Below, piece after piece: positions 1 through 64,000 of a DNA stretch of 64,000 bases. The notes under the pieces were generated by a model. It did no database searches, was not told where the DNA came from, and saw only the letters and a program-made list of their open reading frames with translations. Source of the DNA: Geobacter sp. AOG2 (GTDB taxonomy: Bacteria > Desulfobacterota > Desulfuromonadia > Geobacterales > Pseudopelobacteraceae); the NCBI RefSeq assembly GCF_019972295.1, contig NZ_BLJA01000001.1, positions 1,884,117-1,948,116 of the forward strand, given 5' to 3'. How positions within the stretch are numbered: the first letter of the stretch is position 1; each line of letters begins with the position of its first letter. Position numbers and translations under genes: made by a program.

Positions 1-1
1 A

Positions 2-298
2 TTGGCGACCACCGCCTATATCGCCTTGTTCTGTATTTACTCGATCATGATCCTGACAGGTTTTTCGCTCTATGCCGAACATGCCCCCGGATCTTCGATG
101 CACCGTGCGCTCGGTTTCATGTATGTCATGTTCAGCGATCAGGGGATGCGGCTGACCCACCATTTTTGCATGTGGCTGATCGTAGGTTTTGTCATAAATC
201 ATATCTACAGCGCCTGGTTGATGGATATCAAGGAGCATGGCAGCGAGATATCCAGTATGTTCTGCGGCTATAAGTTTACGGTGAGAAAAGAGGATTGA
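2..298 (+). CDS. hyaC: NiFe-hydrogenase b-type cytochrome subunit, C-terminal part
   Basis: Membrane subunit that passes electrons from a NiFe hydrogenase to the quinone pool. Only the last ~98 residues are in the window; the reading frame is open to the left edge, so the true start lies outside. Two hydrophobic segments are visible, and the pattern HHFCMWLIVGFVINHIYSAW, with closely spaced histidines suited to haem b ligation, followed by D-x5-G-x3-SSMFCGYK, is typical of HyaC-type proteins. The terminator that follows and the maturation protease gene after it fit the end of a hydrogenase operon. The family call is firm; the exact hydrogenase group cannot be told from this fragment. Confidence 0.8.
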   Translation: MATTAYIALFCIYSIMILTGFSLYAEHAPGSSMHRALGFMYVMFSDQGMRLTHHFCMWLIVGFVINHIYSAWLMDIKEHGSEISSMFCGYKFTVRKED

Positions 299-323
299 CG
301 ATTGCATTTCGATGTTATGATGG

Positions 324-352
324 AGGCGCGCATCGTGGCGCGCCTTTTTTTT
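324..352 (+). terminator. Rho-independent terminator after the hydrogenase cytochrome gene
   Basis: Perfect 8-bp stem AGGCGCGC / GCGCGCCT with a 6-base loop, followed directly by a run of T. It lies 25 bp after the cytochrome stop codon and only ~22 bp before the start of the maturation protease, so it should cut down read-through into that gene. Confidence 0.85.
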
Positions 353-374
353 GGAGCGGGGGAGGGGAGCCGTT

Positions 375-875
375 ATGAATTTACGTGGAGATATATCGCC
401 GTCCATCCTGGTGCTCGGCATCGGAAATTTGGTGATGAGTGACGACGGGGCAGGCGTGCGGGTTGTCCAGGAACTCCAGAAACGGTATCTCTTCCCCCTC
501 CATGTGAAGATCATGGATGGGGGTACCTTGGGGCTGGACCTCCTGCCCAGTTTGGAGGGGATTGAGCGGCTTTTGGTGGTGGATGCGGTCGAAACGGGAG
601 GCAAACCGGGAACCATGGTGCAACTGTCGGGCGAGGAGTTGCCGATTGCACTTCAAACCAAGGTTTCTCCTCACCAGATGGGGCTCAAGGATCTTCTTGT
701 CGTGGCAGAGTTGATGGGGTGCGCCCCCCGGGAGATGGTGTTGGTCGGCATCCAGCCAGCCTGCATCGAGATGGGTGATGAACTCTCGAAAAATGTTGCT
801 GAACAACTTGAAGAAATGATTTCCAACGTACTTATAAAATTAAGAGAATGGAATGTTGAAGCCAATTTGATCTAG
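375..875 (+). CDS. hyaD: Hydrogenase maturation protease (HyaD/HybD/HycI family)
   Basis: Endopeptidase that removes the C-terminal tail of the NiFe-hydrogenase large subunit once nickel is in place. The family signature is near the N-terminus: ILVLGIGNLVMSDDGAGVRV, with the conserved acidic residues in MSDDG; MDGGTLGLDLLP and the later SPHQMGLKDLL histidine region also match. About 166 residues, normal for the family. I chose the ATG at 375, preceded by a GGGGAGGGGAG purine-rich site; a TTG at 351 is in frame but lies inside the terminator T-run. Its place right after the hydrogenase b-cytochrome supports the role. The 3' end overlaps the convergent anti-sigma kinase gene by 4 bp. Confidence 0.88.
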   Translation: MNLRGDISPSILVLGIGNLVMSDDGAGVRVVQELQKRYLFPLHVKIMDGGTLGLDLLPSLEGIERLLVVDAVETGGKPGTMVQLSGEELPIALQTKVSPHQMGLKDLLVVAELMGCAPREMVLVGIQPACIEMGDELSKNVAEQLEEMISNVLIKLREWNVEANLI

Positions 876-1300
876 CCAAGCTTCTTTTTCATTTCCAGCA
901 CATTCCCTTCGTTGGTTTTTTTGTACTCCACGGAATCCATCAATGACCGGATGATGAAGATGCCGCGCCCCTTCTCGCCGAGCTGATCCGCTTCGAAGCA
1001 GGGATCGGGCACTGACGTGAGATCAAAGCCCTGGCCGCTGTCATAAACCTTGATGCAAATCTCTTTATCCGAAGCGCTGATGCGTATCTGGATATCCTTG
1101 TTGGGATCGGCGGCATTGGCGTGTTTGATGGCGTTTACCATGGCCTCGGTCAGCACCACATTGAGGTGGTGCGCCAAGGCCTCCCGGTCCCCCTTGAAAC
1201 GATCCAATTCCCGCACCATGTTCTCACCGATCCTGCCGATCATGCTCAGGTAACGGGTCTGATTAGGTACAACGATCTCGATGTCGATGGTATTTTTCAT
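872..1300 (-). CDS. RsbW-like anti-sigma factor / serine kinase (HATPase_c)
   Basis: Small GHKL ATPase of the RsbW/SpoIIAB type. Such proteins bind a sigma factor or other target and phosphorylate a STAS antagonist on serine. Visible ATPase motifs: N-box LTEAMVNAIKHA, G1 box VYDSGQGFD and G2 box GEKGRGIFIIRSLMD. About 142 residues, normal for the family. The start at 1300 (MKNTIDIEI) follows GAGG at a suitable distance; a longer frame to 1375 would run into the STAS gene. It sits 49 bp downstream of the STAS gene and in the same operon as a SpoIIE-type phosphatase, so together they form a partner-switching set. No sigma factor gene is next to it, so the final target is unknown. Confidence 0.88.
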   Translation of the reverse strand: MKNTIDIEIVVPNQTRYLSMIGRIGENMVRELDRFKGDREALAHHLNVVLTEAMVNAIKHANAADPNKDIQIRISASDKEICIKVYDSGQGFDLTSVPDPCFEADQLGEKGRGIFIIRSLMDSVEYKKTNEGNVLEMKKKLG

Positions 1301-1349
1301 GACAACCTCGCGTGTGAGAGAGCTGCATGTACGTAAATGAAGGTTGCGC

Positions 1350-1685
1350 TCAGTAGCTCTCGAGCGCATCGTCAACGGTCTGAAAGATATCGAATACCCG
1401 GTGCAGGCGGGTCAGCTCGAACATCGACTTTACCTGGCTTTGAAGTCCGGAGAGCTTGAGGCTTCCCTGGCGCGCGGCGGCATTCTTGAAGCCGGATACC
1501 AATACTCCCAAGCCGGAACTGTCGATAAAACGCACCTCCTTGAGGTCGATCAACAGGTCTTTCGTCCCGCTGTCGAACAGCCGGTTCAGTTCTGTCTTGA
1601 GTTCCTCGGAATTGTGGGCGTCAAGTCGCTCCTCCTTTACGTAGACGACCTTGACGGCCCCGTTTTCCTCGATTTTATATTGCAT
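1350..1685 (-). CDS. STAS-domain anti-sigma factor antagonist (RsbV/SpoIIAA type)
   Basis: Single STAS domain, 111 residues. The core VRFIDSSGLGVLVSGF contains the serine pair that the partner kinase phosphorylates in this family. The start at 1685 has a strong ribosome site (AAGGAGTT, 7-8 bp upstream). It lies between the transporter-phosphatase gene (221 bp upstream) and the RsbW-like kinase. Expected role: when dephosphorylated by the SpoIIE domain it captures the kinase and frees the kinase's other partner. The family is clear; the pathway it controls cannot be read from the sequence. Confidence 0.9.
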   Translation of the reverse strand: MQYKIEENGAVKVVYVKEERLDAHNSEELKTELNRLFDSGTKDLLIDLKEVRFIDSSGLGVLVSGFKNAAARQGSLKLSGLQSQVKSMFELTRLHRVFDIFQTVDDALESY

Positions 1686-1906
1686 GGCGTAACTCCTTTC
1701 GTTCTGTGCCCCCCTGGCGCCAGGGCCGGGGAACGGTGGTGGATGTAGTGTTCCGTGCGGTTAGTTCGTACTCGTCATTAAGGCTCTTAAGGCCGTTGCC
1801 GTTGTTCTGCCTCCTTGATGCAGACCGTGCGACACCTGTGTCGCCGCGCCTCGGCAGCGGCCAAAAGAGCAAAGGAATTACTTCCCACGGCTAACCGCAC
1901 GATACA

Positions 1907-4900
1907 CTAAAGTATCTTGAGCACAACCAGCGAAATATCGTCCTGGAATGTCTCGGAAGCGGTGAAGTCGCCGACCGCCGCATAGAACGCGTCGATGATC
2001 TCCTTGGCCGGCAGGTGCCGCAGAGTGTGCAGGAGAGAGCATACCCGCTCATTTCCGTATAATTCGTCATTCCCGTTACGCGCTTCGGTCAACCCGTCCG
2101 TATAGAAGAGTAATACATCGCCCGCTTTGAGTTCAAAGCTGCGCTCCTCGAATACCACCGAGGTCTTGACGCCGAGGATCAATCCTTCCGCATCCAGTTC
2201 GATGCATGAATACTCACCATCGCGACTGATCATGGGCCGGTTGTGGCCGGCATTGGCGAAAGAGAGGCGACCGGTGGCGGAGTTGTATTTGGCGTAGAAC
2301 ATGGTGATGAAAAGTTCGGCGCGGGTCAGATCATCATAAAGCTGGCTGTTGAGGATCTGCAGGATGGCGCTGGCGCTGTGGGCCGAATTGACCTGGGCAC
2401 GCAGCAGGGTGCGCACTTCTGCCATGATCAGGGCCGCACCGACACTGTGTCCCGAAACGTCGGCGATCAAGAGATCGATGGTGTGGTCGTCCCGCTTGAA
2501 AAAATCATAATAGTCGCCCCCCACATGCGCGGCCGAGATGCAGCGACCCGCCATGTCGATCCCGAAGGTTTCCGGAGCGGCGTCGGGCAGGAGCGATATC
2601 TGGATTTGCTGGGCGATTTCCATGTCCCGCATGACCCGGGCCTTTTCCAGAAGTGCCAGTTCCTTCCCGGTTCGTTCACGCTCCTTGGCCTCCATCTCCA
2701 GGACAATGGTGACCGCCTGGGCCAACTGACCTGCCAGGCTGCACAACAGGCTGATAAACTCTTCAGTGAATATACCGGTAATTGATTTGGAAAAAACCGA
2801 TAGAACGCCTAGTGATGGTTCTCCCTCGCGGAAAATGGGGAGATACGCGCAGGAGACAATCCCCTCCGCCAGCGTCTGTTCAAAGTTGACGGTCATCCCG
2901 ATTTGGCTGGTGTCGTTGACGAAGTGAGCTTTGCGGTCCAAAAGCGCCATGTCCCAATAAGGGGCGCTCTCCATGAACCAGTGGTTCCGGTTGAAGGGGC
3001 GCCGGTTGCTTCCCTGATAGCTTTTGACCGCGAGGGTGCCGTTGCCATCGCGCAGTTGGATGAAGGCCACATCCAGCTTGAATTCCTTGAGCAGCAGGTT
3101 GAGCAGGTCATCCATAATGATCTGGAGGTCAAGGGTACGGTTGATGATCTCGGATGCCTTCAGACGGACGTAGAGTGCTTCGCGGCTCTGGTCGAGGGAG
3201 GTGCGGACTGAGCTGAAGATGTCGTAGACCGATTCCATGCGCGACCCCATGTCGGAGAGGAAACTGTCCACAATGGCCCCGGCGGCGGCGGCCCCGACCG
3301 AACCGGCCAGGGTTTTCTCGGTGAAACGCTTGAGGTTTGGGAGTTCAAATTCGGAAACGTTACCTTCCGCATCAATCTCGCGATCCCCAAGGTGGTTGCT
3401 TATGGCGTGGTGTGCGTCCGCTTCTCCGATAAACTTGGCCATCAGGTTAACGAACTGGCTGATGGTAACCGGTTTGGAGAGGCGTTTGGTCTCGGTCGGA
3501 TGGTCGGGGCGTTCGAGATTGTAAGTGCCGATGAAGCGGCGTACTTGTTCACGCTCAGGCTCGTCCTGGCGCAGCAGGATCGAACAGAAGATATATGCAC
3601 TGATATTGAAAAGCATGCTCCAGAACAGGGAGTGGCTCCACAGGTCCATGTTGCTGAGGCCGAACAGTTCGGTCGGTTTGAGGAGCCCGATACCGAAAGG
3701 ACCTTTCGTGAGCAAGTCCGTCTCAAGCCAGCCGGATTTGCCGAACGAGGGGAGCAGCAGGGTGTAGGCCCAGATCAGAAAGCCGAACAGGATGCCGGTA
3801 ATGGCGCCGGCCTTGTTACCGCGCTTCCAGTAGAGGCCACCCAGCATTGCCGGCATGAATTGGCAGGCGGCCGAGAAGGAGATCAACCCCATATTCACCA
3901 ACATGTAGGTATCGCCCACGATCCGGTAGTAGAAGTACCCGAGGAAGACCACCATGAAGATACCCAGCCGTTTCAGGTTGATCAGCAGATATGGGAACCA
4001 GGGTTGTGGGGTAAACCGGACAATGACCGGCATGAAGATGTTGTTGAGAAGCATGGTGGATATGGCTACCGACTCCACCATCACCATCCCGGCTGCGGCC
4101 GACAGCCCCCCCAGGAAGGCCAGCAGGGCAATGGTGCCGTGCCCGCTGAGAAGCGGGATGTTGATGACGAAAAAATCGGCGCCGCTGCTGCTGCCGGTAG
4201 TCAGGATGCCGCCCAGGGCAATCGGCATGACGAACAGGTTAATCAGAAAGAGATAGGCGGGAAAGAGCCACATGGCTTTGGTAATGTGCTTCTCGTCCGA
4301 GTTCTCGATAACCATGACGTGGAACTGGCGTGGCAGGAGCATGATGGCCGCCATGGACATGAAGAGCATGGTGAATGACGGTATGTAGCCCGGATCGTTG
4401 CGAGCACCGCCAAAGGTGAAAAGCTGTTTGAACAGTTCGGGCCGGGCGGCATGAAAACGGGTGAAGATATCGTTGAACCCATCGAACAGGTAGTAGGTGA
4501 CGAAGATGCCCACGCCGAGCAAGCTGACCAGTTTGACCAGTGATTCAAAGGCCACGGCGGCGATCAACCCCTCATGGCGTTCGCTCGATACCAGTCTGCG
4601 GGCACCGAAAATAATACTGAAAATCGACAGGATCAGAGCGAGTAACAGACCGGTCGGCACCGTCAACTCCGATTCACCGTGGGGTATGTGGATACGGTTG
4701 CCCTGAGAGCCGCTGATCAGGTAGAAACTGGTGGAAACGGCTTTTATCTGCAGAGCGATGTAGGGCATGATGCCCAGGATGGAGATCAGGGTCACCAGGG
4801 CGCCCAGCCAAAGAGATTTGCCGTAGCGCAGGCTGATAAAATCGGCGATTGAGGTTATATTGTTTTCCTTGCTGATCTTAACGATGCGCCGCAAGAGAAA

Positions 4901-5155
4901 AAACCAGGAAAAAGCGGTGAGGGACGGCCCGACATAAATCATCAGAAAGTCCAGACCGGCGGTAGCCGCTTTGCCGACGCTGCCGTAAAAGGTCCACGAC
5001 GTACAGTAGACTGCGATGGACAGGGAGTAGACGTAGGGGTTACTGATGATGCTCCGGCCGGTTTCCTTACGGTGGTGGGCGTACCAGGCGATCAGGAAGA
5101 TCAGCGCGGTATAGATGGTTGATATGATGGCCGCGTGGGCGAAGCCGGAGTTCAC
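1907..5155 (-). CDS. Sodium:solute symporter fused to STAC, GAF and SpoIIE/PP2C phosphatase domains
   Basis: A 1082-residue multi-domain membrane protein. Residues ~1-545 are an SSF-type symporter with about 13 hydrophobic helices (for example SNPYVYSLSIAVYCTSWTFY near residue 38). Residues ~570-650 resemble the STAC domain that links SLC5 transporters to signalling modules (TLAGSVGAAAAGAIV). A GAF domain follows (~660-830), then a short coiled linker and a SpoIIE-type serine phosphatase (~850-1082). The phosphatase keeps its metal-binding aspartates: GGDYYDFF, IADVSGHSVGAAL, FYTDGLTEARN and QDDISLVVL. The GTG start overlaps the stop of the small membrane protein gene (GTGA). With the STAS and RsbW-like genes downstream, the likely job is to turn solute transport or binding into dephosphorylation of the STAS protein. 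The substrate is unknown. Confidence 0.88.
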   Translation of the reverse strand: MNSGFAHAAIISTIYTALIFLIAWYAHHRKETGRSIISNPYVYSLSIAVYCTSWTFYGSVGKAATAGLDFLMIYVGPSLTAFSWFFLLRRIVKISKENNITSIADFISLRYGKSLWLGALVTLISILGIMPYIALQIKAVSTSFYLISGSQGNRIHIPHGESELTVPTGLLLALILSIFSIIFGARRLVSSERHEGLIAAVAFESLVKLVSLLGVGIFVTYYLFDGFNDIFTRFHAARPELFKQLFTFGGARNDPGYIPSFTMLFMSMAAIMLLPRQFHVMVIENSDEKHITKAMWLFPAYLFLINLFVMPIALGGILTTGSSSGADFFVINIPLLSGHGTIALLAFLGGLSAAAGMVMVESVAISTMLLNNIFMPVIVRFTPQPWFPYLLINLKRLGIFMVVFLGYFYYRIVGDTYMLVNMGLISFSAACQFMPAMLGGLYWKRGNKAGAITGILFGFLIWAYTLLLPSFGKSGWLETDLLTKGPFGIGLLKPTELFGLSNMDLWSHSLFWSMLFNISAYIFCSILLRQDEPEREQVRRFIGTYNLERPDHPTETKRLSKPVTISQFVNLMAKFIGEADAHHAISNHLGDREIDAEGNVSEFELPNLKRFTEKTLAGSVGAAAAGAIVDSFLSDMGSRMESVYDIFSSVRTSLDQSREALYVRLKASEIINRTLDLQIIMDDLLNLLLKEFKLDVAFIQLRDGNGTLAVKSYQGSNRRPFNRNHWFMESAPYWDMALLDRKAHFVNDTSQIGMTVNFEQTLAEGIVSCAYLPIFREGEPSLGVLSVFSKSITGIFTEEFISLLCSLAGQLAQAVTIVLEMEAKERERTGKELALLEKARVMRDMEIAQQIQISLLPDAAPETFGIDMAGRCISAAHVGGDYYDFFKRDDHTIDLLIADVSGHSVGAALIMAEVRTLLRAQVNSAHSASAILQILNSQLYDDLTRAELFITMFYAKYNSATGRLSFANAGHNRPMISRDGEYSCIELDAEGLILGVKTSVVFEERSFELKAGDVLLFYTDGLTEARNGNDELYGNERVCSLLHTLRHLPAKEIIDAFYAAVGDFTASETFQDDISLVVLKIL

Positions 5156-5409
5156 GGTTGTTTGTTCTCCGGGGATTTATCGGTGGTGTGGCTGACAGCC
5201 AGGGTGAAAAGATATATTACGAAGATGGAAACCGCCCAGCCGAGATAAAAATAGAGAAACATGAGCGGGTAGCCCAGGATGGTGTCCGGCTTATTGAAGA
5301 TATGCAGGAAGGGGAAGTTCATCATGATGAAGCCCATCACGAAGAAAATGACCCATGATTCCCGAAATTGGAGCCTGTGCAGGAGGCTGTGACGCAACCG
5401 ATTCGTCAT
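5152..5409 (-). CDS. Small membrane protein paired with the symporter
   Basis: 85 residues with two hydrophobic helices (ESWVIFFVMGFIMMNFPFLH and LGYPLMFLYFYLGWAVSIFV regions) and a charged tail. The size, the two helices and the position directly upstream of an SSF gene resemble the small subunits (DUF4212/DUF3311-like) that accompany some sodium symporters. It overlaps the kinase-like gene upstream by ATGA and the symporter downstream by GTGA, so translation of all three is probably coupled. The family assignment is tentative; co-function with the symporter is inferred from the overlap. Confidence 0.6.
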   Translation of the reverse strand: MTNRLRHSLLHRLQFRESWVIFFVMGFIMMNFPFLHIFNKPDTILGYPLMFLYFYLGWAVSIFVIYLFTLAVSHTTDKSPENKQP

Positions 5410-6968
5410 GGCATAAGCCTCGCGTAGATCTGACTGGCGAGAGTTCCAGGGGGAGTTGCGGTGGCAATATTCAGTACGGTACCCTCCGAATCATCCGGCG
5501 GTTGGAAGCTGTTTTGCTGCAATTCGAGAATTTCAAGGCGGCCGTCGGAAACACTCTCTCCGGACGATTCCCGTTTGAGCAGGCGGCGTCGCTGCTCCGT
5601 ATCCGGGCAGGAACAGTGCAACACAACGAAGGGCAGGGACAGGCTTGCGGCCAGTTGGCCAAAGCGATGACGCTGCTCGCGGCTGATGAAACAGGCATCG
5701 ATAATGACGGAACGTCCTGCGGCAAGTTCGGCTTCCGCCAGGCGTAGTAGTTCGGCATAGGTAGCCTCGCTTGCAGCGGCCGAGTAAAGTCCTGTTTCGA
5801 ACGGCACATGCATGGCCGTATCCGGTGGCAGGGCCGCCATCTGTTTTCGGACCCTGTCCGAATTGTAGGTTGCGATACCGAGTTCAAAGGCAAGTTGTGC
5901 CGCCAGGGTGCTTTTGCCGCTTCCCGTCAGTCCGCAGGTGATGAATAGTGTGGTTTTCAGGCGTTGTCGTTCGAGATAACCGCGTGCCAGCCGGAAATAG
6001 GCGGCGGATCTGCCACCGGCGAGTTCCCGTTCCTGCGGATCGATGCCGCCGTCGTTCTGGCGGAAACTTTCCACTTTACCCCGCACAAATGCGCGGTAAA
6101 GCTTGTAAAAATCGATCACCTCGCAAAGGCCGGTATCACCCGAAGCGGCCAGATATTCATCGAGCACCGCTTCGGCCAAGTCGCGACGACGGTGGAAGTC
6201 CAGATCCATCAGGAGAAAAGCGATATCGGCGGCGGTGTCGCAGTAACGGAAGCGTTCGTTGAACTCAATGCAATCGAAGATATATATTTTGCCGTCGGTC
6301 AGGCAGATGTTCTCCAGGTGGATGTCTCCGTCGCACTCACGGATGAACCCGCCGGATATACGCTTTTCGAAAAGCTCAGAACGGTTTTTGACGAATGATG
6401 ACACCCACTCCCGGATCACTTCCAACTCATCGGCAGAAAGAGGTGTCTGGTGGTCATCTGCGCTTTGATCGAGGTTTTCCTGCCAATTGGCCATGATCCG
6501 TTCCCGTTGGCCGTATTCGCTGATGGCGGGTGAGGTCGCGGCGGCGTGGTGGAATGCGGCGATGACCCTGGCCACGGCCCGCATATCGGCACTGGTCACC
6601 TCTCCATGCTCCACCAGGCGATCGAGCATCCGTTCGGCCGGAAGCCTCTTCATCTTGACGGCATAGTCGATGATCGGGCCGTCGCCGAAGAACGCTGCTC
6701 CGCCGGGGGACTCCCGGACCTCGACGACCCCCAGGTAGATGTCCGGGCAAAGACGACTGTTGAGTCGTACCTCCTCATGGCAATAAAAGCGGCGCCGATC
6801 GATGGTGGAGAAGTTGAGAAACCCGAAATCCACGGGCTTTTTGATCTTGTAGGCGGTATCGCCTGCCAGGAATATCCAGGAAACATGCGTCTGAATCAGT
6901 TCGACGGAACTGACCACCTCCGGGTAGGCGTCATGTTTCATTAATGATTTTAATATGTTACGATGCAT
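5406..6968 (-). CDS. Two-domain protein: aminoglycoside phosphotransferase-like kinase plus P-loop kinase
   Basis: About 520 residues. The N-terminal ~320 residues resemble the APH/choline-kinase fold: IFLAGDTAYKIKKPVDFGF near the start, the catalytic-loop-like GDIHLENICL, and the metal-site-like IFDCIEFNERFRYCD. The C-terminal ~170 residues are a P-loop NTPase with the Walker A motif GLTGSGKSTLA and a zeta-toxin/kinase-like layout. This fusion is a known uncharacterised bacterial family; real aminoglycoside resistance should not be assumed. The start at 6968 (MHRNILKSL) is preceded by GAGAG; a TTG/GTG-type extension to 7001 is weaker. It is first in the operon with the symporter-phosphatase, which it overlaps through the small membrane gene. 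Substrate unknown. Confidence 0.75.
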   Translation of the reverse strand: MHRNILKSLMKHDAYPEVVSSVELIQTHVSWIFLAGDTAYKIKKPVDFGFLNFSTIDRRRFYCHEEVRLNSRLCPDIYLGVVEVRESPGGAAFFGDGPIIDYAVKMKRLPAERMLDRLVEHGEVTSADMRAVARVIAAFHHAAATSPAISEYGQRERIMANWQENLDQSADDHQTPLSADELEVIREWVSSFVKNRSELFEKRISGGFIRECDGDIHLENICLTDGKIYIFDCIEFNERFRYCDTAADIAFLLMDLDFHRRRDLAEAVLDEYLAASGDTGLCEVIDFYKLYRAFVRGKVESFRQNDGGIDPQERELAGGRSAAYFRLARGYLERQRLKTTLFITCGLTGSGKSTLAAQLAFELGIATYNSDRVRKQMAALPPDTAMHVPFETGLYSAAASEATYAELLRLAEAELAAGRSVIIDACFISREQRHRFGQLAASLSLPFVVLHCSCPDTEQRRRLLKRESSGESVSDGRLEILELQQNSFQPPDDSEGTVLNIATATPPGTLASQIYARLMP

Positions 6969-7044
6969 ATGGTGGTCTCTCTCAGATAAGAATACTACCA
7001 TTAAAACGGCGCTTCCGCAAGCAACTGGGCGTTCTGATATTCAT

Positions 7045-7073
7045 TTGACGGTGATTATGTTTCATGCTAGGTT
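7045..7073 (+). promoter_or_regulatory. Probable sigma-70 promoter for the TPR lipoprotein gene
   Basis: TTGACG at 7045-7050, a 17-bp spacer, and TAGGTT at 7068-7073 preceded by an extended -10 TGC. It lies in the divergent gap between the kinase-like gene (minus) and the TPR lipoprotein gene (plus), ~35 bp before the latter's start. The -10 is only a partial match. Confidence 0.45.
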
Positions 7074-7106
7074 TTACTACATTTTTCAACAACGAGGAAC
7101 GCCGCT

Positions 7107-8816
7107 GTGAAGCTCAGTTTACCAATAATAGCGCTGTCCGCCATTCTGCTTTCATCCTGTGCGACAACCGGTTCCCATACGTCTGTCGATTCCGGGTTAT
7201 CCCGCATGGCATACGGTAGCCAATCCCGAGCCCTGTACCTCTATTCGCGAGCCCGGTTGGCGGCCTATGACGGAGATTTCCCCACCGCCTTGTCCATACT
7301 GCGGGATGCCCTGGAGTTGGACCCGACTTCCGCCTTCCTCAACAACGCCGTTGCCGAGGTTAAGCTGAAGATTGGGCAGGCGCAGGAGGCCCTGGAATAC
7401 TTCGATAAGGCTATCAAGCTTGACCCGTCTTACCGCGATCCCTATCTTCTGGCAGGTACGACCCTGTCTTCCATCGGCAAGGACCGGGAAGCGCTTGACT
7501 ACCTGCGTAAAGCGGTTCAGCTTAATCCTTCCCGGGAAGACGCCTACCTGCATCTGGCCTTGGCCCTGTCGCGGCTCAACGAGTACGAGGAAACCGTTAC
7601 TACTCTGAAGTCGTTGATCAAGATCAATCCTGATACCCTGCTGGGTTACTACTATCTCGGCCGGGCTTACAGCCAGATGAAGCTGTACCGGGAGGCGGTG
7701 GGTTATTTTCAAAAAGCCCTTGAACTGCGGCCCGAATTCGAACAGGCTGCCCTTGACATGGCTGCCTCGTACGAGGCGTTGGGAGACTATTCCAAGGCCA
7801 TAGATATCTACAAAAACCTTGTGGACGATGATGACAGCAAGATCCCGGTCCTGCAGCGCCTGATTCAGCTTCTCATCCAGCAGCGTCGCTTCGAGGACGC
7901 ACTTGAGCTCCTGAAGCGGGCGGCGGACACGGGACTCTCGGGCCCGGAAACGATGCGCAAGATAGGGTTGCTCCATCTTGAGCTGGAACAGTATGACGAC
8001 GCTATCAAAGTATTCAACGACATGCTTGAGAAGGATTCGAGCGCTGATCAGATACGCTTCTACCTGGGGATGACCTATGAGGAGAAGGGGGATATAGACC
8101 GCGCCTACGCCGAATACGCTAAGATACCTCACGATTCGCCCGCCTATCTGGACGCCATAGGGCATATTGCCTTCATTCTCAAGGAAAAGGGCAAGACCGA
8201 CCAAGCGGTGGAGATGCTCAAGGATGCCATTGATGCTAATCCGGGCCAGCTTGACCTGTATCTCAATCTTTCGACGCTCTACGAGTCGCTCGGCAGGACC
8301 GATGAAGCGCTCGCCCTCGTTCTCGGCGCCGAAAAGGAGTTCCCGAACGAAGCCCGCCTCTACTTCCGCATCGGTGTTCTTTATGACAAGCTGGGCAAGA
8401 GGCACGAATCCATTGAACAGATGAAGAAGGTGCTCGCCATCAATCCGAAGGATGCCCAGGCGCTTAATTTTCTGGGCTACACCTACGCCGAGATGGACAT
8501 CAATCTTGATCAGGCCCTTGAATACGTCAAGCAGGCCGTCGCCATCCGCCCCAATGACGGTTTCTTCCTGGACAGCCTTGGCTGGGTCTACTACAAGATG
8601 AAAAGGTATAACGAGGCCGTGAAGTGCCTGGAAGACGCCAACCGCCTGGTGGAGGAGGATTCCACCATTGCCGAGCACTTGGGGGACGCCTATTATGCCA
8701 AAAGGGATTACCGCAAGGCGTTAAAACTCTACAAGCGGGCGTTGAAGATCGAGCCTGATCGCAAGGAATTGGCGGACAAACTGCGCAAGCTCAAAGGGGA
8801 GCCCGGGGATCGATGA
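7107..8816 (+). CDS. TPR-repeat lipoprotein
   Basis: 569 residues. The signal peptide MKLSLPIIALSAILLSSC ends in a lipobox (LSSC), so the protein is probably a lipid-anchored envelope protein. The rest is a long array of tetratricopeptide repeats, roughly 12-14, seen as recurring A-x3-L..A-(I/V)-x-L-(D/N)-P units such as ALEYFDKAIKLDPSY, AVGYFQKALELRPEF and ALEYVKQAVAIRPND. TPRs bind other proteins. It starts with GTG after a GAGGA site. Its stop overlaps the next gene's start (ATGA), so it is translationally coupled to the binding lipoprotein of an oligopeptide-type ABC system. Such Geobacter-type TPR lipoproteins are often of unknown role; I make no finer call. Confidence 0.85.
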   Translation: MKLSLPIIALSAILLSSCATTGSHTSVDSGLSRMAYGSQSRALYLYSRARLAAYDGDFPTALSILRDALELDPTSAFLNNAVAEVKLKIGQAQEALEYFDKAIKLDPSYRDPYLLAGTTLSSIGKDREALDYLRKAVQLNPSREDAYLHLALALSRLNEYEETVTTLKSLIKINPDTLLGYYYLGRAYSQMKLYREAVGYFQKALELRPEFEQAALDMAASYEALGDYSKAIDIYKNLVDDDDSKIPVLQRLIQLLIQQRRFEDALELLKRAADTGLSGPETMRKIGLLHLELEQYDDAIKVFNDMLEKDSSADQIRFYLGMTYEEKGDIDRAYAEYAKIPHDSPAYLDAIGHIAFILKEKGKTDQAVEMLKDAIDANPGQLDLYLNLSTLYESLGRTDEALALVLGAEKEFPNEARLYFRIGVLYDKLGKRHESIEQMKKVLAINPKDAQALNFLGYTYAEMDINLDQALEYVKQAVAIRPNDGFFLDSLGWVYYKMKRYNEAVKCLEDANRLVEEDSTIAEHLGDAYYAKRDYRKALKLYKRALKIEPDRKELADKLRKLKGEPGDR

Positions 8817-10438
8817 ACAGGCTGCGCCGCCTCAGGCTGCTGCTCCCGGCCCTGTTCCTTGCCGCAACTACCGCATGTACCCAATCGCCGGCACCGCCCC
8901 GGAGCGGCGCCCATGATGAAAAACCCGCCTATGGTGACGCCCTGGTGGAAGGAACCATTGGCGACGCCTCTACCCTGATCCCGCTCCTGGCGACCGATTC
9001 CTCATCCCATGCCGTGGCAGGGCAGATCTACAACGGTCTGGTCAAATACGACAAAGACCTGAACATCGTCCCCGATCTGGCACAGTCCTTCGATATTGCA
9101 CCGGATGGGCTCACCATCACCTTTCATCTACGCAAGGGGGTGAAGTGGCACGACGGCGCGCCCTTTACCGCCCGGGATGTCCTTTACACCTACCGGGTCA
9201 CCATCGACCCCAAAACCCCCACCGCCTATGCCGAGGATTTCAAACAGGTCAAAAGCATTACTGCGCCCGACGATTATACCGTTCGAGTGACCTATGGCAC
9301 ACCCTTTGCCCCGGCCCTGGCCTCGTGGGGGAACAGTATCCTGCCGGCGCACCTGCTTGAGGGCAAGGATATCACCAAGAGCCCCCTGGCTCGCGCGCCG
9401 GTTGGTACCGGGCCGTACCGCTTCAAGGAGTGGGTCGCCGGGCAGAAGATCGTGCTGGAATCCAACCACGACTATTTCGAGGGCAGACCCTGGATCGACC
9501 GCTACATCTACCGTATCATCCCCGATACCTCCACCATGTACATGGAGCTTAAGGCAGGCGCCATAGACATGATGGGACTGACGCCGGTGCAGTATGCCCG
9601 CCAGACCACCGGGGCCGACTTTACGTCGCGCTTCACTAAGTACCGCTATCCTTCATCCAGCTATGTCTATATGGGCTACAACCTCCGTCATCCGCTCTTT
9701 AAGGATAAGCGCATCCGCCAGGCCCTGACAGCGGCCATCGACAAGGACGAACTGATCCACGGCGTACTGTTCGGCATGGGCCGGAAAGCGGTGGGGCCGA
9801 TTGCTCCGGGCCGCTGGGCCTACAATCCCAACGTCAAAGACATCGCTTACGATCCCAAACATGCGGCCGACCTTCTGGCCCAGGCCGGGTGGAAGGAGAA
9901 AAACAGCGATGGTATTCTGACGAAAGACGGCAAACCATTCAGCTTCACCATCCTGACCAACCAGGGAAACCAGCAACGGCTTTTGACAGCCCAGATCATT
10001 CAGCAACGGCTCAGGTATGTGGGGATCGATGTGAAGATCCGCATCGTTGAGTGGGCCACGTTCCTCAAGGAGTTCGTGGACAAGGGGAACTTCGAGGTGG
10101 TTATACTGGGGTGGACAACCAGCCCGGACCCGGACATGTACGATGTCTGGCATTCCAGTAAAACCAATCCGGGCGAACTGAATTTCATCGGGTACAAGAA
10201 CACCGAGGTGGATCGCCTGCTGGTGGAGGGGCGCAGCACCTTTGACATGGAAAAACGCAAGAAGGCCTACTTCCGCATCCAGGAGATCATGGCCGACGAG
10301 CAACCCTATACCTTTCTCTATGTACCGGATGCCTTGCCGGTGGTCAGCTCCAGGATTCGCGGAGTGGAGCCGGCTCCGATCGGCATCGGCTACAACGAGA
10401 TCCAATGGTACGTGCCCAAGGCCGAGCAGGTATACTAA
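8813..10438 (+). CDS. Peptide/nickel-type ABC transporter substrate-binding lipoprotein (SBP family 5)
   Basis: 541 residues. The signal peptide ends in a lipobox (AATTAC), then mature sequence typical of DppA/OppA proteins: GQIYNGLVKYDKDLNIVPDL, DGLTITFHLRKGVKWHDGAP, and the hallmark DKRIRQALTAAIDKDELI. It would bind a peptide or similar ligand outside the inner membrane and hand it to the two permeases encoded just downstream. The gene starts within the stop of the TPR lipoprotein gene (ATGA) and is separated from the permease genes by a 170-bp repeat element. The ligand cannot be predicted reliably. Confidence 0.9.
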   Translation: MNRLRRLRLLLPALFLAATTACTQSPAPPRSGAHDEKPAYGDALVEGTIGDASTLIPLLATDSSSHAVAGQIYNGLVKYDKDLNIVPDLAQSFDIAPDGLTITFHLRKGVKWHDGAPFTARDVLYTYRVTIDPKTPTAYAEDFKQVKSITAPDDYTVRVTYGTPFAPALASWGNSILPAHLLEGKDITKSPLARAPVGTGPYRFKEWVAGQKIVLESNHDYFEGRPWIDRYIYRIIPDTSTMYMELKAGAIDMMGLTPVQYARQTTGADFTSRFTKYRYPSSSYVYMGYNLRHPLFKDKRIRQALTAAIDKDELIHGVLFGMGRKAVGPIAPGRWAYNPNVKDIAYDPKHAADLLAQAGWKEKNSDGILTKDGKPFSFTILTNQGNQQRLLTAQIIQQRLRYVGIDVKIRIVEWATFLKEFVDKGNFEVVILGWTTSPDPDMYDVWHSSKTNPGELNFIGYKNTEVDRLLVEGRSTFDMEKRKKAYFRIQEIMADEQPYTFLYVPDALPVVSSRIRGVEPAPIGIGYNEIQWYVPKAEQVY

Positions 10439-10578
10439 CAGGTTGTTGAAAAACAGCCATCTCGCCGCCGTCCTCAAAAGCCGCCTTGTGCGGCGTAGCG
10501 CTGCTACGCCTCCGCGGGGCTTTCTGCGGGTGCGACGATCTGACCATTTTTGAACAACCTGAGTTTTTCAACAATCTG
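10439..10578. repeat. Intergenic inverted-repeat element with TTGTTGAAAAA arms
   Basis: The left arm CAGGTTGTTGAAAAA (10439-10453) has two possible right arms: TTTTTGAACAACCTG (10547-10561) and TTTTTCAACAATCTG (10564-10578), each with one mismatch. Inside are smaller hairpins, such as GCGTAG-CGCTG-CTACGC (10494-10510). It fills the gap between the binding-protein gene and the first permease gene. It looks like a non-coding, REP/MITE-like unit; it encodes no protein. Confidence 0.7.
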
Positions 10579-10608
10579 CTAAAAGTGGCTCTGTGAGAGA
10601 ATGATGTT

Positions 10609-11595
10609 ATGACGACATACTTGGTAAAACGCATCCTGATGTTGATCCCGCTCATGGTCGGCATAACGCTGATCACTTTTTCGGTCGTCCATCTGGCGCC
10701 GGGAGAGCCGGTGGAGATGCAGATGGCCATGAACCCCAAGGTGGGCAAGGAGGCACGGGAGCGGCTGCGCAAATTTTACGGCCTGGACAAGCCGCTGCAC
10801 GAGCAGTATTTTACCTGGGTCGGCAAGCTGGCACGGCTGGACCTGGGGCGCTCCTTTTCCTCGGACAACCGGCCGGTCAAGGACAAGATCACAGAGCGCC
10901 TGCCTATTACCCTTGCACTCAATATTATCGCCCTGGTGCTGGAATTCGGCTTGGCGGTCCCCATCGGCATCATTGCCGCCACCCACCGGGATACCTGGCT
11001 GGACAAGGGGATAACCATTTTCGTTTTCGTTGGTTTCGCCGTGCCGACCTTCTGGCTGGCGCTGCTTTTGATGTACCTGTTCGGCGTCAAGTTGAATTGG
11101 CTTCCCATCTCGGGCCTGCACACCCTGGGGAGTGACAGTTACGGTATGCTGCATTACCTCTGGGACATGGCCAGACATCTCTGCATGCCGATCATGGTTG
11201 CTTCCTTCGGCAGCCTGGCCGGGTTGTCACGCTATATGCGATCATCCATGCTGAATGTGATCGGCCAGGATTACATTACGACCGCACGGGCCAAAGGACT
11301 TTCGGAACGCGTGGTGATCTACAAACATGCCTTGCGCAATGCCCTGTTGCCGCTGATTACCCAGGCGGGCCTGGCGATTCCCGGATTGATCGGTGGAAGT
11401 GTTATCTTCGAGACCATCTACGCCATTCCCGGCATGGGACAGCTCTTCTACCAGGCGGTGATGGCCCGCGATTATCCGGTGGTTATGGGAATCGTGATCA
11501 TTGGGGCTCTCTTGACCCTGATCGGGAACCTGGTCGCCGACGTCTGCTATGCTCTGGCCGACCCACGCATCAGGGAAGGAAGGGGGGCGCAGTGA
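10609..11595 (+). CDS. Peptide-type ABC transporter permease (DppB/OppB family)
   Basis: 328 residues. N-terminal [20 protein letters not shown] and the block [11 protein letters not shown] are typical of DppB/OppB permeases. Six hydrophobic helices; the cytoplasmic EAA-type loop that contacts the ATPase is seen at [28 protein letters not shown]. It forms the transmembrane channel with the next gene's product. The stop overlaps the next start (GTGA), so the two permeases are co-translated. Confidence 0.92.
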
Positions 11596-12446
11596 TCGGA
11601 GCGCATTCCTATTTCCGTGCCGTGTTCTGGCCGCGTTTGTCGCGCAACAGATTTGCCGTGGTCGGGGCGGTTGTGGTGTTGCTGATGCTGGCGGTCGCTC
11701 TTTTGGCCCCCCTGATTGTACGATTCGGCCCCAATGAGATCAACGCTTGGGAGGTGTTGTCACCCCCATCCCTGAAACACTGGTTCGGTACCGACGACCT
11801 GGGACGCGACGTCTTCAGCCGGATCGTTTACGGGGCGCGGATTTCTCTGCTGGTTGGCTTTGTAGCGGCGGGGATCGCCGTCTTGATTGGAACGGTCCTG
11901 GGGCTCGTGGCAGGGTTTTACGGAGGCTGGGTTGACAACATCCTCATGCGGGTCGTTGACATCATGTTCTGCTTTCCGACCTTTTTCCTGATTCTGGCGG
12001 TTATTACCTTTCTGCGTCCCTCCATCTGGTACATCATGACCGTTATCGGCCTGACCGGGTGGATGGGAGTGGCCCGGCTGGTAAGGGCCGAGACCCTTTC
12101 CATCCGCGAGATGGACTACATCATGGCCGCCCGTTGCATCGGCTGTTCCGACAAACGCATCATCTTCCGCCACATCCTGCCTAATGCCGTGTCTCCGGCT
12201 TTGGTGGCGGCCACCCTGGGCATCGCAGGCGCCATATTGACGGAGTCGGCCCTCTCGTTCCTGGGTATCGGTGTCCAGCCGCCCACCCCCAGTTGGGGCA
12301 ACATCCTCACCTCAGGCAAGGATTATATCGAATTTGCCTGGTGGCTCTCCCTGTTTCCCGGCCTGGCCATCCTGGTGACCGTGCTGGCCTACAACCTGCT
12401 GGGAGAAGGGATCAGAGACGCTCTGGATCCCCGCGTCAAGCGCTGA
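11592..12446 (+). CDS. Peptide-type ABC transporter permease (DppC/OppC family)
   Basis: 284 residues. Has the DppC hallmarks [21 protein letters not shown] near residue 60 and an EAA-type loop at [20 protein letters not shown], with helices before and after. GTG start overlapping the DppB-type gene. No dppD/dppF ATPase genes follow: the next gene is convergent. The transporter must therefore use ATPases encoded elsewhere. Confidence 0.92.
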
Positions 12447-12528
12447 TTCTAAATACACACACCAACAAACTGTCGGTACGCCGACACTTGCCGTGGCATG
12501 GTGCCGGTGCAACGTACAGTGTCGGCCG

Positions 12529-12948
12529 CTACGCCATGGTGCATATGGCGATCAAGGCTTCCATGAAATTGGTGGTAGTCAAAAGCCCCACCAGATCGCC
12601 ATTCTTGTCGGTCACACATAATCCGTAGAGTTTTTTATCGTGAACCAACTGGGCGGCCTGGCAAAGGGGCGCGTCGGGCAGGATGGTGTAGGGGGTGGGG
12701 TTCATGGCATCCTTGACCGTTGCCTTGGAAAGCACGTAATGCACCTCCCAGGTATCCAGAGGGGTTGACTTGCCGGGAGAATAGTCCTTGATCATGCGGT
12801 CGGTGATCAGGCCGCAGAACTTTCCTTTGCGGGTCACCGGCAGGCGGCGAATGTTCTTCTCTTTCAACAGGTGGATCGCTTCAATGATGGAGGCGTTTTC
12901 CTCGATGGTGATCGGGTCTGGGGTCATCCATTGTTCGACGGTCTGCAT
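12529..12948 (-). CDS. CBS-domain pair protein
   Basis: About 139 residues made of two CBS domains: VEQWMTPDPITIEENASI...RRLPV...GLITDR and VKDAMNPTPYTILPDAPL...YGLCV...LVGLLTTTNF. CBS pairs bind adenosine nucleotides and act as regulatory sensors. I chose the ATG at 12948, which has AAAGGAAC upstream; an upstream in-frame ATG at 12972 is possible. It lies just downstream of the liv transporter genes on the same strand, 115 bp after livF, so it may be co-transcribed. A role in regulating that transporter is only a guess. Confidence 0.85.
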   Translation of the reverse strand: MQTVEQWMTPDPITIEENASIIEAIHLLKEKNIRRLPVTRKGKFCGLITDRMIKDYSPGKSTPLDTWEVHYVLSKATVKDAMNPTPYTILPDAPLCQAAQLVHDKKLYGLCVTDKNGDLVGLLTTTNFMEALIAICTMA

Positions 12949-13063
12949 GACGGTTCCTTTCATGTTCCTCACCCGGCCCTTGATTCGTATCTCCTGCTGC
13001 TGATAGGAAGGTTTCGTTCCCGTTCTTGCCAGGAGCAGGGGAGGGGAAGGAAGGCTTTAGAGT

Positions 13064-13768
13064 CTACATACCCAGAAATGCTTTTTTGACATGCTCATTA
13101 TTGAGCAAATCCGTGCCCGCACCGGTCAGGACGACGCGGCCGGTTTCCAGTACATAGGCACGGTGGGCGATCTTCAGGGATTGGAAAACGTTTTGCTCAA
13201 CCAGCAGGATGGTGACCCCCTGCCGGTTGATCTCCTGGATAATTTCGAAGATGATCTTGACAAACAGCGGCGAAAGCCCCAGCGACGGCTCATCCAGCAG
13301 CAAGAGTTTCGGGTTTGCCATGAGGCCGCGGCCTATGGCCAGCATCTGCTGCTCACCGCCCGACATGGTGCCCCCCAACTGCTTTTCGCGCTCCTTCAGG
13401 CGGGGAAACATGCCGAACACCCGCTCCACGTTCGCCTCGCGATCTTTCCTGGCACTTGTGATGTAAGATCCCATGCGCAGATTTTCCAGAACCGTCATCT
13501 CGGGAAATATCTTCCGTCCCTCGGGAACCTGCACAATGCCGCGCTCCACCACCTGATGGGACTCGAGTTTTTCGAGATCCTCTCCCAAAAAGGTGATGTT
13601 GCCCGAGGTCGGTTTCACCAAGCGGGAGACATTCTTGAGGGTGGTGGATTTGCCGGCGCCGTTGGCGCCAACCACGGTGACGATTTCCCCCTCTTGAACC
13701 TCCAGGTCGATGTCCCAGAGGACCTTCAGGTCGCCGTAACTGAAATTAAGTTTATCGATGGTGAGCAT
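13064..13768 (-). CDS. livF: Branched-chain amino acid ABC transporter ATPase LivF
   Basis: 234 residues. ATPase of a HAAT-family (branched-chain amino acid type) importer. Walker A GANGAGKST, LivF-type GIVQVPEGRKIFPEMTVLENL, signature TMSGGEQQMLAIGR and Walker B LLLLDEPSLGL are all present. RBS AAGAGG lies upstream of the ATG. It is separated from livG by 109 bp containing an inverted-repeat element, whereas livG and livM overlap. Confidence 0.95.
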   Translation of the reverse strand: MLTIDKLNFSYGDLKVLWDIDLEVQEGEIVTVVGANGAGKSTTLKNVSRLVKPTSGNITFLGEDLEKLESHQVVERGIVQVPEGRKIFPEMTVLENLRMGSYITSARKDREANVERVFGMFPRLKEREKQLGGTMSGGEQQMLAIGRGLMANPKLLLLDEPSLGLSPLFVKIIFEIIQEINRQGVTILLVEQNVFQSLKIAHRAYVLETGRVVLTGAGTDLLNNEHVKKAFLGM

Positions 13769-13792
13769 GAAAATACCTCTTATGAAACGTTA

Positions 13793-13857
13793 GCCACACG
13801 GAGAAAACCGGAAAATCGTATTTCGTTTTGTTTTGACGTTCCCTGTGCCTCTGTGGC
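13793..13857. repeat. Inverted-repeat element (CACAGAG/CACGGAG family) between livG and livF
   Basis: Left arm GCCACACGGAGAAAAC and right arm ending CCTGTGCCTCTGTGGC form an imperfect hairpin inside the livG-livF gap. Same family as the elements near 39.4, 41.0, 46.1, 50.3 and 58.5 kb. It could affect relative mRNA levels of livF. Confidence 0.6.
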
Positions 13858-13877
13858 TTCGTGGCAAATGTCGATTA

Positions 13878-14591
13878 TTATTCGCTGCCCAGATAAGCCG
13901 CCACCACGTCGGGATTGCTGACGATCTCCTGTGGAGCGCCTTCCGCAAGTTTTTCACCTGAGTTGAGCACGACGATCCGATCGGATATGCGCATGATGGC
14001 CTTCATGTCATGCTCGATCACCATTTGAGTGATTCCCCGTTTTTTGATGTCGAGGATCAGTTGAATGATTTCTTCACTTTCCGCAGGATTGAGACCACCC
14101 ATGACTTCGTCCAGAAGCAACAGCCTGGGTTGCGTCGCCAATACCCGAGCCACCTCCAATTTTTTCCGCTCTCCGATGGGCAGTCCGCCCGCAAGAAAAT
14201 TTGTCTTGTGCTCCAGCTTGACGATCTTGATCTGATCCAAGGCCATGTCACGGGCAACTTTGAGGGACCCGGTACGGCACAGTGCCCCGACCATGACATT
14301 GTCCACAACATTCATCTTGGCCAGCGGCCGGACCTTTTGCCAGGTTCGGGCCATGCCCAGCTTGCAGACTGCATCGGGGTGCAGGCCGTTCATACGTCGG
14401 CCGTCAAAGAGAATCTCTCCCTTGGAGGGAGGATAGTAGCCGGTAATGCAGTTGAAGAGGGTCGTTTTGCCGGCGCCGTTGGGACCTATCAGGCCCATGA
14501 CCATGCCTGCCTCCATCTCGAAAGAGACATCCGAGTTGGCGGCAAGGCCCCCAAAAAATTTGCTGACGTGTTTGATTTCAAGAATGGCCAT
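13878..14591 (-). CDS. livG: Branched-chain amino acid ABC transporter ATPase LivG
   Basis: 237 residues. Walker A GPNGAGKTTLFNCITGYY, a LivG-type early segment (MARTWQKVRPLAKMNVVDNVMVG), signature-like LPIGERKKLEVARVLA, Walker B LLLLDEVMGGLNPAE and H-loop VIEHDMKAIM. The signature shows GERKK in place of the usual LSxGQ, as is common in LivG. The start overlaps the livM stop by one base (TGATG), indicating translational coupling. Confidence 0.95.
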   Translation of the reverse strand: MAILEIKHVSKFFGGLAANSDVSFEMEAGMVMGLIGPNGAGKTTLFNCITGYYPPSKGEILFDGRRMNGLHPDAVCKLGMARTWQKVRPLAKMNVVDNVMVGALCRTGSLKVARDMALDQIKIVKLEHKTNFLAGGLPIGERKKLEVARVLATQPRLLLLDEVMGGLNPAESEEIIQLILDIKKRGITQMVIEHDMKAIMRISDRIVVLNSGEKLAEGAPQEIVSNPDVVAAYLGSE

Positions 14592-15673
14592 CAGGCTGTC
14601 TCCTTATGCTTCCTGGCAGTCAGCGACTTGAAGAATCCGAGTATGCCATCCGGCATGAAGAGTATGACGATCACCACCAGGATGCCGTAGATAAGGGTAT
14701 GGGCATGGGCGAGGTTTTCCTTGAGAAAATTGCCGATGTTTGATTCTTCCGAAACGATGCCGGTCTTGAATATGGCTGAAGCGATCAGGTTGCTCCGCAA
14801 CGCTTCTGAGAGAGGTACCAGGACAAGAGCGCCTATGACGGGGCCATAAATCGTGCCGATTCCGCCGATGATGCAGATGAGGACAATCTGCACCGAGATA
14901 TCCAGGGCCAGGACTGTCGGCGGATCAACGAAACCGACGTAGATGGCATAGAAGCTACCTGCCAGTGAGGTAAGCATGGCCGATATTACCAAGGCGATGT
15001 TTTTATAGATGGTGAGGTTTATTCCGAGGGAGTTTGCCGCATCCTGGTCCTCGCGGATTGCCTGGAAGTAGTAGCCCAGTTTGGAATTCTGCACCAGCCA
15101 GGTAACAACAATGGTAAGCAGTGCCAGACAGAGTCCGATGTAGTAGAACGGCACTTTTGAAACGAAATCGGTAATCACGGTACCACCGATCGTAAAGGGC
15201 GGTAACCCGGCGGACAGGATTCCCTCCGCACCATTGGTGAAGCTCTGAAGGTTCATGGCGCACAGGCGCATGATCTCGGCGACAGCGATGGAAGCCAGAA
15301 CAAAATATGGCCCGCGCAGCCGGAAGCAGATGGAACCGATAATCAGGGCTATCACCGCAACTGCTGCAAGGCCAACCCATACACCGTACCAGGGGGGAAT
15401 CTGTTTGAATTGAAGCAGCATCATGGTCGCGTAGGCACCAGTTCCGAAGTAAGCAGCGTGTCCTACCGAATACTGCCCGGTGTAGCCCCCCAGGATGTTC
15501 CAGCTCTCACCCATGATAGTACTGAGAAAGAAGAGGATCATTATGTGGAGCGTATAGGGGCTCTCGACGAAACGCGGAAAAAGGAACAATGCAGCCAGCA
15601 CGGCCAGAAATAGTGCGACCGAGATTGGCGAACGGCCTGAAGTGGTTGCAAGAATGGTTCTGATTGTCTTCAT
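14591..15673 (-). CDS. livM: Branched-chain amino acid ABC transporter permease LivM
   Basis: 360 residues with ~9 hydrophobic helices. Family features: SWNILGGYTGQYSVGHAAYF near residue 60, the cytoplasmic EAA-type segment GYYFQAIREDQDAANSLGIN, and IGGIGTIYGPVIGALVLVPL. It pairs with LivH to form the channel. RBS GGGGA is ~9 bp upstream. 15 bp separate it from livH. Confidence 0.94.
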   Translation of the reverse strand: MKTIRTILATTSGRSPISVALFLAVLAALFLFPRFVESPYTLHIMILFFLSTIMGESWNILGGYTGQYSVGHAAYFGTGAYATMMLLQFKQIPPWYGVWVGLAAVAVIALIIGSICFRLRGPYFVLASIAVAEIMRLCAMNLQSFTNGAEGILSAGLPPFTIGGTVITDFVSKVPFYYIGLCLALLTIVVTWLVQNSKLGYYFQAIREDQDAANSLGINLTIYKNIALVISAMLTSLAGSFYAIYVGFVDPPTVLALDISVQIVLICIIGGIGTIYGPVIGALVLVPLSEALRSNLIASAIFKTGIVSEESNIGNFLKENLAHAHTLIYGILVVIVILFMPDGILGFFKSLTARKHKETA

Positions 15674-15688
15674 CGCTGTCGATCCCCG

Positions 15689-17230
15689 TTACATTCTGGA
15701 TTTGCCCATAAGGCCGGACGGTTTGAAGAGTAGCACCAGCAGGAACAGGACGAAGACCACAACGTCCTTCCAGCCCGACGAGATGTATACCGCTCCGAGC
15801 GATTCTGCCACACCGATGATGATCCCTCCGAGCGTCGCGCCAACGATGCTCCCCATCCCTCCCAGGACGGTGATGACGAACGCCTTGAGGGTAAATGTGC
15901 TGCCTACTTGGGGAAAGATGTAGTATGTCGGTGAAATCAGCGCTCCGGCAGTGGCGGCCAGCGACGCGCCCAACCCGAAGGCAATGATCGACATGCGTTT
16001 GACGTTGATCCCCATCAACTGGGCAGCTTCCCGGTCCTGGGCAGTCGCCCGGATGGCCTGACCGGTATCGGTCTTCTTCAGGAACCAATAGAGGAACGCG
16101 GTAATGATAAAGGTGATGATAAATGAAATGGCCAAGGGAGATGATACGGAAATCCCCGCGCCCCGCTTGTCCGGCTTGATTTTGAACGCCGGGCGAAAAG
16201 ATTGGTAGGTTGCTGCCAGCAAGGCGCGGATCTCGTCGGCGGACTTGCCTGAGACATCCGGCGGGGTGTTATTGTCGCCCGAATCAGTCTTGGCCTCGGC
16301 TGCGGCCGCGTACTTTTCCAGGGCTTGGCGATACAAGTCGTCAGCCGCGGCGCCATTTTTGAGTTTTGCCTGGGAGTACAGGATGAAAGCGGCCCCGTTG
16401 AGGCCATCGTAACTGTCGGATTGCACATCCAGAGCTGCTGCCATCTTACGGGATGCGTCGGCGAAGAGGGACTCCGCCTCCGCGCCTTTCTTCATCGCAG
16501 CCTGCCGTGCGAGAGTCGAGGCCCAGTTATACTTGACATCAAAATCGTCGGGGCTTGTCTTTTCCGCCTCCGCGAACTTCTCATAGGCCTGGACGAAAAG
16601 CCTGTCCGCCTCAGCCCCCCCCTTCAGGAACGCCTCGCCACCGAGGGCAACGCCCCAGTTATTCAGCGCACGGTACTGGTCCGGGCTTATTTTAGTCGCT
16701 TCGGCAAACTTTGAAGCGGCCTCGGTAAACAGGTCAGCGGCTTTGCTTTCGGTTGATGACTTGGCGTCCTTCAGGAGAGAGTTGCCGCGGTTGTACAATT
16801 CTTCATACTTGTCCGGGTTGATGATGGTGGTGAGCACCTGGAAGCTTGCTGAAGAGTATTTGGTCGTTAGTATTTTATAGTCGGAGGTGAACACGAGCAT
16901 CATGGTATTGCTCATGATGAGGCCGAGTCCGATGGTCAGCAGTATCTGGTTTTGCGGCAGGGCATTCAGCACCCTGTTGATGAAGACCTTCTGCAAAAAA
17001 CCGCCATATAGAAACATGACGGGGAGGACAATCAATACCGATACGAAGGGATCAATTCCCGCAAGGGTAAACAAATAGTAGGACAGATACATGCCAAGCA
17101 TGAGAATATCGCCGTGTGCGAAATTGATTACACGCATCACGCCGAAAATTATAGTCAGGCCGATTCCTATCAGGGCATAGACGCCGCCGACGAGTACGCC
17201 GCTGAGCAATGATTGAAGAAATACGGTCAT
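15689..17230 (-). CDS. livH: Branched-chain amino acid ABC transporter permease LivH with a TPR-like insert
   Basis: 513 residues, against ~290-300 for ordinary LivH. Residues 1-120 match the N-terminal half (GGVYALIGIGLTIIFGVMRV, INFAHGDILMLGMYLSYYL) and ~360-513 the C-terminal half (EAA loop GQAIRATAQDREAAQLMGIN; VLGGMGSIVGATLGGIIIGV). Between them, residues ~135-345 are soluble, Ala/Lys/Glu-rich repeats of ~45 residues, such as LFTEAASKFAEATKISPDQY and LFVQAYEKFAEAEKTSPDDF. These resemble tetratricopeptide helices. The insert comes one helix before the cytoplasmic EAA loop, so it should face the periplasm, the side on which LivK docks. Frame and codon use are continuous; it is not an assembly break. 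The ATG at 17230 has GGAG ~11 bp upstream. Confidence 0.9.
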   Translation of the reverse strand: MTVFLQSLLSGVLVGGVYALIGIGLTIIFGVMRVINFAHGDILMLGMYLSYYLFTLAGIDPFVSVLIVLPVMFLYGGFLQKVFINRVLNALPQNQILLTIGLGLIMSNTMMLVFTSDYKILTTKYSSASFQVLTTIINPDKYEELYNRGNSLLKDAKSSTESKAADLFTEAASKFAEATKISPDQYRALNNWGVALGGEAFLKGGAEADRLFVQAYEKFAEAEKTSPDDFDVKYNWASTLARQAAMKKGAEAESLFADASRKMAAALDVQSDSYDGLNGAAFILYSQAKLKNGAAADDLYRQALEKYAAAAEAKTDSGDNNTPPDVSGKSADEIRALLAATYQSFRPAFKIKPDKRGAGISVSSPLAISFIITFIITAFLYWFLKKTDTGQAIRATAQDREAAQLMGINVKRMSIIAFGLGASLAATAGALISPTYYIFPQVGSTFTLKAFVITVLGGMGSIVGATLGGIIIGVAESLGAVYISSGWKDVVVFVLFLLVLLFKPSGLMGKSRM

Positions 17231-17288
17231 TGTAGGCAATCTCCGGGTTCTGGATAAAACAGCGCCATCGAGACAACGGTTGTGGTAG

Positions 17289-17318
17289 CTGCGGGGATGG
17301 CGACTACCATCCCCGCAG
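17289..17318 (-). other. Stem-loop between livK and livH
   Basis: Perfect 12-bp stem CTGCGGGGATGG / CCATCCCCGCAG with a 6-base loop, in the livK-livH gap. No T-run follows in the direction of transcription, so it is more likely an mRNA 3'-end stabiliser or pause site than a full terminator. This would fit higher expression of the binding protein than of the membrane parts. Confidence 0.7.
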
Positions 17319-17350
17319 GCTTGCCTGTCATAAATACGGTGAGTGAGTCA

Positions 17351-18508
17351 TTATTTCCATCTGGGGAAAGGGTACACCGGTTTGTGCGATGTAAACTGTG
17401 CAGGGTAGACGGTTTCGTGTTTTCCATTCTGGATCTGTTCGACCAGCATTTGATGCTTGTTCTGGTTGGTATAGCCACCGTAATCGGCAAACTTTACCTC
17501 GCCCATGACGCCGTTCCACTTGCCGGATTTGAGCCCTTCACGCAATTTTTCCCGGTTGCCGTTGGCCTTGGCAGCGGTCTCACCCATAATGATCATGGAT
17601 TCATACGCGGTAGAGGCGTGGTAGGTCGGTTCCTTGCCGAAGCGCGCTTTGTAGCGTTTGCCGAATTCCTTGGCGCCGGGCCAGTTCACGTCGTCCGTCC
17701 ATTGGGTGCTGGAAAAAACATTGTTGGAGATGGCCCGTTCCTTGGCAAATTGTGCCACGGCGAACCCGGCGCCGGCACCGAGGAAGGCCTTGGGCTGCAA
17801 GCCGATCTCGCGGGATTGGCGCATAAGCAGGATGGCATCGGCAACATAGGAAACCATGAAGACCAGGTCGGGATTATGGGCCTTGATCTTGGTCAAGGTC
17901 GAACGGTAGTCGGGAGACCCCTTGGAATATGCCTCCTCAAAGACGACCTTGATACCCTTCTGGGCTGCCACGGCTTTTGCGGCGCGGGCGGCCGATGTGC
18001 CGAAATCGGTATTCTCGTTGATAATGGCCATGGTTTTCTGCTTACCGAGGCTTGCCGCCATATCAATCAGTATTTCAGCATAGTCGGTGGTTGTGGCGCT
18101 GAGGCGGAAGAGCCATTTAAGATTTTGTTTGGTGATCTCGTCCTTTGAGGCGACAGGAATCAGGAGCGGCACTTTGTACTTCTCAGCGACCTTGGCGATA
18201 GCGTTGGCGCACGCCGAGGTGTAGGGACCGACCACGCCGACCACGTTGTCCCGCGTGGCGAGTTTCTCCATGGCGCTCATGGATATCTGCGGCTTGCCGG
18301 TGTCATCCTCTTTAACGAGTTCGACATCGATCCCCTTTTTCTTCAAATCTTCAAGGGCCAAGGTAACGCCGTTCGTCAGATTCTCCCCGATCGGGGCTTC
18401 GGGACCGGTGATGGAATTGATAAAACCAATTTTTACCTTAGCGGCATGGGCTGCCATCGGTAATGCCAGTATCAGGGCCAATGCTGTTACCTGAATCTTT
18501 CTGAACAT
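17351..18508 (-). CDS. livK: Branched-chain amino acid ABC transporter substrate-binding protein LivK
   Basis: 385 residues. Sec signal peptide MFRKIQVTALALILALPMAA with a probable AHA cleavage site. The mature protein has Peripla_BP_6 features: KIGFINSITGPEAPIGENLTNGV, GVVGPYTSACANAIAKVAEK, and DYAEILIDMAASLGKQKTMAIINENTDFG. It would deliver branched-chain amino acids or related compounds to LivHM. The start at 18508 has an excellent ribosome site (AAGGAGG); a longer frame to 18562 lacks one. First gene of the liv operon, behind a sigma-54 promoter. Confidence 0.94.
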   Translation of the reverse strand: MFRKIQVTALALILALPMAAHAAKVKIGFINSITGPEAPIGENLTNGVTLALEDLKKKGIDVELVKEDDTGKPQISMSAMEKLATRDNVVGVVGPYTSACANAIAKVAEKYKVPLLIPVASKDEITKQNLKWLFRLSATTTDYAEILIDMAASLGKQKTMAIINENTDFGTSAARAAKAVAAQKGIKVVFEEAYSKGSPDYRSTLTKIKAHNPDLVFMVSYVADAILLMRQSREIGLQPKAFLGAGAGFAVAQFAKERAISNNVFSSTQWTDDVNWPGAKEFGKRYKARFGKEPTYHASTAYESMIIMGETAAKANGNREKLREGLKSGKWNGVMGEVKFADYGGYTNQNKHQMLVEQIQNGKHETVYPAQFTSHKPVYPFPRWK

Positions 18509-18587
18509 GCTTAACCTCCTTGTTTGTTGTGATTGCCAGCCAGGTTGATAACTGTTTACCAAAATATGAAATGGTGTTCTATCCTAC

Positions 18588-18603
18588 TGCAATCAAGGTG
18601 CCA
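18588..18603 (-). promoter_or_regulatory. Sigma-54 (-24/-12) promoter of the liv operon
   Basis: On the minus strand the sequence reads TGGCACCTTGATTGCA, an exact match to TGGCAC-N5-TTGCA with correct GG-N10-GC spacing. It lies ~80 bp upstream of the livK start. Sigma-54 promoters need an activator ATPase; the gene for one begins on the same strand just upstream. Confidence 0.85.
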
Positions 18604-18688
18604 TAATCAAGGAATAAGATAATGTGCGGATATTGCTGCATTGAGTTGATAATTTACCATAAGCGGCCGGGTATGCAAGGGGGGCGGG

Positions 18689-18704
18689 TGGCGAAAAACA
18701 GCCA
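18689..18704 (-). promoter_or_regulatory. Probable activator-binding dyad, promoter-proximal
   Basis: TGGCGAAAAACAGCCA, a TGGC-N8-GCCA dyad ~85 bp beyond the -24 box. It shares the pattern TGGCGnAAAnCnGCCA with a second dyad whose centre is exactly 22 bp away, so the two lie on the same face of the helix. Confidence 0.55.
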
Positions 18705-18710
18705 GGCATG

Positions 18711-18726
18711 TGGCGGAAATCGGCCA
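18711..18726 (-). promoter_or_regulatory. Probable activator-binding dyad, promoter-distal
   Basis: TGGCGGAAATCGGCCA, the second TGGC-N8-GCCA dyad, 10 bp after the stop codon of the NtrC-type regulator gene. The spacing and likeness to the first site suggest a tandem enhancer for that regulator. Confidence 0.55.
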
Positions 18727-18735
18727 GTAAAATAG

Positions 18736-20118
18736 TCAGAGGCCGTATTTTTCCATCTTGTAACGCAGAGTGCCGCGCGGGATCATCAGGAGTGAGGCTG
18801 TTTGCAGTACGTTGCCCCCGGTCCTTTTCAGAGCCTGGCCGATGATGGCCTGTTCGTAAATCGCCAGGGCGTCCTCAAGCCCCATGCCGTGGGGGAGTAT
18901 GTCAGCGGTTTCCATGTCTGCAATCTGAGGCGCCAGGGTGTCAGTCTGACTGGTCCGTATCTCCTGGGGGAGGTGTTCGGCCAGCAGGACCGGACCGGAG
19001 CGCATGATACTGATCCGTTCGATCACGTTCCTGAGTTCCCGAATGTTTCCCGGCCAGGCATACCGTTCCATCAAGCGGACCGCCTCGGATGACACCTCCA
19101 AAAAATTCCGCCCAAAGGCCCTGCTGAAACTATCCAGAAAATAGGCTGCAAGGGCTGGAATATCCTCGGTCCGCTCCCGTAGCGGCGGAATATGGATGGG
19201 AAACACATTGAGGCGGTAAAAGAGGTCTTCCCGGAAGGCTCCTTCCTTGATGCGCTTGTTCAGGTCGCGGTTAGTAGCGGCAATTACCCGCACGTCGATG
19301 GGGATATCCTTGATCCCGCCCACCCGCCGGATAGTGCGTTCTTGCAATACCCTCAGCAGTTTGGCCTGCATGGCCAGGTCCATCTCGCCGATCTCGTCCA
19401 GGAAAATGGTGCCCCGCTGGGCCTCTTCGAACAGGCCCGTTTTACGACTGGTAGCGTTAGTGAATGCTCCCCTCTCGTGGCCGAACAACTCACTCTCCAG
19501 GAGCGTCGCCGGGATGGAGGCGCAGTTGATGTCTATGAAGGCGGCCTCGCTACGGTCGGACAACTCATGGATGGCACGAGCCACCAACTCCTTGCCGGTG
19601 CCCGATTCGCCACTGATCAGAACGGTGGATGGCCTACGGGCTATCTCCCCAATCTGGGCGATCAACTCCTTGAAAAGCCGGCTTGTGCCGATCATGGGCG
19701 AACGGCCCGGTAGGGTGCCGCCGGCCCGCTTCAGGTTGCGCACTTCGCGTTTCAGTGTCTGTGTCTGTAGCGCCAGTTTGACGATAACCCGCAAGGCATC
19801 GGCTTTGAAAGGTTTTTTCATGTAATGGAACGCCCCGAGTTTCAGGGATTCCACCGCGCTCTCCACTGACCCGTAACCGGTTATTATGATCACCAGGAGG
19901 TCTGGATCAAGCTCCTTGAGAGCCTTGAGCACGTCTATACCGTTTTCAATCCCCAGATTGAGATCGAGCAGCGCCAGATCTATCTCATCCGAAGCGACGA
20001 TTTCCAACGCCTCTTTTCCCGAAGCGGCGGCGCAGACCTGGAAACCCTCGTCCTCCAGAATGCGCTCCACGTTTTCACGAATAAAGTTTTCGTCATCTAT
20101 TATCAGAATCTTTTCCAT
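18736..20118 (-). CDS. NtrC-family sigma-54-dependent response regulator
   Basis: 460 residues. Receiver domain (1-120) with the acidic pair D8/D9, phospho-acceptor D52 (LLDLNLG), T80 and K102. AAA+ domain (~140-370) with Walker A GESGTGKE (170-177) and Walker B FLDEIGE (~239-245). The sigma-54 contact loop reads GAFTNA (217-222), not the canonical GAFTGA. The C-terminal Fis-type helix-turn-helix is GGNVLQTASLLMIPRGTLRY. The start at 20118 (MEKILIIDDE) has AAAGGA upstream; the longer frame to 20250 runs into the kinase gene. Paired with the sensor kinase 28 bp upstream. It most likely activates the liv operon through the dyads and sigma-54 promoter next to it. Confidence 0.92.
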   Translation of the reverse strand: MEKILIIDDENFIRENVERILEDEGFQVCAAASGKEALEIVASDEIDLALLDLNLGIENGIDVLKALKELDPDLLVIIITGYGSVESAVESLKLGAFHYMKKPFKADALRVIVKLALQTQTLKREVRNLKRAGGTLPGRSPMIGTSRLFKELIAQIGEIARRPSTVLISGESGTGKELVARAIHELSDRSEAAFIDINCASIPATLLESELFGHERGAFTNATSRKTGLFEEAQRGTIFLDEIGEMDLAMQAKLLRVLQERTIRRVGGIKDIPIDVRVIAATNRDLNKRIKEGAFREDLFYRLNVFPIHIPPLRERTEDIPALAAYFLDSFSRAFGRNFLEVSSEAVRLMERYAWPGNIRELRNVIERISIMRSGPVLLAEHLPQEIRTSQTDTLAPQIADMETADILPHGMGLEDALAIYEQAIIGQALKRTGGNVLQTASLLMIPRGTLRYKMEKYGL

Positions 20119-20146
20119 GTCAGTCCTTTTCTTGGTCAGGCTGTCA

Positions 20147-22660
20147 TCAAGCTTCCACGGAGTCCTTGTTGCGTGGCAGTTCCAGGATAAAACGAGTTCC
20201 CGTGTCCCCGTCGCTTTCCACGCTGATGCGGCCATGGTGCTCCTCGACAATGATACGGTGGGTAATGGAGAGCCCCAGGCCGGTTCCCGCCCCTTTGCGG
20301 GTAAAGAACGGTTCGAAGATCAGGGGCAGGTCGTCGGAGGCGATGCCCGGCCCGTTGTCGGAGATAGTGACCAGTGCGTTTTTGTCATCGGAAGCGGTCG
20401 AGATGACGATGCGACCGCCGTCGGGCATGGCCTCCAGGGCGTTTTTGACGACATTGAGCAGAGCTTGCTTGATCTTCTCCGGGTCAAAGCGGAAAACCGG
20501 GACTGCCTGAATCTTCAGTTCGATGGCAACCTTACGACGTTCGCACTGCCGCCGTATCAACAGGAGCGAGTCATGCACTACCGCGTTCAGGTCGCCCTCC
20601 CTGAATTCGGCCCGGACCGGCGAGGAATAGTTCAATAGTGCGGTGATCAGGCGTTCAACACGTTCGATCTCGGCCACGGCTTTCTTGATCATCGCCTGGT
20701 CGCCTGAAACGGATGTTGCGCGGTCATGCAGGTCGTCCAGCAGCAGGGAGATACCGGTCAAAGGATTGCGCACCTCATGGGCGATACCGGCCGCCAACTT
20801 GCCCAAGGATGCCAGACGGTCGAGCCGCATCATCTCGTCCCGCAGCTTCTCCCGCTCGGTTTCGTTACGCATGGTGACGGTGAGACCCTGCTCTGTGTCG
20901 TTGCCGATAGGAAAAAAACCGACTTCGAAATAGGTTGTGTCGGCACCTTGGCCTATGGTGAGCGGCTCACGGCCGTAGCCGCTACGGGTCGTCAGGGCGT
21001 GGGCAATGCGCTGAGGCATGTCGGACCAGCCGCGGAATACTTCATTGAAGTGTGTGTTGACGGCGATGTCGTCCCCAAGAAAGTGGTGCCCCGTTCCGTT
21101 TATGGACGTGAGCAGGCCCTGGGGAGAAAAGGTGAGGATCGCACTGGAGATACTCTCCAGAATGTTCTCCTTGAAGTTGCGTTCGTCAAGGATTTCCAGG
21201 CGGGAGCGCCGCAGTTCGTCCAGGGTTGAATGCAGGCTGATCTTGCGTAATTCCAGTTCGTCTGCCATGAAGTTGAAGGCGCCGGCCAATTCGCCGATCT
21301 CGTCACCGGAGGTGACGTTTACCCGGTTGCGGGTGTCCCCCTCAGCCAGCTTGCGGGCTCCTTCGTTCAACTGCCTGAGCGGTTGAGTAATACCCCGCGC
21401 CAGCCCCCATGCCGCCAATCCGGCCAGCAGGGCGGCAATCATCAGGATGATGGCGCTCAGGGTACGGTGCTGGCCCAGTTGCCGGTCGATCATGCGGCTT
21501 CCCTTGCGGGCAAGGTCATGAAATTGATCGACCTGAAAGCCGATGGTTACCCCACCGAAGATGCCGTAACGACGGTAATCGCTGGTGTCATAACGGATCG
21601 GCGCAAACGCCATGATCTTCTTGGATCCCCCTACATTGGTTATGTCGACGGAACCGGCCTTTTGCCGCCTGACCTCCTCGGCCACCCGGGGATAGTTGGG
21701 ATGGACAAAGCCGGCCCGATCAAGATTGAAGGGGATGCGCCCATTCTGAACATCGCCGGGCGCCGACTGTTCGCTGTAGGCCGGCAGTAGTCTGCCCCGG
21801 CGGTCCAGGCCGCGAATATCCCAGTATTTGGGATGCGTGATGATCCACCCTTCGTCGTCGAACAGGAAAGCATAATTTCCACTTTTGTAGGACGGGAAGA
21901 TGGTGGAAAAATTCCGGCCCGGGTCGATATGTTGAGTGAATTCCATGAGATGTCGGTGGTCGAGGGAGATGACAACCATGCCGTCGAAACGTCCCGCCCG
22001 GTTGAAAAGCGGCGAACCGAAGCGGATCACACCCTGATAAGTTGCACCGCCGTAGGCAGTTTCCGGTTCATCCGCGCCAACAAGTTGTTCCTGGCGGGAT
22101 ACGTGAAATCCGGTCAGGTGGCTGACATACACATCACCCCGCTTCAGTACCTTGATACGCTGGAAATAGTCCTCTCCCTTGAATTCGGTATGTGCAGGCC
22201 GTGAAACGTCCATAAGACCTGATGCCGGTAAAAAGCCGCCGTCCCGGATGACAGTCCGCTCGTGACCGTATCTGTCGATAATGGCGATTGACCGGTAGAG
22301 AGGGATGAGTTCCCGTGTCTCGCGGGGGGCTTTGGCAGTGCCTCGTCGCTCCCAGACTTCGCCGCGGCGGTTGGCATAGAAGTTGAGCAGGGTCCGGCGA
22401 TCAAGGTTGGAGCGCGCCAGAAATTGGAGATCGCTTTCGCACTGATGAAGAAAATCGGACACGCTGTCAGCGACCTGCTGAGCGCGCATCTGGAGCAACT
22501 CCGATGCCTGGGTATCGGCATCGGCGGCAATCTCCGTTGTCAGGCGAGAGTTGATCTTTTCCAGGTTTGAGAACAGGATCAGCGACGTGGCCAGGAGCGG
22601 CATCAGGGTCAAAAACAACGTGATGGCAAGGATCTTTTTGAAGAGGGTCATGCGCGGCAT
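20147..22660 (-). CDS. Membrane sensor histidine kinase (Cache-type sensor, HAMP, PAS, HisKA, HATPase)
   Basis: 837 residues. One N-terminal membrane helix (LAITLFLTLMPLLATSLILF), a large extracytoplasmic sensing region of ~360 residues that looks like a double-Cache domain, a second helix (AIILMIAALLAGLAAWGLA), HAMP (ITQPLRQLNEGARKLAEGDT), a PAS-like segment, then HisKA with the phospho-acceptor histidine near residue 628 (AAGIAHEVRNPLTG). The ATPase has N-box LLNVVKNALEAMPDGG and G boxes DNGPGIASDD and GAGTGLGLSI. RBS GGAG lies before the ATG. It would sense a small extracellular ligand, perhaps an amino or organic acid given the neighbours, and phosphorylate the NtrC-type regulator. Confidence 0.92.
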   Translation of the reverse strand: MPRMTLFKKILAITLFLTLMPLLATSLILFSNLEKINSRLTTEIAADADTQASELLQMRAQQVADSVSDFLHQCESDLQFLARSNLDRRTLLNFYANRRGEVWERRGTAKAPRETRELIPLYRSIAIIDRYGHERTVIRDGGFLPASGLMDVSRPAHTEFKGEDYFQRIKVLKRGDVYVSHLTGFHVSRQEQLVGADEPETAYGGATYQGVIRFGSPLFNRAGRFDGMVVISLDHRHLMEFTQHIDPGRNFSTIFPSYKSGNYAFLFDDEGWIITHPKYWDIRGLDRRGRLLPAYSEQSAPGDVQNGRIPFNLDRAGFVHPNYPRVAEEVRRQKAGSVDITNVGGSKKIMAFAPIRYDTSDYRRYGIFGGVTIGFQVDQFHDLARKGSRMIDRQLGQHRTLSAIILMIAALLAGLAAWGLARGITQPLRQLNEGARKLAEGDTRNRVNVTSGDEIGELAGAFNFMADELELRKISLHSTLDELRRSRLEILDERNFKENILESISSAILTFSPQGLLTSINGTGHHFLGDDIAVNTHFNEVFRGWSDMPQRIAHALTTRSGYGREPLTIGQGADTTYFEVGFFPIGNDTEQGLTVTMRNETEREKLRDEMMRLDRLASLGKLAAGIAHEVRNPLTGISLLLDDLHDRATSVSGDQAMIKKAVAEIERVERLITALLNYSSPVRAEFREGDLNAVVHDSLLLIRRQCERRKVAIELKIQAVPVFRFDPEKIKQALLNVVKNALEAMPDGGRIVISTASDDKNALVTISDNGPGIASDDLPLIFEPFFTRKGAGTGLGLSITHRIIVEEHHGRISVESDGDTGTRFILELPRNKDSVEA

Positions 22661-22762
22661 GTCGGCTCCAGTTACAGCAATCCTGATTGTGTTTGTCTGA
22701 TTACAATGTTAACCTGAAGCGGTCAAGTATTCATTTACATGGTGGAGAGAGGTACTGGGATT

Positions 22763-23989
22763 ATGAGATTCGCTGTTGTCCGGGTTTTGCCTTTTGTTAT
22801 CCCTCTATTGACCGCAGCGCCGGCCCTGGCGGGAATGCAACTTTACCGCGGGACCATGGATGCCGTTACCGCGCCCAGCAAGGTCTGTGAAGGGGTTTTG
22901 GGAAAACATTCCACGACCCTGGTCATAGTGGAAGATAGCGCCCAGACGGATTTGAACGGCTACTTTGAGAGCGAGGGAATTGCCGTTGGAAAACTGTCCG
23001 GTTCGGACCTGTCTCATCTGAGGATCGGCTATCCCGGAGAAGAGGGGAGTAGCACCACCCTCTCACTTACCCGTTCCGGTACAACGCTTACAGGAGAACT
23101 GAACGGCAACACGACGGTCAACCACTGCACCTTTGACCTTGGCCGCATGACGTTGAACCTCGTCAAAGATGAAAAAGCCGCTCCCGCGGCTCTAAAACAG
23201 TTGAGCAACCAGTTTGAAGCCCAAGCTACGCTTTACCACGCCTTTTTCCTCACCCAGAGCGGCAATTACGAGGAGGCGTTGCCGCTCTTCGAGAAGGCTC
23301 TTAAACTGGCCGATTCGGTTTTCGGGCAGGGGTCCCCGCAACTGACCCACTACATCAGGGGCTTGGCAAACTGTTACACCAGGCTTGGCCGCGCCAAGGA
23401 ATTTAACGCCCTCTACGACCAGCGGATCAACACCATCGCCGACCAATCCCTTAAAACTGCACTTACCAGGCTTCGCGTCAATGCGTTGCTACAAGAAGGG
23501 CGCGGGTTGCTTGCCCAGGCAGAATATGAATCGGCTCTGAAGACGCTGATGAAGGCCTACCAACTCAACCCCCAGAACAAGGACAGCATTCACACCGTCA
23601 TGGCCGTGCATATCCGTAGCGGGCATTACAACGAGGCGGTAACCTTTCTTGAACAGGCTGCCGCCAAGCTCGAAGATGCGGAGGGCCGTAAAGAGATCAA
23701 CGAAATTATAGCCTTGGTATATTTCAAAAAAGCATTGAAGGATGCCAAAAGCGATAAAGAGGCGGAGGCCGAAGCGTCGTTGCGCAAGTCGGTGGCCCTG
23801 GACCCGGAGAATGCCCTGTACCTTGTGACGTTGGCCCGGATGCGCCATAAGGCCGGACACTTCGACGAAGCGCAAAAGATGCTCAGCAAGGGACTGGAGC
23901 GGATCACTGACGAACCGTCGCGCCAGGAGATCCTTACGATGCAGGAAAAACTGCGCCAGACTGAAATGATCATCAAGAAGCTTCAGTAG
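22763..23989 (+). CDS. Secreted TPR-repeat protein
   Basis: About 408 residues. Signal peptide MRFAVVRVLPFVIPLLTAAP with a probable ALA cleavage site, then a ~110-residue beta-rich region (MQLYRGTMDAVTAPSKVCEG...), then tetratricopeptide repeats such as YEEALPLFEKALKLADSVF, YESALKTLMKAYQLNPQNK and EAEASLRKSVALDPENALY. Start at 22763 chosen because GGAGAGAGG lies ~10 bp upstream; the in-frame ATG at 22739 has no such site. It ends 11 bp before the UbiD-family gene, so they may share an mRNA. Function unknown; the N-terminal region matches nothing I recognise. Confidence 0.8.
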   Translation: MRFAVVRVLPFVIPLLTAAPALAGMQLYRGTMDAVTAPSKVCEGVLGKHSTTLVIVEDSAQTDLNGYFESEGIAVGKLSGSDLSHLRIGYPGEEGSSTTLSLTRSGTTLTGELNGNTTVNHCTFDLGRMTLNLVKDEKAAPAALKQLSNQFEAQATLYHAFFLTQSGNYEEALPLFEKALKLADSVFGQGSPQLTHYIRGLANCYTRLGRAKEFNALYDQRINTIADQSLKTALTRLRVNALLQEGRGLLAQAEYESALKTLMKAYQLNPQNKDSIHTVMAVHIRSGHYNEAVTFLEQAAAKLEDAEGRKEINEIIALVYFKKALKDAKSDKEAEAEASLRKSVALDPENALYLVTLARMRHKAGHFDEAQKMLSKGLERITDEPSRQEILTMQEKLRQTEMIIKKLQ

Positions 23990-24000
23990 GCGGGTGACAG

Positions 24001-25842
24001 ATGGGATACCGTAATCTGCAGGAATGCGTCTCCGACCTGGAGCGCCGCGGCATGTTGCTGCGCATCGATGCGCAACTCGATCCTCGCCTCGAAATCGGGG
24101 CTGTCCAACGACGCGTCTACCAGGCCGGTGGGCCGGCGCTGCTCTTCACCAATCCGGTTAATTGCAACTTTCCCCTGCTGGGCAACCTGTTTGGCACCCT
24201 GGAGCGTACCCGTTTCATCTTCCGCGACAGTCTGGCCGATATCCGTCGCCTGGTTGACGCCAAGATCAACCCGTTTTCCCTGATCAAACACCCCCTGGAT
24301 GCTCTGAAGGCACCCTTTGCCGCGTACCATCTCCTGCCCAAAACCGTCTCCCATGCGCCGGTGCTGGAATGCCGCACGAGCTTGTCCAATCTGCCCCAGA
24401 TCGTATCCTGGCCCAAGGATGGTGGTGCCTTCATAACCCTCCCGCAGGTCTACACCGAGAGCTTGGCCAAGCCAGGCTTCGGAGCATCCAACCTGGGGAT
24501 GTACCGGGTACAGATCTCCGGTAATACCTATGCCGCCGACCGGCAGGCAGGGCTGCATTACCAGATTCAGCGCGGTATCGGGGCGCACCACGCCGAGGCC
24601 ATCGAACGGGGTGATTTACTGCGAGTCAACATCTTTGTGGGCGGTGCCCCTTCCATGACTGTGGCGGCGGTTATGCCGTTGCCGGAGGGAATGCCGGAGC
24701 TTTCCTTTGCCGGACTCCTGGGAGGCCACCGTATCCCCATGGCTCGCCTGCCGGGACATCTGCCGGTCTCGGCCGAGGCCGATTTTTGCATCTGTGGTGT
24801 CGTCGATCCAGCCAAAACCCTGCCGGAAGGCCCTTTCGGCGACCATCTCGGCTATTACAGCCTGACCCACGACTTCCCCTTCATCCAGGTTGAGGCGGTC
24901 TATCACCGCCGTGACGCCATCTGGCCCTTTACCACGGTCGGGCGGCCACCCCAGGAGGATACCAGTTTCGGCGCCTTTATTCACGAATTGACCGGTCCCC
25001 TGATCCCCACTGTGGTCAACGGCGTCAAGGAGGTGCATGCCGTGGACGCGGCGGGCGTGCATCCGCTGCTCCTGGCCGTGGCCAGCGAGCGATATGTCCC
25101 CTATGCGCCGGAGCGGCACCCCCAGGAGCTGCTGACCATCGCCAACGCCATCCTTGGCCAGGGCCAACTCTCCCTGGCCAAGTACCTGTTCATCGCGGCC
25201 CATGAGGACGCCCCCGGCCTGCATACTCACGATATCGTCGCCTTTTTCCGCCATGTGCTGGAGCGGGCCGACTGGCGTGCCGATCTTCATTTTCAGACCG
25301 CCTCTACTATCGATACCCTGGATTATAGCGGCACCGGGCTCAACGAAGGGTCCAAGGTGGTCATCGCCGCCGCCGGTCCAAAACGGCGCACCTTGGCAAC
25401 CGAAGTGCCGGCCGGGCTGGAACTGCCGCCCGGTTTCGGTCCGGCGGCGGTCTGCCTGCCCGGTATTCTGGCGATTCAGGGACCGCGTTCGGGGCAGGGG
25501 AGGGGGGAGTGCGACCCGGCCATGGAGGAGTTCTGCCGCTTTTACGCCGAGCGGGAGTGTTTTGATGGTTTCCCTCTGATCGTGACCTGCGACGACAGCC
25601 CCTTTGCGGCGGCTGCCCTTAACAACTTCCTCTGGGTTACCTTTACCCGCTCCAACCCGGCTACTGACATCTATGGTATCGGTGTTTCGACGCGTGCAAA
25701 ACACTGGGGTTGCCGTGGACCGTTGGTGATCGACGCCCGGGTAAAGCCATTCCATGCACCGGTGCTGGAAGATGATCCAGAAGTTAAACGAAAGGTTGAA
25801 GCATTAGGTGTTAATGGTGGTCCGTTAGAAGGTTTAATCTGA
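24001..25842 (+). CDS. UbiD-family prenyl-FMN-dependent decarboxylase
   Basis: 613 residues. UbiD enzymes use prenylated FMN to decarboxylate aromatic or unsaturated acids. The family hallmark is clear: LPEGPFGDHLGYYSL, followed by VEAVYHRRDAIWPFTTVGRPP; the N-terminal LGMYRVQISGNTYAADRQAG region, which lines the cofactor site, also fits. In bacteria that make menaquinone by the futalosine route, a UbiD-like enzyme is needed for quinone synthesis, so that is a likely role here, but other aromatic acids cannot be excluded. No UbiX (prenyl-FMN synthase) gene is seen nearby. Followed after 2 bp by the ABC exporter pair. Confidence 0.9.
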   Translation: MGYRNLQECVSDLERRGMLLRIDAQLDPRLEIGAVQRRVYQAGGPALLFTNPVNCNFPLLGNLFGTLERTRFIFRDSLADIRRLVDAKINPFSLIKHPLDALKAPFAAYHLLPKTVSHAPVLECRTSLSNLPQIVSWPKDGGAFITLPQVYTESLAKPGFGASNLGMYRVQISGNTYAADRQAGLHYQIQRGIGAHHAEAIERGDLLRVNIFVGGAPSMTVAAVMPLPEGMPELSFAGLLGGHRIPMARLPGHLPVSAEADFCICGVVDPAKTLPEGPFGDHLGYYSLTHDFPFIQVEAVYHRRDAIWPFTTVGRPPQEDTSFGAFIHELTGPLIPTVVNGVKEVHAVDAAGVHPLLLAVASERYVPYAPERHPQELLTIANAILGQGQLSLAKYLFIAAHEDAPGLHTHDIVAFFRHVLERADWRADLHFQTASTIDTLDYSGTGLNEGSKVVIAAAGPKRRTLATEVPAGLELPPGFGPAAVCLPGILAIQGPRSGQGRGECDPAMEEFCRFYAERECFDGFPLIVTCDDSPFAAAALNNFLWVTFTRSNPATDIYGIGVSTRAKHWGCRGPLVIDARVKPFHAPVLEDDPEVKRKVEALGVNGGPLEGLI

Positions 25843-25844
25843 TC

Positions 25845-26771
25845 ATGTCTGCAGCCATAATCACCCATAGCCTCACCAAACGCTACGGCGACCTGACCGC
25901 CCTGGAAAACTTCGATCTGGAGGTGGCCCAAGGGGCTATCTTCGGCCTGCTGGGCCCGAACGGTGCCGGCAAGACTACCCTGATCCGCGTCCTGACCACG
26001 TTGATGCGCCAGACCTCGGGCGAGGCCTTTATCGAAGGCCTGGATACCCGCGGCAACGGGCGTGAGATCCGCCGCCTGATCGGGGTGGTGCCCCAGGAGA
26101 ACAGCCTGGACCGTTACCTGACGGCACGGGAAAACCTGGAACTGCACGCCCGGCTGCACGGCATGGAGAGCAGGCACTACCGGAAACGTATCGATGAGTT
26201 GTTGGAGTTGATGGGGTTGGCCGCCCGACAGAAGGATTTTCCCGATACCTATTCGGGCGGCATGCAGCGTCGTTTGGTGGTGACCCGAGCGCTCTTGCAC
26301 GAGCCGCGGGTGCTGTTCCTGGATGAACCGACCACCGGGCTCGACCCCCAATCGCGGCGGGCGGTGTGGGACTATGTCAAATCCATCGCCGGCAGCATGA
26401 CCATCTTCTTGACTACCCATTATCTGGAAGAGGCCGAACAGCTCTGCGACAGGATCGCCATCATGGACCACGGCAGGCTGATCGCCCTGGGCAGCACCCA
26501 GGAACTGAAGGACCGTCTGGCCGGGGGGACCTTCTACCTGATAGAGTTCGGGGAGGACGCCGGGCGGTATGGGGCAATTCTTCGGGCAATGGCCTGTGTG
26601 CGGCAGATCGAGGTAAACGACCGGTCGGTCTGCGTGGGGCTCGAAAGCTGGGAATGCCTCGCCGAGGTGGTCACGGCTCTGAACGGCGCTCCGGTACGAC
26701 GCATTGCCCTGCGGGAACAAACGCTGGAAGACGTGTTTCTCAGCCTGACCGGCGAGAAGGTGAGGGAATAG
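25845..26771 (+). CDS. ABC-2-type exporter ATPase (DrrA/NodI-like)
   Basis: 308 residues. Walker A GLLGPNGAGKTTLIRVLTTL, signature YSGGMQRRLVVTRALLHEP, Walker B VLFLDEPTTGLDPQSRRAVW and H-loop LTTHYLEEAEQLCDRIAIMD. The C-terminal ~75 residues form the accessory domain typical of drug or polysaccharide exporter ATPases. Partner of the permease gene it overlaps by one base. What is exported is unknown. Confidence 0.92.
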   Translation: MSAAIITHSLTKRYGDLTALENFDLEVAQGAIFGLLGPNGAGKTTLIRVLTTLMRQTSGEAFIEGLDTRGNGREIRRLIGVVPQENSLDRYLTARENLELHARLHGMESRHYRKRIDELLELMGLAARQKDFPDTYSGGMQRRLVVTRALLHEPRVLFLDEPTTGLDPQSRRAVWDYVKSIAGSMTIFLTTHYLEEAEQLCDRIAIMDHGRLIALGSTQELKDRLAGGTFYLIEFGEDAGRYGAILRAMACVRQIEVNDRSVCVGLESWECLAEVVTALNGAPVRRIALREQTLEDVFLSLTGEKVRE

Positions 26772-27526
26772 TGTTCAGAGGGGCCTTTGCCATCTGGCGC
26801 CGCGATATGCTGGTCCTGCGTCGCAGCATCCTGTCCGAACTGGTGGCGGTGGTGGCCTATCCCATGACCATCTACCTGGCGTTCGGCATCGGCATGAAGG
26901 GGTACATCGGCCTGGTGGACGGCGTGCCCTACAGCCTGTTTATCGCGCCGGGGCTGATCACCATGACCGCGGTCAACGCAGCCTACAGCGAGAGCACCTG
27001 GAGCCTCTGGTTCCACCGTAAGGTGCAGTTTACCATCGAATCCTACCGGGTGACCCCCATCTCGGTCTCCGAGATCGTGATCGCCAAGATCATGTCCGGC
27101 TTTTCCCACGGTTTGGTCAAGGGGTTGGCCGTAGGGCTGGTGATCTTCGCCATCACCCCGTTCCGTTTCTCGCCGCTTCACCTCCTGGCGTACCTGGCCT
27201 TCCTGATACCCGGCTCGGCCTTGTTCTCCTGCGCCGGCGTGATCTGCGGCACGGTCATGGACAAGCCCGAGACCATCGGCAAGGTCGAGGCGGTCTTCAT
27301 CATGCCGCTGATCTTCATGTCCGGCCTGTTCTTCCCGCTCTCCTCCTATCCGGCCAACGTCATACCCTGGGTCCGGGCCCTGCCCACCACGGCCCTGTTT
27401 GAAGGAGCCCGCCAGGCCCTGGTGAGCGGCGTCTTTCCCGTGGGCTCCGCGCTTCAGGTGGCAATCACGGCGATGCTGACCTTTGGGGCCGGGGTGTGGA
27501 TCTTCCGGCTGAAGATGTCGGAATAA
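26771..27526 (+). CDS. ABC-2-type exporter permease
   Basis: 251 residues with about six hydrophobic helices, including FIMPLIFMSGLFFPLSSYPA, the typical ABC-2 membrane segment. The GTG at 26771 is taken as start: it overlaps the ATPase stop by one base and has GAGG 7 bp upstream. The open frame reaches back to 26366, but that part overlaps the ATPase gene and looks non-coding. Forms the membrane part of the exporter with the preceding ATPase. Confidence 0.88.
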   Translation: MFRGAFAIWRRDMLVLRRSILSELVAVVAYPMTIYLAFGIGMKGYIGLVDGVPYSLFIAPGLITMTAVNAAYSESTWSLWFHRKVQFTIESYRVTPISVSEIVIAKIMSGFSHGLVKGLAVGLVIFAITPFRFSPLHLLAYLAFLIPGSALFSCAGVICGTVMDKPETIGKVEAVFIMPLIFMSGLFFPLSSYPANVIPWVRALPTTALFEGARQALVSGVFPVGSALQVAITAMLTFGAGVWIFRLKMSE

Positions 27527-27534
27527 CCCGCCAA

Positions 27535-27780
27535 AAGGCTGTCCACGAAAAGCACGAAAGATACGAAAGAAACCAGGACACGAACAAAATCGGGATAACA
27601 GCGGTTTAAACTATCCGGGTTAAAGATTCACCCCGCCTTGTTCGTGTTTCTCGTGTCGTTCGTGGACTAAAAAGGTTTCAAGATTCTCTCCGTGCCTCTG
27701 TGAGCTTTGTGAGAGCCATGTGTCATAATGATACAATTTGAGACGTCCGGCAGTGGTCCGGGCGTCTTTTTTTATGTGAT
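27535..27780. repeat. Direct repeat, copy 1 (left of the LVIVD gene)
   Basis: About 245 bp, closely similar (roughly four bases in five by eye) to 29090-29332. It starts AAGGCTGTCCACGAAA, holds an internal inverted repeat (GTCCACGAA... / ...TTCGTGGAC) and a CTCCGTGCCTCTGTGAGC stretch, and ends in a terminator hairpin at 27742-27773. No coding potential seen. Confidence 0.85.
27742..27773 (+). terminator. Rho-independent terminator after the ABC exporter genes
   Basis: GACGTCCGG / CCGGGCGTC stem with loop CAGTGGT, then seven T. One G-T wobble in the stem. It is part of repeat copy 1; the same hairpin recurs at 29295-29326. Confidence 0.8.
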
Positions 27781-27808
27781 ACCAGGAGGATGGGAAAAAG
27801 GGTGGGGA

Positions 27809-27827
27809 GTGTTAATTTAATTAACAC
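27809..27827. promoter_or_regulatory. Operator-like palindrome 1 upstream of the LVIVD gene
   Basis: GTGTTAATTTAATTAACAC, a perfect dyad about a central base. A second, weaker copy (GTGTTAATTTTTTTAACAT) lies 29 bp further on. Regulator not identified. Confidence 0.6.
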
Positions 27828-27837
27828 TTTCAGGATA

Positions 27838-27856
27838 GTGTTAATTTTTTTAACAT
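27838..27856. promoter_or_regulatory. Operator-like palindrome 2 upstream of the LVIVD gene
   Basis: GTGTTAA-N5-TTAACAT, one mismatch from a perfect dyad. It shares GTGTTAATTT with palindrome 1. Both sites are AT-rich islands in an otherwise GC-rich region and sit ~120-165 bp before the gene. From here to the gene start I see no further clear motif. Confidence 0.5.
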
Positions 27857-27974
27857 ATTGATTTTGCGATTGAATTATGCGTTTGCAGGGAGTAGAAGGT
27901 GGTATAGAAAAACAGGCGTATTGGTTTTCTCATGAGTCGGTTTTTCAAAACGACATAAGAAGAGGAGGACGAAG

Positions 27975-29039
27975 ATGAAGAGGTTTCTCATTTCTGCGGC
28001 AGTGCTGGTGGTGTTAGGTGTAGCGGCAACGGCAATGGCGACTCCCCCCCAGATTACTCCGGCCGCAAGCCTGAACCTTGGGTATGGGCAGGCGGGCTCC
28101 CGTGCCGCTGCTTCGGGTGCCTACGTGTACACAGCCGATGGTGGGCAATTGACGGTCTTCGATCTCACGAGCCCTACGGCGCCCGCAAAAGTGGCGGCAC
28201 TGACCGGGGCTGGCGGCCTTGACCTGGCGACGTTAGGCCGTTACGTGTTCGTGGGCGGTCCGGACGCGCTCACTGTCGTTGACGTCTCAACCCCCACTGC
28301 GCCGGTCCTGGTGAATACTTTCTCCGGCCTGGGGGGGAACAAGATGTCCCTCTCTTCCTACTACCTGGTCACCGCCGCCGGTTCTGCCAGTAATGGCATT
28401 CCCAATCAATTGCGCATCGTCGATATCAGCATCCCCACGTCACCGACTCTGACGGCCTCGCTCAGCCTGACCGGGACTCCTACTGCCGTCGCCGTTTCCG
28501 GGAACTACGCCTTCGTCACCATGGAGAATTCACTTCTTGTCGTGGACATCTCCAATCCGGCCGCACCGCAGCAGTCAACCGTCCTTACCTTCCCCACCAT
28601 GCCGAATGGCGACACAACGCGCGGTATCGCCGTTTCCGGGAACCTGGCCTATGTGACGGCCCACGGCGTTTTTTGCGATGACGAGGGCTGCACCCTGACG
28701 AACGGAACCCTGTATCTTGTCGACATCTCCCAACCGCTCTGTCCGAAGGTCGTGTCGTCCGTAGTGACCCTCAAGGCTGCGGAAGACATCGTCGTTTCCG
28801 GCCAGTTTGCCTATATTGTCGAGCAATCCGTCGATTTTTACCCCGGCCACACGAATTTCCTCGTTGTTAATGTAGCGAATTCGGCCGACCCCCAACTTGT
28901 CGGCTATTACCAGTCAAATGTCTTGAATGGTTATTCACAGGGGCTGACGGTTATCGGCAACTATGTCTTCGAGGCAATAACGACAGGGGCCAATGTGTTT
29001 AACGCTTTCGCGTCCGCGCCGCCTGTATGTACACCCTGA
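27975..29039 (+). CDS. Secreted LVIVD-repeat beta-propeller protein
   Basis: 354 residues. Signal peptide MKRFLISAAVLVVLGVAATA with a likely AMA cleavage site. The mature part has about six LVIVD-type repeats, with signatures LTVFDLTSPTAPAKV, LTVVDVSTPTAPVLV, LRIVDISIPTSPTL, LLVVDISNPAAPQQ, LYLVDISQPLCPKVV and FLVVNVANSADPQLV; such repeats form a beta-propeller. Two cysteines lie close together in FCDDEGCTL. Strong RBS (GGAGGA). It is a single gene between two ~245-bp direct repeats and has its own operator-like upstream region, so it may be a recent arrival or a duplicated segment. Function unknown; probably a cell-surface or periplasmic binding protein. Confidence 0.85.
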   Translation: MKRFLISAAVLVVLGVAATAMATPPQITPAASLNLGYGQAGSRAAASGAYVYTADGGQLTVFDLTSPTAPAKVAALTGAGGLDLATLGRYVFVGGPDALTVVDVSTPTAPVLVNTFSGLGGNKMSLSSYYLVTAAGSASNGIPNQLRIVDISIPTSPTLTASLSLTGTPTAVAVSGNYAFVTMENSLLVVDISNPAAPQQSTVLTFPTMPNGDTTRGIAVSGNLAYVTAHGVFCDDEGCTLTNGTLYLVDISQPLCPKVVSSVVTLKAAEDIVVSGQFAYIVEQSVDFYPGHTNFLVVNVANSADPQLVGYYQSNVLNGYSQGLTVIGNYVFEAITTGANVFNAFASAPPVCTP

Positions 29040-29089
29040 TTATTGGAGAATGACGACGAAAAGCATTCGCCCTGTGGCGGGTGTTTCAC

Positions 29090-29332
29090 AAGGCTGTCCA
29101 CGAAAGGCACGAACTGCACGAAAGAAACCCGGACACGAACATAATCAGGGTAAGACCTGTCGGGTCAAAGGTTCCCCCGCCGTGTTCGTGTCCGTTCGTG
29201 TCATTCGTGGACCCAAAAGGTTTCAGGATTCTCTCCGTGCCTCTGTGAGCTTTGTGAGAGGCCGGTGATGATGTGTCATAATGATGCAATTCAAGGCGTC
29301 CGGCAGTGGTCCGGGCGTCTTTTTTTGTGTGA
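29090..29332. repeat. Direct repeat, copy 2 (right of the LVIVD gene)
   Basis: Second copy of the 27535-27780 repeat, in the same orientation, starting 51 bp after the LVIVD stop. The first ~16 bp and the last ~150 bp are the best conserved; the middle, between the inverted arms, has diverged most. It ends in the same terminator hairpin (29295-29326) and occupies nearly all of the gap before cca. Confidence 0.85.
29295..29326 (+). terminator. Rho-independent terminator in repeat copy 2
   Basis: GGCGTCCGG-CAGTGGT-CCGGGCGTC followed by seven T. It closes the LVIVD transcription unit before the convergent cca gene. Confidence 0.78.
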
Positions 29333-29362
29333 TTACAGATGGATGGGGCTTTACAGTACGGC

Positions 29363-30589
29363 TTACCCGCTTCCCCCTCCATCCCCGCCCCGCAACATCT
29401 CGACCCTTCTCTGCAAGATAAAATCCGCCCGTTTCCCCGGCGCGATCCCCTCCAACCGTACCTCGTCGATTCCTAACTCCACGGTGGTCATGGCGGAAAT
29501 CCGAACAGCACGTTCCCATTTCTCTTTTGAAAACAAGCCATCCGGCTTGTCCGCCATCGCCACTAGGGGCAGGATCTCCCCAATTCCAGCCTTCATGGCC
29601 TGCTGGGCCGTCCTCAGCCGGGTGGCTGTCCGCAGTTCCCCCCATCTGTTGAGCAGGCCGTGGAGCCTGCTGGTCCAGGCCAGGGCCGTGCGGTAATCGG
29701 ATGGCAGCCGCAGGCGCTCGCACAGAGTGCGGGCCATAGCGACTCCCGCATCCTCGTGGCCGTGGTGTTTGGGGTAGAACTCCGGGTTGGTGACCAGCTT
29801 GCCGATGTCGTGGAAAAAGGCGCAGAACCGGGCCAGGGGGTCAGGGGTGCGCTGCGTCACCCGTTGCAGTACCTGGACGCTATGGCTGAACAGGTCCCCC
29901 TCGGGGTGATGCTGCAAGGGACCGGCCGGGATGGCGGGCATGGCAAAGAGTTCCGGCAGGTAGCCCCGCCCCACGTCGAACTGGAGCATGCGGCTGAAAA
30001 AGCGTTCCGGCTCTGCACATTCCAAGGATTTCAGCATCTCTCGCGAGAAGCGTTCCACCGGTACGGGGCTCAACAGCTGCCCCCATTCCTGCTCTCGGAT
30101 CAACGCTTCGCTTTCGGGCGTCATCCGCCAGTCGTCGGCCTCGAACCGGAAGGCGCGGAACAGGCGCAGCGGATCGTCCCTGAACGAATTGGAAGAGCAG
30201 GTGGCCAGGAGCCGTTCTTCCAAATAGTGCCTCCCCCCCAGAGGGTCGATGACCTTGCCGTTCAGGGTCATGGCCATGGCGTTGACGACGAAATCGCGCC
30301 GGGCCAGGTCCGTGGCCAGGGCAGCGTCCACGTCGGGCAATTGTGTCACTTCAATGGAACCGAAGGCCCGATCATGCCGGAACCAGATCGTGGTCGTACT
30401 CCTGGGGTCCACCCGGCGGAAGCCGCAGGCGCGCAGTTCCGCTTCATCGAGGCAGGTGACCAGGTCGATGTCGGATTGCTCCCGTCCCAGCAGATGATCC
30501 CGCACACAGCCGCCCACCAGGAGGATGCGCCCGTGGCAGGAGGTGGGGAAAAGTTCTTTCAAAAATGCGACGGTCGTGTCCATGGTCAT
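29363..30589 (-). CDS. cca: CCA-adding tRNA nucleotidyltransferase with HD domain
   Basis: 408 residues. Adds or repairs the 3' CCA of tRNAs. The nucleotidyltransferase core is visible: ILLVGGCVRDHLLGREQSDI with the metal-binding DxD (SDIDLV), RRDFVVNAMA, and DPLGGRHYLEERLL. The neck region RDDPLRLFRAFRF is present. A C-terminal HD domain has FCAFFHDIGKL and PKHHGHEDAG. It could be the closely related poly(A) polymerase type, but the HD domain favours CCA addition. The start (30589 or 30583) follows the EamA gene stop by one base. Confidence 0.88.
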   Translation of the reverse strand: MTMDTTVAFLKELFPTSCHGRILLVGGCVRDHLLGREQSDIDLVTCLDEAELRACGFRRVDPRSTTTIWFRHDRAFGSIEVTQLPDVDAALATDLARRDFVVNAMAMTLNGKVIDPLGGRHYLEERLLATCSSNSFRDDPLRLFRAFRFEADDWRMTPESEALIREQEWGQLLSPVPVERFSREMLKSLECAEPERFFSRMLQFDVGRGYLPELFAMPAIPAGPLQHHPEGDLFSHSVQVLQRVTQRTPDPLARFCAFFHDIGKLVTNPEFYPKHHGHEDAGVAMARTLCERLRLPSDYRTALAWTSRLHGLLNRWGELRTATRLRTAQQAMKAGIGEILPLVAMADKPDGLFSKEKWERAVRISAMTTVELGIDEVRLEGIAPGKRADFILQRRVEMLRGGDGGGSG

Positions 30590-30590
30590 G

Positions 30591-31463
30591 TTATCCGAGC
30601 CTGATCAGGGCCGCCCCGGCCAGAATGAGCAGCGCCGAGACCAGGCGAATCCTGCCGAAGGACTCCCCCAGGAACAGGATGCCGATCACCACCCCCACCA
30701 GGATGCTGACCTGGCGGACCGGCACGGCATAGCTGACCGGCGACAGATTGAGGCCGTAGCGGAAGGTGAGGAACGAGGCCATGATGATCGGCCCGCTCCA
30801 GAGTACCAGCTTCCAGTGCTCGCGCAACTCCTGGCCAATATGGAGGCGATACTTGGGGCGCGCCAGGTTGAGGGTCATCATGGCCAGCATGGAGAGGACC
30901 AGGAAATAGGTGAAATAGAGGGGGGAATAGTTGGTGACCCCGGTTTTTTCGGCTATGGAGCCGATGGAGTAGATGAACCCGGCGGCCAGGGCGGACTGGA
31001 CCGAGCTGCTGCGCAGATTGCGGAAGGGACGCACCAGCTCCAGCAGGGACAGGCGCTGCATCTGCACCGCAAAGGTCCCGAGGATCACCAGCAGGATGCC
31101 GCCGACGCCAACGAGGGACAGGTGTTCCTTCAGCAGGATCATGCCCCAGATCGGCACGTAGATCATGGAGGTCTGGGACAGGGGGTACACGACCGACAGG
31201 TCGCCGCCCCGGTACGCGCGGCCGTTCAGGAGGTGGTAGAGGACATAGCAGACGGCGCCGATGGCGATCATGAGCGCGGTTGCGGGGGCGGGCCAGCGGA
31301 ACGGCTCGCCCGCCAGCGGCAGGCACAGGCTGAAGAGCAGGGTGGCGGCTATGAACATCCACCAGATGAAGACGGTCTTGTGGCGGCTGCGCTTCACCAG
31401 CAGGTTCCAGAGGGCATGCATGACCGCCGAGGTGACGATCAGGATAAAGGCGGGTGTGCTCAT
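30591..31463 (-). CDS. EamA/DMT-family transporter
   Basis: 290 residues, about ten hydrophobic helices in two similar halves, as in drug/metabolite transporters (EamA): the second half contains SALAAGFIYSIGSIAEKTGV and ends PVRQVSILVGVVIGILFLGE, typical of the last EamA helices. It probably exports a small metabolite. It is separated by one base from cca downstream, so they are co-transcribed. Confidence 0.85.
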   Translation of the reverse strand: MSTPAFILIVTSAVMHALWNLLVKRSRHKTVFIWWMFIAATLLFSLCLPLAGEPFRWPAPATALMIAIGAVCYVLYHLLNGRAYRGGDLSVVYPLSQTSMIYVPIWGMILLKEHLSLVGVGGILLVILGTFAVQMQRLSLLELVRPFRNLRSSSVQSALAAGFIYSIGSIAEKTGVTNYSPLYFTYFLVLSMLAMMTLNLARPKYRLHIGQELREHWKLVLWSGPIIMASFLTFRYGLNLSPVSYAVPVRQVSILVGVVIGILFLGESFGRIRLVSALLILAGAALIRLG

Positions 31464-31508
31464 GGAGGTAGTATAGTTGAGGTTGGCTGCTCGGGAAAGA
31501 AAACTCTC

Positions 31509-32417
31509 TTATGCCGGATGATTTTCCATCCTGCGCTGCGTGACGCCGTAGAGGCCGGTCAGCAGGTTTTCTCCCGGTGAAGCGCTGAGTACCTCCTTCA
31601 GGCCGTCCTCGGCGTCAATCCGCTGGAACAAGGCCACGGTGCGTTGTACCACCTCCTTTGCCAGGTCATCGGGCGTTTCGGTCTTCTCTTCGCCCGTAAC
31701 CGGGTGCCGCCAGGTGCCGGGCAATTCGCCGGGATCATCCTCGGACCGGGTCAGGGGATAGAACAGGTGGCGCGCGTGTTTGAACAGGGGAACCGGCAGG
31801 CAGGCCAGCAGACGGGCAGCCAGCTTCCAGAAGGTATTGCCGTACAGGGCCTGGATGCGGCAATGGAGCGTGAGAGCACGTTCCAGGGCCTGGCGCGGCA
31901 GTTGACCCTCGGGATCGAATAAAAGGGCGCTGGCAGTAACAAGCTCGGCCCGAATGGCGGGTGTCATGAGGCTATCCAGCCGTTGCGCGGGGAAATAGAT
32001 GCCCTGGCGTGAGAAATGGCAATCCAGGGCGGTCTCCACATGGTAATGACGACCGATATCCCCCACGCCGCTGTGGGCATAGACAAAGGGGTGAAAAACG
32101 ATGTCGGCCTCCATATGGGAGAGCACCCCCAGCAGGCAGGCCAGCATCTCCGCCGGAAGACCTGCCGCCCCATAGCTCTCTTCGATCCGGATGAGCGGCG
32201 CATAACTGTTGCCTGCGGTGTCGTGGAATTGATGGGCCAGCCTGAGGGCTGCCGGACCATGGGGGCCGAAGTAGAGATGCAGCAGGGTGTCGGGCAGGAC
32301 CGCGCCGGCCAGGTACAGGGCCCGGTGTTCACGTATAAGGACAGAGAGGCGGCGCGTGTCCTCAAGCCCGGCCAGGGATTGTGCGGCCAGCATCCAGTGG
32401 GTCAGTTCCTTGGGCAT
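31509..32417 (-). CDS. Zinc-dependent phospholipase C-like protein
   Basis: 302 residues, no signal peptide. The N-terminal pattern PKELTHWMLAAQSL, then LYLAGAVLPDTLLHLYFGPH, AHQFHDTAGNSYAP and LLGVLSHMEADIVFHPFVYA gives the spaced His/Asp residues of the zinc-dependent phospholipase C / S1-P1 nuclease-like fold. Cytosolic members like this are widespread and mostly uncharacterised. No enzymatic substrate can be named. Confidence 0.72.
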   Translation of the reverse strand: MPKELTHWMLAAQSLAGLEDTRRLSVLIREHRALYLAGAVLPDTLLHLYFGPHGPAALRLAHQFHDTAGNSYAPLIRIEESYGAAGLPAEMLACLLGVLSHMEADIVFHPFVYAHSGVGDIGRHYHVETALDCHFSRQGIYFPAQRLDSLMTPAIRAELVTASALLFDPEGQLPRQALERALTLHCRIQALYGNTFWKLAARLLACLPVPLFKHARHLFYPLTRSEDDPGELPGTWRHPVTGEEKTETPDDLAKEVVQRTVALFQRIDAEDGLKEVLSASPGENLLTGLYGVTQRRMENHPA

Positions 32418-32457
32418 GGTATGGTGTTCTCCAAAATGTCGACGGGAAAATCAGTAA

Positions 32458-33531
32458 TCATTTTCCATTATTCGGGGCAGGAGTCAGTTCTTGTTCCATT
32501 CCCGAAAAGAATTCGTCAAGTTCCCTGATCCATTCATTTTTGATGCTTTCATCCACAAAACTGGCCTGGAAGCTGTTACGAGCCAGTTGATACGCTTCTC
32601 TTGCCCCAAGCTCCGGCAGTGCCGCGAACGTAGCGGTGTAGTTCCGGTTCAGATAGCCACCGAAATAGGCCGGATCGTCGGAATTAATGGTTACGGCAAT
32701 GCCGGCAGCCAGCAATGTGCCGATGTTGTGAGCGGAAAGGCTCGAAAAGACACGGAGTTTTACGTTTGAAAGGGGGCATATGGTCAACGGTATCTGTTGC
32801 TGCGCCAGCCTTGCGACAAGTTGGGGATCATCCAGAGAATGCACACCATGGTCGATCCTTTCCGCGTGCAGTAGATCAAGGGCATGGCGTATGTATTCGG
32901 CTGGCCCTTCTTCACCTGCATGAGCCACAAGTCGCAGTCCCAACTCCCGGCAGCGGGCAAATACCCTGGCGAATTTCTCCGGCGGATTTCCGCGCTCACT
33001 GCTGTCAAGTCCGACCCCGATGAACTTGTCCCGGAACGGAAGAGCATCCTCCAGCGCAGCAAAAGCGTCATCTTCACTCAGGTGACGCAAAAAACAGGGT
33101 ATCAATGAAGCGCTGAGTCCCAGTTCCTCACGGGCTTGACTGATTGCCCGATCCAACCCGTTGATCACCGTTTTAAATGGAATTCCTCTGGCCATATGTG
33201 TCTGCGGATCAAAGAAGATTTCCGCATGGAGGATATGTTCCGTTTTGGCGCGTTTCAGGTACGCCCAGGCCATATCGAAGAAATCTTCTTCATTTTGCAG
33301 CACACCGGCTCCGGCATAATAAATGTCCAGGAAACTCTGCAGATCGGTAAAGTCATAGGCTGCTCGCAGTTCCGGGATAGTGGCGTAGGGGAGGAGAATC
33401 CCGTTCCGCGTTGCCAGTTCAAAGAGCAGTTCCGGCTCCAGTGAGCCTTCAATGTGAATATGCAGTTCTGCTTTCGGCATGTTGCAGAGAATGTCATACA
33501 GGTCTTTGCGTGAAATTTTATCGAGATTCAT
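32458..33531 (-). CDS. add: Adenosine deaminase-family enzyme
   Basis: About 357 residues. Metal and catalytic motifs are complete: AELHIHIEGSLEPE (HxH zinc ligands), HAGEEG (zinc His, catalytic Glu), ERIDHGVHSL and NSDDPAYFGG (zinc Asp). It deaminates adenosine or a related purine nucleoside. Adenine deaminase or aminofutalosine deaminase are close relatives; the latter is worth considering because futalosine-pathway menaquinone synthesis is common in this group and a UbiD homologue is ~8 kb away. I chose 33531 (MNLDKISRKDL), with GGGAG ~12 bp upstream; the frame extends to 33600. Confidence 0.85.
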   Translation of the reverse strand: MNLDKISRKDLYDILCNMPKAELHIHIEGSLEPELLFELATRNGILLPYATIPELRAAYDFTDLQSFLDIYYAGAGVLQNEEDFFDMAWAYLKRAKTEHILHAEIFFDPQTHMARGIPFKTVINGLDRAISQAREELGLSASLIPCFLRHLSEDDAFAALEDALPFRDKFIGVGLDSSERGNPPEKFARVFARCRELGLRLVAHAGEEGPAEYIRHALDLLHAERIDHGVHSLDDPQLVARLAQQQIPLTICPLSNVKLRVFSSLSAHNIGTLLAAGIAVTINSDDPAYFGGYLNRNYTATFAALPELGAREAYQLARNSFQASFVDESIKNEWIRELDEFFSGMEQELTPAPNNGK

Positions 33532-33653
33532 GGCGTTGTCGTTACTCCCGATGTTTTTGAAATTGCAACGGGTTTTCGTTTTTTTCGAAGCGATTGCCAA
33601 AGGCTCGGGGAATATGCGGCTGGTCCGCCATCTTCCGTTACTGGTGAAAAGCC

Positions 33654-34295
33654 TTATGCTGCGGTTCCGGTAACACAGTAATAGAGCCCCTGGCCGGGAT
33701 CATTCCTACTCATTACCTCTATCGCCGAGAAACCGGCGGCGGCAAGCATCTCCTCAACTTGGGACAGTTCGTACAGGGTAAACCCGTACACATGGCCGGG
33801 CCACTGCGCAAGGTCGGCCTTGGCGTTGAAACAGAGCGTAAGCCGGCCGCCAACTCCCAATACACGCAGGCACTCGGCCAAGGCAACCCTCGGATCATGC
33901 CAGAAATACAGCGTATTGACACTACAGAGTTTGCTGAATTCCCCATTACCATACGGAAGAGATTCAATATCTCCGTATCGAATTTCGGCCTTCCCCTCTT
34001 CAATGTAACGTCGAAGGCGTCCACTGACATGTTGTATCATCTCGCGCGATACGTCCACTCCGGCGATAGAGCTACACAAGTTATTCGCCAGAACCATTTC
34101 CAGGAGGCATCCACTGCCAAAGCCCACTTCAAGAAGCCGGTCGTGTGCGCCCAGAGCAAGTCCTTCAATCGTCAGCCTGTTCATCCCGGCATTAGCTTTT
34201 TCCAGCCATCGGGCAGTGAATAATCGTCCGAACAGGCCCGACGGTCTTGCCAGTTGTTTGGAAATGAATCTTTGAAACAACGTCAAATTCTCCAA
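33654..34295 (-). CDS. SAM-dependent methyltransferase (class I)
   Basis: 213 residues. SAM-binding motif I is LLEVGFGSGCLLEMVL; the acidic loop after beta-2 is IAGVDVSREMIQ; motif II is AEIRYGDIESLPYGNGEFSKL. This is the Methyltransf_11/25 type. Substrate unknown. It lies 122 bp upstream of the adenosine deaminase-type gene on the same strand. Confidence 0.85.
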   Translation of the reverse strand: MENLTLFQRFISKQLARPSGLFGRLFTARWLEKANAGMNRLTIEGLALGAHDRLLEVGFGSGCLLEMVLANNLCSSIAGVDVSREMIQHVSGRLRRYIEEGKAEIRYGDIESLPYGNGEFSKLCSVNTLYFWHDPRVALAECLRVLGVGGRLTLCFNAKADLAQWPGHVYGFTLYELSQVEEMLAAAGFSAIEVMSRNDPGQGLYYCVTGTAA

Positions 34296-34410
34296 TAAAA
34301 TTCAAATATTTAATAGCAGGTTATCAACAGGTTGACGTGATATGGTGTGTTCGCCATTTGTAGAGGAAACCACAAAATTTCTTATACAGGTGACTCAACC
34401 CCCAACGCAA

Positions 34411-34441
34411 ACCGGCGCCCGGAAGATTCCGCGGCGCCGGT
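34411..34441 (-). terminator. Hairpin after nrdJ, probable terminator
   Basis: A 9-bp stem ACCGGCGCC / GGCGCCGGT with a 13-base loop, ~40 bp past the nrdJ stop. The T-run on the minus strand is short and broken (TTTGCGTT), so termination may be weak. Confidence 0.5.
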
Positions 34442-34478
34442 CGTGTTTCAGTTGTCCATCATGGAGAAGTAATCTCCG

Positions 34479-36719
34479 CTAGGCACACTCCGAGTACCCG
34501 CACACGCGGCAGACGCAGCAGCCCCCCTCGTGCTCGACGATGCCGCCGCAATCGGGACAGGCGCCTCGTTCCTGGGTGGCGGTTTCGGCGTTGATGTCAT
34601 AGCCGTTGGCCACCATGTGAGCCTGGATGGCCTTGGCCACGGCGTCGGCGCAGGAGAGGATGCGATTGTCGCCGAAGCCGGAAGGGCAGTGGCAGGAGAT
34701 CCCCAGGAGTTGCTTGATTACCTGACGTGCCTGGACGCCGCTACGCCATGCCAGGGATACCATGCGGCCGATGGCTTCGCTCTGGGACGCGGCGCAACCG
34801 CCGGCCTTGCCCATGGTGGTGAAGAGCTCGAATAGTCCGGAGTTGTCTTCGTTGATGGTTACATAGAGCGGTCCGCAGCCGGTTTGCATCTGGTGGGTCC
34901 AGCCCTTGAGCGCCTTGGGCCGGTCGCGCTTGATGGCTTTTTTCTCCTCTTCCACCGGCGTGGCGGCGACGGCAGCCTGCTGTTCCTCTTTCTTGCCGGT
35001 GGAGAGAACCTGCTCGTCGCGGGAACCGTCACGGTAGATGGTGACACCCTTGCAGCCGGTTTCGTAGGCCAGCATATAGGCTTTTTCAACATCGTCCATG
35101 GTAGCCGAATTAGGGAAATTGACCGTCTTGGAGACCGCATTGTCGGTGTAGAGCTGGAAGGCGGCCTGCATCTGGATATGGTCTTCGGGAGTGATGTCGT
35201 GGGCGGTAACGAATACTCGGCGCACGTCCTCCGGGACCTCGGGGATATCGTGTACTGTGCCGTGTTCGGCGATCTTCTTCATCAACGCCTCGGAATAGAA
35301 GCCACGCTCCTTGGCGATCTGTTCGAACATCGGGTTGACCTCAACCAGCACGTTCTTGTCCATGACGGTACGGATGTAGGAGACGGCAAAGAGCGGCTCC
35401 ACGCCGGAGGAGGCGTTGGAGATGATCGAGATGGTGCCGGTGGGGGCAATTGTGGTGACCGTGGCATTGCGCATGGGCGGCGCACTCTTCTTGTCGAAGA
35501 TCGAACCCTTGAAGTTGGGGAAGGAACCGCGTTGCTTGCCAAGTTCCTCGGATGCAAGGTGCCCTTCGTCGTTGATGAACTTCATCACCTTTTTGCCCAG
35601 TTTGATCGCCTCGTCGGAGTTGTAGGGAACCCCCAACAGGATCAGCATGTCGGCCCATCCCATGACCCCCAGGCCGACCTTGCGATTGGCGTGGGTCATG
35701 TCGTGGATCTGCTGCAGGGGATAGTTGTTGGCCTCGATAACGTTGTCCAGGAAGTGGACCGAGTCGTGTACCACGGTTTTCAGTTTCTTCCAGTCAACGG
35801 CGTTGTCCTTGACGAATTTCCCCAGGTTGATGGAGCCCAGATTACAGGACTCATAGGGGAGCAGCGGCTGTTCGCCGCAGGGGTTGGTGGACTCGATCTC
35901 GCCGATATGGGGAGTGGGGTTGTCGCGGTTGAGACGGTCCAGAAAGATAATGCCCGGCTCCCCGTTTTCCCAGGCCTGCACTACGATGCGATGAAAGACC
36001 TTGCGGGCGTTTTGTTTACCTATAACCTTCTTGTCACGGGGGTTGATAAGATCATACTCTTCGTCCCGTTCCACGGCCTGCATGAATTTCTCGGTCAAGC
36101 CGACGGAGATGTTGAAGTTGTTGAGGTGTCTCTGGTCGGCCTTACACATGATGAAATTCATGATGTCGGGGTGATCGACCCGCAGGATGCCCATGTTGGC
36201 GCCGCGCCGCGTACCGCCCTGCTTGATGGTTTCCGTGGCGATGTCGAACACCCGCATGAAGGAGAGCGGGCCGCTGGAGATGCCGGTGGTCGAGCTGACC
36301 ACGTCGTTGGCCGGGCGCAGGCGCGAGAACGAAAAACCGGTACCGCCGCCGGATTTGTGGATCAGGGCGGTAAATTTAACCGCGTCGAAGATCTCTTCCA
36401 TGGAGTCGCCCACCGGCAGGACGAAACAGGCCGAGAGCTGCCCCAGTTGGCGGCCGGCATTCATCAGGGTCGGGGAGTTGGGAAGAAATTCGAAGCTGGT
36501 CATCATGCGGTAAAACGTTTCGGCCAAGCCTTTGATATCGGCCTTCTTGTCGAACTGTTTATCGGGAGCAGCAATGGTTTCGGCCACCCGGCGAAACATA
36601 TCGGCCGGGGTCTCCAGAACCTTGCCCTCGGTATCGCGCCTCAGGTAACGCTTTTCAAGGACGGTTGCGGCGTTTTTGGAAAGGTCGGGGATTGTGTCGT
36701 GTGCGGATTCCTTTTTCAT
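34479..36719 (-). CDS. nrdJ: Adenosylcobalamin-dependent (class II) ribonucleotide reductase
   Basis: 746 residues. Makes deoxyribonucleotides with B12 and needs no oxygen. Active-site features: LGQLSACFVLPVGDSMEEIF (catalytic Cys), GGGTGFSFSRLRPANDVV, NPCGEQPLLPYESCNLGSIN (catalytic Asn-Cys-Glu loop), and ATVTTIAPTGTISIISNASS. The C-terminus has the Cys-rich CPDCGGIVEHEGG...CRVCGYSEC, a zinc/redox tail usual for NrdJ. The start at 36719 (MKKESAHDT) has AAGGAG upstream; the frame runs to 36869 but that stretch is the promoter. The promoter carries two NrdR-like boxes. Confidence 0.95.
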   Translation of the reverse strand: MKKESAHDTIPDLSKNAATVLEKRYLRRDTEGKVLETPADMFRRVAETIAAPDKQFDKKADIKGLAETFYRMMTSFEFLPNSPTLMNAGRQLGQLSACFVLPVGDSMEEIFDAVKFTALIHKSGGGTGFSFSRLRPANDVVSSTTGISSGPLSFMRVFDIATETIKQGGTRRGANMGILRVDHPDIMNFIMCKADQRHLNNFNISVGLTEKFMQAVERDEEYDLINPRDKKVIGKQNARKVFHRIVVQAWENGEPGIIFLDRLNRDNPTPHIGEIESTNPCGEQPLLPYESCNLGSINLGKFVKDNAVDWKKLKTVVHDSVHFLDNVIEANNYPLQQIHDMTHANRKVGLGVMGWADMLILLGVPYNSDEAIKLGKKVMKFINDEGHLASEELGKQRGSFPNFKGSIFDKKSAPPMRNATVTTIAPTGTISIISNASSGVEPLFAVSYIRTVMDKNVLVEVNPMFEQIAKERGFYSEALMKKIAEHGTVHDIPEVPEDVRRVFVTAHDITPEDHIQMQAAFQLYTDNAVSKTVNFPNSATMDDVEKAYMLAYETGCKGVTIYRDGSRDEQVLSTGKKEEQQAAVAATPVEEEKKAIKRDRPKALKGWTHQMQTGCGPLYVTINEDNSGLFELFTTMGKAGGCAASQSEAIGRMVSLAWRSGVQARQVIKQLLGISCHCPSGFGDNRILSCADAVAKAIQAHMVANGYDINAETATQERGACPDCGGIVEHEGGCCVCRVCGYSECA

Positions 36720-36793
36720 GGATGGTTCTCCTTGTGGCGCAAAAAATTGAATTATATTGAGCAATTGGGCTGGTATGGTTTGTTTGAGTAAAA

Positions 36794-36809
36794 CCACAAT
36801 ATTTGGTAG
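36794..36809 (-). promoter_or_regulatory. NrdR-type box, gene-proximal
   Basis: CCACAATATTTGGTAG on the plus strand matches most of the NrdR core CwAtATaTwG (8 of 10). It lies exactly 32 bp (about three helical turns) from a second box, the spacing typical of NrdR box pairs. Confidence 0.7.
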
Positions 36810-36819
36810 AACATGGGAA

Positions 36820-36848
36820 AATAAACCACAACATATATGACAAGTCAA
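36820..36848 (-). promoter_or_regulatory. Sigma-70 promoter of nrdJ
   Basis: On the minus strand: TTGACT (-35, 36843-36848), a 17-bp spacer, TTTATT (-10, 36820-36825). The distal NrdR-type box lies within the spacer, so a bound repressor would block RNA polymerase. Confidence 0.6.
36826..36841 (-). promoter_or_regulatory. NrdR-type box, gene-distal
   Basis: CCACAACATATATGAC on the plus strand; 8 of 10 core positions of CwAtATaTwG. Paired with the box 32 bp nearer the gene. Confidence 0.7.
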
Positions 36849-36947
36849 TATAATATTTACGGCAAACATAACGTGCTGAAATGAACAAAAAATTTACAGT
36901 ATCGCCGCAGTATGATAGAACGTGCTCATTACCGAATGGAGCACCAT

Positions 36948-38180
36948 GTGAAGAACCTTGCGTTCGCGAGCATCGGCTTTTGCCTCATCATCCTGTCGCT
37001 GGCCGGTTGTCAAAACACTTTTGTTACGCGTGAAGAAACCCCGCTCAACAAAAGCGTCATGTCTGCCCGGTTACACGGCATTATCCCGCTTGAACCGGCC
37101 CGTCCGCCGGCCTCCCATGCCTTTAATACCCCGGCAACTCCCTCTAGGGAAAGTTTCGATGGCCTTTCCGACCTCCGTTACGAACAGGCGACCCTTACCG
37201 AAGACGCGACCTGGCGCGGGACCGTACTGATCAAGGGGGCCGTGGTGGTTGCCCCCCAGGCTACACTCCGCATCGAACCGGGGACGACGGTACGCTTTGC
37301 CCGCATCGAGGGGAGTATCAAAAAGGCCCGGCTGGTGGTCTTGGGACGCATTCAGTGCATCGGCACGGCCGAGCGTCCGATCCGGTTTTCGTCGGATGCT
37401 CCTACACCGGTCAGAGGGGATTGGGGCGGCATTCTGCTGCTCTCCACCGAAAAGCGCAACCAGTTTGAGCATACTTCCGTCGAAGGAGCGGAAACAGGCA
37501 TTGAAGCGCACTTCTCGGCCTTTACCGCCAAGTCGGTGCGAGTCACCCTCTCGAAGACAGGTGTGGTGCTGCGCGACAGCATTGTCAGTGCCGAGTCGTC
37601 GAGTTTTTCCGCCTGCGAAACGGGTATCGAAGTCCACGACGGCGAATTCGAGCTGCGCGACAGCAGCGTGAGTACGAACCGCTTGGGCATGTCCCTGTCT
37701 CGATCCTCAGTCGTTCTTACATCCACCAGTGTGACGGATAACGCTCGCTACGGCATTCTGGCCGAGGAATGCCGCCTCAGGATCAGTTCCGGCAGCATCT
37801 CCTCCAACGGCGCCGGGGCCGTGGTAACGGGCGGTGAAGGGCAGATCTTCATGACGCGCTTCATGCTCAACAAGGATACGGCCCTGCAACTCGGTTCCGC
37901 CCGCATGAAGGTCAACCGCTCCCTTTTCGCCGACAACGACCGCGACGCCCTGCGGATCGAGGATGGCCGGGCAACAGTCTGGGGATGCGCTTTCCGCGGT
38001 AACGGCGGCTTCAATCTCTACAACGCCGGGCGGGAAGTTGTGACTGCCGTTCAGAACTGGTGGGGCGGCGACGATGAAAAGAGCGTTTCATCCAAGGTCT
38101 TCGGCGGTTCACAGGAGCCGCGTTCCGGTACGGTGCAGGTATTCCCCTGGCTTTCCAGCCAGCCGCCCATTCTGCCTTGA
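36948..38180 (+). CDS. Lipoprotein with right-handed beta-helix (PbH1) repeats
   Basis: About 410 residues. Signal peptide followed by a lipobox (LSLAGC), then a low-complexity linker and a long series of short beta-helix turns such as LFADNDRDALRIEDGRATVW, SSSFSACETGIEVHDGEFEL and NRLGMSLSRSSVVLTSTSVT. The opening TWRGTVLIKGAVVVAPQATL is typical of beta-helix outer-surface proteins. The GTG at 36948 has GGAG 6 bp upstream; an ATG at 36912 is the longest option. It runs directly into the cysteine desulfurase-type gene. No catalytic residues recognised; probably a surface or periplasmic structural or carbohydrate-binding protein. Confidence 0.75.
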   Translation: MKNLAFASIGFCLIILSLAGCQNTFVTREETPLNKSVMSARLHGIIPLEPARPPASHAFNTPATPSRESFDGLSDLRYEQATLTEDATWRGTVLIKGAVVVAPQATLRIEPGTTVRFARIEGSIKKARLVVLGRIQCIGTAERPIRFSSDAPTPVRGDWGGILLLSTEKRNQFEHTSVEGAETGIEAHFSAFTAKSVRVTLSKTGVVLRDSIVSAESSSFSACETGIEVHDGEFELRDSSVSTNRLGMSLSRSSVVLTSTSVTDNARYGILAEECRLRISSGSISSNGAGAVVTGGEGQIFMTRFMLNKDTALQLGSARMKVNRSLFADNDRDALRIEDGRATVWGCAFRGNGGFNLYNAGREVVTAVQNWWGGDDEKSVSSKVFGGSQEPRSGTVQVFPWLSSQPPILP

Positions 38181-38194
38181 AGCGAAACTACCCC

Positions 38195-39337
38195 ATGTCC
38201 ATCTATCTCGATAACGCGGCAACATCCCATCCAAAGCCGGAATCCATTTACCAGGCAGTCATGCACGCCATGCGGGAGATTGGCGCGTCACCGGGACGCG
38301 GGGGGCACCGGCGTTCCCTGGAGGCCGGCCGTTTGCTGCTTCAGGCGCGTGACGCCATCGCCGCCCTGTTTGCCATCCCCGATTCTTCACGGATCATCAT
38401 GACCCATAGCACGACCGAGGCCCTCAACCTGGCGCTTCGTGGAGTTCTTACCCCCGGCGACCATGTGATCACCACCTCCATGGAGCATAATTCGCTGATG
38501 CGCCCCCTGGTTGCGCTGCGCGCCTTTGGGGTTGAGATGACCATCGTCAGGGCCGACGGCACGGGCATGGTGGACCCGGACGATGTCAGGCGCGCTCTGC
38601 GGCCCACTACCCGTATGATCGCCCTGGCGCATATCTCCAACGTATGCGGCACAATCCAGGCCATCGACAGCATGGGGGCAATCGCCCGTGAGGCCGGTGC
38701 GCTGTTCCTACTGGATGCAGCCCAATCGGCGGGCAGCGAACCGATCGATGTGATCAGGACCGGTATCGACCTTTTGGCCGCGCCGGGACACAAGGGGCTC
38801 TACGGCCCCCAGGGAACCGGGTTCCTCTATGTCTCGCCATCCGTCTCCCTGAAACCGCTTCTTCAGGGCGGGACCGGCACCAGTTCCTCTTCCGAGGAGC
38901 AACCCCTGATCCTGCCGGACGGTTTTGAAGCGGGGACTCATAACCTGCCAGGTATTGCCGGGCTCAGGGCAGGGGTCGAATTCGTCCTGGAGCAGGGCGT
39001 TGTCGCCATCGGGGACAAGGAACGCCGACTGGTGGCGTCAGCCACAGAACGTCTGGCCGAACTGCCGCAGGTAACGCTTTATGGCCCCTCCGACCCGGCC
39101 CTGCGGGGAGGCGTACTTTCTTTTACCGTTGCGGGAGCCGACCCGGCAGCCCTGGCATTTATGCTGGACCACAACCATGATATTGCGGTGCGGGCCGGAT
39201 TGCACTGCGCCCCCCGGGCGCACCGCACCCTGGGCAGTTTTCCCGGCGGCACCCTGCGTATGAGTCCGGGCTGGTTCTCCACGGGCGAAGAGATTGCTAT
39301 TTTCTGCGATGCCGTTGTAGAATGCTGCCGTCTGTAA
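38195..39337 (+). CDS. Cysteine desulfurase-family PLP enzyme (class V aminotransferase)
   Basis: 380 residues. MSIYLDNAATSHPKPESIY at the N-terminus, STTEALNLAL, DAAQSAGSEPIDV and the PLP lysine in APGHKGLYGPQGTGFLY. The C-terminus has the cysteine loop RAGLHCAPRAH and GTLRMSPGWFSTGEEI. This matches the sub-family of 'cysteine desulfurase family proteins' distinct from IscS and SufS. It may supply sulfur for a cofactor or selenium metabolism, but no partner gene is adjacent. ATG 38195 is taken as start, 14 bp after the beta-helix lipoprotein stop; a TTG at 38177 would overlap it. Confidence 0.85.
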   Translation: MSIYLDNAATSHPKPESIYQAVMHAMREIGASPGRGGHRRSLEAGRLLLQARDAIAALFAIPDSSRIIMTHSTTEALNLALRGVLTPGDHVITTSMEHNSLMRPLVALRAFGVEMTIVRADGTGMVDPDDVRRALRPTTRMIALAHISNVCGTIQAIDSMGAIAREAGALFLLDAAQSAGSEPIDVIRTGIDLLAAPGHKGLYGPQGTGFLYVSPSVSLKPLLQGGTGTSSSSEEQPLILPDGFEAGTHNLPGIAGLRAGVEFVLEQGVVAIGDKERRLVASATERLAELPQVTLYGPSDPALRGGVLSFTVAGADPAALAFMLDHNHDIAVRAGLHCAPRAHRTLGSFPGGTLRMSPGWFSTGEEIAIFCDAVVECCRL

Positions 39338-39353
39338 AAAGGCATGCAAATCT

Positions 39354-39493
39354 GCCACAGAGACACGGAGACGCAGAGAAGATCTTTGAGAATGAGTTTA
39401 AAATATTCAATTGAATGGTAGAGATAGGTGGCCGTTTTTTAAGTTTTGGATCAAGTTCAATGCAGTTCTCCGTGTCTCTGTGACTCCGTAGCA
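39354..39493. repeat. Inverted-repeat element (CACAGAG/CACGGAG family), ~140 bp
   Basis: Left arm begins GCCACAGAGACACGGAGACG; right arm TTCTCCGTGTCTCTGTGACT near 39465-39485. The AT-rich middle (~85 bp) has no ORF. Fills most of the gap before the PhoH-type gene. Confidence 0.75.
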
Positions 39494-39540
39494 GATTGAA
39501 GTATTTGGTCTATTAATCACTCCCGACAGAAAGGCCTTCC

Positions 39541-40857
39541 GTGAAAAACTTCATCCTCGATACCAACGTACTGCTGCATGACCCCCAATCCCTGTTCAGA
39601 TTCCAGGACAACAACATCATCATTCCCATAACCGTCATCGAAGAGGTCGACCGCTTCAAGAAAGACATGAACGAAACCGGCCGTAACGCCCGCCAGATCT
39701 CGCGTATCCTCGACACCATGCGGGAAAAGGGATCGCTGGCATCCGGCGTTACGCTCCCTGGCCAGGGAACCCTGCGGGTTGAGCTGTTCAGCGAAAACTA
39801 TCTCAAACGGTTGCCGGTCGATCTGCGGGTAGACAGCGGCGACAACCGCATCCTGGCGGTAGCCCTGGATATGCGCGACCGCTTTCCCGACACCGAGCTC
39901 ATCTTTGTTACCAAGGACACCAACCTGCGTATCAAGGCCGATGCCATCGGTTTGGCCGCCGAGGATTACGAATCGGATAAGATCGATATCCAGGATCTCT
40001 ATTCCGGAACCCGCAGCATCGAGATGGCGCCCGATGCCGTGGACCGGTTCTACGGGCAGAACTGGCTGGAGGCGCCGGAAGGGCTCGCTCCCAACGAGTT
40101 CATCACCATCACGGACAACACCAACCCTTCCCATACCGCGATCTGCCGCTACGATGCGGACAGCGGGCACATCGTCCCGGTGCGGAAGGTCCCCAAGGAA
40201 GGTATCTGGAGCATCTTCGCCCGCAACCGCGAACAGTCCTTTGCCTTGGACGTTCTGATGGACGACTCCATCAAACTGGTGACCCTGGTGGGCAAGGCGG
40301 GCACCGGCAAGACGCTTCTGGCCATCGCCGCAGGCCTGCACAAGACAGCCGAAGAAAATGTGTACAACCGCCTTCTGGTTTCCCGGCCTGTGTTCCCCAT
40401 GGGCAAGGATCTGGGATTTTTGCCGGGTGACATCGAGGAAAAACTGACCCCCTGGATGCAGCCGATCTTTGACAACGTGGAACTGCTCATCTCGGGGCAC
40501 GAGTCGGAGAAGCGCCACAGCAAGGGGTACAAAGAGCTGATGGCCATGGGGCTTTTGGACATCGAACCGCTGACCTACATCCGCGGTCGTTCCATCCCCA
40601 ATCAATATCTGATTGTGGATGAGGCCCAAAACCTGACCCCCCATGAGATCAAGACCATCGTTACCCGGGTGGGGGAGGGGACCAAGATCATACTGACCGG
40701 CGACCCCTACCAGATCGACAACCCCTACGTGGATTCGTCCAGCAACGGTCTGAGCTTCCTGGTGGAGAGGTTCAAGGGGGAGAAGATAGCCGCCCATGTG
40801 ACCCTGACTAAAGGGGAACGCTCGGAGCTGGCGGAACTGGCGGCAAACCTGCTGTAG
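39541..40857 (+). CDS. PIN-domain / PhoH-family ATPase (YlaK type)
   Basis: 438 residues. An N-terminal PIN nuclease-like domain (~1-140: NFILDTNVLLHDPQSLFRFQ, VIEEVDRFKKD, DNRILAVALDM, ELIFVTKDTNLR) is joined to a PhoH-type RNA helicase-like ATPase (~230-438: Walker A GKAGTGKTLLAIAAGL; Walker B-like YLIVDEAQNLTPHEIKTIV; RVGEGTKIILTGDPYQID). These fusions are thought to act in RNA turnover. The GTG start has AAAGG upstream. Flanked on both sides by inverted-repeat elements. Confidence 0.9.
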   Translation: MKNFILDTNVLLHDPQSLFRFQDNNIIIPITVIEEVDRFKKDMNETGRNARQISRILDTMREKGSLASGVTLPGQGTLRVELFSENYLKRLPVDLRVDSGDNRILAVALDMRDRFPDTELIFVTKDTNLRIKADAIGLAAEDYESDKIDIQDLYSGTRSIEMAPDAVDRFYGQNWLEAPEGLAPNEFITITDNTNPSHTAICRYDADSGHIVPVRKVPKEGIWSIFARNREQSFALDVLMDDSIKLVTLVGKAGTGKTLLAIAAGLHKTAEENVYNRLLVSRPVFPMGKDLGFLPGDIEEKLTPWMQPIFDNVELLISGHESEKRHSKGYKELMAMGLLDIEPLTYIRGRSIPNQYLIVDEAQNLTPHEIKTIVTRVGEGTKIILTGDPYQIDNPYVDSSSNGLSFLVERFKGEKIAAHVTLTKGERSELAELAANLL

Positions 40858-40885
40858 AACAAAATCCAAATAACAATCAAATTCC

Positions 40886-41023
40886 GCCACAGAGACACGG
40901 AGACACAGAGAAAAGCAAGGCAGTAAGGCAAACCATACGAATTTTGATGCCGGTTTGGCCGAATCTATTTGTGCCTTTCTCTGTGAACCTCTGTGAACCT
41001 CTGTGTCTCCGTGTCTCTGTGGC
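40886..41023. repeat. Inverted-repeat element with perfect 25-bp arms
   Basis: The arms at 40886-40910 and 40999-41023 are exact reverse complements over 25 bp, the best-kept member of the CACAGAG/CACGGAG family here. Next to the right arm is a tandem CTCTGTGAAC duplication (from 40979). It ends ~22 bp before the pyrF start, so it may form a long hairpin in the pyrF leader. Confidence 0.85.
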
Positions 41024-41045
41024 AGGTGTATAAAAGAGGTGTCGT

Positions 41046-41768
41046 ATGACAAATGAACAAGCACGTGACAAAATCATTTTTGCCCTGGATGTCCACGGCT
41101 TGGCCGACATCGATCGCTGGTCGGCACAGTTGACGGGCCATGTGGGCATGTTCAAGGTCGGCAAGGAGCTTTTCACCTCCTGTGGTCCCGAGGCGGTCAG
41201 GACCGTGCAGCGCCATGGCGGGCAGGTATTTCTCGACCTCAAGTACCACGACATCCCCAACACCGTAGCCAAAGCCATGGTCGAAGCGGCCCGGCTCGGA
41301 GTACAGTTGGCCAATCTGCACGCCCTGGGTGGTGAAGAGATGATGGCGACGGCCGCCGCCGCGGTACGCAAAGAATTCGGCGATGAGCGGCCCCGGCTGT
41401 TGGCCGTAACCATCCTGACCTCGTCCACGGCTGAAACCCTGCGTCAGGTGGGGATCGAGCGCCCGGTGGAGGAGATGGCCGTCCGACTGGCCCGCCTTGC
41501 CAAGGATTCCGGCATGGACGGCGTGGTTGCCTCGCCCCTGGAGATCGAATCGATCCGAGCGGCCTGCGGCCGGGATTTCCTGATCGTTACCCCCGGCGTC
41601 CGGCCGTCGTTCGCCTCCCTGGACGACCAGAAGCGCGTCATGACCCCGGCCGAAGCGGTTACTGCCGGAGCCGATTATCTGGTAATCGGCCGCCCCATCG
41701 CCAAGGCCGCTGATCCGGTGGAGGCTTCCCGAATGATCGTGGATGAGATCGCAGGGGGGTGCCCATGA
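41046..41768 (+). CDS. pyrF: Orotidine-5'-phosphate decarboxylase
   Basis: 240 residues. Last step of UMP synthesis. The catalytic motif FLDLKYHDIPNTVAKA (Asp-Lys-x-x-Asp) is intact, with FALDVHGLADID at the N-terminus, VKVGKELF-type substrate contacts (FKVGKELF) and the phosphate loop ADYLVIGRPI. RBS AGAGG before the ATG. The stop overlaps the next gene's ATG (ATGA). Confidence 0.96.
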   Translation: MTNEQARDKIIFALDVHGLADIDRWSAQLTGHVGMFKVGKELFTSCGPEAVRTVQRHGGQVFLDLKYHDIPNTVAKAMVEAARLGVQLANLHALGGEEMMATAAAAVRKEFGDERPRLLAVTILTSSTAETLRQVGIERPVEEMAVRLARLAKDSGMDGVVASPLEIESIRAACGRDFLIVTPGVRPSFASLDDQKRVMTPAEAVTAGADYLVIGRPIAKAADPVEASRMIVDEIAGGCP

Positions 41769-42508
41769 AGGGCGAGTTGGTTTTTGGCGTCAACCCGGTC
41801 AAGGAGGCGCTGCGCGCTACGCGTGGAGCCTTCGAGCTGTATGTGCAATCTTCCGCAACCGACCATCGTCTCGAGAAGATCCTCAAACTGGCCGAGGAAC
41901 GGGGAGTCCCGGTCCATCGACGCGAGCGGGACGATCTTACCAAGCTGTGCGCTTCCAGTCATCACCAGGGCGTTGCGCTCATGGTGGAACCCTTCCGTTA
42001 TGCCGACCTGGACGATCTCGTAACCCGCATCGATGAGGCGGGACACAGCGGTTTTCTGCTGGTGCTGGACGGCATCCAGGACCCCCATAACCTGGGGGCG
42101 CTGATCCGTACCGCAGCCTGTGCCGGTTGCGATGGCGTCATTATCCCCAAGGATCGCGCCGTCGGCGTCACTCCGACCGTGGAAAAGGCCTCAGCCGGTG
42201 CGGTGGAGACTATCCCGATTGCCCTCGTGACCAACGTGGCCCAGACCCTCCAACGCCTCAAGGATGGCGGCTACTGGGTCTACGGCCTGGCTGGCGAGGC
42301 TGGGCAGTCGCTTTACGATGTGGATTTCACCGGCAAGGTTGTCCTACTGGTCGGTAACGAGGGGGAGGGGATTCGCCCCTTGGTGCGCAAGCAGTGCGAC
42401 GTGGTCCTGTCGATCCCCCTGCATGGCGGCGTATCCTCCCTGAACGCCTCGGTGGCTGGCGGGATCGCCCTGTTCGAGGCTGCCCGCCGGCGCGGCGTCT
42501 CGGCGTAA
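41765..42508 (+). CDS. rlmB: 23S rRNA 2'-O-ribose methyltransferase RlmB (SpoU/TrmH family)
   Basis: 247 residues. An N-terminal substrate-binding domain (ELVFGVNPVKEALRA) and a knotted SPOUT domain with motif 1 LDGIQDPHNLGALIRTA, motif 2 LVGNEGEGIRPLVRKQCD and motif 3 SIPLHGGVSSLNASVAGGIA. RlmB methylates G2251 of 23S rRNA; a related SpoU specificity cannot be excluded. ATG at 41765 overlaps the pyrF stop; an upstream GTG at 41759 is less likely. Confidence 0.9.
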   Translation: MKGELVFGVNPVKEALRATRGAFELYVQSSATDHRLEKILKLAEERGVPVHRRERDDLTKLCASSHHQGVALMVEPFRYADLDDLVTRIDEAGHSGFLLVLDGIQDPHNLGALIRTAACAGCDGVIIPKDRAVGVTPTVEKASAGAVETIPIALVTNVAQTLQRLKDGGYWVYGLAGEAGQSLYDVDFTGKVVLLVGNEGEGIRPLVRKQCDVVLSIPLHGGVSSLNASVAGGIALFEAARRRGVSA

Positions 42509-42518
42509 CCGGGTCTTC

Positions 42519-44270
42519 GTGAGCGCGGACACCTCTGAAATACCTACGTCGGAACAACGTCTCAACCTCCTTAAAAATCGCGTAAAGCCGACCCTGTTGC
42601 TTGCCGTGGGACTGGGTGTGGCGGGCGGCTTCGTGCTGATCGCCCAGGCTCTGATCGTGGCCAGGCTGGTGCACCGGGTCATGATAGACGGCGCCGGTTA
42701 CCGGGAGGTGTTGCCCCAACTGCTCTGGCTTCCCCCTTTAGTGCTGGCGAGGGCCGGGCTTTCATGGGTCTCGGAGCGGGTTGCCTTTGCGGCCTCTGCC
42801 ACTATCCGTCAGGATGTGCGTAACGATCTCTTTCAGCGCCTGCTGGATGCCGGCCCCTTGCGGCTCAAGGGCGACCGTGCCGGCGAAGTGGCCACGGTGA
42901 TCGTGGACGGTGTGGAAGCGCTGGAAGGGTACTACAGCCGTTACCTGCCACACCTGGCCGTGATGGCCATGGTACCGCTCTCCATACTGGCGGCGGTTGT
43001 TCCGTCCGACTGGATCTCGGCAGGGATCATGCTGTTCTCGGCTCCCTTCATCCCCTTTTTTACCATTCTGATCGGACGTGGCGCCGAACGGCTCAACCAG
43101 CGGCAGTGGCAAACACTGGCTCGCTTGGGAGGCTACTTTCTCGATCGGGTCAACGGCCTGGCTACCCTGCGCATGTTCAACGCCTCGCGGCGAGAAGCCG
43201 GGATGATCGCCCAAATCTCGGACGATTACCGCAAAGCCACCATGTCGGTACTCTACCTCGCTTTCCTCTCCGCCCTGGTCCTGGAGTTTTTCGCCACGGT
43301 CAGCGTGGCGTTGATGGCGGTGATCATCGGTTTTCGGCTCCTGAAGGGTGGTATGACCTTTCAGGACGGCTTCACCGTACTGCTCCTGGCGCCTGAATTC
43401 TATCTGCCGTTGCGTTTGATGGGTAACTACTACCATGCCCGCATGGAGGCCATCGGCGCGGCAGAACGCATCTTCAGTCTGCTGGACACCCCTCTTGCCC
43501 CTCGCCCCTCGGTACCACGTCCACTACCCCCCATCTCTTCGCTCAGGATCTGCCTCGAAGATGTCTACTTCCGTTACGTGTCAGACTCGGCCCCTGTGAT
43601 CAACGGTGTCACGTTTAATCTGGCGCCGGGAGAGCGGGTTGCCCTGGTGGGGCCGAGCGGGGCCGGGAAGAGTACCCTGGCGGCGCTACTTTTGGGTTTT
43701 GCCGTGCCGGAACAGGGGCGGGTGCTGGTCAACGGCGCGGACCTGGCGCACTGCGATCCCGACCAATGGCGACGCCACGTGGCCTGGGTTCCCCAGCAGC
43801 CCCACCTCTTTCATGGCACCATTGGCGACAATATTCGTCTGGGGCGCCGGGACGCCACGGAGGCAGATGTTCTTCAGGCTGTTACACAGGCTCGTTGCGG
43901 GGAGTTTATCGGCCGCCTGCCTCAAGGATTGGATACGGTCATCGGCGAACAGGGGGCTGGCCTGTCCGGCGGACAGGCACGACGTATAGCCCTGGCGCGG
44001 GTGTTTCTCAAAGACGCCCCCCTGATCATCACCGATGAGCCGACTGCCGGGCTGGACGCTCATTCGGAGGCAATGGTACGGGAGGCGCTCAAGGAACTTG
44101 CCCGGGGCCGGACCGTGCTCTCCATCGCCCACCGCCTGATCACCCTGGAGGATGCCGACCGGATCGTTGTCATGAGTGGGGGAAAGATCGTCGAACAAGG
44201 AAATTATGAAGAGCTGAGGGTGGCGGGTGGCCTGTTCTCGCGGATGGCTGCCGCAGGGGAGGGGGCATGA
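42519..44270 (+). CDS. cydD: Thiol reductant ABC exporter subunit CydD
   Basis: 583 residues. Fused membrane (6 helices) and ATPase protein. CydD-type N-terminal half (ILIGRGAERLNQRQWQTLAR, YFLDRVNGLATLRMF, FFATVSVALMAVIIGFRLL, LLLAPEFYLPLRLMG), then Walker A GPSGAGKSTLAALLLGF and signature LSGGQARRIALARVFL. With CydC it exports cysteine/glutathione and is needed for cytochrome bd assembly. No cydAB genes are in the window. Confidence 0.93.
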   Translation: MSADTSEIPTSEQRLNLLKNRVKPTLLLAVGLGVAGGFVLIAQALIVARLVHRVMIDGAGYREVLPQLLWLPPLVLARAGLSWVSERVAFAASATIRQDVRNDLFQRLLDAGPLRLKGDRAGEVATVIVDGVEALEGYYSRYLPHLAVMAMVPLSILAAVVPSDWISAGIMLFSAPFIPFFTILIGRGAERLNQRQWQTLARLGGYFLDRVNGLATLRMFNASRREAGMIAQISDDYRKATMSVLYLAFLSALVLEFFATVSVALMAVIIGFRLLKGGMTFQDGFTVLLLAPEFYLPLRLMGNYYHARMEAIGAAERIFSLLDTPLAPRPSVPRPLPPISSLRICLEDVYFRYVSDSAPVINGVTFNLAPGERVALVGPSGAGKSTLAALLLGFAVPEQGRVLVNGADLAHCDPDQWRRHVAWVPQQPHLFHGTIGDNIRLGRRDATEADVLQAVTQARCGEFIGRLPQGLDTVIGEQGAGLSGGQARRIALARVFLKDAPLIITDEPTAGLDAHSEAMVREALKELARGRTVLSIAHRLITLEDADRIVVMSGGKIVEQGNYEELRVAGGLFSRMAAAGEGA

Positions 44271-46018
44271 GGGATCTCCTGCGTCTCCTGAAATTGGCGT
44301 GGCCCTATCGCGCCTGGCTTATGGCCGCTCTTGGGCTCTCCCTGATGACGCTTCTGGCAAATGTAGGGCTTCTGGCCCTCTCGGGATGGTTCATTGCTGC
44401 CATGGCCCTTGCCGGGATCAGCGGCATTCCCATCAATTATCACTATCCTGCGGCCGGTATTCGCGCCCTGGCGATCTGGCGGACCCTTGGGCGTTACGCC
44501 GAGCGGGTGGTCAGCCACCAGGCCTCGTTACGTATTCTGGCAGGGCTGCGGGTCTGGATCTACCGCCGCATCGAACCGCTGGCCCCGGCCCGGTTGGAGG
44601 GTTATGCCAGCGGCGATCTTCTCAGCCGCATCCGGGCCGACATCGACAGCCTGGACAATTTTTACCTGCGCTTGCTGGCGCCGGTTCTGACCGCGCTCTG
44701 CGGTAGCCTGATCTTCATCCTGTTCCTGTGGTATTTCAGCAGTGAGGTGGCCCTGGCGACCGCGGCGCTGCTGCTCGCGGCCGGCGGGTTCCTCCCCCTG
44801 GTGGTCCACCTGCTGGGCCGGAAACCGGGGGCGCGGGTGACCCGGACCTCAGCGGAACTGCGCACCGCCGTAGTGGACGGCCTGCGGGGAATGGAAGAGC
44901 TTTTGTCCTATGGTGGGGCGGAGCGTCAGAAAGAACGGGTGGAGGAGTTGAATCGGAATCTGCTGGCCGACCAGGCCCGTTTGGCCGGACTGGCGGGTAT
45001 CTCCGCCGGTGGCGTGGGGCTCTGTTCCGGCCTTGCCCTCTGGCTGGCGTTGGTGATCTCGATCCCCCTGGTACGTGCCGGTTCCCTGACCGGGCCCCAG
45101 ATGGTCATGCTGGCGCTCTTCTGCCAAGCTGCCTTTGAGGCGGTCCTGCCGTTGCCACCAGCTTTTCGACTGCTGGGGCAAACCTTGTCGGCGGCCCGGC
45201 GTATATTCTCCTTGGCAGATGAAACCCCCGCTGTCATGGAACCCCCTGAGTCGGCACCCCTGCCGGAGAATGCTATCCTCAGCCTGCGCGGAGTCGGTTT
45301 TTCCTATGGGAATGGTGCGGCAACCCTGGAAGATATCAACCTGGAGCTGTCGCCGGGCCGCAAGGTGGCCGTGGTGGGGGCCAGCGGCGTCGGCAAGAGC
45401 ACCCTGTTGGCCCTGCTGCTCCGTTTCCGGGACTACGATAGCGGCTCCATAACCCTGGCGGGACGGGAGATCAGGGAGTATGACGGCGAGGACGTGCGGC
45501 GTCTGATGGCGGTGGCCAGTCAGCAACCTTTTATATTCAACGCCTCCCTGCGGGAAAACCTGTTGATTGCCCGGCCCGGGGCCGGTGAGGAGGAAATGAT
45601 TGCGGCGGCCGATATGGCCGGTATTCATGACGAAATCGCCGCCCTTGCGCAAGGGTACGATACCCCGGCTGGCGAAGGGGGGGTGAAGCTTTCCGGCGGC
45701 CAGGTTCGCCGGCTGGCCATTGCCCGGGCAATCCTCAAGGACAGTCCGATCCTGCTTTTGGACGAACCGACGGAAGGGGTGGATGCTGCCGCAGCCCGTT
45801 CGTTGCTGGAGCGGGTGTTCGACTATGCCGAGGCTCGGGCGCTTTTGGTGATCACCCACAGCCGGATCGGCTTGGAGGCCATGGACGAGGTGCTGCTCAT
45901 GGACGACGGATGCATCGCCGAGCGGGGCAGCCATGCCGAACTGCTGGCGCGCAGCCGGCGTTACCGGGACATGTGGGAGCTGGATGCCGGAGAACAGGTA
46001 TGTACAATAGGGCCGTAG
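44267..46018 (+). CDS. cydC: Thiol reductant ABC exporter subunit CydC
   Basis: 583 residues. Membrane domain with the CydC-like LSGWFIAAMALAGISGIPIN and RYAERVVSHQASLRILAGLR; ATPase with Walker A GASGVGKSTLLALLLRF, signature KLSGGQVRRLAIARAIL and Walker B ILLLDEPTEGVD. It overlaps cydD (ATGA), giving the usual heterodimer pair of equal-length subunits. Confidence 0.93.
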   Translation: MRDLLRLLKLAWPYRAWLMAALGLSLMTLLANVGLLALSGWFIAAMALAGISGIPINYHYPAAGIRALAIWRTLGRYAERVVSHQASLRILAGLRVWIYRRIEPLAPARLEGYASGDLLSRIRADIDSLDNFYLRLLAPVLTALCGSLIFILFLWYFSSEVALATAALLLAAGGFLPLVVHLLGRKPGARVTRTSAELRTAVVDGLRGMEELLSYGGAERQKERVEELNRNLLADQARLAGLAGISAGGVGLCSGLALWLALVISIPLVRAGSLTGPQMVMLALFCQAAFEAVLPLPPAFRLLGQTLSAARRIFSLADETPAVMEPPESAPLPENAILSLRGVGFSYGNGAATLEDINLELSPGRKVAVVGASGVGKSTLLALLLRFRDYDSGSITLAGREIREYDGEDVRRLMAVASQQPFIFNASLRENLLIARPGAGEEEMIAAADMAGIHDEIAALAQGYDTPAGEGGVKLSGGQVRRLAIARAILKDSPILLLDEPTEGVDAAAARSLLERVFDYAEARALLVITHSRIGLEAMDEVLLMDDGCIAERGSHAELLARSRRYRDMWELDAGEQVCTIGP

Positions 46019-46120
46019 GGACACGGAGATAGAACTTTTTAGGGGCCGGTTTTTTCTTCACCATTCCGGTTATGAGAAAAAGGGAAAAATTCCGTATTGT
46101 TCTCTGTGTCTCTGTGACAG
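46017..46120. repeat. Inverted-repeat element (CACAGAG/CACGGAG family), degenerate
   Basis: Left GGGACACGGAGATAGAA, right TTCTCTGTGTCTCTGTGACA (from 46100). The arms are shorter than in the 40.9-kb copy. It lies between the convergent cydC and radical SAM genes. Confidence 0.55.
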
Positions 46121-46145
46121 GGCGGTACGTTTATCAAGCCCATGA

Positions 46146-47666
46146 TCAGGTATGTTCAATGGCGCTCGCGTCGAACATGCCGTTCCAGTTCATTTTTTCC
46201 GTTATCTTCCGAAAGTGGTAGCCATAGATGGCAAAGGTAATGGCCAAGGGGAACAGGCGCGGGCGTCTGAAAAGTGACCAGAAGAAGAGCTTCCAGAACT
46301 GGAACCGCTCTTTGCCGATTATCCCCAGCATGACGATGGATTTGAAGAACGCCCCGCAATAACCGGACTTCATATGGAAGCTCCCCCGTTTAAGAGGCCG
46401 GTACTCGCGGAGAAAGCCGGTTACCCGCCTATAGTAGTTCTTTGGGGCATAGATGCTGGTAAGAATGCTCCGATAGCCGTCAATAAGCGTCTCCACTTTC
46501 ATGCGGGGGATAAAGTTGAGGGCAACGGCTGTGTTGTTGCCGGAGGTGTCGCCCAATAACCTGCCCTCCTTGAAGAGCCGCTGGTGGAGCTTGGTGCCGC
46601 GCAATGCCGTGAGCATTCCCACCATGGCCGTGGCGATACCGCTCTCCTGGATAAAGTGGATCTGCTTCTCGAAGATCGACAGGGGATCGCTGTCAAAGCC
46701 CACGATAAACCCGCCCTGGACCTGCAAGCCCGCATGCTGGATCTGCTTGACGCACTCAAGGAGGTTGCGGTTTTTGTTCTGGATCTTGCCGGTTTCACTC
46801 AGGCAGTCCTCATTCGGGGTTTCGATGCCGATAAATACCTCTTCAAACCCGGTCCGCACCATGAGGTCCATGAGTGCCTGGTCGTCCGCCAGGTCGATGG
46901 ACACCTCGGTAAAAAAGGCAAAGGGATGCTTGTGTCGTTCCTGCCATGCAAGCACGGCAGGGAGGGTGTCCGTCTTCAGTTTGCGCCTGTCTCCGATGAA
47001 ATTGTCATCCACAAAAAAGATACCTTCGCGCCATCCCCAGGCATAGAGAGCATCGAGTTCCCCGATCAGCTGCGCGGTGCTCTTGGTGCGCGGCCTGCGC
47101 CCGAACAGTTGGGTAATATCGCAGAACTCGCAATCGAACGGGCAGCCCCTGGAATACTGGATGTTCATGGCCGCATATTTTGAGGGGTCGATCAACTCCC
47201 AAAGCGGGATGGGAGTTTCCCGCATCTCCGCCCATTGGTCGGTGGTATAGCTATGGCGTGCCTGCCCGTGGTCCAGATCGTCAAGAAAACGAGGAAGGGT
47301 GACCTCGGCTTCACCCAACACCAGGTGGTCAGCCGAATCAAACTCGGCTGGGGCGGCGGTGAAGAGCGGCCCTCCCACGACGGTCCTGGCTCCCAGGCGG
47401 CGGCAAAGTGCCAGAACTTCACTGACGGAGTCCTTCTGGACCGTCATGGCGCTGATGAACACATAGTCCGCCCACAGAATCTGCTTGTCGGACAGTGGTT
47501 GCACATTCATATCCACCAGCTGCTTGTCCCACGCAGGGGGAAGCATGGCGGCCACGGTCAAAAGGCCCAAGGGCGGAAAGGCAGCCTTTTTGCCGATGAA
47601 TTTGAGGGCGTGGCGGAAGCTCCAGAAGGTGTCGGGGTAGTGGGGGTATACGAGAAGAATGTTCAT
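46146..47666 (-). CDS. B12-binding radical SAM protein (DUF4070 C-terminus)
   Basis: 506 residues. An N-terminal cobalamin-binding-like domain (MNILLVYPHYPDTFWSFRHA, then LGARTVVGGPLFTAAP), a radical SAM core with the [4Fe-4S] motif CPFDCEFCDITQLFG, and a C-terminal region as in DUF4070 proteins, the group that includes the hopanoid methylase HpnP. Methylation of an unactivated carbon is a plausible reaction type, but many members are uncharacterised. No hopanoid genes are nearby. I chose 47666 (MNILLVYPHY) as start; the frame extends to 47732 with a Pro/Arg-rich, unlikely sequence. Confidence 0.82.
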   Translation of the reverse strand: MNILLVYPHYPDTFWSFRHALKFIGKKAAFPPLGLLTVAAMLPPAWDKQLVDMNVQPLSDKQILWADYVFISAMTVQKDSVSEVLALCRRLGARTVVGGPLFTAAPAEFDSADHLVLGEAEVTLPRFLDDLDHGQARHSYTTDQWAEMRETPIPLWELIDPSKYAAMNIQYSRGCPFDCEFCDITQLFGRRPRTKSTAQLIGELDALYAWGWREGIFFVDDNFIGDRRKLKTDTLPAVLAWQERHKHPFAFFTEVSIDLADDQALMDLMVRTGFEEVFIGIETPNEDCLSETGKIQNKNRNLLECVKQIQHAGLQVQGGFIVGFDSDPLSIFEKQIHFIQESGIATAMVGMLTALRGTKLHQRLFKEGRLLGDTSGNNTAVALNFIPRMKVETLIDGYRSILTSIYAPKNYYRRVTGFLREYRPLKRGSFHMKSGYCGAFFKSIVMLGIIGKERFQFWKLFFWSLFRRPRLFPLAITFAIYGYHFRKITEKMNWNGMFDASAIEHT

Positions 47667-47801
47667 GCTGGTTGCCCTTGCGGCGGTCCGGGGGAGGGGG
47701 TTGCGGGGGGAAGGTTCACCTTTTTCAAGCATACCGCAGATATGACAGGTGGAATGTAAATCTATTGTAAAAGTCCCGGAACGGGGAGTATCAGATGGTT
47801 T

Positions 47802-47850
47802 TTCACCCGCTCACTGCGTTCGCTCAAGCTCACGGAGGCACGGAGAACAG
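47802..47850. repeat. Partial repeat element, CTCA-CGGAGGCACGGAGA arm
   Basis: TCACCCGCTCACTGCGTTCG followed by CTCAAGCTCACGGAGGCAC. It shares this opening with the element at 50231. No clear right arm seen. The rest of the ~260-bp gap (47733-47993) holds nothing I recognise. Confidence 0.45.
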
Positions 47851-47993
47851 CAAACTGGTTTCAGTTCTATGCCAGCAGGAGATCTCAGGGGGCAGTATAC
47901 AAAACTCTTATACTTTTTGATTCAATCCGTAAGTGCATCACCAGCGGAGTTCCTCCGCCCGCGAGTGAGCAGCCCAGTGCCCGGCCTGATGGG

Positions 47994-48596
47994 TCAATTC
48001 AGCCCCTTGATCCAGAATTGCATGGGATGATCCCGCTCGACGCCGTCAATCTCGCACCACGTGAAGCTGGTGGTTACCCCGGAAAGCCGGGAAAATCCGG
48101 TACGGGTGAGGAATCTTGTGATGGGGATGTAGTTGCCCGGACGCAAGGGGTGGCTGTCGGGACGCTCGACCGTCGCGCAGGTGAGGCTGTCATAGGTGCC
48201 GAGAGCGCGGATATGGTTTTCCAGCCGGGCCAGCAGTTCCTGGCCCAGGCCGCGCTCACGATAGGCCGGGCGGAGGAGCAGTTCGCCGACGTAATAGATC
48301 CCGTTGAGCGGGAAGGGCGTGTCCGTAAAGGCGCCGCGCAGTTGGGCGTCCTCATGGACAAGCGGCATGCCGGTGGCGGCGCCGATGACGGCAGAACCGT
48401 CATCGGCGAGTATGATGCAGGCATCGGGTGCCTGGGTATACGCGCCCAGGTAGTCGAGCTCGTCCTCCCTGAACCCCTGGTACAGATAGGGATACTCCCG
48501 GAAAATGTCGAGGCGCAGCGTCGCCACATCGTTCAGGCTGTCCGCAATGGCGGCTCCGGTCAGCATCCGGACGTTAATCGATCCCGTGTCGTTCAT
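47994..48596 (-). CDS. GNAT-family N-acetyltransferase
   Basis: About 200 residues. The acetyl-CoA binding pattern IYYVGELLLRPAYRERGLGQ (R-x-x-G-x-G) is clear, with DACIILADDGSAVIGAATGM before it. Substrate unknown. Start at 48596 (MNDTGSINVRM) is preceded by GAGGCAGGAT; the upstream frame to 48728 has no ribosome site. Confidence 0.8.
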   Translation of the reverse strand: MNDTGSINVRMLTGAAIADSLNDVATLRLDIFREYPYLYQGFREDELDYLGAYTQAPDACIILADDGSAVIGAATGMPLVHEDAQLRGAFTDTPFPLNGIYYVGELLLRPAYRERGLGQELLARLENHIRALGTYDSLTCATVERPDSHPLRPGNYIPITRFLTRTGFSRLSGVTTSFTWCEIDGVERDHPMQFWIKGLN

Positions 48597-48815
48597 ATCC
48601 TGCCTCTTTGGTTGTATTCCGGGGATACGAAACACCTGGCATATATTTCCCTGCGCCAATTTACCACATCCCCCAGAAGAAAAACCACAGGGCTGCCCGA
48701 CAAATTTCAAACTACCACCTGACATCACGGGTATTTTAAAATTTACAGGCGTGCCCCTCTTTATCTTTCCCCGGTGGCTGCATTCGTCAGGACCACTATC
48801 CCGGTGCAGGCTCCG

Positions 48816-49217
48816 TTACACGCCGCTACACGACGAACAGGCGTGATCGGAACGTTTGCCGGGCAGCAGCCGGTCTGCGGCGTACTCGGTAATATCGGTT
48901 CCGAAATGAACGTAGAAGTCCTCGGCACCGGCCAGGGGAATCCAATAGCTGTCGACTACCTGCCCGAGGAAGTCGTAATAGGCCACATTGCGCGCTGCGG
49001 CCTTGTCGCGTAGCGCGGTCTGGGCCTTGCACCCCGCGTGGTGCTTCCTCTCCCCCATGTCCACGCACTTGATGCCGGTGGGGTAGCCCCGTTCCTGCGC
49101 CATCCTGTTGGTCTCGATGATGGTGTGGTCCTTGTAGACCAGGATGACCGCTGCCGGGAAGTTGTCCCAGAACAGGTGAAAGTTCCGGCGGATCTCGTCG
49201 CTTACTTCAATAGTCAT
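48816..49217 (-). CDS. Small PAS-like protein, cysteine-rich tail
   Basis: 133 residues. The pattern FHLFWDNFPAAVILVYKDHT, IIETNRMAQERGY and WIPLAGAEDFYVHFGTDITE resembles a PAS domain. It has several Cys/His residues (CVDMGERKHHAGC) and ends in HACSSCSGV, so a metal or haem/redox sensing role is possible. Start at 49217 has GGGGAG upstream. It is transcribed divergently from an AraC-type regulator gene, which may control it. Confidence 0.65.
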   Translation of the reverse strand: MTIEVSDEIRRNFHLFWDNFPAAVILVYKDHTIIETNRMAQERGYPTGIKCVDMGERKHHAGCKAQTALRDKAAARNVAYYDFLGQVVDSYWIPLAGAEDFYVHFGTDITEYAADRLLPGKRSDHACSSCSGV

Positions 49218-49312
49218 TTCGCTCCCCTTTTCAACTCCATGGTGTTTGACGCTCTGTGGCACTGAGTTATCCGTTTGGATCAACTTGCCACACGTTTGAA
49301 TATATGCTATCA

Positions 49313-50185
49313 ATGGATTTACAGGATGTCATATCTTATCGGATACAATTATTACTCGATTGGACAATTATGATCTGGAGCACGACCCTCAATATGGCCA
49401 CGTCGTCGGAGTGGCACCAGCACGACATCATCGAGCTGATATTCTGCCGTTCCGGTTCGGGGCTGCTCGTGGTCGGGCGGCACGACATCGAGCTGACAGG
49501 CCGCCGGGCGGTCATTGTTGCACCGGGCGCACGGCACCGTTTCATCTTCCGTGGCGACGAGGCCGCCGAGCTGAAGTTCGTATGCATGACCAAAACCGAC
49601 GCCACCATCAATCTCTCCGCCGCCCAGGCCGCCGTGCTCGGGCAGGCCGGGCCGGGCGGAGCAACATTCACCGACTACCCGGAACAGGATGACTGGCTCT
49701 GGCAGCTTGTGGACAGGATTCCGGACACGCTGGATGGGGGGGAGCAGGGAGACCCGGCCGTGGTGTGGGGTGTGATCGGCATGCTGGTCGCCTCCTACGT
49801 GCGCCGGGTGGAGGGGAAGCCGGACGAGCCCGGCGTCAGGCATTCGGACAAGATGCGGGGTGTCTGCGCGTGGATCGACGCCAATCCCGGCCAGGTGGGG
49901 AAGCTGGACGCCCTGGCCGCGCGGTTCGGAATGTCCCGGAGCCTGCTTACCCGCGAATTCCGCAAATATGCCGGCACGAGCATCGTCAATTACGTGAACT
50001 CACGGCGGCTGCAAAACGCGGGCACGGCCCTGATGGCGCCGGGGAAAAGCATTCTGGAGATATCCCTGGAGTACGGTTTTGCCAGCCTGGCCAATTTCTA
50101 CAGGCAGTTCAAGGCGCTCTACGGGGTGACCCCTGCGGAGTTCCGCAGCCAGTTGGCGGATAAGGCCGGCTCACGGAAGGGGTAG
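49313..50185 (+). CDS. AraC-family transcriptional regulator
   Basis: About 290 residues. An N-terminal cupin-like sensing domain (SEWHQHDIIELIFCRSGSGL, RRAVIVAPGARHRFIF) and a C-terminal AraC double helix-turn-helix (KLDALAARFGMSRSLLTREF; ILEISLEYGFASLANFYRQF; YGVTPAEFRSQ). The start is uncertain: ATGs occur at 49256, 49304, 49313 and 49370, none with a strong ribosome site. I use 49313 because it leaves ~95 bp for a divergent promoter while keeping the beta-strand before the cupin motif. Confidence 0.82.
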   Translation: MDLQDVISYRIQLLLDWTIMIWSTTLNMATSSEWHQHDIIELIFCRSGSGLLVVGRHDIELTGRRAVIVAPGARHRFIFRGDEAAELKFVCMTKTDATINLSAAQAAVLGQAGPGGATFTDYPEQDDWLWQLVDRIPDTLDGGEQGDPAVVWGVIGMLVASYVRRVEGKPDEPGVRHSDKMRGVCAWIDANPGQVGKLDALAARFGMSRSLLTREFRKYAGTSIVNYVNSRRLQNAGTALMAPGKSILEISLEYGFASLANFYRQFKALYGVTPAEFRSQLADKAGSRKG

Positions 50186-50230
50186 AATTGAGGGGAGGGT
50201 GCTGCGCGCGGCTTTTTTCAAATTCTATCT

Positions 50231-50376
50231 ATCACCCGCTCTACTCACGTTCGCTCAAGCTCGCAGAGGCCCGGAGAACATCCAAAACCGGATGCTTTGT
50301 TGGCAAACCGGAATTTTGTACTTCTTTCCGCTTTTCCGATTTCCTTTGCGCCTTTGTGAGCTCTGTGAGAGCAGCC
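50231..50376. repeat. Inverted-repeat element (CTCA/CGGAG sub-family)
   Basis: Starts TCACCCGCTCTACTCACGTT with CTCAAGCTCGCAGAGGCCC, like the 47.8-kb element, and ends in CCTTTGTGAGCTCTGTGAGA, an approximate reverse complement of the left part. It separates the convergent AraC and aldolase genes. Confidence 0.55.
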
Positions 50377-50392
50377 TTTACGGTTTGGCCTG

Positions 50393-51565
50393 TTAGCCGC
50401 CATATATCTCATCAAACCTGCGGAAATACTCTTCCCGGCACCAGTTCTCCACATCCACCAACGCCTGAAACGCCTCTGCAAAATCAACCCGCCCAAGGGT
50501 GAAAACCCCGTGGCCGTAGACGATGGCCCGGCCCGGCTCCGCGATGACCGGCGGGACGCTTTTGGCTATCCCCCCGGCCCCGATCTCGCCCGCCACCACG
50601 GGGGTGCCGCCCATGACCCGCACCCTGGGGCAATCCTTCCAGCAGTCGGTTATGGAACAGTGTTCCTTCTCGTCGCAGAGCATGCTCATTACCACGGCGA
50701 AACGTGGATGGCCGTGCAGGATGGCCCGGCATTCTGCGGTTTCGAAGATACGGCGATGGGCCACCAGTTCGCTGGAGGCAGTGATGCCGACAGTGGAGCT
50801 GTTTTCGAAGGGGACCGGATCGATGCAGCCCGGCAGCTCGTCCAGGCTGGAGGCGGTCTGGGAGATATAGATAAGATCGCCGTTGGAATAGGAAATATTG
50901 CCGAAAAACGAATCGACCAGACCCCGCTCCACCGTGTAACGCCCCACCCGCGCCATCTCGTCGAGAATATCGGCTTTTTCCCACAGGGGCCCGTTTTTGA
51001 ACTGCAAACCCGTGGCCGTGAGCGGTTGCAGCCACTGCCGGCGAAAATCGTCGAAAGCCTGGGCTTCGCCCGGCAGCTTGAAGCCCTCCTCCAGGACATC
51101 TTCCAGGTATTTGATGAAGGTGGAGTGAAAGACGGACGACCAGTTGATAAATGCCTGCTCGACGGTCAGGGCGCCGCTGGCTACGATGCCGATGCCCTCG
51201 ACGATGATGCCTTTACGGTTGCCCAGCACATGTGCGATGGTCTCCGCGGGGTCGTCGCCGAGATCGCTATGGCGCAGGATCGGAATGTCGTGCAGAAAGG
51301 TGCGGGTCTCGGTATCGCGCGGCACGATTTCCCGCTCGCTGCTTTCTGTCCGATGCAACAGGAAATGAGCAAAGGGGAGGGCGGGCGCCGCGGCGCAGAG
51401 CGCCAGGCAGTTGAGTCGCCCGAGAACGGACGCAGCCAAACGGGACAGCGCGGCATCACCCGCGGCAATCACGATGTCGTCCTGGGCGGCAAAGGCGATC
51501 CGTTCCGGCAGCGCAGAACGATCGGCAACCAATTTGCGGCGGTATTTTTCTATCTGGTAATGCAT
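50393..51565 (-). CDS. Tandem class II aldolase/adducin-fold protein
   Basis: 390 residues with two halves of the same fold. The C-terminal half (~200-390) has active-site features: FGNISYSNGDLIYISQTASS, ILHGHPRF (two metal His) and AIVYGHGVFTLGRVDFAEAF (third metal His). The N-terminal half shows a matching but decayed copy: GIIVEGIGIVASGALTVEQAF, in which the metal His is replaced by Ile. So one catalytic and one structural domain are likely. Class II aldolases act on phosphorylated or hydroxy-keto sugars; the substrate is unknown. It starts inside the stop of the M23 peptidase gene (TGATG). Confidence 0.8.
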   Translation of the reverse strand: MHYQIEKYRRKLVADRSALPERIAFAAQDDIVIAAGDAALSRLAASVLGRLNCLALCAAAPALPFAHFLLHRTESSEREIVPRDTETRTFLHDIPILRHSDLGDDPAETIAHVLGNRKGIIVEGIGIVASGALTVEQAFINWSSVFHSTFIKYLEDVLEEGFKLPGEAQAFDDFRRQWLQPLTATGLQFKNGPLWEKADILDEMARVGRYTVERGLVDSFFGNISYSNGDLIYISQTASSLDELPGCIDPVPFENSSTVGITASSELVAHRRIFETAECRAILHGHPRFAVVMSMLCDEKEHCSITDCWKDCPRVRVMGGTPVVAGEIGAGGIAKSVPPVIAEPGRAIVYGHGVFTLGRVDFAEAFQALVDVENWCREEYFRRFDEIYGG

Positions 51566-52398
51566 CAGGGTATGGAGTCGGGAATATTGGTGAACAGGAT
51601 GGAACCGTCGGCCAGGACCTCTTTGCGAAAATGGCTATTCCTGTGTTTTGACGATGCCAGGTGAACCTTTGGCAGGGGCGTGGTACTGCCGGGCATGAAC
51701 ACCGGCGTAATATTGACGCCCGCCTGCCATGCCTCGAAGTGGAGATGGGGACCCGTCGAACGGCCGGTGTTGCCGGACAGGGCAATGGGCGTCCCACCAT
51801 CGACAGCCTGCCCCTGGGCAACCAGCAAACGACTGTTGTGACCGTAGAGGGTGATCATGCCGTTATCGTGTTCGATCAGCACCGTGTAGCCATATCCGGA
51901 ACGCAGGCCGCTATAGACGACGACCCCCGGTGCCACAGGAGTAACGGGCGTCCCTTCGGGGACGGCAATGTCGATGCCGTTGTGATGACGCCATTTCCCG
52001 TCGATGGGGTCGATACGCATGCCCACGCCGGAGGTTATGGTGCCGCCTACCGAAGGCAGGTGCGGTTCAAAACTTGTCGGCGACGTCTCCCGTGGTTTGA
52101 ACGATGCGTTGACGGTCTTTTCAACAACTTCATTCAGGGAGATCTCTCTGGTTTTTTCTTTTTTTGCCGTTTTTCTTTTTTTTGAAGATAGCGTACCATA
52201 CTCTTTGATGATGACCTTGGCCTTCTTGTCCTGGGGCGCATCGGTGAACGATTCAACGCCGTCAACCGTGACAAAACGGTATATGTCGGCGCGGCAATCG
52301 TTGGGCAACGACGGAATGACGGCGCACATCCATAATATTACAAGGAGTTGCGCCCTTGGCGATGGAAATATGTCCTGTTTATGCATAATTGCGCTCAT
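51565..52398 (-). CDS. M23-family metallopeptidase with DUF4124-like segment
   Basis: About 277 residues. Hydrophobic N-terminal signal (AQLLVILWMCAVIPSLPND), a DUF4124-like part (ADIYRFVTVDGVESFTDAP), a Lys-rich linker, then the LytM/M23 domain with zinc ligands HHNGIDIAVPEGTPV (H-x3-D) and GPHLHFEAW (HxH) plus LYGHNS. It would cut peptidoglycan cross-bridges or act as an amidase activator if inactive; the ligands here look complete. The C-terminal ADGSILFTNIPDSIP repeats the DUF4124-like pattern. Start uncertain: 52398 or the ATG at 52386. Confidence 0.82.
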   Translation of the reverse strand: MSAIMHKQDIFPSPRAQLLVILWMCAVIPSLPNDCRADIYRFVTVDGVESFTDAPQDKKAKVIIKEYGTLSSKKRKTAKKEKTREISLNEVVEKTVNASFKPRETSPTSFEPHLPSVGGTITSGVGMRIDPIDGKWRHHNGIDIAVPEGTPVTPVAPGVVVYSGLRSGYGYTVLIEHDNGMITLYGHNSRLLVAQGQAVDGGTPIALSGNTGRSTGPHLHFEAWQAGVNITPVFMPGSTTPLPKVHLASSKHRNSHFRKEVLADGSILFTNIPDSIP

Positions 52399-52506
52399 TA
52401 GTGCTTGTCGTCCGAAGGCATTTCTGTTAAAAAAAGTCCGGTCCTGTTTATACAGCAACCGCGCGGTTTCTGCAATTTAATCGATCCTTCCGGGGAATTA
52501 TAAGTA

Positions 52507-53220
52507 ATGTTCCAGTATTTTGACCAAATCATTAAGGGAACCGAACGTGAAGATTCCCTGGTAGTTATCCAAAATCTGAAGGAGATGATTGGGAAAAATT
52601 TCTCGTTTTTGAACTATTATAAAGAAATTCCGGTATCCTACGACGCCAAATTGGTCAACGTGGATAACGAAATGGCCGAATTCGAGGTGCACGAGTACCA
52701 GGCAAAGGTAATAGCCCTGGAGCACAAGGCGCTGATTCGCGCCCACGAAAAATTTTCCTTCCGCGAGGATATGGTCGGGGAAGCCTTTTATGTCAATGTC
52801 GCCCGGAAAAAGGTTATACTCTGTAATTTCGGCTACGCCAAGATCAAGTCGGATATGCGGCGTTTCGTCAGGGTCGTGCTCGATAAGCCCCTTGAAGCCG
52901 AATTGATCGTTGAAGACGACATACTTAAGGGAAGTATCAGGGACGTTTCCCTTGGCGGCGCATCCATAATTGTAGCCTCTCGGGAACAGCTTCCCCAGGG
53001 GCGCGAAATCAGCATGTTTTTGAAACTTCCGGACATTTCCAGCGGTTCGATACACGAGGTCGGGGTTACCGCAACGGTTATCAAGGTGACGGGCGACAAC
53101 GCTCCGTATAATTGTTTCGTGGAGTTCTACCCGGAAAAACACTCCCAGCAACAGATATCCTACTACATCAACCAGCGCCAGGTTGAAATAATCAAAGAGC
53201 TTAAAGAGCAGACGCTGTAA
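52507..53220 (+). CDS. PilZ-domain c-di-GMP-binding protein
   Basis: 237 residues. An N-terminal region of ~110 residues (YcgR-like), then a PilZ domain with the c-di-GMP motif RRFVRV (R-x3-R type, ~residue 118) and DVSLGGASI (D/N-x-S-x-x-G). It would change the activity of a target when c-di-GMP is bound; motility or exopolysaccharide control is usual. No partner gene is next to it: glnB follows behind its own promoter. Confidence 0.85.
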   Translation: MFQYFDQIIKGTEREDSLVVIQNLKEMIGKNFSFLNYYKEIPVSYDAKLVNVDNEMAEFEVHEYQAKVIALEHKALIRAHEKFSFREDMVGEAFYVNVARKKVILCNFGYAKIKSDMRRFVRVVLDKPLEAELIVEDDILKGSIRDVSLGGASIIVASREQLPQGREISMFLKLPDISSGSIHEVGVTATVIKVTGDNAPYNCFVEFYPEKHSQQQISYYINQRQVEIIKELKEQTL

Positions 53221-53233
53221 ACGTGGCTCGCTG

Positions 53234-53278
53234 CACTGCCTGTTTTGCTGGCATGTTTCGCAGTGGTGCCTTTTTTTT
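53234..53278 (+). terminator. Possible terminator after the PilZ gene
   Basis: CACTGC (53234-53239) and GCAGTG (53260-53265) form a 6-bp stem with a long loop, followed by GTGCC and a run of eight T. Confidence 0.4.
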
Positions 53279-53365
53279 GTGCAGATATTCTGGTGAGAAT
53301 CTCGTGCTCTTGCTGTTGTATATTTATATCTAATTTAAATTGTTATATTTTTCGTGTCATTGTTT

Positions 53366-53381
53366 TGGCAGAGTGTTTGCA
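53366..53381 (+). promoter_or_regulatory. Sigma-54 promoter of glnB-glnA
   Basis: TGGCAGAGTGTTTGCA: GG-N10-GC spacing correct, one mismatch (TGGCAG for TGGCAC). ~100 bp before the glnB start. Fits nitrogen control of glnBA by an NtrC-type activator. Confidence 0.75.
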
Positions 53382-53388
53382 ATAATAA

Positions 53389-53820
<432 letters not shown>

Positions 53821-53865
53821 GGCACCAAAGAGGTTTATTACATATCCCCCCGAAAGGAGAAACTG

Positions 53866-55278
53866 ATGACCCCGAAACAAGTAGTAGAGTTTGCCAAAGA
53901 AAATGGCGCACTGATGGTAGATTTCAAATTTATGGATTTTGTTGGGATCTGGCAGCATTTTTCCACCCCGATCAGCGAGTTCGGCGAGGATATATTTGAC
54001 GACGGCCTTGGTTTTGACGGTTCTTCCATCCGCGGCTGGCAGCCGATTCATGCCTCCGACATGATCATCATCCCCGACGCCACCACCGCCAAGATGGACC
54101 CGTTCACCGCTATTCCGACCCTTTCCCTGATCTGCAATATCTTTGATCCGATCACCAAGGAAGGCTACAGCCGCGACCCGCGCAACATCGCCAAAAAGGC
54201 CGAGGCATACCTCAAGTCCACCGGCATCGGCGACACGGCCTTCTTCGGCCCGGAAGCCGAATTCTTCATCTTTGACGACGTGCGCTACGACTCCTCCGCC
54301 AACCAGTCCTTCTATGCCGTTGACTCGGTTGAAGGCGCCTGGAACTCCGGCCGCGAAGAGTTCCCCAACCTGGGCTACAAGCCGCGCCACAAGGAAGGCT
54401 ATTTCCCCGTTTCCCCGACCGACTCCCAGAACGACCTGCGTAACGAGATGGTCATGGAGATGCAGAAGGTCGGCATCCAGGTTGAGTGCCAGCACCACGA
54501 GGTAGCCACCGGCGGACAGGCCGAGATCGACATGCGTTTCGACGCTCTGGTCAAGATGGCCGACAAACTCCAGTGGTTCAAGTACATCATCAAGAACGTT
54601 GCCTACCGCAACGGCAAGACCGTTACCTTCATGCCCAAGCCGCTTTACGGCGACAACGGTTCCGGCATGCACTCCCACCAGTCCATCTGGAAGGACGGCG
54701 TCAACCTGTTTGCCGGTGACAAATACGGCGGGCTTTCCCAGATGGCACTGTACTACATCGGCGGCATCATCAAGCACGCCAAAGCACTGTGCGCCTTCAC
54801 CAACCCTACCACCAACTCCTACAAGCGTCTGGTGCCGGGTTTCGAAGCTCCCGTGAACATGGCATACTCCAGCCGTAACCGTTCGGCCTCGCTCCGTATT
54901 CCCATGTTCTCCACCAACCCCAAGTCCAAGCGTGTTGAGTACCGCACGCCGGACCCGTCCTGCAACGGCTACCTGGCCTTCGCCGCCATGCTGATGGCCG
55001 GCCTCGACGGTATCGAAAACAAAATCGATCCGGGCCAGCCGCTGGACAAGGACATCTACGGTCTTTCCCCGGAAGAGCTCAAAGACATCCCGTCCGCTCC
55101 GGGCAGCCTGGAAGAGGCGCTCAAGTGCCTCGAAGATGACCACGAGTTCCTGCTCAAGGGCGACGTCTTCACCGCCGATGTCATCGAGAAATGGATCGAG
55201 TACAAGACCGAAGCCGAAGTCAACCCGGTCCGCATGCGTCCGGTACCGATGGAATTCCAGCTTTACTACGACATCTAA
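53866..55278 (+). CDS. glnA: Glutamine synthetase, type I
   Basis: 470 residues. Makes glutamine from glutamate and ammonia. Active-site features: [36 protein letters not shown], the metal/ATP region [20 protein letters not shown] and HSHQSIW, and [17 protein letters not shown]. The adenylylation-site-like tyrosine is in [27 protein letters not shown] upstream. Cotranscribed with glnB; a strong terminator follows. Confidence 0.97.
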
Positions 55279-55303
55279 GCCGTACACGACGGTATGCAAC
55301 ACT

Positions 55304-55332
55304 AAAGAGGCGGGGTTATCCCCGCCTCTTTT
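55304..55332 (+). terminator. Rho-independent terminator after glnA
   Basis: Perfect stem AAAGAGGCGGGG / CCCCGCCTCTTT with a 4-base TTAT loop. Confidence 0.88.
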
Positions 55333-55408
55333 CGTTCCTGCTCCAATTGACTTTCCCCGGCCAGTCTGTTAGAAAGACACACGGTTTATCAAGATTCAAA
55401 GGATGTTC

Positions 55409-56092
55409 ATGGAAAATTTTCTCTTCAAGCTCTCCGTTATGCTCGTGCCGGGTATGCTGGCCATAGTCTGTCATGAGGTCTCGCACGGTTTCGTTGCCTG
55501 GCGCTTCGGCGACCCCACGGCGCGCATGCTCGGCAGGCTGACCCTTAACCCCTTCAAGCATATCGACATCGTCGGTACCCTGATGATCTTCTTCATCGGT
55601 ATCGGCTGGGCCAAGCCGGTTCCGGTGACCTTCGAGAATCTACGCAATCCCAAACGGGACATGATCTGGGTGGCTGCCGCCGGACCCGTGACCAATCTCC
55701 TGCTGGCGACCATTTCCGCCTTTTTGCTGCGGGGGGTGGCCGTTATCGATAACTCAGCGGTCGCACCCGGCTCCCCCTTGTCCATGTTGGTCGAACCGGT
55801 TGCCTTGATGCTGGCCTTTTCGGTTTACATAAACCTGTTGCTGGCTATCTTCAATATGATCCCGGTACCGCCGCTCGACGGTGGCAGGGTGCTGGTCGGA
55901 CTTTTGCCCCATCGACAGGCTGCAACCTGGTCTCGCATCGAACCGTACGGCATGGTGATCATCATTGTGCTGGTATTCTTCACTAATGTCTTTTCCTATG
56001 TCATCTCGCCGATTCTCAACGTGGGGGTTCACGTGCTGGCAGGACCGCAAAGCAACCTGGTGATGGGGGTCACGCAACTTATGATGCGCTAA
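55409..56092 (+). CDS. Site-2-protease-type M50 membrane metallopeptidase
   Basis: 227 residues, about five membrane helices. Zinc motif HEVSHGFVAWRFGDP (HExxH) in the first third and the second motif NMIPVPPLDGGRVLVGLLP (DG) later. Short M50 type without PDZ domains; role and substrate unknown. The ATG at 55409 is chosen because AAAGGA is 6 bp upstream; the ATG at 55403 is too close to it. Confidence 0.88.
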   Translation: MENFLFKLSVMLVPGMLAIVCHEVSHGFVAWRFGDPTARMLGRLTLNPFKHIDIVGTLMIFFIGIGWAKPVPVTFENLRNPKRDMIWVAAAGPVTNLLLATISAFLLRGVAVIDNSAVAPGSPLSMLVEPVALMLAFSVYINLLLAIFNMIPVPPLDGGRVLVGLLPHRQAATWSRIEPYGMVIIIVLVFFTNVFSYVISPILNVGVHVLAGPQSNLVMGVTQLMMR

Positions 56093-56131
56093 ATCCCTCG
56101 TTACCCTACCTTATCTTCCTGGAGCATTATA

Positions 56132-57115
56132 ATGACGAAACAACGAGTAGTCAGCGGCATGCGGCCGACCGGAAAGCTGCACATCGGCCACTATCACGGT
56201 GTACTGGAAAACTGGGTCAAGATTCAGGACTCTTTTGACTGTTTCTTCTTTGTAGCGGATTGGCACTCACTGACCACGGAATACGACAATACCGCCGGTA
56301 TTCGCAACAGCATTCATGAGATGGTGCTGGACTGGGTCGGGTTCGGCCTCGACCCGGCCAAGTGCGTCGTTTTCCGCCAGAGCCTGGTGCCCCACCACTC
56401 GGAGCTGAACCTGATCCTCTCCATGATCACGCCGGTCTCGTGGCTGGAGCGTTGCCCCACCTACAAGGAGATGCAGGAGAACCTGGAGACCAAGGACCTC
56501 TCCACCTTCGGGTTCCTGGGATATCCGGTGCTGATGGCGGCCGACATCATCCTCTACAAGGCTGCCCGTGTGCCGGTGGGGCAGGACCAGTTGCCGCACC
56601 TGGAGATCACCCGGGAGATAGCCCGGCGCTTCAATTACCTGTACGGCAACGTGTTCCCCGAGCCCGAGGGGCTTTTAACCGAGACCCCCAAGCTACTTGG
56701 CCTCGATGGCCGTAAGATGAGCAAATCCTACGGCAACTCCATTTATCTTTCCGACACGGCCGAGGAGACCACCAAGAAGGTCCTGTCCATGATGACCGAC
56801 CCGGCCCGAATCCGACGGAGTGACCCCGGTGACCCTGATGTTTGCGTGGCCTTTAACCTTCACCGTATCTACGTGCCCCAGGAAAAACTGGACGAGATTA
56901 TCCCTGCCTGTCGCAACGCCGCCATCGGCTGTGTGGAATGCAAGCGGATACTGGCTGAGTGCATGAATGAACGCCTGGCCCCCTGCCGGGCAAAACGGGC
57001 GGAATTGGCTACCCATCCGCAGTTTGTCAAGGATCTGCTACAGGATGGCAGCCGCCGGGCTTCGGAGATTTCCGATGCCGTCATGAGCGAAGTCCGCGAC
57101 GCCCTGAAGATTTAA
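56132..57115 (+). CDS. trpS: Tryptophanyl-tRNA synthetase
   Basis: 327 residues. Class I signatures GKLHIGHYHGVLENW (HIGH) and GRKMSKSYGNSIYLSD (KMSKS). RBS CTGGAG upstream. Usual length. Confidence 0.96.
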   Translation: MTKQRVVSGMRPTGKLHIGHYHGVLENWVKIQDSFDCFFFVADWHSLTTEYDNTAGIRNSIHEMVLDWVGFGLDPAKCVVFRQSLVPHHSELNLILSMITPVSWLERCPTYKEMQENLETKDLSTFGFLGYPVLMAADIILYKAARVPVGQDQLPHLEITREIARRFNYLYGNVFPEPEGLLTETPKLLGLDGRKMSKSYGNSIYLSDTAEETTKKVLSMMTDPARIRRSDPGDPDVCVAFNLHRIYVPQEKLDEIIPACRNAAIGCVECKRILAECMNERLAPCRAKRAELATHPQFVKDLLQDGSRRASEISDAVMSEVRDALKI

Positions 57116-57144
57116 CCGCGACGCGGGATTTGGGCAGGGTGCCG

Positions 57145-57960
57145 ATGAATCAGGTTAGGGAAGAAAATCCGACTCTTCTTGACGAGTTCCGCGACGGATA
57201 CAGCGTCCATCTGGACAAGTTCGACGGTCCGCTGGATTTGCTCTTGCACCTGATCCGCAAGAACGAGGTGGATATCTGCGACATTCCCATCGCAGACATC
57301 ACCCGTCAGTACCTGGACTACATCAAGCTGATGAAGGTGCTCAATCTGGATGTGGCCGGTGATTTCCTGTTCATGGCCTCCACGCTGCTCCATATCAAAT
57401 CCCGCATGCTGCTGCCGCCCGATGATCAGGAAGAGGGCGAGGAGGAAGAGGGCGACCCCCGGGCTGAATTGATCCGGCGCCTTTTGGAGTACCAGCAGTA
57501 CAAAGAGGCCGGCATGGTGATCGGTGCCAGGGCGCTCCTGGGGCGAGAGGTTTTCGCACGGGCCTGTCCCGACCCGGCGTTGGCCAAGGCCCGCAGCGAC
57601 GAGGGGCCGCTGGAGCTGTCGCTCTTTGAACTTGTGGATGCCTTCCGGGCTCTTCTGGCGCGCATTCCGGCGGAAAGTTTTCACGATGTCGCCCCCGGTG
57701 ATTCCCTCAGTATTGCCGATTGTATCAATGAAATACTTTCCCTGCTTCAGGAACGTGATACACTTCAATTTGATGAGCTTGTCCGGGACGAGATGACCCG
57801 CGAACGGGTCATTGTCACCTTTCTGGCCCTCCTGGAATTATGCCGCCTCAAGCTGATTCGCATCTTCCAGAATGGGGAGTATGGTTCCATCTGGTTCGTC
57901 CCCGCTGTTGCCTCGGGACAAACGGATAGTGACGACGAAGCCGTTCAAACTGTCGTATAA
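57145..57960 (+). CDS. scpA: Segregation and condensation protein A
   Basis: 271 residues. Kleisin of the SMC complex. N-terminal YSVHLDKFDGPLDLLLHLIR and VDICDIPIADITRQYLDYI are typical ScpA; the C-terminal winged-helix that binds Smc is at VIVTFLALLELCRLKLIRIF. Start at 57145; the frame extends to 57130. scpB lies 614 bp downstream, with mscL between them. Confidence 0.93.
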   Translation: MNQVREENPTLLDEFRDGYSVHLDKFDGPLDLLLHLIRKNEVDICDIPIADITRQYLDYIKLMKVLNLDVAGDFLFMASTLLHIKSRMLLPPDDQEEGEEEEGDPRAELIRRLLEYQQYKEAGMVIGARALLGREVFARACPDPALAKARSDEGPLELSLFELVDAFRALLARIPAESFHDVAPGDSLSIADCINEILSLLQERDTLQFDELVRDEMTRERVIVTFLALLELCRLKLIRIFQNGEYGSIWFVPAVASGQTDSDDEAVQTVV

Positions 57961-57972
57961 AAGGAGGGTGCC

Positions 57973-58410
57973 ATGCTGAAGGAGTTCAGGGAATTTGCGC
58001 TCAAGGGCAACGTTATCGACCTGGCGGTCGGCATCATCATCGGCGCAGCCTTTAATAAGGTTGTGCAATCACTGGTTAACGACATCATCATGCCACCGGT
58101 TGGGCTGCTGATTGGCAAGGTGGATTTTTCTTCCCTGTTCGTAAATCTTTCCGGGAAAACCTACGAGACGCTGGCGGAAGCCAAGAAGGCCGGGGCCGCG
58201 ACCATCAATTACGGCCTATTCATCAACACTCTCGTGGATTTCACGATCATGGCCTTTGTAGTCTTTCTCATGGTCAAGCAGATCAACCGCTTGCGGCGCG
58301 AGGAAACACCTCCAGCCCCCACCACCAAGGATTGCCCCTTCTGTCTGTCCAAGATACCGCTGGCGGCGTCCCGTTGCCCGCAATGCACGTCAACACTTGA
58401 CCTTGAATAG
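57973..58410 (+). CDS. mscL: Large-conductance mechanosensitive channel
   Basis: 145 residues. [20 protein letters not shown] and the first helix with GVIIGAAF-like packing; the second helix is [20 protein letters not shown]. The C-terminus adds a zinc-ribbon-like [18 protein letters not shown], beyond the E. coli channel's end. RBS AAAGGAGG. Sits between scpA and scpB on the same strand. Confidence 0.94.
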
Positions 58411-58449
58411 CAGGAAAATGGCTTTAACGTTTAACCTGGATATTTTTTT

Positions 58450-58548
58450 GCCACAGAGTCGCAACAGAGTCTAAGGCCGCATCATGAGGAAGGCTCTCTG
58501 ATGTTAGCTTAGAATGCGGCTTTCTCGACGTCTCCCTGGTTCTGTAGC
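58450..58548. repeat. Inverted-repeat element (CACAGAG family), degenerate
   Basis: Left GCCACAGAGTCGCAACAGAG, right CTCCCTGGTTCTGTAGC. It lies between mscL and scpB. The arms are imperfect. Confidence 0.4.
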
Positions 58549-58573
58549 CCAACGCCCGTTTTAAGGTTTGACC

Positions 58574-59182
58574 ATGTCTTTGCCTGCAATCATCGAAAGC
58601 ATCATCTTTGCCGCCGATTCGGCCCTGTCCCTTGACCGGCTCTGCGAGATGCTGCCCGAGTACGAACGCACTGCCATCAAGGCCGCCTTAACCGGCCTGG
58701 TCGAATTCCACGAGGAGCGGGGAGGGGGATTCGGACTTGCCGAGGTGGCCGGTGGCTGGCAGTTCAGAACCAATCCGGTATTGCAGGAATACGTGGTCCG
58801 GCACGTGAAGACCAAGGCGGCCAAATTCTCCCAATCGGCTTTGGAGTCTCTGGCCATCATCGCCTACCGCCAGCCCATAACCCGCGCCGAGATAGAGCAC
58901 CTGCGCGGTGTTGATTGCGGCGGCGTGCTCAAGTCGCTTCTGGAAAAGAAACTGGTCAAGATCCTGGGTAAAAAGGATATTCCCGGCCGGCCGCTGATCT
59001 ATGGGACCTCTAAAGAATTTCTTGAGGTTTTTGGACTTAAAGATTTGAAAAGTTTACCTACTTTGCGTGAGATTCAGGCCCTTGGTGAGACGCCCCAGTT
59101 TGAACGTCAGGAGGAATTGCCCCTGGAACCGGACGCCGCACCTCCGGCTGACAGTTCGCTTCCCTTTGACGAACCGGAATGA
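58574..59182 (+). CDS. scpB: Segregation and condensation protein B
   Basis: 202 residues. Two winged-helix domains; signatures IIESIIFAADSALSLDRLCE, ALESLAIIAYRQPITRAEIE and RGVDCGGVLKSLLEKKLVKI, then GRPLIYGTSKEFLEVFGLKD. Start ATG 58574 with AAGG upstream. The C-terminal acidic tail is variable in the family. Confidence 0.94.
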   Translation: MSLPAIIESIIFAADSALSLDRLCEMLPEYERTAIKAALTGLVEFHEERGGGFGLAEVAGGWQFRTNPVLQEYVVRHVKTKAAKFSQSALESLAIIAYRQPITRAEIEHLRGVDCGGVLKSLLEKKLVKILGKKDIPGRPLIYGTSKEFLEVFGLKDLKSLPTLREIQALGETPQFERQEELPLEPDAAPPADSSLPFDEPE

Positions 59183-59212
59183 CAGATACCTGAACACGGC
59201 AGGAGGTGTGCC

Positions 59213-60016
59213 ATGCAACGACAGGCAGCAGTTGCGGGACAGTTCTACCCCGGTACGCGGGAGCAGCTTCGAACCGCCTTGTCCGAACTGGTTCCGTCCG
59301 TTCCGGAAAAACGGCTAGCCCTGGGGATCGTCGCGCCCCATGCGGGCTACGTCTATTCCGGCGCCATTGCCGGCACGGTCTATGGCCGGATAGTCATACC
59401 CCCCACCGTGTTGATCATTGGCCCAAATCACCATGGGGCCGGCGCGGCGGCCGCCCTCTACCCGGAGGGGGAATGGCTGACTCCTCTCGGGCCGATCACC
59501 ATTAATCCCCGCCTCACTGCACTGCTTCAGCAGTACGTCCCCTTTGTGGAGTTGGACAGCAGTGCCCACCGTTTCGAGCACTCCCTTGAGGTGCAAATTC
59601 CCTTTATTCAATATCTGCGCTCCGATGCAACCATCGCCGCACTTTGTCTCGGTCACGGTGATTTTGATGCAGTGCAGGAGATCGGCAAGGGGATTGCCGC
59701 AGCGATACGCAGCTATGGCGGGGAGGTTCTGATCGTGGCCAGTTCCGACATGACCCATTACGAGTCGGCCGACTCGGCCCGGCGTAAGGACGAGCAGGCT
59801 TTGGCAAGGATTTTGGCTTTTGATCCCGAGGGACTGCTGAAAATCTGCCGCAGTGAACGCATTACCATGTGCGGGGTTGTGCCGGCGGCGGTCATGCTGG
59901 TGGCGAGCCGGGAACTGGGGGCTGCACAGGCAGAACTCACTGCCTATGGGAACAGTGGCGGCATTACCGGCGATAATAGCCAGGTGGTGGGGTATGCGGC
60001 TGTTTCGGTGTGGTAA
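59213..60016 (+). CDS. AmmeMemoRadiSam system protein B (Memo-like)
   Basis: 267 residues. MEMO1/LigB-like fold: RQAAVAGQFYPGTREQLRTA, GIVAPHAGYVYSGAIAGTVY (His), IGPNHHGAGAA (His pair), EHSLEVQIPFIQYL and SSDMTHYESADSARRKDE. Named for its frequent linkage with AMMECR1 and a radical SAM protein, neither of which is in the window. Function in bacteria uncertain. Confidence 0.9.
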   Translation: MQRQAAVAGQFYPGTREQLRTALSELVPSVPEKRLALGIVAPHAGYVYSGAIAGTVYGRIVIPPTVLIIGPNHHGAGAAAALYPEGEWLTPLGPITINPRLTALLQQYVPFVELDSSAHRFEHSLEVQIPFIQYLRSDATIAALCLGHGDFDAVQEIGKGIAAAIRSYGGEVLIVASSDMTHYESADSARRKDEQALARILAFDPEGLLKICRSERITMCGVVPAAVMLVASRELGAAQAELTAYGNSGGITGDNSQVVGYAAVSVW

Positions 60017-60634
60017 TCAGGACGGTTGATTCGCGCCCAGGGAACGCCGTAAGCTGCTCGCGATCCTGCCACGCAGACGTATGGCCTTTTTCAGGTTGCC
60101 GCGAAGTATGGTATGCCGTAACTCGTGTTCGCTTGGCAGCAAATCGGGATCCGGTTTGAAGATGGATACGATGACCAGCAGGAATAGTGCGGCAATCTGC
60201 AGGTAAACCGCAACGATACCCTTGTGGAACAGTTGCAGATAATCGATATTCTGTGTTGTGTTGTCGCGAAGAATGTCCGAAAAGTGAGCCAGCTCCCTCA
60301 TCCAGGGGTTGAGATAGGCTACCCCGACATAAATAGCGATCAGGGTCCCGATCCACTTGACCACAACCCAGCAATGTCTGAAAAACCCCCACTTGGATGT
60401 CAGGCACAGCAGCGCGCCACTTAGCAGCGACACGGCGGCACCCGGGCCTATAAGCATGTCGTCGATGATTGTTATGGCGGAATGAAAAGCAAAGAGTTCA
60501 TCACCGTTGATGGTTCGGCGATCATTGTTCAGGATTATCAGGACTGCCGACACGCCGCCGACCCAGGCACATGAAGCAAAGGTGTGAAGGGTCTTTAGGA
60601 GAAGTTTCATCTTGTGGGCGAACAGGAGTTGCAT
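60017..60634 (-). CDS. Membrane protein, DUF2269-like
   Basis: 205 residues, four hydrophobic helices (KTLHTFASCAWVGGVSAVLI; MLIGPGAAVSLLSGALLCLT; WVVVKWIGTLIAIYVGVAYL; QIAALFLLVIVSIF) and a basic cytoplasmic tail. Histidines and tryptophans at helix ends resemble the DUF2269 / haem-copper-like small membrane proteins. The stop directly abuts the stop of the convergent Memo-like gene. Start 60634 chosen; a downstream ATG at 60610 is possible. Confidence 0.6.
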   Translation of the reverse strand: MQLLFAHKMKLLLKTLHTFASCAWVGGVSAVLIILNNDRRTINGDELFAFHSAITIIDDMLIGPGAAVSLLSGALLCLTSKWGFFRHCWVVVKWIGTLIAIYVGVAYLNPWMRELAHFSDILRDNTTQNIDYLQLFHKGIVAVYLQIAALFLLVIVSIFKPDPDLLPSEHELRHTILRGNLKKAIRLRGRIASSLRRSLGANQPS

Positions 60635-60824
60635 CAATTCAGTGTGTTCCTTCCCTGGGATAACAATCTATGTGCCGTTCTACCTATATTGTGAGCAAGG
60701 AAGGTGCCCAGATTCAGCCACTACGGTTTACGGTATAACGACTTGTTTTGATTGTATTATTTTACGCCTTTCGGGTATTGTGTTTTCATTATGATGTGTC
60801 TTTTGTGGCTCACAAATGTTCTTG

Positions 60825-60947
60825 TTGCCAAGTGTAAGGGGTGTTTTGACGGAAGGATAGGCCGTAAATCCGGGGTATTAAGGTGTTTGTTTTGGTTTGT
60901 GTGACACTGATGACACATTGTGTTTTGATGTGGTTGCCAAGCTGTAA
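60825..60947 (+). repeat. Two copies of a TTGCCAAG(C)TGTAA motif upstream of acnB
   Basis: TTGCCAAGTGTAA at 60825-60837 and TTGCCAAGCTGTAA at 60934-60947, same orientation, ~109 bp apart. Each is followed by a TTGAC hexamer. The second precedes the acnB promoter by 5 bp. The rest of the 424-bp gap (60635-61058) has no ORF of note. Confidence 0.45.
60900..60915 (+). promoter_or_regulatory. CRP/FNR-family-like site upstream of acnB
   Basis: TGTGACACTGATGACA: nine of ten conserved positions of TGTGA-N6-TCACA. It lies ~40 bp upstream of the -35 box, at about -80 from the likely start. The exact regulator is unknown. Confidence 0.4.
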
Positions 60948-60951
60948 CTCA

Positions 60952-60980
60952 TTGACAGTGGCCAATTTGAAGTGTATACA
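60952..60980 (+). promoter_or_regulatory. Sigma-70 promoter of acnB
   Basis: TTGACA, a 17-bp spacer, TATACA: near consensus. Gives a ~70-nt leader before the ATG at 61059. Confidence 0.8.
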
Positions 60981-61058
60981 GTATGCATTTTAACGAGTGA
61001 AACCTGTTTGCTAAGGCAAAACCGACCGCAGTATATATATCCCAAAGGAGGATGTCAG

Positions 61059-63596
61059 ATGATCGAAGCCTATTTAGCCCATGAAAAGGAACGGGCGGCC
61101 CAGGGAATCCCCGCGTTGCCGCTCACGCCCGAGCAGACCGCCGAGCTGTGCAAATTGTTGGTCAAACCCCCCAAGGGCAAGGAAAAATTCCTGCTGGACC
61201 TGATCACCAACCGCGTTTCCCCAGGCGTTGACCCTGCTGCCAAAGTCAAGGCCGAATTCCTGGCCGAGATCGTCAGCGGCAAGAAAAAGTCCCCCCTGAT
61301 CGACCAGGTAGCCGCCATCAAGTTGCTGGGCACCATGATCGGTGGTTATAACGTGGCTCCGCTGGTAGCGGCCCTGAAAGACAAGAAACTGGCCGACGCC
61401 GCCGCTACGGCACTCTCCCATATCACCCTGGTGTATGACGCCTTCGACGAGGTGGCAGCCCTGGCCAAGGCCAAAAATGCCGCAGCCGCCAAGGTGCTCA
61501 AATCCTGGGCCGACGCCGAGTGGTTCACCAGCCGCAAGGGCGTACCCGAGACCATCAAGGTCAAGGTCTACAAAGTGGACGGCGAGATCAACACCGACGA
61601 CTTCTCACCGGCCGGTGACGCCTGGAGCCGCCCCGATATCCCGCTGCACGCCCTGGCCATGGGCAAGACCCGCTTCAAGGACGGACTTGCCACCATCGCC
61701 AAGTTCCGCAAGGAAGGCTATCAGGTCGCCTTCGTTGGCGACGTGGTCGGTACCGGTTCCTCCCGCAAGTCGGCCTGCAACAGTGTATTGTGGGCCATCG
61801 GTGAAGAGATCCCCTGCGTACCCAACAAGAAAACCGCCGGTGTGATCATCGGCGGCGTCATCGCCCCGATCTTCTTTAATACCGCCCAGGACTCCGGCGC
61901 CCTGCCGCTCAAGGCCGACGTGACCGGCATGAAGACCGGCGACGTGATCGTGATCGACACCAAGAAGGGGGTCATCACCGATGAGAAGGGTAAGAAGGTT
62001 CTCTCCAAACTGACCATAGCTCCCAACACCGTACCCGACGAATTCCGCGCTGGCGGCCGCATCCCGCTGATCATCGGTCGCGCCGTTACCGACAAGGCCC
62101 GTAAAGCCTTAGGCCTCAAGCCGACCACGGTATTCACCCTGCCGGTGAATCCCAAGCCCAAGGCCAAGCAGGCCTTCTCCCTGGCGCAGAAGATGGTCGG
62201 TGTCGCCTGCGGCGTCACCGGCATCCTGCCCGGCACCGCCTGCGAGCCCAAGATGACCACCGTCGGTTCCCAGGACACCACCGGGCCCATGACCGCCGAC
62301 GAGTTGAAAGAACTGGCCTGCCTCAAGTTCCAGGCACCCATGTTCATGCAGTCCTTCTGCCACACCGCCGCTTACCCCAAGCCGGCCGACGTCAAGATGC
62401 ACAAGAACCTGCCCGGCTTCATCTCCGAGCGTGGCGGCGTGGCCCTGCGTCCCGGCGACGGCGTCATTCACTCCTGGCTGAACCGCCTGTTGACGCCCGA
62501 TACCGTCGGCACCGGCGGCGATTCCCATACCCGTTTCCCCATCGGTATCTCCTTCCCGGCCGGTTCCGGCCTGGTGGCCTTTGCCGGCGCCATGGGCTTC
62601 ATGCCCCTGGACATGCCCGAATCGGTCCTGGTGCGTTTCAAAGGCAAATTCAACCCCGGCATCACCCTGCGTGACGCCGTGAACGCTATCCCCTACTGGG
62701 CTATCAAGCAAGGTCTTCTGACCGTGCCCAAGAAAAACAAGGTCAACATCTTCAACGGCCGCATCCTGGAGATGGAGGGTCTGCCCGACCTGACCGTGGA
62801 GCAGGCCTTCGAACTGACCGACGCTGCCGCCGAGCGTTCGGCCGCCGCAGGTTGCATTCAGCTCTCCGAGAAGTCGGTAGCCACCTACCTCAAGTCCAAC
62901 GTGGCCCTGATGAAGAAGATGATCGCCGACGGCTATTCGGACAAGAAAACCCTGCAAAACCGCATCAAGGCGGTAGAGGCATGGCTCAAGAAGCCGAGCC
63001 TGTTGAAGGCCGACAAGGGTGCCGAATACGCAGCCGTGATCGAGATCAACCTGGCGGACATCAAGGAGCCGATCCTGGCCTGTCCGAACGATCCTGATGA
63101 CGTCAAACTGCTCTCCCAGGTCAAGGGGACCAAGATCCAGGACGTGTTCCTCGGTTCCTGCATGACCAACATCGGCCACTTCCGCGCCGCCGCCGAGATC
63201 TGGCGCGGCAGCAAGTTCAACCCGGATGTCCGCACCTGGATCTGCCCGCCGACCCGCATGGACCAGGCCCAGCTTAAGGACGAAGCCTACTTCTCGGTGT
63301 ACAGCGCCTTCGGCGCCCGTATCGAGATCGCCGGCTGCTCGCTCTGCATGGGCAACCAGGCCCGCGTACCCGACGGCGTCAACATGTTCTCCACCTCGAC
63401 CCGCAACTTCGATGACCGTATCGGCAACGGCGCCAAGGTCTATCTCGGTTCCGCCGAGTTGGGCGCGGTAACGGCGCTCATGGGTAAGCTGCCCACGCCG
63501 GCCGAGTATATGAAGGTTTACAAGGAGAAGATTGAGCCGAACAAGGAGAAGATCTATAAGTATCTGCAGTTCGACGAGATGCCGGAATACAAGTAG
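61059..63596 (+). CDS. acnB: Aconitate hydratase B
   Basis: 845 residues. TCA-cycle isomerisation of citrate to isocitrate. AcnB order: an N-terminal HEAT-like domain (~1-160), then the swivelling domain ([40 protein letters not shown]), then the catalytic domains. [4Fe-4S] cysteine motif: [16 protein letters not shown] with a further Cys in [31 protein letters not shown]. Start at 61059 ([12 protein letters not shown]) matches known AcnB; an upstream frame to 60972 overlaps the promoter. Confidence 0.97.
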
Positions 63597-63644
63597 ATTT
63601 TGAGAGGAAATGCTTGAGGCTGAAAGGCTGATGGCATACTATGA

Positions 63645-63674
63645 CCCCCCGTTCCGGCTTGCCGGGACGGGGGG
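63645..63674 (+). terminator. Terminator after acnB
   Basis: CCCCCCGTTCCGGC / GCCGGGACGGGGGG stem (one mismatch/wobble) with a 2-base loop plus TGTTGTTTCTT downstream. Confidence 0.7.
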
Positions 63675-63723
63675 TGTTGTTTCTTCCGGTGCCATGTAAC
63701 CTTGGCGCCGGAGCAATTGAAAC

Positions 63724-63888
63724 TCATTCCCCGCGCCGCCGGAGCCTCAGGACGAACAGGTAGGTGACAAGCAGAAAAGGGAAGGTAGAAAAGGACGCTC
63801 CCAGGTTGCCCGCAAAGAGTTGCCAGGTTCCAAAGGCGACTACGCCAAGGACAAAGGCAAGGAGAATGGTCACGCCGAGTTTATTCAT
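63724..63888 (-). CDS. Small membrane protein ORF
   Basis: 54 residues, found by reading the minus strand after acnB: start ATG 63888, stop 63724. Two hydrophobic segments, VTILLAFVLGVVAFGTWQLF and FPFLLVTYLFVLRL, and a basic end (RRRGE). Two-helix layout plausible for a real small protein, but the ribosome site is weak (GGCGG) and no family is recognised. Right of it, to the window end, I see no feature. Confidence 0.45.
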   Translation of the reverse strand: MNKLGVTILLAFVLGVVAFGTWQLFAGNLGASFSTFPFLLVTYLFVLRLRRRGE

Positions 63889-64000
63889 GTGGTCCGCCGG
63901 TGCGGCGGCCGGATTGCCGTGCAGCCGCTTGTTGATGGAATGACACGCCGACTAGTGATAGCACACCATCGGCAGAAGCGCAAAGGGCTAAACGCGTGGC

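Follow-up and report, generated by a model that had tools for sequence, protein, structure and literature searches.

A CbrA-like SLC5-STAC unit carrying a SpoIIE-type phosphatase in a conserved, predicted partner-switching module of Geobacter sp. AOG2

Transceptors are known with histidine-kinase outputs and, reportedly, with cyclase outputs. CbrA, CrbS/MxtR and RpuS are SLC5-STAC histidine kinases named in the literature, and CbrA alone served for the sequence comparisons described here. A dimeric-linker mechanism has been proposed, together with the idea that kinases and PPM phosphatases can replace one another as outputs on shared linkers (excerpts of PMC12143880), and the SLC5-STAC-SpoIIE arrangement considered here, which joins the same kind of sensor to a protein-serine phosphatase, fits that proposal.

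The window, a 64,000-nucleotide stretch of Geobacter sp. AOG2 (contig NZ_BLJA01000001.1 of assembly GCF_019972295.1, positions 1,884,117 to 1,948,116), carries a five-gene run on its minus strand at positions 872-6968, which was originally predicted from the sequence and is now confirmed at those positions by open reading frames and a domain scan. The run encodes an APH/AAA_33 kinase-like fusion, an 85-aa membrane protein, an SLC5-STAC-GAF-SpoIIE fusion, a STAS protein, and an RsbW/SpoIIAB-like kinase. The first three genes are joined by two 4-bp overlaps (5406-5409 and 5152-5155), as had been claimed, and the end of the RsbW-like kinase gene overlaps a convergent hydrogenase protease gene (351-875), again by 4 bp. 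Purifying selection acts on each of the five, with dN/dS values of 0.05-0.19 between the window and locus L004. A promoter and terminator scan returned about as many sites as shuffled sequence, and the window gave no Rfam match at the gathering threshold.

The transceptor phosphatase itself (1907..5155, minus strand) is a protein of 1082 aa with a GTG start, delineated by Pfam, homology, and an AF2 model of moderate quality (mean pLDDT 69, pTM 0.44). Pfam detects no SSF domain in it at E<=0.01, and the SLC5-STAC assignment is therefore based on homology between residues 8-634 and chain 10ed_A of CbrA, a solved transceptor (E=3e-74). The SLC5 domain (3551..5155) occupies about residues 1-535, and the STAC domain (3254..3478) about residues 560-634, with the 10ed_A alignment reaching residue 634 and the AF2 model placing four helices at residues 565-633. 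The STAC motif LGPx(x)A (excerpts of PMC4834066) is only partly kept, as VGAAAA. The original prediction had described a phosphatase fused to a sodium symporter; the fusion to an SLC5-STAC unit stands, but sodium coupling is not supported because K208 aligns with K196 of CbrA, the lysine occupying Na2 in that proton-coupled protein. K208 is kept in 36/37 aligned proteins, and its equivalent is found in 32/33 operonic, 6/6 lone, and 36/38 kinase-type proteins, so that proton coupling appears likelier than sodium coupling for this unit, judging from the alignment. Most of the CbrA pocket is also kept, including the shared residues Y, W, F, Y, and F, while A56 and F248 of CbrA are replaced by T55 and S267. 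Kinase-type relatives have T at the first of these positions in 37/38 cases, and S (27/38) or A (11/38) at the second. Overall, pocket and Na2-site conservation is about equal to that seen in kinase-type transceptors.

Behind STAC lies a GAF domain (2696..3169, about residues 663-820; Pfam GAF_2, 3.7e-14) with a solved relative, 2qyb, from G. sulfurreducens, followed by a predicted long linker helix (2591..2764, residues 798-855 of the AF2 model, with pLDDT <50 at residues 827-839) and the SpoIIE (PPM) phosphatase domain (1910..2560, about residues 866-1082; Pfam SpoIIE, 1.1e-51). The metal aspartates, which had been read as intact, are kept in 66/66 full-length fusions, and 13 of the 14 SpoIIE motif positions checked are invariant in these relatives, the exception being a glycine replaced in one protein. 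HisKA and HATPase_c are absent from the fusion by Pfam, and both were found in all 13 of the kinase-labelled relatives that were scanned (of 38 so labelled). By this domain comparison, the PPM phosphatase occupies the place that a histidine kinase has in relatives, a point that the original prediction had missed.

A second feature missed earlier is that the 85-aa two-helix membrane protein (5152..5409, minus strand) is the expected companion of such a transporter, as it is found in the position of CbrX. Its agreement with CbrX is one of position and two-helix form; its AF2 model is of low confidence (mean pLDDT 66.6), Pfam gives no match, and two profiles of the small protein (A2 and A5) searched against PDB sequences retrieved no chain recognisable as CbrX. 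DUF4212 (PF13937) matched weakly in 2/37 small-protein members (best E 0.0017), and other families matched equally weakly.

The STAS antagonist (1350..1685, minus strand; Pfam STAS, 2.5e-22) scores above cut-off for TIGR00377, has TM1442/SpoIIAA/RsbV as its closest solved relatives by sequence, and bears out the predicted phospho-serine region, with Ser56 and Ser57 invariant in 27/27 proteins. Ser57 (codon 1515-1517) is the predicted phospho-acceptor from alignment with SpoIIAA and its phospho-serine. The serine kinase (872..1300, minus strand; Pfam HATPase_c_2, 1.3e-26) has its most plausible start codon in the ATG at 1300, giving 142 aa, and the ATP-binding boxes noted in it (Glu52, Asn56, DxGxGF, and GRG) are kept in 28/28 sequences. 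RsbW and SpoIIAB are its closest solved relatives by sequence, and its scores are all far below the NCBIfam RsbW/SpoIIAB cut-offs (51.8/145, 51.3/135, and 49.6/155.05 bits). The reading of these genes as a partner-switching set whose phosphatase sits on an SLC5-STAC unit is supported, and the genes are conserved as a set.

The first gene of the run (5406..6968, minus strand, with an ATG at 6968 and a reading frame open to 7001) encodes a fusion of AAA_33 (Pfam, 8.9e-30) with a weakly matching APH domain (3.7e-05), and it had been counted as a member of the module. However, it has no match in 7/19 operonic loci at the class level, at least one of which begins at a contig start, or in 4/8 loci of the f15 family, all eight of which retain STAS and kinase genes. 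The gene is separable from the module, and is an operon neighbour and not a core member. The run also holds a dispersed, MITE-like repeat (1746..1909, minus strand) with terminal inverted repeats of about 20 bp, located between the phosphatase and STAS genes. The genome holds 14 further copies, 11 of which were aligned with the copy in the window. At E<=0.1, 10 of 12 fetched copies gave no Rfam match, and the 221-bp gap containing the repeat matched none of the phage records.

The core set is old, conserved across most of the host class, and mostly single-copy. Among 146 genomes of this class, the fusion was matched in 130, the STAS protein in 140, and the kinase in 138, and named isolates that carry the module include Pelotalea chapellei and Oryzomonas japonica. 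Checking the gene order in relatives placed STAS and kinase genes behind the fusion in 44/49 relatives drawn from the genome_contigs set, the five exceptions being four lone paralogues and one contig ending inside the gene. The same order was found in 18/19 operonic class-level loci, where the single miss is a contig end.

Natural deletions reveal the wiring of the module. The fusion has no match at E<=1e-100 in 16/146 genomes, and in seven of them the kinase, too, is unmatched at 1e-15; six of the seven have no STAS match, while the remaining one (G106) has one 40%-identical STAS match. In genome G064 (locus L119), the SpoIIE domain persists alone as a protein of 267 aa (54% identical) adjoining STAS and kinase genes, and SLC5, STAC, GAF, and the small protein have no match at the locus. 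This remnant ties the SpoIIE domain to STAS and kinase, and the small protein to SLC5. Conversely, all eight genomes of the f15 family retain STAS and kinase with intact motifs and have no fusion match, both the transporter and the small protein being gone from the locus; the pair is therefore able to exist without the transceptor. A search for a replacement phosphatase in these eight genomes turned up nothing closer than SpoIIE domains of 23-36% identity at other sites. Finally, lone copies of the fusion with no adjoining STAS or kinase gene occur at six loci (L032, L033, L041, L043, L072, and L086).

When the output domain was left out and CbrA included, the resulting tree parted phosphatase-type from kinase-type transceptors on a single branch (support 100/99). 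The first tree included 39 of the 69 SpoIIE-matching proteins and 38 kinase types, the latter being what remained of 40 proteins with no SpoIIE match after removal of two frame-broken or stop-bearing phosphatase types (L044 and L088); 13 of the 38 were scanned with Pfam, and the others are labelled by the absent SpoIIE match. Later trees omitted 20 rows, five for long branches and the others for thinning. In the tree with CbrA, that protein lies on the kinase side of the split, on a very long branch and with a weak kinase-type backbone. Rooting with ten stand-alone SLC5 transporters as outgroup made the long, lone branch of a SpoIIE-type protein (L086b) the root; the stem leading to the outgroup measured 4.86 changes per column, and the program gave a warning of long branches meeting. 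This root is held to be unreliable, yet it is counted as evidence against a kinase-to-phosphatase direction, which rests mainly on distribution. It is conceivable, with chances falling a little short of even, that SLC5-STAC and its small subunit constitute a plug-in nutrient sensor whose histidine-kinase output gave way, a single time and at the origin of one bacterial class, to a partner-switch phosphatase, and that the resulting core switch of Geobacter-type bacteria couples solute transport directly to the release of a global regulator.

A solute-gated partner switch is the best explanation of the locus and is probably, though far from certainly, the correct one. A CbrA-type unit, consisting of SLC5 and the small two-helix protein, would bind or carry a small solute, probably with proton coupling, and the SpoIIE phosphatase would sense the conformational state of this unit by way of STAC, GAF, and a long dimeric linker helix, and would presumably be stimulated or restrained by it. 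The phosphatase would dephosphorylate the STAS protein at Ser57, and the unphosphorylated form would capture the RsbW-like kinase, so that the kinase releases a second partner; the likeliest candidate is a transcription regulator whose gene lies elsewhere, for instance a sigma factor. Rephosphorylation of STAS by the kinase would then reset the switch. Counting against this reading are the f15 genomes, in which STAS and kinase persist with no fusion match, the sigma-factor survey below, which yielded no target, and the CbrA deletion results described next; solute gating through SLC5 may be weak in the phosphatase fusion too.

It is conceivable, but unlikely, that GAF is the true sensor, responding to a cytoplasmic signal, and that SLC5-STAC serves as a membrane anchor or non-gating transporter. 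CbrA still signals at high expression when its transporter part is removed, and its signal may be intracellular (excerpts of PMC7918813 and PMC6591292), while in P. fluorescens no visible phenotype followed deletion of STAC (excerpts of PMC5715377), a deletion that lowered target expression in P. putida (excerpts of PMC7918813, PMC5715377, and PMC6591292). A GAF sensor would also suit the solved relative from G. sulfurreducens and the G064 remnant, which does without all sensor parts. It accounts poorly, however, for a pocket and Na2 site kept much as in kinase-type transceptors, for the strong purifying selection on the fusion (dN/dS 0.067 versus L004), and for SLC5 and STAC pieces that are better conserved than GAF (identities of 47-60%, 46-59%, and 28-39%, respectively, across the 19 operonic loci of L073-L092). 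More improbable still is that the transceptor targets another phosphoprotein and that the STAS-kinase pair works as a separate switch which happens to share the operon. Such independence would agree with the f15 pairs and the lone fusions, but the bare SpoIIE domain adjoining STAS and kinase in G064 and the joint absence of fusion and kinase from seven genomes argue otherwise, and STAS proteins are established targets of SpoIIE-type phosphatases (excerpts of PMC11418112).

A weightier alternative, possible although not favoured, concedes the switch but proposes that something other than a sigma factor is released, the effector being STAS itself, a cyclase, or another enzyme, as in Sia-type systems. 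The original observation that no sigma factor is adjacent holds for the window's run, the recurrent neighbours, and the listed loci, as far as can be recognised by eye. The recurrent neighbours, which from their sequence look like genes for a TPR protein, peptide transport, and housekeeping functions (among them an RluD-like synthase and lgt), included no recognised regulator, and a conserved neighbour was rejected as the target. In a survey of 30 genomes, neither RpoS-like nor FliA factors followed the module in their presence or absence, and both were likewise rejected. A second, shorter sigma factor that the RpoS family model matches (called RpoS-like here, as no match exceeded the family cut-off) occurs in 28/30 genomes; it is missing from G107 and G109, both of which are module-less, and is present in the other module-less genomes. 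FliA exceeded its cut-off in 23/30, and is absent both with the module (G025-G027) and without it (G024 and G019). At another site in the genome lies a phosphatase gene that is Sia-like in build and has a SiaB-like neighbour. Against a non-sigma target stand RsbW and SpoIIAB, the solved proteins nearest to the kinase, as both are anti-sigma factors.

For the solute-gated switch, the natural deletions, in which either the sensor is lost and SpoIIE kept or the fusion is lost and STAS and kinase kept, offer a handle on coupling, and with a class-wide, mostly single-copy module in named isolates, both the coupling question and the regulator are testable. Within the accessible parts of the open-access literature, no account was found of an SLC5-STAC-GAF-SpoIIE protein accompanied by genes for STAS and kinase, and a term search of a survey of bacterial PP2C domain architectures (PMC12088040) found neither "transporter" nor "symporter" in its text. 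Actinobacterial proteins combining SSS, GAF, PP2C_SIG, and HATPase_c are similar in joining a symporter-family domain to GAF and a PP2C phosphatase, but by their description they are set apart by a kinase-like ATPase in the same protein, and the section devoted to them describes no STAS gene or operon (excerpts of PMC7918813). STAC-GGDEF proteins are likewise SLC5-STAC proteins with no histidine kinase output, but they carry a cyclase and not a phosphatase (excerpts of PMC5715377). The module resembles the RsbU/RsbP/SpoIIE, RsbV/SpoIIAA, and RsbW/SpoIIAB systems in its PPM active site, STAS serine, kinase ATP boxes, and sensor-linker-phosphatase layout, and differs from them in its transporter-like transceptor sensor, in having no recognised adjacent sigma factor, and in a kinase that scores far below the family cut-offs. 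Finally, it resembles CbrA/CbrX in having STAC directly behind SLC5, a small overlapping two-helix gene upstream, shared pocket residues, and the Na2-site lysine, but where CbrA carries a histidine kinase output, the protein described here carries SpoIIE.

The five minus-strand genes of the original prediction, which had described a partner-switching module with its phosphatase fused to a sodium symporter, were all confirmed with their coordinates: an RsbW/SpoIIAB-like kinase (872-1300), a STAS protein (1350-1685), a 1082-residue SLC5-STAC-GAF-SpoIIE fusion (1907-5155), an 85-residue two-helix membrane protein (5152-5409), and an APH/AAA_33 fusion gene (5406-6968). The source genome is a single contig of 3.92 Mb. 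Of the named isolates represented in the loci, Oryzomonas japonica comes closest (fusion, 92%). Pfam recognized SpoIIE, GAF_2, STAS, HATPase_c_2 and AAA_33 domains and, weakly, APH; no SSF match was obtained at E<=0.01 in the membrane half of the fusion. Residues 8-634 nonetheless align by phmmer with the solved histidine kinase CbrA (chain 10ed_A, E=3e-74). For residues 663-840 the match is 2qyb (E=1.1e-52), a GAF region from a putative Geobacter sulfurreducens membrane protein. The AlphaFold2 model of the fusion (mean pLDDT 69, pTM 0.44) contains a four-helix STAC domain at 565-633, a GAF fold, and a helix at 798-855 whose residues 827-839 are poorly modelled; Foldseek matched its PPM fold to RssB, Rv1364c, SiaA and SpoIIE. 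Nearby lies a convergent hydrogenase maturation protease gene (351-875) that shares 4 bp with the kinase gene's 3' end. An ORF at 15689-17239 on the minus strand resembles a branched-chain amino-acid ABC permease with an inserted, repeat-rich stretch of TPR-like appearance.

The set is conserved in relatives. Of 49 genome_contigs loci, collected by a scan with six peptide patterns, which picks up close relatives, 44 have STAS and kinase genes, 42 the small protein and 41 APH/AAA_33; four of the exceptions are lone paralogues with no such set beside them, and the other gaps fall at contig ends. The fusion is matched in 132/141 genomes of the order at E<=1e-60, including matches only to related sensor halves or, in genome G064, to a bare SpoIIE domain, and in 130/146 genomes of the class at E<=1e-100, counting some fragments on broken contigs (e.g., G160, G182 and G193). 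At E<=1e-15, the kinase was found in 138 and the STAS protein in 140 of these 146 genomes. In a phylum sample of 247 genomes, 10 are members of the class; the fusion finds matches at E<=1e-100 in 36 of the other 237, with the alignments listed ending at residues 526-842, short of SpoIIE. In this sample the kinase subfamily, too, is mostly restricted to the class: 10 of the 237 match at E<=1e-18 (best 9e-25). A hydrogenase maturation protease homologue also adjoins many genome_contigs loci, with no match among L071-L092.

All 13 kinase-labelled relatives scanned (11 outside the class, two of the window's order) carry HisKA and HATPase_c instead. A tree of the SLC5-STAC portion of 58 proteins parts phosphatase from kinase types on one branch (bootstrap 100, SH-aLRT 99), recovered in 100% of 200 bootstrap trees, and a 77-row tree gives the same split (SH-aLRT 99). 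The direction of the output change is less certain than the split itself. Kinase types, CbrA of Pseudomonas among them, are spread over the phylum, and phosphatase types occur only in this class within the collections searched; an outgroup of plain transporters, however, placed the root on a long phosphatase-type branch, counter to a kinase-to-phosphatase direction.

The CbrA histidine pocket, as given in its structural report (PMC13022988), maps onto Y50, T52, W54, T55, F70, Y74, K208, S267 and F427 of the fusion, and six of these nine, including K208, are the same as in CbrA. In proton-coupled CbrA a lysine occupies the Na2 site (PMC13022988); K208 is its counterpart in the alignment. K208 is kept in 36/37 cases and, in a wider set, in 32/33 operonic, 6/6 lone and 36/38 kinase-type proteins. 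T55 and S267 are frequent among kinase types as well, so nothing in the pocket sets the phosphatase form apart. Asp69 may do so: it is present in 32/33 operonic and 5/6 lone proteins, and Asp falls outside the five commonest residues, the only ones listed, at that position in kinase types.

A small ORF of this kind accompanies both types at most loci. A scan for ORFs of 45-115 residues that have at least two hydrophobic stretches and end close to the SLC5 gene start was positive at 33/39 kinase-labelled and 20/22 phosphatase-labelled loci (32/38 and 21/23 after relabelling of L088), as compared with 23/1500 random positions and 12/249 starts of other large ORFs. Both phosphatase-type loci without it are lone copies. 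The 4-bp overlap with the fusion recurs in 35 of 39 measurable genome_contigs loci. Homology to CbrX, the small overlapping hairpin peptide of CbrA, was not detectable. In the CbrA structure CbrX binds the SLC5 domain, yet it was dispensable for growth on histidine (PMC13022988), and CbrA production needed CbrX translation rather than its sequence (PMC6591292).

Natural deletions indicate which parts belong together. In family f15, STAS and kinase genes with intact motifs are kept in 8/8 genomes and APH/AAA_33 in four, with no match to the fusion or small protein in the locus. In G064, the order is APH, a bare SpoIIE protein (267 residues, 54% identical), STAS and kinase; best matches in six further genomes of its genus fall in the same weak range. 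Therefore, the small protein goes with SLC5, while SpoIIE stays with STAS and kinase, and the f15 loci count against an obligatory role for the transceptor. Sixteen class genomes lack the fusion, and seven of these also lack the kinase; six of the seven are without any STAS match, and the seventh has a single STAS hit of 40% identity. Lone fusion paralogues without adjoining STAS or kinase genes were seen at L032, L033, L041, L043, L072 and L086 (two copies), the first four with an upstream divergent gene whose product has an N-terminal membrane stretch. Fusion gene copies appear frame-broken at L044 and L048, and that of L088 (genome G199) has an in-frame TAG.

In the gap separating the phosphatase gene from the STAS gene lies a MITE-like repeat of ~164 bp with ~20-bp terminal inverted repeats (1746-1909, minus strand), and the first bases of this repeat seem to provide the fusion's TAG stop. 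The genome holds 14 more copies (72-84% identity). The repeat is absent from the related locus L004, and the corresponding gap is just 54 and 59 bp at L005 and L006.

From what is established for SpoIIE/RsbU systems (PMC11418112, PMC12143880), the phosphatase would act on phospho-STAS, and unphosphorylated STAS would then capture the kinase, freeing the kinase's partner. CbrA architecture suggests that a solute could gate this activity; some results in the CbrA literature speak against strong gating. Neighbourhoods, and the presence of RpoS-like and FliA factors versus the module in 30 genomes, linked no sigma factor or other candidate target. The same genome also encodes a HAMP-SpoIIE phosphatase at L003 (304-2905), with a small gene resembling SiaB next to it downstream, a second possible partner switch, and a CBS-SpoIIE protein at L002 (907-2271).

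Searches of open-access papers turned up no description of a conserved operon that joins STAS and kinase genes to a gene for an SLC5-STAC-GAF-SpoIIE protein. Earlier descriptions of related architectures are SSS proteins of Actinobacteria that have GAF, PP2C_SIG and HATPase_c domains (PMC7918813), and STAC proteins with a GGDEF domain, an earlier-reported non-kinase output (PMC5715377).
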